A stretch of 64,000 bases of DNA, from positions 728,622-792,621 of the forward strand of contig NW_004450324.1 of the NCBI RefSeq assembly GCF_000321225.1. Direction: 5' to 3'. A program made the translations under genes and the position numbers. Positions 1-64,000 of this stretch are shown here, in pieces; positions within the stretch are counted from its first letter, which is position 1, and each line of letters opens with the position of its first letter. This DNA is from Odobenus rosmarus divergens (Eukaryota; Chordata; Mammalia; Carnivora; Odobenidae). The notes under the pieces are model-generated. The model was not told where the DNA came from. It saw only the letters and a program-made list of their open reading frames with translations, and made no database searches.

Positions 1-879
1 TTATATTCTAATAGGACAGTAAATAGAGCTCCCTCCACCAATATATAATGTCAGGTGGTAAAAGCAAAAGGAGAAAACTAGAACAGGGTAAGAGGGATGA
101 GGGTGGGGTGGGAGTTGGGTTGCCTTTAGCTAGAGTTCCAGGAAGGCCTCTCTGATAAAGTGAACTCTTGAGTAGAGATTCAGATGGAGGGACTGAGCCA
201 GGAGGACATCTGAACTGCTTAAATAAGCACACATGATACTCACTGAGCATCTTCTAGGTATGAGAGATGGGAACACTAACAACCCCATCAGGCACATCCA
301 GGGAGTACATGGGGGCTGAGCTGGGGCAGGGGCCCAGAGCAAGGGCAGTTTTGGAGGACTTAAAAAATAGGATATCTCTAACTAGCTGTCTATCAGGCAT
401 CTATGCATCTGCATTATGTGCCTGTCAGTTGATCGATGGGTCCCTGATGCTTTGAAGCCTTCAGCTGAAGTTTTGAGGTATGCCCAGATTGAACTCTTGT
501 GTTTAACTGGGCTTGCAGAGGAGAATTCTGAAAACTTCATATGAGAATGCGAATGTCCTAAGAGATTCCTTTACCATAAGTTTCTTTTAAACGTTAATGT
601 ATGTTCTGGAGTGTCGCATCTCTCCACTGTTTGGGGAGAAAAATGCTATAAACTGCCTCTTTCCTTCCACCAAATGTATGTTACTTCCCCAAACCTTATT
701 ATGGATAAGGAAATTCATCTGACTTGAGTGGAAGGTAATGTTTTGATAGGGAGACTAATTAGCTGCCCCTCCCCCATCCAGTCCCCGCTCTGACCCTGGG
801 CCTGAAGCAAGATTTGCATGGTTTGGGTGCTCTGCTGAGTGTGGCTGACTAACACATGCATGGCTTTCCCTTTCTGCAG
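1..879. other. LRP2 intron sequence
   Basis: The left edge is inside an LRP2 intron. I see no coding exon or clear repeat before the acceptor at 879. Small open frames on both strands look random. Confidence 0.6.
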
Positions 880-970
880 CCATCGAAAGTCCTATCAACA
901 TGCCCCCCCCATGCAGGTGTATGTACGGAGGAAATTGCTATTTTGATGAGAATGACCTCCCCAAATGCAA
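880..970 (+). CDS. LRP2: LRP2 exon: first part of last EGF-like repeat
   Basis: The acceptor is tttctgcag and the donor gtaagt. The exon opens with the last two bases of a codon and closes with two bases (AA) of a Lys codon completed in the next exon. It encodes a cysteine-rich stretch with PCRC, GGNC and the acidic [10 protein letters not shown], typical of the last EGF repeat of megalin. Eight consecutive C bases at 903-910 encode Pro-Pro-Pro with the following A. Confidence 0.95.
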
Positions 971-3900
971 GTAAGTCTGAATGTTGAGGTCCAAGCTATA
1001 GGCCTTATCTCTTCTGGGGGAATTTGAGACAAAGTAGCCAGAAAAACAAGTACAGGAACCTTGCCAGTTCACTAATTTTCACATCTTAACCAGCTTCTCC
1101 AACTGTACTGCGCATAAGAATCATCTGGATCAAATGCCCATCTCCTTCACAGGGATTCTGCATTTCCAACACCCCCCTACCCCCCGCCAGGAGATGCCAC
1201 AGGATTGTGGGCCAACTCTAACAAGGGGTTAGAGAAGTGACAACCTCATTTTTCTACTCACCTGGTGGTGTTAATGATGCTAAGATTGTGGGAGACCAGC
1301 TCTTAGCAGTGTTACTGCTTCAGCACAAGCACTTGTGATGAGCAGAGACTGGGCCAAAGATTTGGAATAAAGGGAATTATGGAGAAAGCTTTAACATGGA
1401 GCAAGATAAATGGAGGTCTCTGAAAGTACTTAATGAATACGTGTCAGAGGAAAGAACACAATCATGGCTTCCAGGTTTATTCCTTTTTTTTTTTTTTTTA
1501 AAGATTTTATTTATTTATTTGACAGAGAGCAAGAGAGGGAACACAAGCAGGGGGAGTGGGAGAGGGAGAAGCAGGCTCCCCGCGGAGCAGGGAGCCCGAT
1601 GCGGGGCTTGATCCCACATGACCTGAGCCAAAGGCAGACGCTTAACGACTGAGCCACCCAGGCGCCTCCCAGTTTTATTCTTAACCAACTGAGCCACCCA
1701 GGCGCCCGCCCCCCAGTTTTATTCTTGAAGGGAGAATTCCGTAGAGTCGAGGAGATACCACGAGGTTTATTTGATGACCTGTAGGTGTCACGGCCACACC
1801 ACCGAAAGTGAATTTCAAAGTCAGATTGCCGTTTTTCTGCTCATCACCCCTTGGCAGAGTAAACAAAAGTCATGCAGGACACATTGACTGTTCTACACGT
1901 AATTTGCTCAGTCAAACCTCTCTCTACCTGAGGATGTGCTTGTAAAGAGCTATGGAAGCCTAGGGAGGCCACAGCTTGTGAGCAGTTCTTCTTTTACTTC
2001 CAGGTGTCCCAGTGGCTACATGGGAAAATACTGTGAAATAGGGCTTTCAAAAGGCGTCCCTCCAGGAACAAGTAAGTTTTAAGACCACGAGCAACCTGGA
2101 AAGGCCGGACAGCTCCTACGTTGAATGCTGTTTATATTCTGTTCAACTCAGTCTTTGAAGAATGATTGGTTCTGCCCCCAGCTTCCACCCTGAAGTCTTC
2201 CGGTTCCTTTCCCTTTCCATCTGCTCATACGGTCCCTTCTTCTTCCCTCTTTGATGGCAGCAGTGGCTTTGCTCTTGACAGTCATCCTGATCATCATCGT
2301 TGGAGCTTTGGCAGCGTTAGGATTTTTCCACTACAGGAGAACTGGCTCCCTTTTGCCTTCTCTGCCCAAGCTACCAAGGTCAGCTTCATTATGGGGAATA
2401 TTGATTTTAGAAGCCTGGGTGATGGGACCATGTGAATAATTTAGGTGTTGTTTTTTAAGTTAAAAAAGCACAGCATGCGGCTTACCTTTTCTGCAGAAAC
2501 AGAAAGTAGTGAACTTAAAGCTGTCATTTCAAATCACACTTCTTAATCAAATGCTTCTTTGAAGCCTGGGTGCGGATCACATTTTATAGTTTAAATGGTT
2601 GTGCCCACTGGTGGGCCTTCAGGTCCGACTGGAGCACAGTCTGTGGGATGGACCAGACTTTATTCCTGCAAGTGCCAAGTTGGCTCTCTCTTAGACCTCC
2701 AGCATTCAGGAATGTGCTTTAACACTTCCATGTAGGTGAGGCAACTTCCTACCATATTTGAGGTATAAATTCAGAGTGGGAATCCAGCCCTTCATTTAAG
2801 GAAGATTTCACAATACGGAGGAGAGGGTGCTATTGCAAAAGGTTGTTTAAAAAATCGCACATTGTTTCAATTACTTTTCAGCTTAAGCAGTCTAGTTAAA
2901 TCCTCTGAAAATGGAAATGGGGTGACCTTCAGATCGGGAGCGGATGTTAACATGGACATTGGAGTATCTGGTTTTGGGCCTGAGTCTGTTATTGACCGCT
3001 CAATGGTGATGGTGAGTGGGGTTGTAAATGATGGTTTGAAGGTTGCCATTTTTACTGTTTTATAAAAGAAACACTTTTTTTTAACCTAGAAAAAAAAAAA
3101 TGAAACAGTATGCCTCTCAAAATAGTCTTTACAAAATTAGAAACATTAAGTTTGTTGCAGAAAGGTCTCTAAAAATATTAGTAATAAAATTGAACTCTAC
3201 CCCTGCTCTAAGTCACAGTTGAATCCTAAACAGGGTTAAGTTTAATGGGAATCTTAAACAGTCTTAAGTTTTTTGGGAGAGGGGAGAAAGAGGGCATGTT
3301 TTTATTTGGTGACTCTTTGTATGTGAAAGGAAGGGGTAGGGAAATATGTTTCCTAGTCTCATATATTTCCCCACCGATGTAAAATATTGACAGAATAAGC
3401 AGTGATTTTAGAGTCACTGGTTGGTTCAAATCACAGTTCTGCTACCTTCTAACGATGTAATGGTAGGCACGAGCTTGATCACTCTGACCCTCAACTGTGC
3501 CCATCTGTAAAATGGGTACAGTAATACCTCTTGTGAGGACCAAATGGCTGCTTTATGAGTGGACTAGTACAGTCTCTATAATCAGTACTGGACAGTCATT
3601 TTCAGTATTCTGCCTTTCCCCCAAATCTTTCATGTTTGCCCCTGCATAAAAGTACAATATTACCCATTCTTTCCTCTTTCCCATCTCCCTCTTCTCCTCT
3701 TCGCTCTTCCATCACCCACTCTTTCCTCTGTTGTGCAAACCCAGTCCCCAAGTGAATTATTTGTAGTAAGGAGCCAAAGACAACGTGGATATACGGAGAG
3801 CGTTTCTGTTTTCTTGATCTGCTAAATGAGTGCATTTGTTAACTTCGTGTAATGGGTTGCCATATGGAGACCTTGTGTCTCCTGCCCTTTTTTTTGGATA

Positions 3901-6900
3901 AGTTCTTTTTGGGTAAATTTGGCATAGTACCTGGTATTTCTCCAGGTGTGAGGAGGGCACCTTCCTTTGTGTATAAACCAGATATTTATATTTTTTTCTC
4001 CATCAGAGTGAAAACTTTGCCATGGAGATGGGGAAGCAGCCCATAATATTTGAAAACCCGATGTATGCATCCAGGGACAGTGATGTCAAAGTGGTTCAGC
4101 CAGCCCAGGTGAGAAATCAGCCCTTTCTTTTAGGTGCTGCTGCTGTCGGATCTTGTTCTATTGAATAATACCCTCTTAGGGTTCTCCCAACTTATCCTCG
4201 AGTGGAAGGAAACACCGTGTTCCATTCTTCAGCTTGGCTATATGCAGTCACAGGACTGACCCAAGGATATGACACCAACTTGTGTTTGCATAGTTGCCAG
4301 GGTTTAGCGACCCTTCTTGGGGTGCTGACCAAGAGCCTTTTCATTCTGAGTGGTCAAAGCAAGAATTAGGAGTCCATTCAGGGGCTTGGCAGGCAGTGCC
4401 TGGCACACACAGCTCTCTGTAAATATTTGTGAAATGAACAAGTGAATGATTGTCAGGTCATTATGTAGAGATTTTTGGGACTGGATATACACTCTGGGCT
4501 TTTATTGGTATCACAAGGGTGTTATTTGAGGTGACCTCCCTATGCTTGCCTTCCCCATACTTTTCTGAAAAGTACAAAAGTCTGTAGAATTGATAGGCAG
4601 ATCTCTCAATTTACTTCGGTGCAGCCCTATTGCTCCTCTTTAAGAGGAGCAGGGAGATGACATAGGCGTATAGATAAAGGGAAAGAACTTTTCATGGGAT
4701 CTGGATCAGTAGCTCCCACACCACTTCTACTTCCTGTCAACTATTAGTCTGTCCTTCCTTTGTCCAAACAACTAGAGCCTTTGTGAGATACGGTTTCATT
4801 GTTAATGCCTAAACTTCTTTTGAAATCGTAAGATGCAGTACCTTTTAAATATAGAAGTGTTTATTTTATGAATAGCTTTCCTAAGATCAGAAATAGTTGC
4901 ATCTTGAAAGTGTTTTGTCTCATCCTTTGATATCCAGATAGCAAAAATCTAATCACATGATAAAATAGATGTGGCATCTTATTTGGCATTTTCACTTGAA
5001 GTAAAATGAGGCCATGTTTACAAACATATCCACATTTGAGAAGAAATGAAAGAGTGAATGTAAAAATATAGGAAAAAGAGTGAATTTTTTGCCTTGTAAT
5101 TTAATTATATATTCATAATATATTAATTATATATTCATAATAATTAAGAGGGAACCTTGGAGTCACATGAATGTTACAGAAAAATGTCTAGAGGGCTATT
5201 AATTCCATTATGCCTCTTGCTTCAGACATTCAACCTCTTATAAGCAGTGCTCTCAGATTATTAATTTTATTCTAAATATCCAAAAATAAGATTCTCAGTT
5301 CTCCGAGTTAGGGAATAATTCATGCTGTTCCTTTAGGATTTGGTTGCCAATATACAACCAGAGTTGTTTATCTAAAAATATGGTCAACAGTGGGAATAAA
5401 GTAGTACAGAGAACACAATAAAATTGTCATTACTAAGTGAGAGTGTAACTGTGATGCGTGTTTTTGCCTCCCAGGATTAAGGCATGACGTAGATGACCTA
5501 GTGATTGGTGCTCCTGATTTGGGGGAGATTGGAACGGTGTTTAGTCCTGGGCCATGGGATTAGTCTCCTAAAAGAAAAATAGTGCCTGGCCATGTCTGTA
5601 GGAAAGCAAGGCAGTAAAGAGAACCAAAGAGTTGATCGAAACTTCACAGCCAAGATTCTTTCAAAACTGGAGAATGTCCTTTAATACACACACAGGTGAC
5701 TGTATCTGGAAATGTGGATAACCAGAACTATGGAAGGCCCATAAACCCTTCTGAAATAGCTCCGGACACAAAGCCGACTTCCCCTAGTGCTGATGGAACT
5801 CAGGTAACAGTGTCTGGCTATGGAAATGATACGGGATTTGCAAAGGGCTTAGGAATTGCTGGGTCTACTAATACCAGGGGAGACTAGGGAGACCCTAATA
5901 GGCTCACAGACTCAAGATATGTAGGCAGTTAATAAAGATAATTTTTAAAAAATAATAAATTGAAAAACTTTCCACAGCTAAAGCCACATTTCTAATGTTG
6001 ATTGAGACAGGAATGATATTCCTTGTGACATGGGAGATCATACAGAAAACCAGAGGTGCTTGATTTTAGAGAATGACTTAGTAAAAAGAAAGGGCTCCCT
6101 GTGTCAAGGATACATGTAGAAGACCGTTTCCTTTTTTATGTAATGCAATTTTTCTGTAGTGTACATCTTTGTTCCCTGAATAATGTCCTGTGCTCCTAGC
6201 TCTACTGCTGTTACCTATATTCACCACGAGATGGCACTAATTTATACTCTCTTCATCTAGCCATCTATCCATCCAACTATCCATCCAACCAACCAATATT
6301 TTTGCCTTCAGTGTGCCAGGCACAGGGTTCAACACTGGAGATTAAAAGAAAAAAAGACCTTTAATGGAACTTCTCTATCATGCCTTCAGGCACTTTGAAA
6401 TTTTTAGACTATGTGGTCTACAGAAAGTCAATACATATATTTGATATAAAATTCTGTGTTAATGTATAATCTATCACTAGTTTTAATAGATACGTATGAA
6501 GCTAAATAAGATCTAGCTGTCTGATTCTGCTAATGAGGGGCGCATGGGTGGCTCAGTCGGTTAAGCCTCCCACTCTTGTTTTTGGCTCAGGCCATGACCT
6601 CAGGGTCTTGAGATCAAGCCCTGTGTCAGACTCCAGCGTCAGGCTCCGTGCTGGGCATGGAGCCTGCTTAAGATCCTCTCTCCTCCTCCCTTCACCCCTC
6701 TCTCTCTCAAAAAAAAACAAAAACAAAAAAAAAACAAAAAACTGATGCTAATGAAGAGCTTGTAACAGAGATCTGTCTACCTTTTTATATTTTATGTACT
6801 AATTCCTTCTTACACACACAACGAGACACATACAAATGTTGTTTTAGAAAGGAATTTTCAGTTTCATATTTTTCAAGGGACTGAATTTTTTTTTCTTTAG

Positions 6901-9489
6901 GCCACATTTAAAACTGGATTTTGGAGATAAATTTTCCACAGACCCCAAAATACTTGAATGTCACAAGTCTTGAATGTCACAATGTCATGTTTCTTGAATG
7001 TACCCTGAGCCTGACTCAACCCCAAGGCAATGCCAGATTTATTTTATATTCTCTGCTTAATTTTTTTCCCAGTCCTTTTCAAGTCTCATGATCCTCTTCA
7101 CTAGACAGAGCTCTGTCCCAGCCTGAGCAGGAAGGGGAGTGTGGTGGGGGTGCTGCAGCCTCTCACCTGCTCATCTTTTTTTTTTTTTTTTTAATTTTTT
7201 TTTTAAGATTTTATTTATTTATTTGAGAGAGAGAGAGAGCACATGAGGGGGGGAGGGTCAGAGGGAGAAGCAGACTCCCTGCTGAGCAGGGAGCCCGATG
7301 CGGGACTCGATCCCGGGACTCCAGGATCATGACTTGAGCCGAAGGCAGTCGCTTAACCAACTGAGCCACCCAGGCGCCCCTCACCTGCTCATCTTATCAT
7401 CAGAAGCAAAATGAACACTGAAAGACTTTTCAAATGAGAGTGGATCTTCACCCATTGTAATCCCTTTCTTTCTCATCTTCATTTTTGCAGTGTGTCGGCT
7501 CTTCCTCTTACTTTTATTTCTTTTTATCAGTTGAGGCTGAGACCCTCTAAGGTCTGTTCTGCATGGAATATCCACTGATCTCCCTGTATCGGTTGTCTCC
7601 TGGGCACTGAGAAAGCAGCTTAAAGCCATAGAGGCACTTGGTTAGGATCTCCCTAGTTTAACGTTAATGTACCAAAGAGGCTCACAAATCTTTCACCAGT
7701 AAATCAGCTCAAAGGACTCAAATCTAGGAACATGAATTCCTCTGACTCAGTTGTATCATTTTCCAAAATCCTGTTGATATTTCCCAAGGAGAGAGCAATG
7801 AAAATCACCACAGTTCCTCTTGTTAGTAATTGCTTGCATAAGTGTAAGCTTCCCAAGGCCAGGCTCTTGACCTGAATGTGTTCCTCTTTCTCTTGGTGGC
7901 GGTCATGTACGGAGTAGGTGCTCACTTACATGTGAGTTACGGTGAATGGTCTTCTGTGGTCATGTGCCCCCCACTCCTTCACATGTTGGCCCCCTACTTT
8001 GGCAGAGCAAGAGATACCCCTAAAACATATGGGCTACCTTAGCTACCTGCTGGAGTAGGGTGTCTGTTCCCTGGCTTTCTCTTCCCTTGTCTCCTTCCAT
8101 TGGGCAGCCAGAGCTGTGTCCAGCACGGGCACCATGGGCAGCTTTTCAGCAAGACCCAGGCTACTCACCATCATCTACAGTGATTTCTCTTTGGCTTCTT
8201 CAGTCTGATGGGCCTCAGAGTCCTATAACCATTGCCTACTCTTCCACCTACAATTCAGTTATATGAGCTTGCTGTGACTCTTGTTTCCTCATCTGTAACA
8301 TAAGAGCACCTACTGGGCGCCTGGGTGGCTCAGTTGGTTAAGCGACTGCCTTCGGCTCAGGTCATGATCCTGGAGTCTTGGGATCGAGTCCCACATCAGG
8401 CTCCCTGCTCAGAGGCGAGTCTGCTTCTCCCTCTGACCCGCCCCCGCCTCATGCTCTCTCTCTCATTCTCTCTCTCAAATAAATAAATCTTTAAAAAAAA
8501 AAAAAAGAGCACCTACCTCACAGAGCTGCCAGGAAGGTAAATTGGGAAACTTGTAGACTAACACCCTATATCTAATAAACTCTCAATAAATGCTTTTTTT
8601 TGTTATCACTATGGTATTTTGATTACAGGAGGAAATGATGAGAAGGGATATGCTTGTTTTGACCAAGGATCAAAACACCATTTTAGGAAATGGGAGTTCC
8701 AAGCTGGCTTTTTCCTTAATTTTCGGTAGCCCCCAAAGAAATCTTGCCTCTGTCAGAGCTTCTAGATTGTAGAGGCACAGATTCTGTCAACTCTATATGT
8801 CAAATCAAGGAAATGTTTTGAAATTTATTAGATGAAAAGAGTCCAAAGACTTTTCAGTTTCAGTTTGTTTCAGTTTGGGGACCATCTGAGGAAGAACTGA
8901 ACAGTTTACTGCAGGGGCCGGTCACATGGTCCCAGGTCCAAATTTGCTTTGTCCTTTACGAAGAAGACATTTTAAAACTTATGCCGGTGGGGAGTGCGGG
9001 GGTGGGTATCAAATCTATGCCAAAAAAATTCCATTACTGAAGGTTTTCTGTTTCCCCTTTTTCATTTAGGCAACAATATGGAATATCTTCAAACGAAAAC
9101 CAAAACCAACCACCAACTTTGAAAATCCAATCTACGCAGAGGTAATTGTTGACCATTTGTCTTAGCACAAGCATTTGGCATTCTTCCTTAGCAATCTCTT
9201 GCTTGGCTAAATGGGATATGCACTCAGATGATCCTGAGGAAACCGTCAAAGATTCATTTTCTTCGCACAAAACTGTTTCTAGTCATGTTGGGGGAATAAA
9301 TGGCTGATCTGTGTTTCATTGTGGTCTTAGATGGAGAATGAACAGAAGGAGGGCGAGGCTGTGACTCCAACTCCAGCACCTTCTCCTCCCACTAAAAGTT
9401 CTCCGAGAGGCCCAGTGCCAACCTACACTGCGACAGAAGACACTTTCATAGACACCGCAACCCTTGTTAGAGAAGACTCTGAGGTATAG
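880..9489 (+). CDS. LRP2: LRP2 (megalin), last eight coding exons, 3' part of gene
   Basis: This is the 3' end of megalin, the giant LDL-receptor-family endocytic receptor of proximal tubule, neuroepithelium and other absorptive epithelia. The eight exons are 880-970, 2004-2071, 2261-2378, 2882-3011, 4007-4108, 5696-5803, 9070-9141 and 9331-9489. All have AG/GT borders and their phases join into one frame. They encode the last EGF-like repeat, a hydrophobic helix of about 22 residues followed by HYRR (stop-transfer), and a tail of about 206 residues. In the tail are FENPMY and FENPIY (NPxY signals that bind Dab2/ARH-type adaptors), an NQNY element and a final DSEV (class I PDZ ligand). Human megalin has a tail of about 209 residues with the same motifs in the same order. 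The upstream exons lie left of the window. It converges on DHRS9. Identification is secure; splicing is predicted, not observed. Confidence 0.97.
1085..1230. repeat. Possible MER5-type fragment in LRP2 intron
   Basis: It contains cataagaatcatctggatc and ggattctgcatttccaac, resembling the MER5 interior. Weak. Confidence 0.3.
1483..1667 (-). mobile_element. CAN-SINE (SINEC), tRNA-derived
   Basis: It has a poly-T/A tail, an AGATTTTATTTATTT signature, a purine-rich middle and a tRNA-like head ending CTGAGCCACCCAGGCGCC. The left flank ccaggtttattcc (1471-1483) is repeated as ccagttttattc at 1669-1680. It lies in an LRP2 intron. Confidence 0.9.
1681..1713 (-). mobile_element. Orphan SINE head fragment
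   Basis: Only ttaaccaactgagccaccc and the following ggcgccc of a SINE head are present, abutting the previous SINE. It is followed by a third copy of ccagttttattc at 1713-1724. It looks like a second, severely truncated copy or a local duplication. Confidence 0.7.
2004..2071 (+). CDS. LRP2: LRP2 exon: end of EGF repeat and juxtamembrane segment
   Basis: The acceptor is ttacttccag and the donor gtaagt. It completes the Lys codon and encodes [11 protein letters not shown], the closing half of the EGF repeat, then a short linker ending VPPGT before the membrane helix. It is 68 bases long and ends with the first base of a codon, so the next exon must supply two bases. Confidence 0.95.
2261..2378 (+). 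CDS. LRP2: LRP2 exon: transmembrane helix and start of tail
   Basis: The acceptor follows a pyrimidine-rich run and ends ggcag; the donor is gtcagc. It encodes an aliphatic membrane helix ending LGFF, then [16 protein letters not shown]. The acceptor is a NAGNAG pair (cagcag at 2258-2263). Using the first AG gives Thr-Val at the junction; using the second gives Met and is one codon shorter. Compared with the human sequence as I recall it, one Ala at the start of the helix is absent. Confidence 0.93.
2882..3011 (+). CDS. LRP2: LRP2 exon: proximal cytoplasmic tail
   Basis: The acceptor is ttacttttcag and the donor gtgagt. It encodes [16 protein letters not shown] and a Gly/Asp-rich stretch ending in DRSMVM, closely matching the membrane-proximal megalin tail. 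The exon ends on a codon boundary. Confidence 0.95.
3395..3595 (+). repeat. MIR element in LRP2 intron
   Basis: It contains ggttcaaatcacagttctgc, catctgtaaaatgggtacag and taatacctcttgtgagga, matching the MIR body in + orientation. Confidence 0.65.
4007..4108 (+). CDS. LRP2: LRP2 exon: tail with first FENPxY endocytic motif
   Basis: It is 34 whole codons between ctccatcag and gtgaga. It encodes [20 protein letters not shown] and then a charged stretch ending VVQPAQ. FENPMY is the first NPxY signal, bound by PTB-domain adaptors for clathrin entry. As a whole-codon exon it could be skipped without shifting the frame, which would remove that signal. Confidence 0.96.
5099..5145. repeat. A/T-rich tandem duplication in LRP2 intron
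   Basis: The unit ttaattatatattcataa occurs twice, about 22 bases apart. Confidence 0.85.
5696..5803 (+). CDS. LRP2: LRP2 exon: middle tail
   Basis: It is 36 whole codons between acacacag and gtaaca. It starts [20 protein letters not shown] and ends SADGTQ, matching the human megalin middle tail, which holds the non-canonical NxNY element. The frame stays open past the donor into the intron as far as 5887 (see the intron-retention entry). Confidence 0.95.
5804..5936 (+). other. Open intron extension of LRP2 with stop and nearby AATAAA
   Basis: Directly after the donor at 5804 the LRP2 frame stays open for 27 codons to a TAG at 5885-5887, and AATAAA lies at 5931-5936. The first intronic codons read VTVSGYGND, echoing the start of the exon just ended (VTVSGNVDN). 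If the intron were retained, the product would keep the first FENPxY but lose the second and the PDZ ligand. The reading is direct; use in vivo is speculative. Confidence 0.3.
6537..6741 (+). mobile_element. CAN-SINE, older subfamily
   Basis: It starts ggggcgcatgggtggctcag and has an interrupted A-rich tail. Flanks share a CTGATGCTAATGA-like duplication (near 6524-6537 and 6741-6755). It lies in the large LRP2 intron. Confidence 0.88.
7177..7380 (-). mobile_element. CAN-SINE with perfect target-site duplication
   Basis: It is a full-length minus-strand element with a long poly-T. The duplication tcacctgctcatct occurs at 7163-7176 and 7381-7394. The middle is of the GAGAGAGCACATGAGG type. Confidence 0.95.
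8230..8610 (+). repeat. MIR element split by a SINE
   Basis: Before the SINE, cctcatctgtaacataagagc; after it, cctacctcacagagctgcc and ctcaataaatgc. These are the classical 3' half of MIR in + orientation. Confidence 0.65.
8314..8504 (+). mobile_element. CAN-SINE inserted into a MIR
   Basis: It starts gggcgcctgggtggctcag and ends in an A tail. The duplication aagagcacctac is at 8302-8313 and 8505-8516. The flanks join into a MIR (8230-8610). Confidence 0.95.
9070..9141 (+). CDS. LRP2: LRP2 exon: tail with second FENPxY motif
   Basis: It is 24 whole codons between tttcatttag and gtaatt. It encodes [21 protein letters not shown]. The basic FKRK stretch and FENPIY match the distal endocytic motif of megalin. 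It is also frame-neutral if skipped. Confidence 0.96.
9331..9489 (+). CDS. LRP2: LRP2 terminal coding exon with PDZ ligand
   Basis: The acceptor is gtggtcttag; the exon has 52 codons and a TAG at 9487-9489. It starts [10 protein letters not shown], has a Pro/Ser-rich middle ([10 protein letters not shown]) that can serve SH3-type partners, then TYTATEDTF and a final DSEV that fits a class I PDZ ligand. The PPPSP element of the human tail, reported as a GSK3 phosphosite, is not intact here. Confidence 0.96.
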   Translation: MENEQKEGEAVTPTPAPSPPTKSSPRGPVPTYTATEDTFIDTATLVREDSEV

Positions 9490-10746
9490 CCATGCCAGCT
9501 AGGTAGGGAATAATTAGAAACACACTTTTGCACATATATTTTTTACAAACAGATGAAGAGAAAGTTAACATTCAGTACTTTATTAAAAAAAATATATATT
9601 TTTTCCCGGTTTGCCTATAGTTGGAAATGTCCATGGAAACTCTGCCTTGTGTGTCTTTTTTTTTTTTTTTAATGCCATCTCCTATTTTTACAAATAATTA
9701 TCACAGTGTACTATATGTATATCTTTGCACTGAAGCTATCTGAAGGTGATTCTATAAATATATTGTACATTTGTAAATTTGGAAAGATTATCACATCATT
9801 AAATTTGCTGATAAACATACTGCTGAATTGGTTGGTGATCATTATAGAAAATGATCCAACAAGGAAAGGAATTGACTTGGGGCCTTTAGCCATGTCTAAA
9901 GAGGGATTACCACTCCTATTCCCTATAGGATTATCCAGGAAAGAAATCCAGGCCCCACTCTTGGGTCCATTTTTTTTTCCATGCCTTGGCACTTAATGTT
10001 CAACATTTGTTCAACATTACCTGTAACCTGAGTAGCAGGCATATTGATAGAGGGTGCTGTGTGTTGTATGGACATCTGGATCTGACTATAGCTGCCTCAG
10101 ATAATGCAGAAGGTAGAAAACCAATTCAGTGACACCCTTCTGCATATTTGTGCTGTCTAGCCAGAACAATTTCATATGTGTTACCTCACTAGCTGCCAAG
10201 TCAACATTTTTATTTGCGACGTTGGTGAGAAAGTCATGTGTTATGAAGTGCAAGTGTCCTGCAAAGAGTTTGCTATCTAATCGAATGAACTCTTTTGCCT
10301 GATGGAACCTAGGGTGATTTCCGTCCTTCCTGGCCTCTCAGGTGGTTACCTACCCCGGACACTGGAGCTCGGCCGCTGAATCACTAAAACCAAATCTGTG
10401 TCTTCATCAAGTATGGTGCAAAACAAATACCAGTTAAGCAAAGCCTCAGCTGGGTTTTCGTTTCTGTGTGTGAAAATATCATTATAATGACTATTTATTT
10501 CCTCAGTTGAACATGAATAGAAAGGGAAACCGTTCTTCTTGGAACTCCCCCCCCCCCCGCTTTTTTTAAGGTCCTTTTGGCTAAATCATGCATTTGTACT
10601 GGAATGTACTGTAGAGCCTAGATTTTTCTCTTGAATAGTGGGTATAGTCTCCACAATGGGAACCATGGCAGGAATATACAATTTCCATACTACGTAGCAT
10701 TTCTGTTTCTCTGTGCTAATATTGCACATTTTTAAAACCATGAGTG

Positions 10747-10770
10747 AATGGATGGATGGATGGATGGATG
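10747..10770. repeat. (GGAT)n short repeat in LRP2 3'UTR
   Basis: Five to six GGAT units within the predicted untranslated region. Confidence 0.9.
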
Positions 10771-10906
10771 AAACATGTACTACTGATTATTTTATTACTG
10801 AGTTCTCAAAATATTTGTGGCTCATATTTTGGGAGCTTATTATAATTTTTTTGAAATGTACTTTGATTAGAAAAGCAAATGGAAATGATGCTGCTGAGAA
10901 ATTTCT

Positions 10907-10912
10907 AATAAA
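10907..10912 (+). promoter_or_regulatory. LRP2: LRP2 polyadenylation signal AATAAA
   Basis: Canonical AATAAA about 1.4 kb after the stop codon, followed within 30 bases by a T/G-rich element. It is the best candidate for the main LRP2 poly(A) site. Confidence 0.7.
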
Positions 10913-10935
10913 TGTGTATTTTATCAGACTTCTTT

Positions 10936-12025
10936 GGTGTGCTTCTTAAGACCAGCTCATGAGTCAGTTGTACTTCGCTACTCAGAGAGCTTGGGGCTTT
11001 GAATGCTAGGCCACCTGAGAACTAGGGGTGCGCAGGGTTTGAGGGGGGAGGAATTCACAGCACATCCAACCCTGACAGGCCTGGTGGGGTAATGAATCTC
11101 AGAGAGGGTCCTTAGGTTCCCACCGGAACTCTGGGTGGACAGCCCCCTTAATTGCCTTTCAAAGTCAGTTTCTACCTCTTCTTTTCCCTCCTTACAATTC
11201 TAGGCCCTGAGCCAGGTCTCCCTTTTCAGATCTAATTGTGTTACAGAGCTCAGTGAGAGTACCCACTGCCGAGGGATCTCAGAGCTCCTCATGCTGAGCC
11301 GGATGGAAGAACAGTGAGGATGGTCGCAGCTGGAGAGGGTTTTGTTCCAAGCTGGAATTCCAGCTTCAGTGGGGTGTATTTGGATGCATTAACTCTGGGA
11401 CGGTGGCATGAGCCAACAGAAAGTGTGAATACAAGCATAAAAGGAAGCCAAGAGAACCTGCGCTTGGATTTGCTTGTAATATCCCGCTTTGGTATTTGTC
11501 TTGGGCATTAAGCTCAATATGAAATGGGTCTTGGGAATTTATGAGAATTGGTTTTCTGCTCAGCTTCATTTCTGGGTGTACTCCAGAAAGGAATGAGAAA
11601 GCCTGCTAGTGTCTTCGGGAAGTCCGCGTACTTCGGCCCTCCCGTCGCCCCTCCTGGTAGGCTCTCCCGGTGCCCAGTTCCGACCCTGCCTCCCTCTCCA
11701 GCCCAGGCAGCTGTTCGAAAGCTAGGCGGTGTGGGAGCCCCCGGGTGGCAGGCACTATTTACGGGACTGAAGCTGATGTTGCTCATTTCATCACATGAAG
11801 CAGAGACCACTTTATTAGCAGGCATGCACTACACTGCATAGTATAAGATCACAACCATAGCAGGGGTGTCCATAGAAAGCTGTCAGATCATACTGGTCAC
11901 CCATTTTTAGGGTTTCCCAGTAAGTTTTTTACTATTCGCTCGCTCGCTCACTCACCCTATGTTCTATCGGCACTCAGTTGCAGACAAAGGTTGATGCAGA
12001 GACCGTGGGTTTCAGGAAAATACGT
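10936..12025. other. Intergenic DNA just after LRP2
   Basis: Unique-looking DNA. The part at 11600-11760 is G/C-richer with several CpGs. Overlapping open frames of about 100 codons occur on both strands at 11514-11841 but resemble no protein I know. Confidence 0.5.
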
Positions 12026-12040
12026 GAGAGGAGAACTTTA

Positions 12041-12212
12041 CTTTTTTTTAAAGATTTTATTTATTTATTCATGAGAGACAGAGAGAGAGAGGCAGAGGGA
12101 GAAGCAGGCTCCCAAGGAGCAGGGAGCCTGACACGGGACTCGATCCCGGGACTCCAGGATCATGACCTGAGCCGAAGGCAGATGCTTAACCATCTGAGCC
12201 ACCCAGGCGCCC
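12041..12212 (-). mobile_element. CAN-SINE, ATTCATGAGAG subfamily
   Basis: It is a full-length element with the duplication gagaggagaacttta at 12026-12040 and 12213-12227. The middle has TTATTCATGAGAGACAGAG and ctcccaaggagcagggagcc, shared with the elements at 40851 and 44948. Confidence 0.95.
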
Positions 12213-12839
12213 GAGAGGAGAACTTTAAATTGAGAACTCAATCCATTAAGTTGTTTTTTCTCTGAAATGGGAAAAGACCATTATTTGACTTTTGAGGCGG
12301 CGTATCTCAGGGTGGCTCAAAGACTGTGAAGAACTAGGTAGGCTCTGGGGTGAGGGAGGGTTCTGAGGAGGCTGGTTGGAGATACACAGCTTTCGCAGGT
12401 GTCCTGGAAAGAGCCCTGGGCTGCAGCCTGGAGCCCTTGGCTGCCCTTGGCCCATCATCCTCTGTTCCTTCCCCCTGCACTCATCATGGTCACAAGCCAT
12501 ACGTCCTGATGGAGTACTATATAACCATGTATTTCCTCTTGGAAAGCACCCTTAAGAGCATAAAGCATAAAATTGCTTTCTTCACATCCGCGTTTTGCTT
12601 TGAAATAAACCAGCGTGTGTGCTGGGGAGAGAGGGAGAAACAGGATGGAGATACAGAAAGATTGGCCATGAGACAATACTTTTTGTACTTGTTGAACCTG
12701 GGCATTGGGTCCATGAGGTTTATCATACTATCGTCTCTGTTCCTGTGTATGTCTCAAACTTTCCTGAATGAGCTAGGAACTCAGATCCTTCAGCTGTACT
12801 TGCTGTCCTCTCCAAATAATACACATTCACGAATTGTCA

Positions 12840-13095
12840 CCATAGTATGCAGTGTTCTAGGCACCAGGGATGTGAATACCAATAACTTGTGGAACATCGA
12901 TGTGGCAGGTTGGGCTCTGAATACTTTTACGTGTTTTATCTCATTTCATCCTCATAACAATCCTATGAGGTAGATACTATTATGCCCATTTTTTAGATGA
13001 GGCAGAGAGTGGTTGAACACCTTTCCCAAAGTCACACAGCCAGTAAGTGCAGGGCTAGAAATCAAACGCAGCTCGGGCTCTAGAGCTTGTGTTCT
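12840..13095 (-). repeat. MIR element
   Basis: It contains cctatgaggtagatactat, cccattttttagatgaggc and aaagtcacacagccagtaag, the reverse complement of MIR. Confidence 0.75.
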
Positions 13096-13656
13096 TCACC
13101 AAGATGCTGCTGTGGCCACTTTTCTCCGGCGTCTGTGTTCATGCTGTGTCCATGATATTCTGGAATCAGTGATAAGAAACAAACAGGTCTCTAGAAACTA
13201 CTAGATGTCATCGAGTCCCACTTAGATGACAACATTGCCGGTCACTGAGTGCCGTCCCCGCTTCTGCTGACCAGAGAGACAAGGGGCACTGACGGCTGTT
13301 CCGTTGGTAACCAGTGTCCCCTAGTGATAACTGTTTGCCAGGAGGACAATTTCCCAACCAACGCTTTCATCACAGAGGCTGGGCCATCCTGCTGTCAACC
13401 TCAGCCCCAGAGGCTGCTTCTAGAAAACTGGGAGTCCGATGTGTAACGTGTAAAGAAGGTAGTCAGCCCACTGCCTGGCACAGAGTGAGCCCTCCATCCG
13501 TAGTAGCCATGCTTATGGTTGTTCACTGAGTGGAGGAGAGGGAAGAGGTTTTTCTTAAAAAGGAAATAAATTTTTAAAAGCTCGATGGGTGATTTTAATG
13601 TACAGCCAGCATTAGAACAACTGATCTAAATAGAAATGGCTGATCTTCAATTTTTA

Positions 13657-13848
13657 AATTTTTTTTATTTTAAAAGATACTTAGTGAGTGAGCAGGGGGA
13701 GGGGCAGAGAGAGAGAGAAAATCTCAAGCCGACTCCCCCCTCTGAACGCAGAGCCTCACAAGGGGCTCAATCTCAAAACCCTGAGACCATGACCTGAGCC
13801 GAAATCCACGGTTGGGCGCTTAACCGACTGAGCCACCCAGGTGCCCCT
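13657..13848 (-). mobile_element. CAN-SINE, diverged older copy
   Basis: The head reads ttaaccgactgagccaccc and then aggtgcccc. The body is diverged (ctcaagccgactccccc) and the tail is degraded, so it is older than most SINEs here. Confidence 0.85.
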
Positions 13849-14249
13849 AATTTTTTTTTTAATAAAGATGTTATGGGGTTTTTAAGATTTTATCTGAGCT
13901 TTTGGAAGAATTCACAATCTTGTCTGTAATGAGGCTGGAGTGGAGATGATAAAATTGGGGTCTCATTTTATTGTTATTTAGATGTAATAAGGTAATTAAT
14001 ACCCCTGGGCATGAAAGATGGGAAAACCAAGGCTGAGAAAGGTGAAGTGCATATTCAGGTCCAACGTTCAGAGCCACATTTCTTCTTCCAGCAAGGCAGG
14101 GGTAGGGCCTTCCACAAAATTCCCAGTGTCTAGCACCCAGACCTTTGCCGGATTGAAGAAAAGTTGATGTAGAAAGTTATTCTTTTATCCCTTTCCATGT
14201 TTCCAGACTTAGCTCCAAGAGACTTTTTCTTTCTTTTTTTTTTTTTTTA

Positions 14250-14450
14250 ATAGCCTGGGTGGCTCAGTTGTTAGGCGTCTGCCTTTGGCTCGGGTCATGA
14301 TCCCGGGGTTCTGGGATCGAGCCCCGCATTGGGCTCCCTGCTCAGCGGGGAACCTGCTTCTCCTTCTCCTACTCCCCCTGCTTGTGTTCCTGCTCTTGCT
14401 GTGTCTCTCTCTGTCAAATAAATGAATAAAATCTTTAAAAAAAATAAACA
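14250..14450 (+). mobile_element. CAN-SINE inserted in the T-rich tail of an opposite SINE
   Basis: It is a + element starting tagcctgggtggctcag and ending with an A-rich tail that runs into the T-rich tail of the minus SINE at 14456. The pair forms a tail-to-tail inverted repeat. Confidence 0.9.
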
Positions 14451-14455
14451 GACTT

Positions 14456-14600
14456 TATTTTTTTAAAAACATTTCATTTATTTGACAGCACAAGCAGGGG
14501 GAGCAGCAGAGGGAGTGGGAGAAGGAGAAGCAGGCTCCAGCAGGGAGCCCAATGCGGGGCTCGATCCCTGAGATTATGACCTGAGCCACCCAAGAGCCCC
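14456..14600 (-). mobile_element. CAN-SINE, internally shortened, host of the inverted pair
   Basis: A minus element with aagcaggctccagcaggg and a shortened head. The duplication around the whole pair is ctccaagagacttttt near 14212 and ctccaagggactttt near 14600, so this copy went in first and the + copy later landed in its tail. Confidence 0.85.
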
Positions 14601-14837
14601 TCCAAGGGACTTTTCTTTCATTATGTTCTATTCGTTAGTTTTCCTTAGCCCTGCTGTGGCTGTGATTTCCTCAGGAGGCCTCTTAGGGACCAGGAAACAG
14701 GACACCAGAAAAGTCCTGAGCCTTCTTGACCAGAATGATACTTCTACCGCAAGTCAGGTAGGACGTGGTCTATTTCCAAGACTGCGATTGTGTATTTACT
14801 GTTTCTAGGTTTCCATGGTTTTATTTTGGGGCAACTT

Positions 14838-15037
14838 TTTTTTTTTTTTAAAGATTTTACCTATTTATTTGACAGAGAGAGACAGCGAGAGAGGGAACAC
14901 AAGCGGGGGGGGTGGGAGAGGGAGAAGCAGGCTTCCCACTGAGCAGGGAGCCCTATGCGGGACTCGATCCCAGGACCCTTGAGATCATGGCCCGAGCCGA
15001 AGGCAGACACTTAACCGACTAAGCCACCCAGGCGCTT
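14838..15037 (-). mobile_element. CAN-SINE
   Basis: A full-length minus element with the ACACAAGCGGGG middle. Imperfect duplication: attttggggcaactt at 14823-14837 and atttttaggcaactt at 15038-15052. Confidence 0.92.
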
Positions 15038-15309
15038 ATTTTTAGGCAACTTCTAAAAATAAAGCATTTTAGAGCGATACTTCAGTTTTTTTAAGGTAAG
15101 CCACCTCGAGTTCTTGGCACAGAGCTTTGCTGCCATTTTCTGAATCTTAAAAGCAACCAAACGCATTCGGTGGAGGGCAGTGGAGACTTTATTTGCAACA
15201 GAAACTCACATTATGAAGATAGCACTTGGGCTTTGTGTATGTGCAGGGGGGGGGCGGGGGTTGTCAGTTTATCTGTCTTTGACCATTGTCAAGGGCCTCA
15301 CGTATACGG

Positions 15310-15480
15310 CTGACACAGACCTCAGGCATACTGGAGGGACCGAAGCTCTAATTGGCCATGTGACCGTGGGTAAGTCTTTTCACCTTCCAGCTGATTAGTA
15401 GCTTTCTCTGGAAAGTGGAGGGGTTGGACACAGTTTTCTAAGTTCTCCTCTAGCTTTCAAGTGCCATGGTTTCAATGATT
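15310..15480 (+). repeat. MIR element
   Basis: It contains catgtgaccgtgggtaagtc and a degraded 3' part with tagctttctctggaaagtgg, in + orientation. Confidence 0.5.
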
Positions 15481-16397
15481 TATCTGTCCTGAGCCTTCAT
15501 GTGGAGTTGGGTTCATTTCAAACTCACTGCAGCTGTTCAGCTAAGTTCTAAGCTTGTTACAGCAACTTCAAAGAAGGCAGATTCAATAACAGCATCTTAA
15601 TTTTTACCCTCAAATCCTGTCTCTCTCTCTAGTTGAGCTACCAAAGAGATTCATAATGGAATCCCACCCCCCTTTTTTTTAAGTATCTGAAAGCCTGCCT
15701 GTCAATTTCAGAGCTGGAAGTTGCCATGAGGGGTTCCTTTCTGCAGGAAACTCTGCGATCGTTTATGCATCCAAAGCTGTGGGGGCCTTTCATGGGACCC
15801 CGGGCCCATGCCGAGTTTCCTAAGGCACGTGAAGGGACCCTAGCCAGAGTGAGGCTGCTGGTGGAGCAGGCAGGCACCTGTGAAGAACCAATAGTATCCT
15901 GCTGACTTCTGAGGAGATTCGGGGTCCATGGGTGGTCTCTGGATTAAAGAACAGGTGAACCTAGGAATACAATAAATTAATCATGTGGTTTCTGTTCTTT
16001 GAAAGTCAAACTTGAATTTATTTTTTAGTTGTGGTAAAATACACACGACAAAATTTTAAACTTGAATTTGTAATCATCAACCTGGTATGTGGGGCCTTGT
16101 TTTTGTTTTCCAAGATGGCCTTAGAAGGCTGTCTATAATGTCTGAAAATCACTGAGTCATGACATTTCCTTCTACAATTCTGTGTCAGAACCCATGAAGA
16201 GAGACGGGGCTTAGCCCAGTTCAGCCCAGGAGGAAATGATTTAGTCAGCTATGATGGCCACGTGGGTTACCTCTCAGAGTGGGTGGAGCTGTGGTGTTTA
16301 TAGAGTATAAAGCCACCAATGTTAATAACTTAGGCAAATGGCCATGAAGCTGTGGTGTAGGAGTCAGCTTTGGCATCTCGGAAAGTAAGAGTTGGAG

Positions 16398-16596
16398 GGG
16401 CGCCTGGGTGGCTCAGTCGTTAAGCGTCTGCCTTCGGCTCAGGTCATGATCCCAGGGTCCTGGGATCGAGCCCCACATGGGGCTCCCTGCTCCGCGGGAA
16501 GCCTGCTTCTCCCTCTCCCTCTGCCCCTGCTTGTGTTCCCTCTCACACTGTCTCTCTCTCTGTCAGATAAATAAATAAAATCTCAAAAAAAAAAAA
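16398..16596 (+). mobile_element. CAN-SINE
   Basis: It starts ggggcgcctgggtggctcag and is full length with an A tail. The duplication agagttggag is at 16388-16397 and 16598-16607. Confidence 0.95.
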
Positions 16597-16609
16597 TAGA
16601 GTTGGAGCC

Positions 16610-16765
16610 ATGACTCTTTCCCTAACTAGCTTGTGCAAGCTATTGAGCTTCACTGAACTTCAGTTTCTTACCTAAAACAAACAAACAAACAAAAACCATG
16701 GAGATGATAAACTCCACAGGACTCTCATGAGGCTAATATTGACCATTCACTCAACAAATGCTGAA
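16610..16765 (+). repeat. MIR fragment
   Basis: It contains cttcactgaacttcagtttc, an inserted aaac repeat, then ggagatgataaactcc and catgaggctaat, in keeping with a + MIR. Confidence 0.45.
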
Positions 16766-16799
16766 CGAGCATCTACTAGGTTCCGGGGCATGATATCAA

Positions 16800-16930
16800 A
16801 TAGTAGCAGCTCACATTTACTGAGTGCTTTATGTAAAGTATCTCGCTTAATTCTCCTGAGAGCCTTATATGGGACTACGATTGTTACCATCTTACAGATC
16901 AGAAAACGGAGATAACAGACAGAAAGATGC
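16800..16930 (-). repeat. MIR element
   Basis: It contains gctcacatttactgagtgct, taattctcctgagagcc and catcttacagatcagaaaac, the reverse complement of MIR. Confidence 0.7.
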
Positions 16931-17049
16931 TTTGTAGATGAGAACATGATACAGCATGCTTTGGCACAAGCCCATGACCCAGGAAAAATATTCCTTTACT
17001 TCCCCTATTGGAATTGTGTGGATTCTTGCGACCTATACCGTCTAGCAAC

Positions 17050-17300
17050 AACAGCAGTAACAGCAGGTTTTCTATGTGCCAAGACTTCTTCTAAGTTCAT
17101 GCACTTTCCAAGCATGAGCTCATTCATTCCTCCCAACGACGTCGTGAAGTAGATTATTATTGTCGTCCCCATTTTATAGATGAGGAAAGCAAAGTCGGAA
17201 AGGATTAAATAACTTGCGCGAGGTCTTACAGCTACTAAGTGTTGGACCCAGGACACTAGATCAGTCTGGCCCCTCGGTCTGCACTCTGCACCGTTTTGCC
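17050..17300 (-). repeat. MIR element
   Basis: It contains tctatgtgccaagacttctt, gtccccattttatagatgag and cttacagctactaagtg, the reverse complement of MIR. It is the second MIR in the same orientation within 300 bases. Confidence 0.75.
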
Positions 17301-18084
17301 TCACTGAGTTCTAGCATAGGTTGGCAAGGAAATATCCCATCCTAACCCACTTAGACCTGATTCCTGTCCATCTCTGTTCCCTTACTAACAGCTGCCCAGT
17401 TCCCTAGCTCCTAGCCAAACTGCTTGTCCCAAGGAAGTCTTCAGGGACTTGGGTTCTACTGAGGGCAGAGAAATCAGTTCTGGCCCCTGTTCGTTACTAT
17501 CTTGCCTTCAGTTAGCACTAATGTGATTTAAGAAGAGCCCTTGGAGGAGAGGGCTTCAGTCACGTGAGGGAACTCCTGTGCTGGACCGTCTCTTGCGGCG
17601 CTCCTTCCCCAGTTGGCTGCGGGCTTCTCTCCCTGTGAAAGGCCAGGCCAGCCCTGACTAGCTGTGCCAACCAGCATTAACCCTTTCCTCCTGCAAGTCA
17701 TTAGCGTTTAAATATGTAATGAACCAATGCCTTGGTTTATTCTGTGGAGGACAGGCTGAATATTCATGGGTTGACTTCTTCTGTGTCCCACCATGCAAGG
17801 TGGTTGTTCCCGGGAAACAAAGACACAGGAAAATGTGAAAGGCAGCTGCGGTGATTTTTCTGAGCTCTGCCTCCAAATGTATGGTGGAGTCAAACAGCTC
17901 AGACACCTAACCCTAGACTAAAAATTCTATCTGAAATTTCCTGGTGGGTCTCTCTCTAATCAAATGGGATGCACAGTCCTTTCCTGTACTCTCACGGACC
18001 CTCCTGGCTTGCCTTCATTCTGGTCTTGCTGCAGTAAGACTACAGTATAATTTATTATAATCAGTCCTTTCTGCATCTCCTCCT

Positions 18085-18200
18085 ACCCTGTGTGAATGTC
18101 TTAGGGACGACGGCTAGCTTTCACTCCATCCATAGCCCCTCACATTGAACCTGGCACTTAATAGGTACTCAATAAATGTCAGCTAAGTAAATAAATGAAA
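18085..18200 (+). repeat. L2/MIR-type 3' fragment
   Basis: It contains gaacctggcacttaatagg, then tactcaataaatgtcagc, shared by L2 and MIR 3' ends. Confidence 0.5.
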
Positions 18201-18659
18201 AAAGTTAAAGGCTAAAGTCAGAAAGAAATCTGCTGAATGCTGCACCCCAAGTGAAAGATGAATGATCTCATGAGTGCATATTTATCCCGCCTACCTCATA
18301 GGTTGTTTTAGAGGAGTTAACGCTTATGAGGTCACTCTGGTCACGATAAGGGGCCATTTAAATTTAAATCTTGGCTTTTTTCTTCTAATCTCCCGATAAA
18401 GGTCAAATGTTGTTTAAAGACATCTGAGGAGTTCACCTCCTGCGCTGACAGGCAGATTACTGAGAGGAAACAGGCTGTTACAAGTTCACCTGAGGTAGGG
18501 AAAGAAGCTCCGCTCCCCCCCCCCCCCCCCCGGTCTCTTGATCCTGAAAACCTGATAATGCTCTCCGACAGAGCAGGATGTAGAGGACCACTCACGAAAC
18601 CGCCCTGGGTTTCTGGACTTTTGAGACAAGGCTTGGTAGGAACTTGGGTCCATAGCTGG

Positions 18660-18910
18660 TGCCGAGGAGCAGTTAGCCTATGCTCTTCTGTACATAGTTT
18701 CTATACATAGTATCCCATTTAAAGAGTTTAAAACCTGAGGGAGGTACTATTACTAACATCCTCGTTTTCTGGAGGAGGAAAATAGAATTAAAATAGGCTG
18801 CTCAAAAAAAAAAAGGCTGCTCAAAACTACACAACGAATAAGTAGCAGAGCCAGGCTTTGAACCAGGAGGCTTCAGTCCAGAGCCACATCTCTATAACCA
18901 CGGTCAGCAT
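18660..18910 (-). repeat. MIR element with small internal duplication
   Basis: It contains gggaggtactattactaac, aaactacacaacgaataagt and agagccaggctttgaaccag. The phrase ggctgctcaaaa is repeated either side of an A run (18797-18827). Confidence 0.65.
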
Positions 18911-19089
18911 TGGCTTCTGGGCCCGGTCTGTGATTTGAGACATGATGTAATGGAAAGATCTCTGTTCTAGGCAGGAGAAGACTTAGGTCTTGGTCAGGTT
19001 GGCCAGAAATTAGCAATGTGGTCAAGTTGCCTGTTTTTTGTATATCTTAAATGGGGGATTGAAGATCAGTTTTTTAAAAATCTTTCATA

Positions 19090-19267
19090 GGGGCGCCTGG
19101 GTGGCTCAGTTGTTAAGCGTCTGCCTTCGGCTCAGGTCATGATCCCAGGGTCCTGGGACGGAGCCCCACATCGGGCTCCCTGCTCAGAGGGGAGCCTGCT
19201 TCTCCCTCTGCTTGTGCTCTCTCTATGTCAAAAAAATAAATAAAATCTTTTAAAAAATTAAAAAAAT
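19090..19267 (+). mobile_element. CAN-SINE
   Basis: It starts ggggcgcctgggtggctcag and is shortened in the pyrimidine-rich part. The duplication aaaatctttcata is at 19077-19089 and 19268-19280. Confidence 0.95.
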
Positions 19268-20072
19268 AAAATCTTTCATAAAGGAAGACCCTCTTTTATT
19301 AATTCCATGAGACTCATTCTTTGAAAAGTATCACTTATCAAAAGAATTATATTTTACTAACAATTACTTTGCGTTCTAGTTTTAATTAATTAAGTCACAT
19401 CAGAGTTATCAGTTTCAGCGAGGTCCCATCCGTCCCACTTTACCTAGCTTCTACCCTCTGTTTTTCTGTGTCATGTCACCATCTATTTTTGTTTCTTAGT
19501 CCTGGCCACCGTATTTTATGTACTAAGTCTGTTTCCTAGTTTTGTCTCTCTCTTCCTCCAGAAGGTAAACTTCTGTGTGGGCCAGCAATTCATTTGCTAA
19601 TTTACCTCTGGTACCACCGGCTCCAGACAGGGTAACTCTCAAGGCCAAGTCACATAGCAAACTGTATTCATGGGGAAGACACTTCTGTGGTAGCAGAACT
19701 TCTCTAAAGATCCCAGTTGATGGCAAACCTATACCCCTTCTACTCAGTTAATGGACAGGTTGAAGGAGTTGAAGAAAAGACTCTCTTCGTCTATCTATAC
19801 ATCCATGAAAGATACTTGGATCCATCCCTTTTTGAAACTAAATATTAACATGAGACCTCAAGAATGTTCCGGAAAGCTATTCATGCAGCTATAAGGATGG
19901 GTGGGACAAAGGCAGGATGGGGCAAAGGGAGAAGATGAACTCTGATACAGTTGTCACGAAGGCCTCAGTCAACCCTATAGGATGCTCTGGAGCTGGGAAT
20001 AGTCCTTCTAAGTTGTCCCTAATTGAGGCTGGGACCAAGCCTTTGATTAGCCAGGCATTGGCACCAACCGCC

Positions 20073-20663
20073 TGGGCTAGTCTCTTCGGGCTGCTATAAC
20101 AATATGAGAGACCATACCACATCATACGGTGGTTTATAACCAATAGAAATTTATTTCTTGGGCGTCTGGGTGGCTCAGTTGGTTAAGTGACTGCCTTCGG
20201 CTCAGGTCATGATCCTGGAGTCCCTGGATCGAGTCCTGCATCGGGCTCCCTGCTCGGCAGGGAGTCTGCTTCTCCCTCTGACCCTAACCCCTCTCATGTC
20301 CTCTCTCTCATTCTCTCTCTCTCAAATAAATACATAAAATCTTAAAAAAGAAAAAGAAATTTATTTCTCACATTTCTGGAGGCTTGGAAGTCCAAGATCA
20401 AGGTGCTTAGAGTGTCAGTGTTTGGTGGGAATCTACTTCCTCTTTCTCAGACAGTTGGCTGTCTTCTAGCTGTGTCTTCATATGGCAGAAGGGATAAGGA
20501 AGTTCTCTGGGGCCTGTATTAGAAGGGCATTAATCTCATTCATGAAGGCTCCACACTCGTGACAGAATTACCTCCCAAAGACCATACCTCCAAATACCGT
20601 TACATTGGGGAATAGGTTTCCACACATATATCTCAGGGAACACAAACATTCATTCTATAACAC
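20073..20663 (-). mobile_element. MLT1-type LTR (MaLR), split by a SINE
   Basis: Starts near tcgggctgctataac. It contains aagtccaagatcaaggtgct, cctcccaaagaccatacctc and a near-terminal acaaacattcattctataac, matching the reverse complement of MLT1 LTRs. It is a solo LTR of an ancient retrovirus-like element; no coding part is seen. Confidence 0.75.
20159..20354 (+). mobile_element. CAN-SINE inserted in the MLT1 LTR
   Basis: It starts ggcgtctgggtggctcag. The duplication agaaatttatttct, itself LTR sequence, is at 20145-20158 and 20355-20368. Confidence 0.95.
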
Positions 20664-20999
20664 ACCCCATAACCTTGGGTGAAGCAGCGTGCTAGCTGAG
20701 GTCAAGTCCATCAAAGGGCATGGTTATGAGAACTTAGCAGCTGGGGGATGGGTACATCATAGGCCTCAAAGAAGGATCTGGAAGGTGTACCGGGTAAGTC
20801 TTTAACTTCCATCTGATGCGTTCACCATACCCTAGTATACCTGATTACCAGAATGGAATGGAACAGAAAAATTTGCTCAGCCAGCACTGTGTGGCATTTA
20901 GCAAAAGATGAATCAACCCAAATACAAAAATGGCCTGGCCTTCCACTTGCCAGATTTCTGGACAGAGCGGCCATCCCAAGTAAGCACTAGAGGAAGGTT

Positions 21000-23900
21000 C
21001 CTAACCCTCCTCTCTCCCCTATTTGCTTCCCCTTTCCCTCTTCTCTCTTCGCTTTATTCTCCAGCTAAGCTGACAGAGGCAGCCTTTGAGGGGCATGAAG
21101 TTGGTCCTCTTGGCCTTGCCCTGGAGAAGAAGGCTTAGGGGATGGGGAAGGAAGGGCCTCACCTCCACGTGGGAACGAGGGAGTGGAGCGTGGCAGGAGT
21201 GAAGGGATGGGAGAGGAAGCCCTCTTTCTGGGTCAGAATCCTTTTGCTGGCCAGAGCTACATATGTCATAGCTGTTCTAAATGGGAGGAGATGGCTAACA
21301 GTTTTCTGAGAATATGCAGCTAAAATTGAGCTAGGTGGACCAAAAGTTCTGTATTGCACAAGAGAGGCATTCTGAGCTTACAGATGTGAAGGGCATTTCT
21401 CAGAGATCAAATGTGAGCAGAGGAAGTGTGTCCCAGGGTTTTGTTCTGTTTGTTTCTGAAGAACACTGAGTCACTGAGTCACCCTAAAGCACTAAACAGA
21501 TAGTCAATTTTAGAAAACTCAGGGGTGGTCAAGACTGCGCTGGCCTTGACTTAATGTACCTACTCTCAGACCTCACAGGAACCCTGGCCCCTCTAGGTAC
21601 CTTTATTTGCTTCTTTAACTCACTGATGAGTGAGTGTGCATGTCTCACACTGGATTGCAAAGAGAGTTTATATTTCTAAATTTTTTTTGGTGATAAAATA
21701 CACCAATCCTTTAGATCCCAGGTAACAGCTTTTGAATGAACCTGGTATTTTTTATGTTTTATTTCAAGATGGAACTATCTATACAATGACTCACTCCTTT
21801 GACAATGACCTGTTCTTGAGACTTCAGGGAGGCTTGAGAAAACCTCTAATTAGATCCAGGGAGGCCATGGTCATAAAGCCAGCCCCCAGTTCACATATGA
21901 CCCATGGCTCCCAGCCTTCCTGTCCCCTGTCCCTTCCCCTCAGCTTGGGGGAAATGTGTAGCCTCTTGAGAGTCTGTGGGTTCAGAAGACAAGAAAAGGA
22001 AGGGGCTGACAAAAGCAACGACGTGGGGCCCTTGAACCCAGGTTCTTGGCCCTATCTGTGGTGGGGGTCCAGGAGTTGGGAGCTCAGGCTTCCAGATGGC
22101 TGTGCCCCGCGGTGAAGACATAGATGCAGGCGTCACCGAGCCTAGTTTGGAGGCCTAGTTTCATTGCCTAAACTAGCATGTTCTTGTGGTGCAAATTTAA
22201 TCTCCAGGCACCTCAGGTTTTTTTAACTGAATAACATGGGGGCTATGACGGTATCAGGCTTCTAGGTTATTATGAAAACTACATGAAATAATGGATGAGA
22301 CTGTAAGCTCCACAAAGACAGGACATTGGTTTCAATTGTGCTATCAGCCGAGTCCTCAGGCTCACACCGTTGTTCTCAGCGCTCAGATATTTGCTGGCTA
22401 AATGAAGGGTGCAAACCACTTAGCCCAGGGCTTGCAGCATGGCCAGTGAGCAGAGCATTGCAGCCACTGTGACTCTCCTGGGGATGCTGCTTCCTGATCG
22501 CACCATCTACCAGGAGTTCTTGTGCGGGCTCGCGGGGCCGCTACACTCGCCCGGCCCTCCCACTCTAGTATAAGTCGAGTTTGCCAGTTCCCTTGTATGA
22601 CTCAGTAAGATGGCAGATCTATGCAGTGCGGCCTGTGGGCTTGGGGCTGCAGGTCTACTGCTGGGGCCTTCGGTCTGCTGAGGATGAGGCCAGGCCTGGG
22701 CAGGGTGCCAAGCTGAGGCATTTCAAACAGCAGGAGTCCTGGAAGGCTTGAGGCCAGGCTGTTAGGTGCTGAGGAAGGGGTCCAAGGGGGAAGTGGCAGG
22801 AAGCCAAAGGCAAAATGTGCCTGGTTTATTTTAGGAACTTTCCCAGGACCAGTCCCGTACCCACAAAAGCAGAAAAACATTTTTCTTTTCTTTTTTTCTC
22901 TGTATTCTCCTCTCTCCTGATTGTGTGAATTCTATTGTCCAAACACAGAACCAAGCCTAGTACCATTCGCTCTACAGCTGAGCCATGGTTTGGATTCCCT
23001 GGGCTCTTGCTATTTGGAGAGAAACCTGAACCGCCCATTGACCCATTGTTTCCATGAGAAATTCATTCTCAATTCCAAACAGATGATTAATGGTGTAGGT
23101 CTCAGAATGAAACCCCTTCTATACCCTGTCCTGGAATCCTGACAAATCGGGCTTGATTTCGGTGGCAGGCACTGGGGACTTGTGTTTGCATAATAAAGAT
23201 GTTGCAGGCCCTCAGGGAGAGTGAAGGCAGACTCAGGGCTATCAGGTCCAGACAGATAATTCTCGAATAAACTGGAACGATCAAACTGGAGGCCAAAGGC
23301 ATTTCTGCTGCTTCACATACTAGAAAGTGCTCTAGTCAGGTAAGAACTCAACTTGAAGAAAGAGTGCAGATGCATCTGCTGGTCCCGAGGGCGGCTGAGT
23401 TTCCGCAGCAAGGAACATCTTGACCGCGGCCATCTAAGTGTTCATAGTCTCTCCCAGACAGTTTCCCGAAGGGAGTCTGGGGCCCGTTCCTGGGGCAAGA
23501 AGCTTAGTGAATGAGCAGAGAAGGCCATGGAAAGATGTGCACCACTAGGAGTGTGATGGAAACACAGAGAGGGGAGTCCTTCTGGAGGTACCTCATCAAA
23601 GATTTATCATGCTGGTGAGAGAGCCGTGACTGGGGCTGCGTCGGGGTTGGGGAGAGGGAAGATGACCAGATCACTCTTTGGCAGCCAAGGACTGACCCAA
23701 AGGGATGCGGGCTGTCGGGAAAGAAGCCCATGGGTAGCTGGCAGGACTGTTGGTACCCACCGCCTCCTGGCTGCCACAAGCGCCCTGGGCCCCGCCCCGC
23801 CTGAATGTAACCTTCTTGGCTACTATCGGAACCAGGGTTACATTTATAGAGACTTCTGGAATACACAAGATTTGAAATTAGGGGATTCAACCAATGGATT

Positions 23901-25300
23901 TCAGCTTGGGGTCTCCTCCCATCTTCCCCCTAATGGGAAAGTGAAAGGAGGAATATGAGGAGCTGGCCAGATGGGTGCAAATGTTAACGGACCAAACAGG
24001 TTACCTAAGGTGCTTCCAGTTAGTTCCCTGCCACCCCTTACTAGCTACAGCAAACTGATTTGACAAAGCTTCACCCAAAGGGCAGCCAGATGGCTTCCCG
24101 CTGCCTCTGTCCCCTCTCCCTGCCCACAATAAGAATGCTAGGAACCGTGGCCAAAGGATTGGGGGAAAAAAAGAAATAGGACATTGGGGGTTGGTCCAAT
24201 GCAATAGAGCTTTTCACGGGCCATCCGGACGCTGTGTTTCTCTGGATCACTGCCGTTCCCTTCACAGCTTATAAAATATGATGGCCTGTCCCAGTTACAC
24301 TCAGCAGTGAAGGCTGAGGGTGAAACCGCGTAAGAGAAGTTAAAAGGAATTCCTAAACCTACCCCTCACCGGTGGTGGTTTCCACCTCACCCACATCCCT
24401 GCCCCCACCCCATCCAGGAGAGTTGCCAGAGAAGAGCCAAAGTTTCCACTCCCCAGTGGAAGCTTCCAGGCCCCAAGGTGACTCAGTGGATCTGCAGGGG
24501 GAGGGAGAAGGACCAAGGGTGGGAAACACACGGGCACATCCGTTCAATCCGGAGGTAACCTTGGCGCACCGGATTGGCGGAAGAGATCTTCACGTTTCAG
24601 CGTGGCTCTGATACTCTGCGCCCCGGGGGAGGGTATCTGTGGTCCCAGCCCCTCACTTTCCCGTCTGCAAAACGTGGTTCCTAATCCCTGTTCCCATCTC
24701 AATAAGGAGATAAAATCCAACAAACGCTGAAAGGTGTTGAAGCCTTGGAGCAGATTTCCACAGAAGGAGCAGGCTCATAAGTGTGTTTCAGGCCACAGGC
24801 CAAGGACAGTCCTCACAAATGGGAAGGGAATTAGGGGCCCGGGGCTGGAGAATGTTGGCCGTGGAGGTGTGGGGGTGGCGGTCATCTTCTCCTGGCCTAC
24901 AGGGGTGGAGCCAGGGAGGACTCTTTTAAATCCCTGTTGGTGTGTAGTAGTCACGTTCCGCCAGACAGAAAGGCCACCTTGTCCTGCTTCAGCACCGGCA
25001 GGTAAAACTTGGTCGGCCTGTCTCCTCCTCCACAGCTCGCGACTCTAGCCCCGTGGCCAAAGCCTGAAATCCCCCCCGCTCACGACGCTACCCAGGCAAA
25101 GAAATGTCCCTAAGCAGATTCGCCTCAAAGGGTGCCAGGAATTTGGAATTCGGGTGTAATTCATCTTCCAAAGACTGAATAAGTGGTTTTTTGTTTTGTT
25201 TTGTTTTGTTTTTTGTTTCTTTGCCATTCAGCTCTTTGTATTAGGTTTGGTTTGACCGTTGTTTCAGGCTTTATTGAAATTTGTCCCGCCCCCTCCCCCC
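21000..25300. other. Intergenic DNA, mostly unique, no gene recognised
   Basis: Apart from an L2 piece (22285-22410) I see no clear repeat. The part from about 23350 to 25100 is G/C-richer. Open frames up to 128 codons on both strands carry no known motif. I looked here for further exons of the decayed dehydrogenase (NNAG, YxxxK and IEPG codons on the minus strand) and found none convincing. Confidence 0.5.
22285..22410 (+). repeat. L2 3'-end fragment
   Basis: It contains gactgtaagctccacaaaga, caggacattgg and gatatttgctggctaaatga, the typical 3' end of L2 in + orientation. Confidence 0.6.
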
Positions 25301-25304
25301 CCAG

Positions 25305-25543
25305 GCAGGGTGGGTCAGTCAGTCAGTCAACACCTGCGACCAGAGAGCCTTACCACTCACGTTCCTGTCTCAGAAAAGGGATGGATAATGATGCAGAATT
25401 CTTCTTCATAATTATGTGTAGCCAGCAAATTCCTCAAACCCGTTGTCACATCTAGTTATAAAGACATGCCTGCCTCGGAGGTGCCTCCCTCCAGGTCCAC
25501 CTCCAGGGAGCAGCACGAACAAAGAAAGAAGTATGGAAGCCAA
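25305..25543 (-). pseudogene. Decayed SDR9C-type dehydrogenase exon (RDH16/DHRS9-like)
   Basis: On the minus strand, a hydrophobic stretch (SILLSLFVLL) leads into HLRGRHVFITRCDNGF. This matches the conserved start of retinol dehydrogenases (HLR, VFIT, CD, GF). One extra base near 25435-25448 then shifts the frame. Past it the next codons read GNLLA (25421-25433), and after a few diverged codons SETG (25363-25374), where DHRS9 has TESES. Further on, LTDP lies near 25311-25322, where DHRS9 has VTDP. In-frame stops, the frameshift, a shortened middle and the G-to-R change in TGxxxGxG rule out function. At protein level it is nearer the RDH16 type (11 of 16 matching) than the DHRS9 in this window (7 of 16). 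It lies 16 kb downstream of DHRS9 on the same strand. No further exon was found. Confidence 0.7.
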
Positions 25544-25559
25544 AGTGATTATTGGGGCC

Positions 25560-26970
25560 GGAGTGACAGGATGGAGAGACTGTAAGGAAATGATACGCAC
25601 AATTAGTGGCCTGGCAAGTTTACAGACATTACTCAGTAAGCTCCCCCATGAGCTCCCTGAATGCCCTGGTGGGGGCTTTGTAGCAAATGGTAGCTTTTTA
25701 TACATTTTAGTGGCAATGGAAATAGAGCAAGTGCAGTTGATTGACGGAACTGAGTAGAGCCTATTTATCCATCCCCGAGCTTTTGTTAGAGAGGGGAGGT
25801 GAAAATGTCTTTAGCGCTCCGTGGTCTCTGCTCCTCGTGGACACCCCCGCCATCTTTCTCTCTCGTCTGAAAAGTGCTTTGGCTCTGGCACAGGGAGGTC
25901 AGTGGGAGAAACCAAGTGAAGGTCAACCTTTTTCTTTCTCCTTTATTTTTTGTTCGTCATGGTTAGTGGCTGAATTTTTAAAAAGGTCCCAAAGCATGAA
26001 GTGGGCAACTTGAGTATTCTAATTTGCATATTCATGTCAAACCTGTGTTGCCAGCGCTCAGTTATTTCAAAGGCTGTTGCCAAGGGCCCAGCTTTGAAGG
26101 GCCTCTGCATGTAGGGGGGCACCTATTCTCAAAATGAGAACACCCCACCGCTCCCCTTCTTTCCGCTGTGCTTGGGGCTTCCCCCAGTGGAATGAATGGC
26201 AGCTTCTCCAAGTGGCTGACTTCACCCATCCATGCTTCTTTCTCCATGAAGGCATTTAAGCACGGTGAGCTGTGGGCACAGGACTTTGGAGATGGGGATG
26301 ATTTTTCTCTTATGCCTGTGTTTTTAATCACCTGCTTGTTCTTTTAAAAACTACATTTATTCATTGATTGATTGTGTTCAGTGTTATTCTGGGTTATGCT
26401 AGGGGCTAGCGATAGCAGGGAGCACGATGGTTTGCCATCAGACCCAGGAGACCTGCTCTTTGTGTTCTCATAGCAGTAAACTAGAGCAATGCCAGATTGA
26501 GAGGGTCTGAAAGGAAGAATTCTAGAGTAAGAAAAAGCTATTAAACAAAGAAAGGTGTTTGTTTCGAAGCATGGTAGGTTTTGATCCATTAGAAGTGATA
26601 ACTTCTCAGGGGCAGAGGAACAGACTGTGGTCCTTCCCAGTCAGAGCAAACTGGAACGGCAGATCTCTGCGTGGAATCCCAGGGGTTTTATGAGCATCGG
26701 GTGCCCCCTAGCGTCCAAATGGCACCACTGGGTTTGCATGCTTTAATCTTGACAAAAATGGAGCACAGGTGAGAGAGTGAGGCGGGGGAAATCTCACTCC
26801 TTTACCATTTGTTCCCTGGAGCCTGGGGTGTTGCAGGGAAGGAATAGGGGAAGGGAGGGGACCAGCTTCGGGAAGCAGCTGTGTCTTGTCCCCAAACCAT
26901 TCGGAGAAAGGGCTGACCTCGTCTAGGGCTTCCTTACCCAGTATGACCAAGACGAGAACAGGTCCATGCA
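25560..26970. other. Intergenic DNA upstream of the decayed dehydrogenase exon
   Basis: Unique-looking DNA with no repeat recognised. An octamer-type ATTTGCAT lies at 26022-26029. No coding exon seen. Confidence 0.45.
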
Positions 26971-26974
26971 GTGA

Positions 26975-27125
26975 AAAGAGGCTGGATTTGGGAATTAAAG
27001 ACACTAGAGCTCAACTCCTAATTTAGCCACTAACCAACAGTGTGACCTTGGACTAAATGCTTAATCTTTTTGATGGTGATACCTTCTATGTGGTGGCAGG
27101 ATTAAGTGTATTTCAGGGTTAGGAG
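26975..27125 (+). repeat. MIR element
   Basis: It contains gagctcaactcctaatttag, gtgtgaccttggactaaatg and a degraded 3' part. Confidence 0.55.
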
Positions 27126-27437
27126 GAGAATGAGACAAGTATGAGAGGTACTGCTGCCTCTCAGGAAACCCTGACCCCCTTTGTGTCTTGCCTGGCCCTC
27201 CTCCCCAGTTTGAAACAGCTTCCCAGATCCAATTCACTTGACACACAGGTAGATGGGCTGGCTTCATTAATATACTATTTCTATCTATAAAAATACTATA
27301 AGGGCTTGTGGGTTTTGTTTTTGTTTTTTTGTTTTTTGTTTTAATTGGTTTTGAAAAGTAAATCTTCCTTAAACTTGGCCTTAAAAGAGCTCAAGCAACC
27401 ATTTCCTGGTGAGATGTAGCCATTTGCTCTTTGGTAA

Positions 27438-27545
27438 TTATTTTTTTTTAAATTTTATTTTGTTAGGTTATGTTAATCACCATACATCATTAGTTTTCGA
27501 TGTAGTGTTCCAGGATTCATCGGTTGCGTGCCCTCTTTAATACCA
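27438..27545 (-). mobile_element. L1 3'-end fragment, carnivore type
   Basis: A short minus-strand piece with ggttatgttaatcaccatac, atcattagttttcgatg and gtgttccaggattcatcgg. It matches the L1 tails at 54980 and 56936 and is strongly 5' truncated. Confidence 0.75.
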
Positions 27546-28133
27546 CTGAGCGTTCAAGCTTGCGCCACCTGCTGGCCAAATGAGGTGATCCACTATTGGG
27601 CTGCCAGGCAGTCGCTGGCGGGGGACCTCCCCACAGTGAGAATTCTCCTCCTCCTGATACAGAGCTTCTGGCTTCGTTAAAAGTCGTACATACATTTTCC
27701 TAACGATCCACTCCAGTGTAATATCAAAATATTTTCCTAACAAATCTTGAATCTTCTTAGTTTCTATTTTCTTTTATCTTTGCTTGGGGGAGTTGTTTTT
27801 TTTTTTTTTTTAAATCACAAAGGAGTTTGGATCAATTAGAAAACACTCTCCTGCTTTCCATTTTTAGTATGGAGGAAGAAAAGAAGGGTACCTAGGCCAC
27901 CTACCCTAGCCTAGGTAGCATTGGAAAATGTGAAAATATTTTACAGGCTAACTTCTCTTACGGTAGACTTAAGTCCTACTCCCCTAGAGGAAAGGGGAAT
28001 AAATTAGAACACACGAATGTCATTCTGAAAACTTGCCTTGTGTGGGAGGGAAGGGGCAGGAGGAATGGAGACATCCATAAGTCATCCATAAGTGAACCAG
28101 GATTGGGTTCCACGTCAGTCAGGTCAGGGGCGG

Positions 28134-28160
28134 AGTGTGTGTGTGTGTGTGTGTGTGTGT
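28134..28160. repeat. (GT)n microsatellite
   Basis: About 13 uninterrupted GT units, next to a MIR fragment. Confidence 0.95.
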
Positions 28161-28315
28161 CCTTGGGCATGACACTCAAATCTTTGGTTTTCTTATCTGT
28201 AAAATGATTCATCGTAATAGCACCTGCTATAAGGTTGTTGAGAAGATTATATCACATAATGCATTGTAGCACACATCACATAAAAATGTTCAATACATGG
28301 TATGACTTTCTATGA
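28161..28315 (+). repeat. MIR element
   Basis: It contains ttcttatctgtaaaatgatt, atagcacctgctataaggtt and gttgagaagatt in + orientation. Confidence 0.65.
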
Positions 28316-29394
28316 TTACTCATTCACTTTCTTTCTGCACTAACTTGTTTTGGGTTCATAATGTACCTTTTGCAAGCTTCCTTGGCAACTTACAGAAGGA
28401 ACAGGTGTCTTACTTCACTTCCTGCTGAAATGGAAGAGCAGTTGCTACTTTAACCATCTAGGGATGAAATGTAGAGGGAGATCTTATGCAATCCTGCAAT
28501 AGGACATTTTGCCAGCCCTCGACTTGGCTCCGAAAACAGAAGACACTCAGGAAATGCTCGTCACCTAACTTAGAGCCAAATACAATGCTAACCACTAGGA
28601 AATAGGCTGGTACTTACACGTGCAGGCATCCTCAGACGTAGCCTCTTATCAGCACACTGCTTCTGGGAGCTGAGGGGCCGTCCCAAGTGGAGCCCCCCTG
28701 GTTTGCTCTTAGTTTTGGGTTTAAATGGAGACACTTGTACCAAAAAGCCGTAAGACAGGTCCCCCAAATGGTGTTTCTGTTGTCATCCCCAGGCTGCTGT
28801 GTCACCTAAAAAAGGACCTGGACCTCCCAATTATGTCACACCCATTTCTTTTTTTTAATCCCACAGTACCCTTGTCACAGTGTTCGGGTTGAGTGTCAAG
28901 TTCAAAACCCAACCACAATATTTCCTGCGGTTTCCACAGCATTTCATTACACAGTGCTAAAAAAGTTCAAGGGGGAAATGCTGTGTCATTATCTAGGAGA
29001 AGAGCAATGGTTTCAGCTAATTTATGGTGGCACAAAGAATATCAGACCTAAATTCACCAAAGATTTTGTATAAGAACGTGTTCTCACATCAAGATGATTG
29101 TGATGGTTATTTTTGATGGTAGTTTTCATAGTTCAAAACTCCATATGGAAGACCAAGTGAATCTACTTCACTCATAAAAGGTAAGACTTCTCATTGCTGT
29201 GGCTTAGATGTTCTAAAAATGTATACGCAGAGAGCAAGACGGACCCTTAGCAGCATCTGTTGCTGGTGGCTGCCTCTGGGAGAGGCTGTCCAGAGCGGGA
29301 GCAGGTTGTCCTGACTGCTGCCCCCCAGCTCTAGATGCTGCCTGAGCTACTACGGTCCTAGTATCCTACTTGAGCTCTACTTTCTTTTGCAGCC

Positions 29395-29505
29395 CCCCTG
29401 CAAGGTCGTCGTGTGAGGAGTAAATGAGGTACTCATGCATGCAAAATAATTAACGCCGTGCCATGCATGTAGTAGTTGCTCAATATTTGGTAATATCACT
29501 ATCAT
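29395..29505 (+). repeat. MIR 3' fragment
   Basis: It contains aggagtaaatgaggtactca, gccgtgccatgcatgtagta and gttgctcaatatttgg. Confidence 0.55.
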
Positions 29506-30124
29506 CATCTCATTTCTGCAACTCTTCAGGGATGATGATGGTGGAGTTCTTAGAGCTCTATAGGTCCCTCTCTGGGATCAGTCTTCCTTCTCTTATCTTT
29601 CTCACAAAAGAAGGAACCCATGTCTTATCTGAGCCTTGCTCTATTGGGAAAATGACAGATAATCTTGTTGCAGTCTCCCTATCTTTCAGGGCTTCTGTTC
29701 CTTTTTTTTAAATTAGAAGATGAGTCAGAGATCTGAAGGGTCTTGCAACTCTGCTACTCCAATTCTAACACATGTCAAGTAACTGGCGTCCTTGTCAGGC
29801 CAGTCCTCCAGCTTTGTCACAGTGCCTCAGGCAGGCAGAGTGGGTATTGAGAAAATGGTGACCAAAGGACATTTTGTGTGACAGTTTTGCTCTCCCACAG
29901 GTCTTGGTTCTTTTCCCTTTCATCATTCTGAGTGCTCTGCTGTGAATCCAATCCCTTCTTATCAAACTTAACTTCAAAAACGAGAAAGAACAAAACTCAG
30001 AATATTGCTCTTGTCCTTGTCTTTGGCCAGTCCATTCAAATAACAGGTCAAGATGGGGCTGACCCGTAGCTAAGTTCTGCCATGGACATCTCAGCTAATT
30101 TGAGAAGGTGCCAACAAAATAAAC

Positions 30125-30350
30125 AGTAACAACAGCTAACATTTATGGAGCACTGTGCTAAGCTTTGACATGCATTCACTAGTTTAATTCTTGTAATTTT
30201 CTGAGGTAGGTATTCTTGTTATCCCCAGTCTGTAGGTGAGAAAACTGGGGTTTAGAGCCAGTAAAGCCAGTGCTAAGGGCAGAGTGAGGTTTTGACTCCA
30301 GCAGCTTGATCCAAGAGTCTTTGTTCTTAACCACATGTGAAGCACTTCTA
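30125..30350 (-). repeat. MIR element
   Basis: It contains gctaacatttatggagcact, aggtaggtattcttgttatc and gtgagaaaactgggg. Confidence 0.7.
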
Positions 30351-30479
30351 GGCAGATTTATCACAGTTTTTTTAAAGGTGATCATCTGGGAAAGATGCTT
30401 AGAATCAAGAAGGCGGACTAGATGAGCTCGCTAGGATTGCTTTACTCCATGATTTTGCCCAAACAATGCCATGTTAATA

Positions 30480-30891
30480 CCATCATATGGTTCTGTAACA
30501 AAGTAGCACAAACTTTGGCTTAAACAACAGAAATCTATTTTCTCCCAGTTCTGGAGGCTAGAATTTGGAAATCAAGATGCTGGCAGGGTTGGTCCTTCCT
30601 GATGGCTGTGAGGGAGGCCTCTGGTCCAGGCTTCTCTCCTTGGCTTGTAGATGGCTCTCTTCTTCCCGTGTCTCTTCACATTGCCTTCCCTCAAGGTGTG
30701 CTTGTCTCTGTGTCTAAATTTCCCTTTTCATAAGGACACCAGTCATATTGGATTAAGGCCTAACTTAATGACCTCACTTTAGCTTGATCACCTCTGTAAA
30801 GACCCTATCTCCAGATAAGGTCACATTCTGAGGTACTTGGGCTCCAGCATACCTATTTTTGTGGGGGGACAAAATTTAATCCATGACAGCT
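30480..30891 (-). mobile_element. MLT1-type LTR (MaLR)
   Basis: It contains cccagttctggaggctagaa, ataaggacaccagtcatatt, tctccagataaggtcacatt and aatttaatccatgacag, the reverse complement of MLT1A-like LTRs. It is an ancient solo LTR with no coding part. Confidence 0.75.
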
Positions 30892-30899
30892 CCTCTCTG

Positions 30900-33615
30900 T
30901 CATTTCAAAGTAATGACCAGCCTTGTAACTCCATTTCCCCACAGCAGGGAAGTGTTTTACTTAACAGAGAACTGTCCAGGAGGGTTAGCTTTTGGAATCA
31001 AACAGGGCAAGTTCGTTAATGCCTCATTTGTGACTTTTAGCCAATAGTCAAGTAAGTAGATCTCTGGGTACTCATCCACAAAAATAGAAAGGACAGGTTT
31101 AAGAAATAAATAAAGGAAAAGGTTTCAGTCAGTGGCTAACTTTTAGAAGCCCTTGACTGTTGATGATGTGTAACAGACTCTCAGTGAATCAAACACCATT
31201 CAGGAGTCAGATATCCCCCAAAAGAGGATGCAGTGTTTTCTAACTGGTTTCCTAAAAGAGTTAATTAACCTCTCATAGAGGAGCTGCTTACCTTCAGAAT
31301 CACTTATTAATGCATTGGAGATTCCACTTGTAACCACTAGTGCTGATAAATAGCATTATGCTCTTAAGAACTGCTTATTCTCAATGCAATTATCTCCTTT
31401 CTTATTTTATCCAGGGTAAGGATCATTGCTGCACTAAATTAGAGAGGAAACAAGGGTATAGGAAATGCAAATTTTAAGATACATTTATTGAAAGAATGAC
31501 AGCACCATGATTTAATGACTTTATACACTGGTTAAGTCAAGGGCTGAAGAAGTAAAATGATGGAATCACAGCTGTATATTGCCTCAGGCTGGGCCAGATT
31601 TAAAAAGGAAACTGTGAGCATTTGTTTTATATATTGCTACTTTTTTGTTCATTGAAATTTGAGCATATTATTGAGAAAAGTAGAAAAAAATCGGTCGAGT
31701 CTAACACTGCTACCATTTGTGTAAGAATGAGTGCAAGGAGGGTATCTGTGTATTACTACTTATCTACATGTCCCAGGAAAGATACACAAGAAGCTCCTAG
31801 CTAGGGACTAGAGGTCTAGTGGGAGAAAAATGATGTTCTCACTATATGGTCTTTGCAGAGCTTTATTTATTTAAACCATATCCATTTTTGAAAGTCCATG
31901 TTTCGGATAACTGCACACACACAACTTAACTAGTCAAGGACACACAGGTTCCAAGGTCCTTCCAGCCTCCCCTTCCCTGTGCTGGCCCTGGGGCTGCCTT
32001 TAGGCACCGTCTGGAGTGTAGTCTAAGTTCATCTGGAAGTCTATAAATGTGGCTTTGAGCACCTGTCTCCTTTGTCCTTGTCAGGCTAAGGTGAGCTTTC
32101 AAGGCTTGAAGAAATGAAGTTGCAGACCTTATGAGAAGTGGGGTGAGAGGCATTTGGCTTGTTGTCCTGTCAGGCTTTAGGGACTGGAAGTTCTTAGCTG
32201 TCCATGCACTTGTATGTGTCACATCTGAGGAAAACCCATTGCCCCAGTCATAGAATCTTAAGTGTGTGAGAGTCTTGAAATGTCAAGCAAGTCAGCCACC
32301 ATGACCCTTCTTGAATCCTTTTCTCCAGCAACTCCATCCCAATGGCTGTCCTTCCTGTGATTGTCTACCAGCCATGCTTACTCTTCATCAAGCTCTCCTT
32401 GGCAAAAAACTCCTCCTTTATATGGTGTTGGACTTGAACTCTACATAACTTCCACCCATGACCCTGCCCTACTATTTTATGCCTCCTGGAATGAGTTTAA
32501 TTTCTGCTTCACGGGGAGGATCCTTCAAGTGGCTGCCCTGTCTCCTATTTCTTCTTTCAAGTAACTCCAGAGTCTTCAGCTCTCCTTCCTCTAAGCTGAT
32601 CTTCATATAACCTTGATCTTCTGGCCACCCTCTTTGGAATGTCTGTGACTATAAAAGACCGGGGTTCCCAACAGTGAAGGCAATATTTTCCCAGTGCTCT
32701 GAGCAGCTGAGAATATACATAGCTATCATCAACCTTCCTCTGTATGTTGTAAATTTAAAATTTAAACCAAGATCAAAGCATCATTTACTTATTTTTTCCC
32801 TGCGGGAGTGGCGGGTGGGGGTGAGCAGTTACATCATACCATTACATCACACTGTTGACTTGCTTTGAGCTGACTATTGCATAAAACTCCTCAGTATTTC
32901 CACAACATGGCTCTGAATGCCATGCTTGCTTTTTTTTGGAACCACAGCAGAGACCTGCATCTTTCCCTATATCATTTCCTCTTATTAGCCCATGGTTAGA
33001 ACTCAGATTTTAAACCCAGATTCTACCTTCTTAGGTATTCCCCTCGTGGGTTAACAAACCTGCCTCTGTGTCTTCATCTAAATCAATGATAAAAAGCGCT
33101 GCTCTGGGGGACAGAACTCAGATCAGATTCAGTTCTACTTTGGAAGTGAAAGAGTGGCTAGTGTGGGGAGGGAGCCCACACAAGACTTGAGTACTTGCAG
33201 AGTTTCCTGACCAGGTACTTACGTTTTTTTCGTTCAGAATGAGCACTGGAATTTGTTAAGTATGGAGATAATTGTTTGTATTTTTGCTCATGAAGAAAAG
33301 CCCTGTTTCTAGAAAGGTGTTAGCAGCTAGGAGTGGAGAGCATGTAGAAGAATGACAAGAGCCTGCAGACCCTTGCCAATCATTTCTCTCAAGGCTTCAA
33401 GAACAGAGAGAAGGGGCCCAGGGGTCACTGGCCAGGAGGTTTGTCTTATGCTTTCAGCACTCAGAGTTTTAGAGTTTTTCATTTAAAATGGCTGCAGAGT
33501 TCCAGGAAGAACTTTAAGTAAGCATTTTAAGTTTTAAAATTCACTAACTTTTCTTTCCTTCCTTCATTTTTTTCCTTGGGAACTCGTATTTTAGGGACTT
33601 AGGGAGAATTTAGGA
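30900..33615. other. Intergenic DNA without recognised gene
   Basis: A/T-rich unique DNA; short random open frames only. Nothing else supported. Confidence 0.45.
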
Positions 33616-33619
33616 ATCA

Positions 33620-33790
33620 TAGATTATTAGAGTTGAGTGAATCTTGGCTATTAGGCTCCTCATTTGTGAAACGGGACAGTAAAAGTACGTGTTGTATAAA
33701 AGTTGTAAAGACTACATGAGAAAATGCATGGACAGTACTCTGAGTGGATGCTGGCTCATTTTAAAGGTTCAGTGAACATGAACTGTTACT
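33620..33790 (+). repeat. MIR fragment
   Basis: It contains gctcctcatttgtgaaacgg, gacagtaaaagtacgtgttg and a spacing typical of the MIR 3' half. Confidence 0.45.
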
Positions 33791-34719
33791 ATCATGATGG
33801 TTGCCGAACCAGCAGCCCTTTCTCCCCTCTCTTCTCTCCACTGACAGATTTTGGCTCAAAAATAATAAAGAACATTCTATTAACTAGAGCTAATCAACAA
33901 GGTAATTAGGAGGTGGTGACCTTATCATTCTTCAGAGCTATTGGAGTGGAAACTTGTCATAGTGCAAATGTTGTTAGTGGAAACATCTTTTGAGACATCC
34001 TAGGCTACATGTCCTCTTCCAGCCAAGTCAGAATGTCTGGCTACCTACAGTATTATCTTGGATCGCAGTGTGTTAGCACGAGGGGGTCCCGACCCCAGTC
34101 AGCTAAGATCCCCTCCTTTCTCTCATTAATATCTCCAGGGCTAGCACTAGCCACGGTGATTAGGACAGTCCACCCCATTACCTCCCAGTGGCACTTCCAG
34201 CATCACTTCTCTGCATTGGCAAAAATACAGCCATAGGGAAACAGAGTATTTGTGGGATCCTGGTCATCTGTCCTTTCTCCTTTTTCTGATCTTAAAAGCT
34301 AAAAGATTCAAAGAGTTGGTCTTGGGTCAAGACAGATGATCTAAGGCCTTTATTGAGATTAGCAAAAGCTGATTACATATAAATTCTTGAAACAACTAAC
34401 AATAATATTAACAATAAATAAATAAAATCAATAACAACAGGAAAGAGAAAAAGGAAAGAAAGAAAATCTAGACAGAAAGCTTCAAGGACCTGAAAAATGG
34501 TGTATAAGTGCTTCTGTTATTTTATTGTGAGAAAAAATTTTAAGTTAGAATAGAGGAAAACAAAAAAGAGTCTATGTAAGCTCAGAATTAGGCATCGTTC
34601 TTATGCATAATATTATTGCCTAGGCAAGGCTCATGTTAGATTAATTTAGTAAAGTTTTTTTTACAGGTCAGTATTGAAGTTTAGGAAAGTAGTCTGTAAG
34701 ACTCCATTTCTACATAGTG

Positions 34720-34856
34720 GAGCTCAGTGGTTCTGAGTGTGAGCTCTGGTGTCAGACAGTCTGGGTTTGAATCCTGGCCCATACTTATCAGAAGTATGAG
34801 CTTGGGCAAACTGCCCACTTCCCTGTGACTTTATTTCTCCATCTCTAAAAAAACAT
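34720..34856 (+). repeat. MIR, 5' part, interrupted by L1
   Basis: It contains gtctgggtttgaatcctggc, gagcttgggcaaactgccc and tttctccatctctaaaa. The rest continues at about 35795-35905 after an inserted L1. Confidence 0.65.
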
Positions 34857-35790
34857 ATCTGATATCCAAAATATATAAAAACTTCTTCACCTCAATAACA
34901 AAAAATAAGTAACCTGATTAAAAAGTGGGCAAAGGCCTTGAATAGACACTTTTTTCAAAGAAGATACCCAAATAGCCAACAGGTAAATGAAAAGCTGTTC
35001 GACATCGCTAATCCCTGATGATCAAATAATGCAAATCAAAGTTACAGTGAGGTATCAACTTATACTTGTTAGGATGGCGATTATCAAGAAAGCAAAAGGT
35101 AAGCGTTGGTGAGGATGTGGAGAAATTGAAACCCTTGTGCCCTGTTAGGAATATGAAATGGAGCAGCTGCTATGGAAAACAGCATGGAGGGTCCTCAAAA
35201 AATTAAAAAAAGAAATATCATATGATCCAACTATCTCACTTCTGGATATTTATCTAAAAGAATTAAAATCAGGATCTCAAAGAGGTATTTGCACTCCCAT
35301 ATTCATTGCAGCACTATTCACCATAGCCCAGAATTGTTGGAATCTAAATGTTTACCAACAGATAAACCAACAAAGGAAAGGTGGTATATACCTACAGTGG
35401 AATATGATTTAGCCTTAAAAAGAAGGTAATCTTTCCATATGTGACAACATGGATGAAGCTGGGCACCTTATGCTAAGTCAAGTAAACCAGTCACAGAAGG
35501 ACAAATACTGCATGATTCCACTTACATGAGGTATGTAAAATAATCAAACTCATAGAAGCAGAAAATAGAATGGTGGTTTCCAGGGACTGGGGGCAGGGGA
35601 AATGGGGAGTTGCTGTTCAACCAGTATAAAATTTCATTTATGCAAAATGATTAGTTTCTAGAGATCTGCTATACAACATTGTGACTACACTTTGCAATAC
35701 CTTATTGTACACTTCATTTAAGAGAGTGGATCCCATATTAAGTGTTCTTACCACATTAAAAACAAATAAATGAAACAGCAGTAACAGCAA
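34857..35790 (+). mobile_element. L1 fragment: ORF2 C-terminus and 3'UTR
   Basis: A 5'-truncated old L1. The frame around 34980-35410 reads the C-terminal end of L1 ORF2 (RYQL, MEQLLWKTAWRVLKKLKKE, SYDPTISLL, FIAALFTIAQ) with several stops, followed by an L1 3'UTR and an A-rich end. It is non-functional and interrupts a MIR. Confidence 0.85.
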
Positions 35791-35794
35791 CAAA

Positions 35795-35905
35795 ACATGC
35801 CTGAGATATGGTTAGGGTTAGATGAAATCATTTGTGCGATATCCAAATGCATTAAGAACCTGACGCATACTAAGTATTAAATAACCATTGATAATATTTT
35901 TTTAT
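35795..35905 (+). repeat. MIR, 3' part
   Basis: It contains gttagatgaaatcatttgtg and ctgacgcatactaagtatta, continuing the MIR broken by the L1 at 34857. Confidence 0.5.
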
Positions 35906-36710
35906 TATACCTGTGGGAAGCTAGATTGCTTGGATTACTGATCCATAACCAGACACCACCATTCATTGGGTGGCATCATACTCGAGTTCCAGCTGCCATA
36001 TCTAAGAGAAAAAAACAGACACAGATGGCTGAGAGTGATTAGCACCCCCCACGCCCTCCCGAGCATAGGACTGAATGGTTTGCACCCAGGGCTTGTGCTA
36101 TGTATCTATAGTGGAACCCTTTCCATGTCCAGTTTCTCAAAAGGGACTGAAATGGAACTGTTCAGGGCAGTTGCTGGTTGTAGAATGTGACAGAATGCTA
36201 TGTTGCCTTGCCTGACCTATTTCAGGCCAGAATGCTATTTATTTCCAGGGACTAATCAGGCAAGAGCTGTGATCTGGTTCTTTCTCAGGCAGGTGCTGTG
36301 TGCAAAAAGAGCTTGGAGATTCAGCTAAACTAGACTCTGCACTAGAGCCCTGGCTATTTTAGTGCCTCATATATATAGTAGGATGGAAATTATTCATATT
36401 TTCTTTTTGAAAATGAGTCACAGAGTTGAGAAAGAATGTCAGTATTATGAATATTAACAGAATTGTCTTATTTTTTAACAGGCAAAAATTCATGAAACTG
36501 GTGACCAGCATTGTCCTTATAAACTGTGGCTTAGATTAGATTGTTACAAATAATTCCTATATAATAAAAGGCTTTCCATTTTGAGACTGTTTAGCTATTT
36601 CCTCCAGACTGATGGGACTCTGATCTTTCACATTCCTGAGAATTATTTGGATTAATAGAGAATAAAGCCAAAATTGGTCATTTTTCTTAGAAGTTCCAGG
36701 CTATTTTCTT

Positions 36711-36901
36711 TTTTAAAGATTTTATTTATTTATCTGACAGAGAGAGAGACAGTGTGAGAGGGAACACAAGCAGGGGCAGAGGGAGAGGGAGAAGCAGGCT
36801 TCCCGCGGAGCAGGGAGCCCCATGTGGGGCTCGATCCCAGGACCCTGGGATCATGACCTGAGCCGAAGGCAGACGCTTAAGACTGAGCCACCCAGGCGCC
36901 C
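36711..36901 (-). mobile_element. CAN-SINE
   Basis: A full-length minus element. The duplication ccaggctattttctt is at 36696-36710 and 36902-36916. Confidence 0.95.
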
Positions 36902-36989
36902 CCAGGCTATTTTCTTTATTAGATATTGGCTGGGTTGCCCGAGGAAGTTATGGGTTTCTGGAAAGGTATATTATATTATATTATATTAT

Positions 36990-37196
36990 TTTTAAAAATT
37001 TTTTAAAGATTTTTTATTTATTTGAGAGAGAGAGAATGAGAGGGAGAGACACAGAGCACAAGAGGGGGGAGGGTCAGAGGGAGAAGCAGTCTCCCCGCTG
37101 AGCAGGGAGCCCGATGTGGGACTCGATCCCAGGACTCCAGGATCATTACCAGAGCTGAAGGCAGTTGCTTAACCAGCTGAGCCACACAGGCGCCCC
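36990..37196 (-). mobile_element. CAN-SINE inserted beside an older SINE tail
   Basis: A minus element with tail aaaaattttttaaagatttt and head gctgagccacacaggcgcccc, flanked by TTATA and TTTTA repeats. Confidence 0.9.
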
Positions 37197-37260
37197 TTTA
37201 TTTTATTTTATTTTATTTTATTTTATTTTATTTTATTTTATTTTATTATTTTATTTTTTA
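37197..37260. repeat. (TTTTA)n repeat grown from a SINE tail
   Basis: About 12 TTTTA units between two minus-strand SINEs. It likely expanded from the A-rich tail of the older SINE. Confidence 0.9.
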
Positions 37261-37398
37261 GAGGAGGGGAGGGGCAGAGAGAGAATCTTAAGCAGGCTCC
37301 ACGCCCAGCACAGAGCCCGACCTCATAACCCTGAGATGATAATCTGAGCTGAAATAAAGAGTCAGGCACTTAACCAGTTGAGCCACCCAAGCACCCCA
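37261..37398 (-). mobile_element. CAN-SINE, older diverged copy
   Basis: It contains gcaggctccacgcccagcac, agagcccgacctcataacc and ttaaccagttgagccaccc. Its divergence marks it as the oldest of this cluster. Confidence 0.8.
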
Positions 37399-37779
37399 GG
37401 AGAGATTTTAACTTGAAGTGGTTCTCTTTAGCCTGGATGGCTTGGCCATATCATCCTATAGGCAGAGAAGTGGATGAAATGATTCCTGATGCTCCCTGTA
37501 CTGTGTGACCACTGAGCCCAGAAAGGCTCAACATGGACAGAGGTTCCTTCACAGTGTCTAGGGACCAATAGATGATGAGAAGTCACCATGGCAACTAGTT
37601 TCCAAAGGGAAGCTTACAGAAGAATCAGAGGTAGGAGCCCTCGTGGAAGTAGTCAGAAGCTTAAGGAAGTTTCAGAATTTTAATCAAACTGATTCTTTAA
37701 AAGCACAACCAATGACATTGGCAAGCCCTATATTAAGTGATAGATTGCCCCCTAGTCAGAAAGGCTCATATAGGCTGAT

Positions 37780-38580
37780 TTCTAAATTCATTCAATAAGT
37801 ATTTTTGAATAGTGGTCTGTGTGCCTGCACTGTGCTAGGCAAGGGAATATAAAGATAAACAAAGCATCATGGCTCCTGATTTCATGAACCTTAAAGTCTG
37901 GTTGGGGAGACCCATATTAACTAACTAACCACACAAATATGTAATGACAGACTGTGATAAGTGCCCTGTGCAAGACAGAAACCTAGTTGGGATACAAAGA
38001 CTGTGGTCAGAATTTGGAAATGTATAGGCTTCCCTGAGGAAGGGGCTGAGATCTACAGGATGATGAAACTAGATAAGCAGGTAAAATGGAAACTTTCTAG
38101 GCAAGAGCATGGGCAAAGGCTCTGAGGGGGCTGGCTGAGGAGGAGAATAGCCTAAAATGAGGCTAATGAGGAGTGCTGGGGCAATGTCATTTATGTAATG
38201 CATTTTAGTTCTTAGCCAAAATGCAATGGGAACACATTGGAGGGTTAAAGAAAATGGTGGTGGGGAGAAGAGTAGAATAATCAGATTTGAATTTTGAACA
38301 ATTCTGACTGCAGTGAGGAGAAATCATTGGAGGTATACAAGGGTAAATATGCTATCGTTGAGATAAGAGATGATGAAAGCTTGAACAGATGATTGCCCTG
38401 GAGATGAGTAGTAGACTTGAGATATCTCCTTAGGAGATCAAATTGATAATAGTTGGTGCTTGCCAGGGAAAGGGTAGGTGGGGTGAGAGAGATGGAACCT
38501 CCAGATTTGAATACCTTGTGGATATCCAGATAGAGCCACAGAGGACATAGTGGGATATTTTAGATCAGATCAGAGGAAAA
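37780..38580 (-). repeat. Ancient interspersed repeat, probably L2-type antisense
   Basis: It begins ttcattcaataagtattttt and contains gcactgtgctaggcaaggg, ggcaaaggctctgagg, gatcaaattg and a long degraded body. This order matches an ancient LINE read in reverse. Family assignment is from memory and moderate. Confidence 0.4.
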
Positions 38581-38589
38581 GTCTGGGAG

Positions 38590-40500
38590 GTTCTCCTGGT
38601 GCCTCCAAACTAAGTGAGGAAAGATCCCCATAAGTGAGAGGTGGTAGAAAGACAACATCTCAATTTATCCTGACCATAGATTCCTGGAGAAGCTCCTCTA
38701 AGGCATCCTGAGTAGCAGCCTCAGCTTTTGGATTATATTAAGCTCTATGAAGGAAGGGACCATGTCGTTCCTTACTGGCCAGGACTTAGCAGAATGCCCA
38801 GTATATGTCCTCCCAAATGCTATAGATAAAAATACGGTATTTTCCCAAAAGCACAGAGAATATTAGAAGTGATGGTGAGAGGGAGAGAAGTCTGGGCAGT
38901 CATACCTCAGACTCCTGGCGCGGTGGCCTTCCCATGTCCCTCCCTTCCTCTCTACCTTTCTTCCAGGTATGGTGCTTTTGTTGAGACTGTATCTTTATAT
39001 TCCAAATACTGCCACCTTCTCATTTAGTTTTAAAAGCTTTAAAGGTTGCTTGGGCGATATATTTGGTTTTATTTTGAGATGACACCATATTTGGGAGCAT
39101 TCATTTTAGTAGAACACTTTTGGATTGAATGAAACAGGGATTTGCCAGTGGTAGTGACTTGGAGAAATGAGCAAAGAACTCAGGCCTAGGTAAAACAAAG
39201 GAAATAATACCATTAGGTAGACCCAACAACACAACTGGAATGGTTGGAAGTTCAGCAAAGCAGGTTCCTGCAGATTTTAGACATTTGCAGCCATGGAGTC
39301 CAGGAAGATCAGGGAGCAGCAGGCCAGACATTTTTAGAATAGTGAAACGAAGCCAGGATCTGGGAATTCAAGGTGGGATGGAAGAGCCCCAGCAAACAAC
39401 GTTGATGAACTTCAACTCCAAGACAAGCTGTGCAAGGGTTACCTAACCCGCAGGTGGTTAATGCAACAAGAAGAAATTAGAGATCTAAGGTGAACTGTCA
39501 CTGGGGCTAGGACCAAGATGGGGATGACTTCACGGGGAAGTAGTGACAATAGTTTAGATAACTTTGCCTGAGAATTCTTCTGATTCTTGCTGTGATTTTC
39601 TTCATTTTCATGCAAAAAGGATGAGTGTCTTTTCCCCTTAAAATAATGACATATATATGCAGGTGGACTGACACCATCGGAAATTCGATTTTTCAAAGTC
39701 ATTAATATGTTGTAAATGTGAAAGGAGGAGATTACCTCATAAACAGATGATGTTTCCAGAAAGGTGAATGAAAATGAACAGAATTACTGATCTCTTCAAA
39801 TGGGTATCGTTTCATGCAGCAGATATTAACTATTTTCTTCACAATAAGTATGTGTGTGTGTGTGTGTGTGTGTGTGTACACAATGTAATTTTCCTGGCTC
39901 TTTCACCCTATATTATTTAGCAACAAATATTGAATTTTGACACTTCAGGTTTTTCGTGTGAATCTTCAACCAACCTACGTGAGCGATACCGGGTGTTGGC
40001 ATCTGGGGAAGCATCCGTGTAGAGAACTTGCTTTTGGAGGAGGTGTGAGGCCAAGCTCAATCCAGTTGAGGACCACAAATATGAGCAAGGAGCAGGCCTG
40101 CTGTCACTGTAACTGTAGGCCAAAGAGTCCTAATTTAGCTCTATATCTGTATGGGGCTTCAGAGACACCTCAAGTACAGGCTTTCCAACCATCTTGGGTG
40201 TAAGTTGTTTCAGAAATTCTGGGTCTTGTTGTATTTCCAATCGCCATAATAAACATACATGCCCTAGGTTTTCCTTCTTCGGAACGACTGATTACCAGCT
40301 TTCCACAGATAGCTGTGTACGCATCCGTGCTCACTGTGGCCATGAATGGGCTGTGCACCCTCCTTAGCTCCCTCGAGACCACGCAGGCTTGTCTTGGACT
40401 CTCCCTCCCTCCACTCGCATACTTGCTTCTTCTTCTCGGGCCTCTTGCTCTTCTGCTCTTTCCCTCCCCTCCCACTTGCAATCCTACTTAGTGTTTCTCT
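38590..40500. other. Intergenic DNA downstream of DHRS9
   Basis: A probable L2 3' fragment lies near 38735-38815 (ctatgaaggaagggaccatg). The rest looks unique, with the (TG)n at 39851. No exon seen. Confidence 0.45.
39851..39877. repeat. (TG)n microsatellite
   Basis: About 13 TG units within otherwise unique A/T-rich DNA. Confidence 0.95.
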
Positions 40501-40501
40501 G

Positions 40502-40595
40502 CTCCCCTTAGTTTATACCAGTCACACGACGCTTCCTCACCCTTCCTTCTCCCCTTAGTTTATACCAGTCACACGATGCTTCCTCACCCTTCCTT
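40502..40595 (+). repeat. 47-bp tandem duplication
   Basis: The unit starting ctccccttagtttatacc occurs twice back to back (40502-40548 and 40549-40595) with a single difference (cacgacg versus cacgatg). Confidence 0.95.
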
Positions 40596-40844
40596 CTCCT
40601 GGCCGCCCACCACGGCTTACAAAACTGAGTTCCAGTCCTTCAGAGTCTTCTCAGCAAAATAACCACACCCAATCCACTCAGCAAAGTATTCTACTTATCT
40701 CGGAACGTTGTGATAAGGGACACATAATTAACATTCTGGAGTTCAAGGGGCGGGGGCTAGAAGCATGGGGCTGGTGGTGGTAGAGAGCATTTTGGATGGG
40801 AAAGGCTTTCAATTTCCCTTACATCGATTAAGCAGGCAAAACCT

Positions 40845-41271
40845 AAATTTTTTTTAAATGTTTTATTTATTTATTCATGAGAGTCAGAGAGAGAGAGAGA
40901 GAGGCAGAGGCAGAGGGAGAGAAGCAGGTTCCCCCCCCAGCAGGGAGCCCGATGCAGGACTCGATCCCAGGACCCTGGGATCATGACCTGAGCCGAAGGC
41001 AGACGCTCAACCATCTGAGCCACCCACATGCCCCGCAAAACCTAAATTTTGAGCCCTTCTATGGGATAGGTCATCGCTGCCCTTCTTTTCAAAGAAGTCC
41101 TAAAAAGGGACCCTGGGACATTCCCAGTGTGGGTGGGACCCCCTCATTTATCAAAAGAAGCACGATCTAAATGAGGCCAGTTTGGATTAGGTGAGGAATG
41201 AGACCAAGGAGATGTGTCCTTGAAAGCAGCCAATCTCATAGCCTAGGGGCAGGCATTTGTTGTCAGCTGAG
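40845..41271 (-). other. DHRS9: Predicted DHRS9 3'UTR, ending in a same-strand SINE
   Basis: Reading from the TGA on the minus strand, I find no AATAAA before the CAN-SINE at 41034-40851. The A-rich tail of that SINE contains AATAAATAAATAAA on the DHRS9 sense strand (complement of about 40862-40875). The SINE is therefore placed to give the poly(A) signal of a UTR of about 420 bases. The end is inferred. Confidence 0.4.
40851..41034 (-). mobile_element. CAN-SINE in DHRS9 3'UTR region, same strand
   Basis: A full-length element of the ATTCATGAGAG subfamily. The duplication gcaaaacctaaattt is at 40836-40850 and 41035-41049. Its sense strand is that of DHRS9 and its tail offers repeated AATAAA. 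Confidence 0.95.
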
Positions 41272-50196
<8,925 letters not shown>

Positions 50197-50199
50197 TCA

Positions 50200-52070
50200 A
50201 AATTAGAAAGAAAATTTAAATTAGTACCATCAAGGTGCTATAACCCAACATTGATGAACTTCAGATATTTTAATGCATTCGAATGAATAAATAGTTAAAA
50301 AAATAACTATTATTTGGCTAGGAAGATAGCCATTTAAGTGATAAACCATTCCTCTAAAATAATGCAAAAACTAACCAAACCATAGCCAGAGAAAGTAAAC
50401 AGGAGAGAGGTGCCATGGCAAAGCTGACACAAGTCATTGGGTTGATGTGACAGTAATCTCATGTATGAATTCATCTATCTGAACCATAGACTGTCACGGT
50501 AAAGTCTTATCTCTTGCTACTTCATGAAATTCAAGAGTAGAATAGGCAAATCTATTAGAAAATGTTCGATTCCAATTGATTGATTAGATTCTTAATTATT
50601 TTTATACTGTCAGGCAAAGTAGTTGCCACTATGAAAATATTTCCAAGTTGGTTTCCATTTTCTTATTTTCAGTGGGCTATGGTCATCCTTCAACCCAACT
50701 CTGAGACCATCCCAACTCCATGCAGAGAGTATGCAAGTGCGCATCCACCAGGGAGTTCGTGGAGAAAGGGTGGGATGAATGGGAAGCGACTGAGGGATGA
50801 TGGCCGAAGGCACAGCATCCCACACAGAATCAAGAAGCCTCAGATTCTATTCTCTTTGGACACTAGCTTTCTGTGAGAAAAAGAAACACATGACATAGAA
50901 CAAAGGAAAGCAAATTCTTTCTGGAAAATCATGAGGCGTTGACCGTAAGTGCAGCAGAATGACCTGGAAAACTAATTAGTCCAGGCTAGAGGTGGCCTAC
51001 GGCCTAAAATCAAACAGGTGGAGGGTTTCCTTTCTCCTTTCCTCAGAAGACTACCACTTGCATTTTCCCTAAGCATGTATTACCTTTTTATCTTTTTCTA
51101 AACAAAAAAAAATTATTTCATGTAGGCTGACTGTACCAATTTAGAAATACCACAGTTGTTTTGGATTAAAAACAAATGTTAAAGAAAGAATACTATATTA
51201 ATTTTATAGTTCTTTTTTTTAAAGTGGGCTTGATCTCATGACCTTGAGATCAAGACCTGAGCCAGATGCTTAACCAACCTAGCCACCCAGGTGCCCCTAT
51301 TAATTTTATAGTCTTGGCCATTTAAATGCATATGCCATCTTAAAAGTTATACTAATTATTATACAATGTTTGGCTGCAAAATAACAGTTGTGAATGAATC
51401 AAGCTATTGTATTATTGAAAACAAGTGTGATACTAATTTGGAAGTGTAATATCAAAAGTATCACAGGGTGAGATTTCAGACTATTTTGGGATATAAAATC
51501 CCATATATTACAGTATCGTTTACAAAGACAGCCAATACTATCATTTTATCGTGGGTACCGATCGCCTGGGAAGAGCAAGCTATCGCACAGTAGGAAGTGA
51601 ACAAGAACCAGAGGGCATTTGACTGCTTGCCTCAGGTCTGACCATCACAGCGGCTCAGCCTCCTAGCTCGGTCATAGGCAACCCAAAGGAAGGAGATCAT
51701 TAGGTCCCACCCCACATCGGAACAGCTCTGGGTCTGTGGCTCTCTCTGACTTTGGAAGCAAGAGGGGTCACAGAGAACATCACCTGTGGGAAAGATCTTA
51801 CTTCTTTCCCTTTTGACTCAGAAAGTTTCCTTGCTTTGCCCTATGTTCACACATATCTCTGCCCTTCATCTAGATTCACCCTTAGAATCAAGAGGGGCCT
51901 TGAGTGCTTCATAGAGGACAATGAATAAGCCCTGGAGTTGAAGTTCAGACCTCACGGATGCTTCTGGAATCATGACTGTTCATGAACACTATGTTCAAAG
52001 TACTTTCAAGGCCAAGCAATTTTATAAACTTTGGGCTTTTTTTTTTTTATAGGTATTTCCTGGTTTTTCA
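50200..52070. other. DNA upstream of the DHRS9 coding region
   Basis: It should contain DHRS9 5' intron or leader sequence. I cannot place the non-coding first exon or promoter. Only the truncated SINE at 51211 is clear. Confidence 0.4.
51211..51297 (-). mobile_element. CAN-SINE, truncated
   Basis: Only the head half remains (gcttgatctcatgacc and agccacccaggtgcccc). The duplication tattaattttatagt is at 51196-51210 and 51298-51312, so it inserted already short or was deleted inside. Confidence 0.9.
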
Positions 52071-52079
52071 TTTGAACCG

Positions 52080-52330
52080 TTAAAAAAATTGTTCATTTTT
52101 TTTTCTGCTTGTGAAAGTAACTTATGCTCATGGTAAAAATAATTTGGAAAATACAGAAAAAATTAAAGAACGAAGTAATGATTATCACATTTGACTCAAT
52201 ATTTTTGGTACATATTTTCTTCCAGGTTTTTTTCCTGTATATGTATTTCTTTCCCTAATAAGGAATATAAACATACACACAGAATTATACACATACACTC
52301 ATGTGCACACATACATACAACTTTGTTTCT
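52080..52330 (+). repeat. Possible old L1-type A/T-rich repeat
   Basis: It contains gtgaaagtaacttatgctca, tttggaaaatacagaaaaa and ttcttccaggtttttttcc, resembling ancient L1 3'-UTR sequence. Low certainty. Confidence 0.3.
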
Positions 52331-53039
52331 ACTGCTTTATAAGGAACAGATTATTTCAGACAAAAAAATCACTCAATGTAATATATCTTCTTCACTGCTC
52401 AAGGAAATTTTGGGCTCTGCTTTCATCTTTCTTCCTGGCAAAAGATCTTTGGCTAAAGAAAGAAGAGGTAAGAGAACTGTCCATTGATAAAACTAAGTCC
52501 AAGGTAAATATTAAAATACGGTAGGTTTGAGCAAACTGGTTGATTCTTTTCTTATAGCTGTGCCTGTTCCTAAAGCAGTCAAGTTTGTAGATGATCATGG
52601 CTTAATAATTTGGCACAGTTTCCCAAATCTTTCTTGTGTAGGAGTTATTGATTTGTGGCAAATTAATGTCCATGTAGTAGAATTTTCCCTTCTCAAATAT
52701 ATAAATATGTTAAAAAGTGTATAATTTTGAGGTGAGGTGTTGGTGTAACTACCTCTTGGGAAATTTCATGTGTAGACATTTTAAGGAAATTTCATATTTA
52801 TAAATTCAACTAGTATAGTGTTTTGTTCAAGTCTAGCCTCAATAAATTGAATAATTGAATAACTAAATGTTGAATCGTTTTCTAAGTGGATTCTGTAGCC
52901 TTCATTGCAATCCAAATCTCATGGAGTTATTTGAAGAAGCCAAATGCTCTTGGGGTTTAATGTGTCTTGGATCAGAGAGTAGAAACTTTCTATGTCATCA
53001 TGTTTTGCTTGGGGCAAGCAGAAGGGGAGAATAGTGAAA

Positions 53040-53175
53040 GAATGGTTCGCATTTGTGAAGCATTCTGCACTGCACTTTTACATATAGATCTCATTTGATT
53101 CTCCCAACAGCCTTTTGAATTAGGGCACATTATTTGCCTCATTTTATAGAAGAGTTAATATGCCAACTAATAAAT
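53040..53175 (-). repeat. MIR-type element
   Basis: It contains tttgtgaagcattctgcact, tgattctcccaacagcc and ttgcctcattttatagaaga. Confidence 0.5.
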
Positions 53176-53184
53176 GTAAAAGAA

Positions 53185-53944
53185 ATGATGGAGTTAGAAA
53201 AATCACCATTTGGCAACTGTAATAGTAACAATTACATCAGGCAAGAATGATCAATGGATGCTAACACTAGTAGGTGAAATTCTGATAAGAAACAATAATT
53301 ATAGAATCTCAAAAAAAATCTCCCCATAAGATATGTACTAATGAAAAAGAGAGCAATAATAATTTCACAGTGGAGAAATCTGACAGATACCACTTTAATC
53401 AAGTGATACAAATTAACACTGCTAGTTGTGGGACAAACCAACATCACGTGCCTCCTGGTGTGTTGCACTGGGAAAGACACAGCAGCACTTTCGTGCATAA
53501 ATGGAAGCTAATCCTGCATGAAGACATATCCCCCAATTCTGCACAATATATGGCCTATACTCTTTAAAAATGTCAAAGTCATGAAGGAAAAGAAAGATTG
53601 AAGATTGCTCCAGATAAATGGAGAATAAAGAGATGTGATAACTCAATGCAATATGTGATACTGGACCAGAAAACTACTTTTTTCTTTTGCCAGAAAGAAC
53701 ATTATTTGCTCAACTAGTGAAATTTGAGTAAGATTTATTGATCTGATAAGTAATATTGCATTCTCAAGAAATATTAATTTCTCAATTTTTATAATTTACT
53801 ATGATTATGTAGAAAGTGTCCTGCTTTTAGGAAATACACACTGAAGTATTTAAAGATTAAGTAGCACCAAGTCTTCAACTTACTCTCAAAGTTAAGAAAA
53901 TAGTAAGAATATTTAAACGTGTAAACACATTAAGGAAGCAGTTT
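53185..53944 (+). mobile_element. Old L1 3'UTR, left part
   Basis: It contains gtcatgaaggaaaagaaaga, gattgctccagataaatgg and gtgataactcaatgcaatat, matching old L1M 3' ends. It continues after 54260. Confidence 0.55.
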
Positions 53945-54258
53945 AAGTGTCCATTGATAGATGAATGGATAAGGAAGCTGTGTTTGCCAAACCACAAACA
54001 GGTGGTTGCTGGGGGGGATGGGTGAAATAGGTGAAGGGGATTAAGAGAGACAAACTTCCATTTGTGAAATAAATAAATTCCAGGGATAAAAATAGAGCAT
54101 AGGAAATATAGTCAATAATAACGTAATAACTTGTATGGAGATAGGTGGTGAGCATTTTGTAATGTATATAAATGTCAAGTTACTACCTTGTACACCTGAA
54201 ACTAATATACTATTGTATACTAACGATACTTCAATTAAATATAAAACAACAACAGCAA
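53945..54258 (+). mobile_element. Younger L1 3' end inserted in an old L1
   Basis: It starts agtgtccattgatagatgaa and contains tacacctgaaactaatatac, then tcaattaaatataaaacaac with an A-rich tail. Both are classic L1 3'-end marks. Confidence 0.75.
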
Positions 54259-54259
54259 C

Positions 54260-54420
54260 AAAACCCCCACATACATATGGATATAAAGAGAGAATGACAA
54301 TGCAAATGTGGTAAATGTTAATATTTGGAGATTCTGGGTTGTATTATTCTTTCAACTTTTCCATAAGTTTGAAATTATTTCAAAATAAAAAAGTAAAAAT
54401 TTGGCAAGGGAAAATAAAGA
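54260..54420 (+). mobile_element. Old L1 3'UTR, right part
   Basis: It contains gcaaatgtggtaaatgttaa, caacttttccataagtttga and aattatttcaaaataaaaa, the terminal part of the old L1. Confidence 0.65.
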
Positions 54421-54467
54421 ATTTTATTTTAAAGTAAAGTGTTTTTTTTAATCACACATGGATTTCT

Positions 54468-54669
54468 TTTCTTTTTTTTTTTAGATTTTATTTATTTACT
54501 TGACAGAGAGAGACGCAGAGAGAGAGGGAACACAAGCAGGGGGAGTGGGAGAGGGAGAAGCAGGCTTCCCGCTGAGCAGGGAGCCTGATGCGGGGCTCGA
54601 TCCCAGGACCCTGGGATCATGACCCCACCTGAAGGCAGACGCCTAATGACTGAGCCACCCAGGCGCCCC
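54468..54669 (-). mobile_element. CAN-SINE
   Basis: A full-length minus element with the GAACACAAGCAGGGGGAGTG middle and gagccacccaggcgccccg head. Confidence 0.93.
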
Positions 54670-54973
54670 GCATTTTTTTTTTCTAAGAAAAGGCTTCATT
54701 AGATCCAGAGGGGTTTCATGCACGAAATAAGAACGCCAGCACTTCAAGATCTAGTGATCTTGGACTTCTACTCTTTGCTAAGTTCACCTTCACAACCACT
54801 AGAGAAAAGCAAAAACTCAAACCAAAACAGTCAGAATCCCTCCTCTCTCCTCATGCTCTCCATTTCCCCCCTCACTTCCTCTTTCAATAGCCAAACTCAT
54901 TTTTCCTTGGTGACAGGCAACAGAGAGAACCTTTTTAGTTGTTAAGGAGGGGCTCGCATTAAAATGTGTAATC

Positions 54974-55276
54974 ACAGTCCTGTACCTCTGAAAGAAATAA
55001 TACATTTTATGTTAAAAAAAAAAAAAGAAGATAGTAGGAAGGGAAAAATGAAGGGGGGAGAAATCAGAGAGGGAGACGAACCATGAGAGACTATGGACTC
55101 TGAGAAACAAACTGAGGGTTCTGCGGGGGGGATGGGTTAGCCTGGTGATGAGTATTAAAGAGGGCACATACCGCATGGAGCACTGGGTGTTATACCAAAC
55201 AATGAATCATGGAACACTACATCAAAAACTAATGATGTAATGTATGGTGATTAACATAACATAATAAAATAAAATA
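54974..55276 (+). mobile_element. L1 3' end, carnivore type
   Basis: It contains catgagagactatggactct, gggttagcctggtgatgag, gcactgggtgttataccaaa and a terminal aataaaataaaataaaa. The likely duplication is aaaatgtgtaatc (54961-54973) and aaaatgtgttatc (55277-55289). Confidence 0.85.
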
Positions 55277-56082
55277 AAAATGTGTTATCTTCATTAGGTA
55301 ACCCTCTGGGCTGAGAGTCATTTCAGATGCTGGTGTCCCAGCCTACAGCCTGAATCCAGGGGACTACCAACTCCAACCTAGAGTTTTATATAGTCTGTTC
55401 TTACCCCAAATATTACTGTCCAAAAAATACTGGTTCTTCAATTCCTAAGGTTCACATTCCTCTAGGTCAGTGGATTGAGTCAGTCACAAACCAATACATA
55501 CATACCTTTGACCTCTATTTTAACCAAGATTCCATGCGTTGTCATGTTTCCTTGCAGCAGGCCTTGGTTAGAGTCATTGGGAATACGACCTGTACACAGA
55601 AGCTGATTGATGGCCGATTGGTTCATCGACCACTGAGAAGTAAATGAATGACTGTAACTATGGCCACCTCAACCATATTCCGCCAGCCTGGCCGACTCCA
55701 CATGGCTCCTTCGTCCCGATAATTAAGAGACTGGGGGCACTGACCTTAGTTGCTTGGGCTGTTTGCTTATCTGCTTTGTCTTCCAGTTTATCGCACAACA
55801 AAGTGCGTAGCAGGGGTACACATAACTTGGCTCAAGGCCAGAGCCCCTCATCTGTAACAGTCTTCTTAGGACCCGGTGGCTGTGAGCCTGTGGGCTCATC
55901 AAAGCTGAGGGCATAGTAAGGGAAAGCAGATCAGCAGGCCCCCGCCCCCCAACCACAGTGCATGAGGACTGGTGCAATTCTACATATGCATCCTCTGAAC
56001 TGGGCCTGCAGAGGTTTCCTGAGCCAAAATAAACACTAGCCACTTTGCTAGTAAAAATAAATGTGGGAAGGGAGGACTGAGG

Positions 56083-56106
56083 ACACACACACACACACAC
56101 ACACAC
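56083..56106. repeat. (AC)n microsatellite
   Basis: Twelve AC units. Confidence 0.95.
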
Positions 56107-56109
56107 GAC

Positions 56110-56285
56110 AGCAGGGCAGGGGTTAGGAGCCCAGGTCTCAGAATCAGGTAGGTAGAGGTCCAGTTCCAGCTCCTCGATCATCAGAGGTCTTTGAGCAAAT
56201 TATTTATATTTTCTTAGCCTCCATTTTCCTAGCCGCAAAATGGAAATAATAACTTCTCTGTTGGAGAGTGTCTGGTAAAGTAGAG
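56110..56285 (+). repeat. MIR element
   Basis: It contains gtccagttccagctcctcga, tgagcaaattatttatattt and cgcaaaatggaaataata. Confidence 0.65.
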
Positions 56286-56377
56286 TGACCAATGCCTGCT
56301 GCCCAGGAAGAACCTTATCATTATGGTGAGATCAGTCACAGTCACTTGTGGGGGGCCTGCTCTATGTATTGCTCATC

Positions 56378-56602
56378 TCTCAGCATGGGTTCCTCACCTG
56401 TGGTACTTTTTGCTATTTGGGGTGAAATAAGTATTTGCTGTGGGGTCTGTCCTGTGTATTGCAGGATGTTTAGCAGCACTCCCGGCCTCTACCCCTGAGA
56501 TGTCAGGAGCACCCCCTCCCCTGTTGTGACAACAAAAAATGTCTCCAGACATTGCCAGATGTCCCCTGGGGGACAAAACTGCTCCCAGGTGAGAACCACT
56601 AG
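56378..56602 (-). mobile_element. MER20 hAT DNA transposon relic
   Basis: It contains gtattgcaggatgtttagca, gtgacaacaaaaaatgtctc, agacattgccagatgtcccc and ggtgagaaccact, a near full-length reverse-complement MER20. Confidence 0.85.
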
Positions 56603-56660
56603 TTTAGAGCTTCTTTGTGTTGGGGGTCCAGAACTTCAAAGTATCAGAACTACTTTTCTA

Positions 56661-56859
56661 GGGCGCCTGGGTGGCTCAGTTGGTTAAACGACTGCCTTCG
56701 GCTCAGGTCATGATCCTGGAGTCCCGGGATCGAGTCCCACATCGGGCTCCCTGCTCAGCAGGGAGTCTCCTTCTCCCTCTGACCCTCTTCCCTCTCGTGC
56801 TCTCTATCTCTCATTCTCTCTCTCTCAAATAAATAAATAAAATCTTTAAAAAAAAAAAA
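56661..56859 (+). mobile_element. CAN-SINE
   Basis: Full length, starting gggcgcctgggtggctcag. The duplication agaactacttttcta is at 56646-56660 and 56860-56874. Confidence 0.96.
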
Positions 56860-56932
56860 AGAACTACTTTTCTAGAAACTCAGTCATTAGTTCTTTGGTA
56901 GTGCCACATTGATGAGAGTTCATGTATTTATT

Positions 56933-57157
56933 TATTTATTTTTTATAATTTTTTATTGTTATGTTAATCACCATACATTACATCATTAGTTTTTGATGCA
57001 GTGTTCCATGATTCATTGTTTGTGCATAACACCCAGTGCTCCACGCAGAATGTGCCCCCTTAAAAACCATCACCAGGCTAACCCATCCCCCCACCCCCCT
57101 CCCCTCTAGAACCCTCAGTTTGTTTTTCAGAGTCCATCGTCTCTAATGGTTCATCTT
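56933..57157 (-). mobile_element. L1 3' end, carnivore type
   Basis: It contains ttatgttaatcaccataca, acatcattagtttttgatg and tccatgattcattgtttgt, the reverse of the L1 tail at 54974. The duplication catgtatttatt is at 56921-56932 and 57158-57169. Confidence 0.88.
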
Positions 57158-57275
57158 CATGTATTTATTTTTTATGGCCTTACCAGAAAAGTTTTATTAC
57201 TTATAAATATTACTCATAGGCTGTTAGAAACTAATAAGCATTAGTTTCTATGATTTTAAAAAAGTGCCTTTTCTG

Positions 57276-57460
57276 GGACGCCTGTGTGGCTCAGTCAGTT
57301 AAGCTCAGGTCATGATCCCGGGGTCCTGGGATCAAGTCCCGCATCAGGCTCCCTGCTCAGCGGGAAGCCTGCTTCTGTCTCTGCCTGCCCCTCCCCCTGC
57401 TTGTGCTCTCTCTCTCTCTCTCTCTCTGACAAATAAATAAAATCTTTAGAAATAAATATA
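57276..57460 (+). mobile_element. CAN-SINE with deletion in the tRNA-like head
   Basis: It starts gggacgcctgtgtggctcag. The usual gcgtctgccttcgg between the two promoter boxes is missing (gttaagctcaggtcat). The near-perfect duplication attttaaaaagtgcctttt at 57254-57273 and 57461-57479 shows normal retroposition. Confidence 0.92.
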
Positions 57461-57717
57461 ATTTTAAAAAGTGCCTTTTTGTCATCAGGAGGAGAGGAGG
57501 CAGTGAACAAAGCCAAATTTAGAAATTACCAAGTTAGCACTCACAGCATTTGTGAGGCCTAAATTCTGGCTAACAGTTTTCAGTTAGGGCCACTACATCT
57601 TCCTCTAGAGAAGCCCTTCTGGTGGGTTGCCAGTTGATTCTATAGAATTCAGAATATGCCCCTAGAAAAACCATGGTACTTGGGATTCCCAGTTCACCAA
57701 GTCGGGAAGGCATAGTA

Positions 57718-58060
57718 GTAACTGCTAAGGTTTATTGAGTGCTTGCTGTATTCTAGGCCCTCTACTACGACCTATAAATCTTTCTTATTTAAACCTTACA
57801 GTGGGGTGCCTGGGTGGCTCAGTTGGTTGAGCGACTGCCTTAGGCTCAGGTCATGATCCCAGGGTCCTGGGATTGCATCTCACATCAGGATCCCTGCTCA
57901 GCAGGGAGTCTGCTTCTCTCTCTGCCCCTCCCCCCACTCATTCTCTCAATCGCTCTCTCTCTCTCTAATAAATAAAATAAAAAATAAAAAAAGAAGCCTT
58001 ACAGTAAAATTATCTCCATTTTATAAAGAAACAAATTCACAAATGCAGGCTAATTGTCTC
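57718..58060 (-). repeat. MIR split by a SINE
   Basis: The left part has gtttattgagtgcttgctgt and ctaggccctctactac; after the SINE, ttatctccattttataaaga. The two join into one reverse-complement MIR. Confidence 0.7.
57803..57993 (+). mobile_element. CAN-SINE inserted in a MIR
   Basis: It starts ggggtgcctgggtggctcag. Duplication: aaaccttacagt (57791-57802) and aagccttacagt (57994-58005). Confidence 0.94.
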
Positions 58061-58069
58061 AGGATAGAA

Positions 58070-60130
58070 TCATAGGGCTGTTTTGAAGACTGATACCCGG
58101 GCCACTCAGATTTGGCTGTTCATCCTTTCCTCCTCTGCTCCACAGCCAGCTGGATTCCCACTCAACCCTGGGAGTCAGGGCTATACGTACACTTCTCTAC
58201 AACCGCCAGTATCTGCGTGATCCTTGGCATTAGGTGAACAAATGCTGTTGAAGGAAAGAAGGAAGAGAAGAAGGCAAAGGTTTCAACTCTAAGCCCAGGG
58301 TTCTGGGGATAACTGGATTAGTCTTTGAGTCCTCTGAATCATCAGACAAAAGGATAATAATAGCGATATAATATTCACGCTTCCAATTTAGAGAACTTTA
58401 AGAATTTCTGAAAAGTGTTCGAGGAATATTTATCTCATTTAATTGTCAAAATATTTCTGTGAGCTAAGTAGAGTAGGTATCATACAGAAAGTCATTAGCC
58501 AGAGAGTGACTAGCACTAAAATTCTGATCTCTGAACTCCCAAACCGCGTAGAAGGAGAAGGAAGAACTGCAAAGAAATTCATGCATTATCACTTAATAGG
58601 AGGAATGAGCATACTTTATCAAAAGTCTTGATCATGCCACAAAGATTCAAAAGGAACCAAGAAAGGAGAACGAATTGTCTCTTTCATTTGCCATGCAAAC
58701 TGCGTCAGTGTAAGCTCGTGTTTGCAGCCGGAGGAAACTCATTGCAACTCGATTGCTGTCCTTTCTCACTTCTGCTTTTTTTAACTTGCTATATCTGGGT
58801 GTCTTTTCCCAGCAAAAAATAAAAATTAAGATCCTTCAATTTCACTTCTTATTCATGTTCCTTTGCCCTTTAAAAATAAATGACAGTTAACAAACAAACA
58901 AAAAGAACTGAGAATAATGTCTCAATGTCGTGGTGAGCCCTACTTTTCATAAGAAATACAGAATTCTGTCTAAATACTTCCTCCCACACGACTTGATTTT
59001 ATTTCTACATAATTCCATGAGGGGCTTTGTTTTAGAAAGCAATACTAAAACTAGTCAATCACGCTGATCGATAGCAATTTGTAGAATTTTTATTTACTTT
59101 CAACTTGTTGCAATCACAGCCCAAGTTGAATCAACAACTAAGTAGTTTCTTAAAAAAAAACATCAAATAGAGAGCATTTAGCAGGAACTTTCTCAAATAT
59201 TTTCCTTTTGAAGTTCTCTTGCACAGCTTTCTTAATATCGATGGCATTCTGGACATGTATGTCCTCAGTACATTTAAATTTTGTTAACCTAGCTAAGTTG
59301 TACTGAATTCCTTTTTATTTTGACCTTTTTCTTGAAGTAGGAAGTTCTGTTTTTTTAACCCAAGTGAGCTCTCACAGATTTCTGCTGCACCTCTAAGAAA
59401 AATAAATAACTTGACCTAATGACACAAACTAATTCATACGATGAATAGATTACATTTCTGTGGAAAAAGAAATCTAAGGAAATTTTTTTCAACGGAGCCA
59501 AGGGATCCTATATGAAATATGCTTACATGGAGCAACAAATGTTTCTCTGAGGGTCTGATTAAAATAATAGTAATAGTAGTAATAATTATGATGCTGCTGA
59601 TGATACAACTGAGGTGGTCTTCGTCATCATGGAAACAGTAAGTTCTCTCACTCGATGGAATAAAGAAGCTCCTCCACCAGTTACATTCCCTTGAACTCTG
59701 CTTCCTCCTGGACGGAGGGAGCGTGTGGTACCCAGAGTGTACTTTGCGTGGTGGGACCAGTGAGGCCTGGAGCAGTGCATGTATCCGCTGCAGAGTCATT
59801 CATTCAGAAAGTCTCCTAGAAGAGGGAGGGCAGCCACTCCTAATGGAGGGAAGGCCTGATGGACTTACATTTGGCATTTTTAGTTCTACGGATAAAAGTA
59901 TCTCTGATTTTCTTTTGCCTTCTCTCAAAACTTTTAAATTATAATTCACCATAATATCCATAATTATTAATTAATGAATTATTCCCCATTCCCCCGAGGG
60001 TGATGACTTTGCCACTAGGCTTCCTGACGGTATTGGCAGGTTAAGAATTATTGTTAAAGCCATGTTTGCTTTACTTAAGAGATGATATATTGTATATGAT
60101 TATAGCTTGTTATTACAAGGCTTCAAAGAA
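58070..60130. other. Non-coding DNA, no gene recognised
   Basis: A faint MIR-like trace occurs near 58420-58530. The rest is unique-looking and A/T-rich, with opposite-strand random frames at 59434-59944. Confidence 0.4.
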
Positions 60131-60138
60131 AGCTTGGA

Positions 60139-60475
60139 TGGGTGCCTGGCTGGCTCAGTCGGAAGAGCACACGACTCTTTTTTTTTTTTTAAGATTTTTA
60201 TTTATTTATTTGTCAGAGAGAGAGAGAGAGAGAGAGCGCGCACAAGCAGGGGGAGCAGTAGAGGGAGAGGGAGAAGCAGGTTCCTCACTGAGCGAGGAGC
60301 CCGATGTGGGACTCGATCCCAGGACCCTGGGATCATGACCTGAGCCGAAGGCAGACGCCTAACAACTGAGCCACCCAGGCGTTCCAGAGAGCACGCGACT
60401 CTTGATCTTGGCGTCATGAATTCAAGCCCCATGTTGGGTATAGAGATTACTTTAAAAAAGAAAAACGACTTAAAA
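60139..60475 (+). mobile_element. tRNA-like SINE split by a second SINE
   Basis: The outer copy reads gggtgcctggctggctcag, ggaagagcac, and after the insertion cttgatcttggcgtcatgaa, ttcaagccccatgttgggta and an A-rich tail. This is the tRNA-derived carnivore family with a retained tRNA-like T-loop (ttcaagccc). Confidence 0.85.
60180..60387 (-). mobile_element. CAN-SINE inserted in the tRNA-like part of another SINE
   Basis: A full-length minus element. The duplication agagcac(a/g)cgactctt at 60164-60179 and 60388-60403 is itself the anticodon-arm region of the outer SINE. Confidence 0.94.
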
Positions 60476-60479
60476 AAAG

Positions 60480-63400
60480 CAAAGAAAACAGAATATGGAG
60501 ACAGTGTTATGTGTAGATGCAGAAAGTGTGTTCAAAACGTCAGTGTATATCTTTTGTACACAATTATCTTTGAGCAGAAGGAAAGGTCTGAGGTTTTAGT
60601 CTGTACCTTAAGAAAGTAACATTTGGTGTAAGGGTTTTATGACCAATTCCCCCTTTCCTCATTTGAAATGTATGAGAGAACGATTTTTTTTCTTGTATTT
60701 AAGCATTGGGATTTGTTCTAAAAATTGGACACACTTTTCAAATCTCAAAAACACAATACAAAAATGATAAGACGTTTAAATTTCATTTTATGCAGCATCT
60801 AGCCAAGGATATTCTTAGAGCATCTAACATATGCCAAAGGATTCTAAGATAAATAAAGCATAATCATTACCCTTGAGCTAGTAGTGTAGGGGGACATTTC
60901 AGAGCTATTTGAACAACCCAAGTTTAGTTTTAATTTAAAAGTATATTTTATTTAAACTTTTTCCCCAACTGCTAAACATCAACCCACTGAGGGAGCACAC
61001 CACACCATCATTTAAATCATAAAGCCTTTAACAGGGGCTGCCAGGATTAAGTGGCAGTGAAGCTACTAAACCACCCATTGTATTTTGGGAGTCAAAGTGG
61101 AAACAGACTTGGACTTCGAGGAAAGCCCAATGTCTCCTTGGTAAAATGCCAACCACAGGGTCATAAAATGAAGAGTAAATATCTGAAGCAGGTTTATTGC
61201 TGTTGTCTTAGTATCCAGGAATCCAGTGTGCACTGTGAGGAAGTTTCCTGATTCCTTCTGACCTAGAAGTTGTTTTCCTCACTCACTTTAATGTGCCTGT
61301 GTGTGTTCGCCTCAAGAAACGTCTGATAACTCTGGCAAAGCGGGTAGACAAACAGATCAGACCTATAGTTAGCTGGTGGCGCATCTTTGGTTCCAGTAAG
61401 AGGCTCAGCTAAGATTCCTACTCTTTTTGGAGCCCCTTCCCCATCCAGTTTCCAGTTAATTGTAAGATTTACAGATGGAGTCAAATAGGCACAGAGAGAA
61501 TAACTAGATATAAATTTGGTTGTAACTCTAGGGTGCAAAGAACATTCAAAGAGAGACCTGGGGGGAGTTCCAGGAAGGACCCGGGTGACACTGGGGTCAC
61601 TTTTATGGTAAGATGGACTCAGTGTCCATCACAGCCTTCTAACATCATCATCATCATTATTATTATTACTACTATTATTACTTTATAGCATGAAAAACAA
61701 CTTGATTAATTCTGTAAGAGTGAGGAAAATCAAAGGCAGTTTGAAGACTGACATGAGAAATGGAGGGATAAATGACAGAATTCAGTCACTGGTTACCTTA
61801 CTGGAGATGAACTGGAGTGGAGAAGCCGTTGGGGACCAGCTGGGTGGAGGGCGGTTCTGCCCGCTGTGCTGAGGAAGGAAGGATTGAGCCACCTGACTAC
61901 ACTGATCCTCTGGAGGTGGAGATTCTCCGGGCTTCCGTCTAGCTCTGAGTACATACATGTGTGAGGAGTCCTTGCATTCCCTCCTTACTCTGAGTCACTC
62001 TTGTGTGACACTGGCTGATGATTAAATCTCTCTTCAGTGGACGAAGGAAGCCCGACAGCTGTGGGTCATGTGTTTTCGAAGGAATTGGTAGTACCTTCAG
62101 TAAATTAAATTTAACAACTTTCAGGAGGGACTTAAAAAGGATTAATAACATTCCTTTAACTCTGAGTGCACTCTCTTGACCAAATTCAGCAGTTGAAATA
62201 ATGCAACATGGAAGCGTTGTGTAAACTGCCCTGTGTGTTGTTTTAATCAATTAATTTTGAATTATGATTACTGTTCATAGTCTCTAGGTTTTTTTTTTTT
62301 TTTCTCTTCCTGTTAACACGTCTGTACTGATTTAGTACTCCTTCCCTGCTAAGAGAGTAGGTAGGGAACACCAACCTTTGAGGATTCTTTTACTCTCATT
62401 TTTTTTTTTTTTAACATTGATGAGCAAGGAGATGAAAACGATTTAATGCAATGAGGTTCTGTACTTATTTATGAGTTTTAATTTGTGTTTGGAGGTACGA
62501 CAAGGAGATCTTACTGAAGCAGTCTCTGGAATGGAGATCACTGAAAATGGGAGAGGATGCTCCTTCCCTGCCCAGAGCTGGTCTGTTTCAGAGCTTACCA
62601 CAATTGACCTGCCATATCCTGGGGCCACAATGGAAAACACTGAGGTTGCAGGTGAGGAGGAGAAAGAGACAGTGCTAATATGTACCCCCTTCCCCCAGGC
62701 TACCACCTCCCCCTTAAGCACACAGCCAGGTACAAACTCCACAGATTGCTTACTTTCAGTTTCCCTATATGTCAATTTATTGCTGTATGTCTCAGATTTC
62801 CCAGGCTTTTGTCTTCCCTCTTTGAAAATGCAATTTATTATGGTTTAGCTGGGATGAACAAATGAATGACTATATACATCTAGGTAGAGTTTAGACACTG
62901 CTTTCATCCTGTAAATTAAATGGGGATCTTTTTTCCCCCCAAAGAACAAAAAACCAAGACTGAAATTTACAGAGGTAAGGATGTAGGGTGCCAAAAATAT
63001 GCCAAATGTACTTCTTCCCCTTTACATTCCACAAGTCAAAGTAAGGCTTAGATAGATAAACCTCTTAGAGAAGTAATACATTGACTCAGATCCACATGAA
63101 GAAAAGTATAGACCCTTCCTGTGAACAAGTTATTGTCACTGAGAGATGGAGAGAGCCAAAGGCACCTGGGTGGTCATGGAGGAGAGAAGGGAAAGCAACA
63201 AAGAAAAGGCTATAACATTAGATCGTTTCTCCCCTTATCAGATGGTCCCATATAGAGGTTCAGTTAATGGAATAATTTGTCAGCAGTGTCTTATCTGGAC
63301 TACATTCAAATTCACATCTTAAGAGCTAAATTTCCTTTCATTCTATTCCTTAACAAAGCAACTTATGAAGGGCTACTTGTTTAGAACTCTCCCTTCATTC

Positions 63401-63550
63401 GATTTCTGGTCATCAAAGGTAACAAAAAATACAGAACCAAATTGCCATTCTATTTTTTCCTAGTTCTTTTTTAAAACAGAAGATTACACTGTGGAAACTG
63501 TAGAAAACGAAACACTAAGCATATGGCTGTCCTTTTTCTTTTAAATCTCT
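60480..63550. other. Non-coding DNA, no gene recognised
   Basis: Unique-looking A/T-rich DNA with one triplet repeat. Frames on both strands at 62443-62848 overlap each other and show no known motif. Confidence 0.4.
61643..61682. repeat. (ATC/ATT)n triplet repeat
   Basis: An ATC run passes into ATT and ACT runs over about 40 bases. Confidence 0.9.
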
Positions 63551-63555
63551 ATGTC

Positions 63556-64000
63556 GTGAACAGACATTTCTGCAAAGAAGACATCCAAATGGCCAACAGA
63601 TGCGCGAAAAAGTGCTCAACATCACTCGGCATCAGGGAAGTACAAATCAAAACCTCAATGAGATACCACCTCACACCAGTCAGAATGGCTAAAATTAGCA
63701 AGTCAGGAAATGACAGATTTTGGTGAGGATGTGGAGAAAGGGGAACCCTCTTATACTATTGGTGGGAAAGCAAACTGGTACCCCCACTCTGGAAAGCAGT
63801 ATGGAGGTTCCTCGAAAAGTTAAAAATAGAGCTACCTTACGACCCAGCAATTGCACTACTGGGTATTTACCCCAAACATACAAATGTAGTGATCTGAGGG
63901 GGCACCCGCATCCCAATGTTTATAGCAGCAATGTCCACAATAGCCAAACTATGGAAAGAGCCCAGATGTCCATTGACAGATGAATGGATAAAGAAGATGT
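63556..64000 (+). mobile_element. L1 fragment: ORF2 C-terminal region, runs off the window
   Basis: In one frame it reads [21 protein letters not shown], then after a stop the PLWKAVWRFLEKLKIEL, DPAIALLGIYP, FIAAMSTIAKLWK and DEWIKKM blocks of the L1 ORF2 C-terminus. In-frame stops near 63724 and 63894 show it is dead. It is less diverged than the L1 at 34857. Confidence 0.88.

Follow-up and report, generated by a model that had tools for sequence, protein, structure and literature searches.

A unitary pseudogene is the dead remnant of a gene retained in other lineages, and GULO of primates is an example. Dehydrogenases of the SDR9C family, which are of the vitamin-A/steroid type, carry the cofactor motif TGxxxGxG, and one branch of the family, annotated as "retinol dehydrogenase 7-like" (hereafter RDH7-like), is found in sharks, fish, amphibians, reptiles and birds. 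The same gene is called "retinol dehydrogenase 7-like" in NCBI, "Retinol dehydrogenase 1" in UniProt and XB5957220 in Xenopus, and the last name is also borne by one of our RDH7-like rows (P0167). For one Xenopus region, Table 3 of PMC8834563 lists dhrs9, LOC108701361, nostrin, LOC108701845, XB5957220 and lrp2, with XB5957220 next to lrp2.

The RDH7-like gene is linked with DHRS9 in other vertebrates. In two quails (P0050 and P0051) and in the loggerhead turtle (P0048), fused gene models run from DHRS9 into the RDH7-like protein, and these models place the RDH7-like gene downstream of DHRS9 on the same strand. Brachypteracias has both genes listed with the same longest contig of 108,940 bases, and so have Alectura and Penelope (longest contigs of 943,993 and 2,122,403 bases). 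Moreover, the locus tags of the two genes are only two apart in three frog species (GDO86_016882/016884, GDO78_002593/002595 and GDO81_017434/017432). A contig of identical size appears in the DHRS9 and RDH7-like match lists of 18 species (counted by eye), which is weak evidence because most of these contigs are whole chromosomes.

The window, i.e. the whole stretch of 64,000 nucleotides (64 kb) analysed here, comes from the walrus (Odobenus rosmarus divergens). It contains an intact DHRS9 gene, whose spliced coding sequence of 960 bases gives 319 residues and a stop, and on the plus strand near 9.1 kb an LRP2-type tail sequence with the motif FENPIY, which we take to be the tail of LRP2. Two minus-strand segments between and beyond the coding exons of DHRS9 (45394-45447 and 39643-39717) match pieces of pangolin gene models (P0049, E 0.003; P0044, E 0.009), and may be conserved non-coding DNA that was translated as if it were protein. 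The relic of a first dehydrogenase coding exon lies on the same strand as DHRS9, about 16 kb further downstream (Table 1), which is the place and strand expected for an RDH7-like gene.

Table 1. Coordinates of the relic exon, its lesions, its neighbours and the candidate fragments in the window
Feature	Position	Strand	Remark
Relic of first dehydrogenase coding exon	25360..25552	-	hydrophobic stretch, HLRGRHVFITRCDNGF, then GNLLA...SETGT in second frame
Best-scoring core of relic	25486-25363	-	RDH7-like exon-1 profile
One-base reading-frame change	somewhere within 25432..25448	-	direct reading and profile alignment differ in placement
In-frame stop immediately past SETGT	25357..25359	-	fragment 25360-25455 runs from stop to stop
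Remainder of segment, with LTDP	25305..25356	-	homology unsupported
Candidate RDH7-like exon-3 scrap	within 15540..15596	-	AVIESAFFEVAVTSLEL, 17 residues; HMM E 0.077
Weak DHRS9 match over exon 2/3 junction, intronless	24969..25141	-	1/1000 shuffles
Splice-acceptor-like site upstream of relic exon	25580..25600	-	weak evidence
Intact DHRS9	41272..50127	-	coding exons 49815-50127, 48339-48597, 44708-44871, 41272-41495

The relic reads PIITLASILLSLFVLLPGGGPGGRHLRGRHVFITRCDNGF, one frame change, GNLLATHNYEEEFCIIIHPFSETGT and a stop. All the residues quoted in an earlier note on this DNA were located on the minus strand, where HLRGRHVFITRCDNGF occupies one frame, GNLLA and SETG share another, and LTDP falls in a third. 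Three disabling lesions are present, namely the frame change, the stop after SETGT and the loss of a glycine from the cofactor motif, and the death of the exon, which that note had deduced from the same defects, is borne out. The motif itself reads TRCDNGF with the frame change, and an intact TGxxxGxG is absent, as expected where the gene is dead. Read from its letters, the region 25305..25543 holds a gene fossil, a dead SDR9C exon 1, and not a working element.

In order to separate this resemblance from chance, average-BLOSUM62 profiles were made for each coding exon from 68 RDH7-like rows (two of which, P0210 and P0219, carry a shark RDH5 annotation) and from 16 DHRS9 proteins, and were aligned locally to both strands with frameshifts allowed. 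The RDH7-like exon-1 profile gave two peaks in the 64-kb window, 213.1 at exon 1 of DHRS9 and 72.0 at the relic, and the sole further match over the cut of 28 scored 28.1. In 200 whole-window shuffles (2-kb blocks, dinucleotides preserved), the maxima of this profile had a mean of 33.1 (sd 3.0) and reached 44.6 at the top, so that the frameshift-aware SDR search proposed beforehand did find the relic. The DHRS9 exon-1 profile scored it at 58.4, against a shuffle top of 45.4. GNLLA and SETG thereby hold as parts of an SDR exon, but LTDP, which had been counted with them, is unsupported because the score falls from 72.0 to 60.2 when the alignment is extended beyond SETG to LTDP.

Searches with hidden Markov models gave a similar picture. 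Among 3,368 stop-to-stop fragments, the two frames of the relic rank right behind DHRS9 in the RDH7-like HMM (E 7.7e-5 and 0.8); the DHRS9 HMM detects only the first frame (E 0.01), and a mixed HMM detects both (E 1.6e-4 and 2.7). At the DNA level, blastn aligns 25397-25462 with exon 1 of DHRS9 (68%, E 8e-4), and the score of the relic against the DHRS9 coding sequence was reached by 0 of 300 shuffles with stricter gaps and by 124 of 300 with looser gaps. The relic DNA has a single match in the 2.38-Gb assembly, and therefore membership in a dispersed repeat family, which had been named as the outcome that would speak against the relic, was not found. Judged by these alignments, the relic is confirmed as a homologue of SDR9C dehydrogenase exon 1.

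Among 233 fetched proteins, the best protein matches of the relic are RDH7-like, led by that of the frog Mixophyes with a BLOSUM62 score of 120, in an alignment of 69 ungapped residues that includes V.PA...TL.SI upstream of the DHRS9 start. The DHRS9 of the window scores 69, and the walrus's own RDH16-type and SDR9C7-type exons score 85 and 95, labels inferred by way of P0177, a bat protein. Because the set has many more RDH7-like than RDH16-type rows, a best-of comparison of this kind tilts toward RDH7-like. In a tree of the 69 columns, the relic groups with frog RDH7-like rows with support of 99/96, and of 99/95 when the walrus's own paralogues are added, on a long branch and with a letter composition flagged as odd. 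Kinship with RDH5 has an AU p of 0.059, and of 0.045 with the own paralogues. On these 69 residues, RDH7-like rather than RDH16-type is favoured, though not proven, as the closest living branch.

The rest of the gene is hardly visible. The earlier note had advised scanning 10936-25250 with an SDR profile for the missing exons, and none of exons 2-4 was established, either in 10936-25290 with two profile sets or in the whole window by HMM. The exon-3 candidate in Table 1 was matched by 11 of 1500 interval shuffles, and another match in the window has an E of 0.1. An exon-4 candidate at 17779-17847 (42 of 1500 shuffles; E 2.1 in the mixed HMM) was dropped, as its position does not fit the order set by the exon-3 candidate and the RDH7-like HMM does not list it. 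On the upstream side, the DNA of 25640-25540 is not more similar than shuffles to the five SDR9C exons tested. The acceptor-like site has a pyrimidine tract equalled at 12.9% of 2,059 same-strand YAG sites, and is displaced by 6 codons from the exon start that a single pair of lizard isoforms suggests. Downstream of the relic, an RDH16-type exon 2 continuation is absent (the best scores were equalled by 186 of 500 and 175 of 500 real segments), and the lack of anything RDH16-like there led to the rejection of a processed RDH16-type copy.

Living mammalian orthologues were looked for as well. With an RDH7-like query, the only mammal among the best 120 of 2,059 matches was P0177, a bat fusion of the RDH16/SDR9C7 type; a mammalian RDH7-like orthologue would be expected to have outranked the shark rows within these 120. 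A turtle RDH7-like query against the walrus assembly gave 34 matches, which comprise DHRS9, the cluster on contig C147 and weaker loci. Three exon-2 loci of the cluster were classified (L002, L004 and L005, with L003 left out), all of them closest to P0177, and none of these classified matches was of the RDH7-like class. Two further SDR9C exon-1 copies in the RDH16-type cluster (L013 and L014, at C147:1307110-1307334 and C147:1279222-1279488) contain an internal stop and are probably more recent dead copies.

The relic is probably the first dehydrogenase exon, still recognizable, of an RDH7-like gene that became a unitary pseudogene. The ancestor would have carried an RDH7-like SDR9C gene beside DHRS9, on the same strand and on the downstream, LRP2-facing side, as quails and the turtle do today, and on the line to the walrus this gene would have been inactivated and would then have decayed without function. 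That a tandem SDR9C array may once have lain between LRP2 and DHRS9 had been suggested before; a living SDR9C gene downstream of DHRS9 does exist in other vertebrates, and we infer that the relic occupies the same locus by descent, that it died long ago and that other mammals have it too. The relic retains 15 of the 29 positions at which 20 RDH7-like proteins show a uniformity of 80% or more. In a neutral simulation, the decay corresponds to about 0.35 substitutions per site, with about 0.2-0.5 compatible, and the probability that the first 69 codons stay free of stops is about 0.2 at 0.35 substitutions per site. With mammalian rates taken from general knowledge, this suggests that the gene may have died around or before the early placental radiation.

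Two other origins within the family have to be weighed against this pseudogene of the RDH7-like gene. A copy from the RDH16/HSD17B6/SDR9C7 branch might have arrived from the cluster and then died, which we consider unlikely. Of the DNA tested, the walrus's own RDH16-type exon comes closest (score 206, z 13.9, versus 138, z 5.5 for DHRS9, with RDH7-like DNA outside the comparison), and the AU p for kinship with RDH16-type is 0.114, and 0.132 with the own paralogues. In contrast, both cluster exons stay below the RDH7-like protein score, the log-likelihood of this placement is 9.1 lower than that of the RDH7-like one, the exon 2 continuation is missing, and only coincidence would have brought such a copy next to DHRS9 and in the expected orientation. 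The earlier preference for RDH16-type enzymes over DHRS9 is supported, since the relic is indeed farther from DHRS9, and it can be refined: the living branch that matches best is RDH7-like rather than RDH16-type, although the latter, at an AU p of 0.13, is not statistically rejected. An old DHRS9 copy, either a tandem duplicate or a processed copy inserted downstream, is more improbable still, despite the same-strand DHRS9 at a distance of 16 kb and the blastn match to its exon 1. The relic's exon 1 fits better as RDH7-like (72.0 versus 58.4), the log-likelihood is 8.5 lower, and the AU p for kinship with DHRS9 falls from 0.058 in the earlier tree to 0.039 with the own paralogues. The opinion that it is not a recent DHRS9 copy agrees with the protein score of 69 versus up to 120 for RDH7-like, and with the DNA z of 5.5 versus 13.9 for RDH16-type.

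The other point for a DHRS9 copy is the intronless stretch 25141-24969, which resembles exons 2/3 of DHRS9 and not RDH7-like, and which, if real, would be a pointer to a processed DHRS9 copy. With standard gaps its score was equalled by 1 of 1000 shuffles and 0 of 1000 real segments, with the loosest gaps by 15 of 1000 and 5 of 1000, and in a further control 3 of 500 real segments were as good; however, it fails at the DNA level (equalled by 231 of 300 shuffles) and in the HMM (E 0.8), and it is the top result out of several tests. That the whole resemblance is due to chance, or to a piece of a dispersed repeat, is scarcely credible. Single-frame Pfam and PDB searches of the relic found nothing, none of 87 candidates from a large protein set matched the relic part by itself at E<=10, and plain tblastn with 120 mostly DHRS9 proteins ranked the relic (E 0.025) under two other window matches (0.003 and 0.009). 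Against this stand the 200 shuffles, none of which came near the profile score of the relic, the support from DNA and the single match in the assembly.

The RDH7-like proteins of birds show losses of another kind. NNAG and the serine of the active-site stretch, which like the tyrosine and lysine belong to the motifs and catalytic residues of these enzymes, are each present in none of the 25 bird RDH7-like rows (P0121-P0134, P0137-P0140, P0142-P0147 and P0152), while both are present in all 43 non-bird rows. All 25 bird rows retain the tyrosine, and 21 of them the lysine. From the above, the bird RDH7-like protein looks like a conserved pseudoenzyme. In the gharial RDH7-like protein (P0194), the cofactor motif is TGCDSRFG versus TGCDSGFG, and this copy may be weakening too. 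It is tempting, though rather doubtful, to see an ancient dehydrogenase neighbour of DHRS9 that was given up twice, by decay in mammals and in birds as a protein without NNAG and the serine.

On this reading, the relic is physical evidence of a dehydrogenase gene which is retained in many vertebrate groups but was not met with among the mammalian sequences examined. It marks the former site of the gene, so that the loss becomes datable through one short interval across mammals, and it bears on how mammals came to depend on DHRS9 and the RDH16/HSD17B6 cluster for the same chemistry. Among the matches listed, no paper was found that describes the relic or reports that mammals lost the RDH7-like gene, including PMC10416458 and the available parts of PMC8073704, PMC8834563 and PMC8761697; subscription literature is thinly covered by this search, which makes it weak evidence of novelty. 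Unitary pseudogenes are ordinary; what makes this one interesting is the identity of the lost gene, together with the state of its orthologues in birds.

Compared with the known systems, the relic shares the family motif and the strand with DHRS9 (SDR9C4), but DHRS9 is intact and has GNLAA and KYIF, while the relic has GNLLA and HVF and fits the DHRS9 profile less well than the RDH7-like one. The RDH16/HSD17B6/SDR9C7-type cluster has GNLLA as in the relic and the closest DNA among the sequences tested, but it lies on another contig and its protein scores (85 and 95) are lower than the 120 of RDH7-like. The RDH7-like gene is the best protein match of the relic; the living gene is full length, with about 320-350 residues, whereas the relic is one broken exon. 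With no working copy among the matches classified, the relic resembles other unitary pseudogenes, a dead remnant where other lineages keep the gene.
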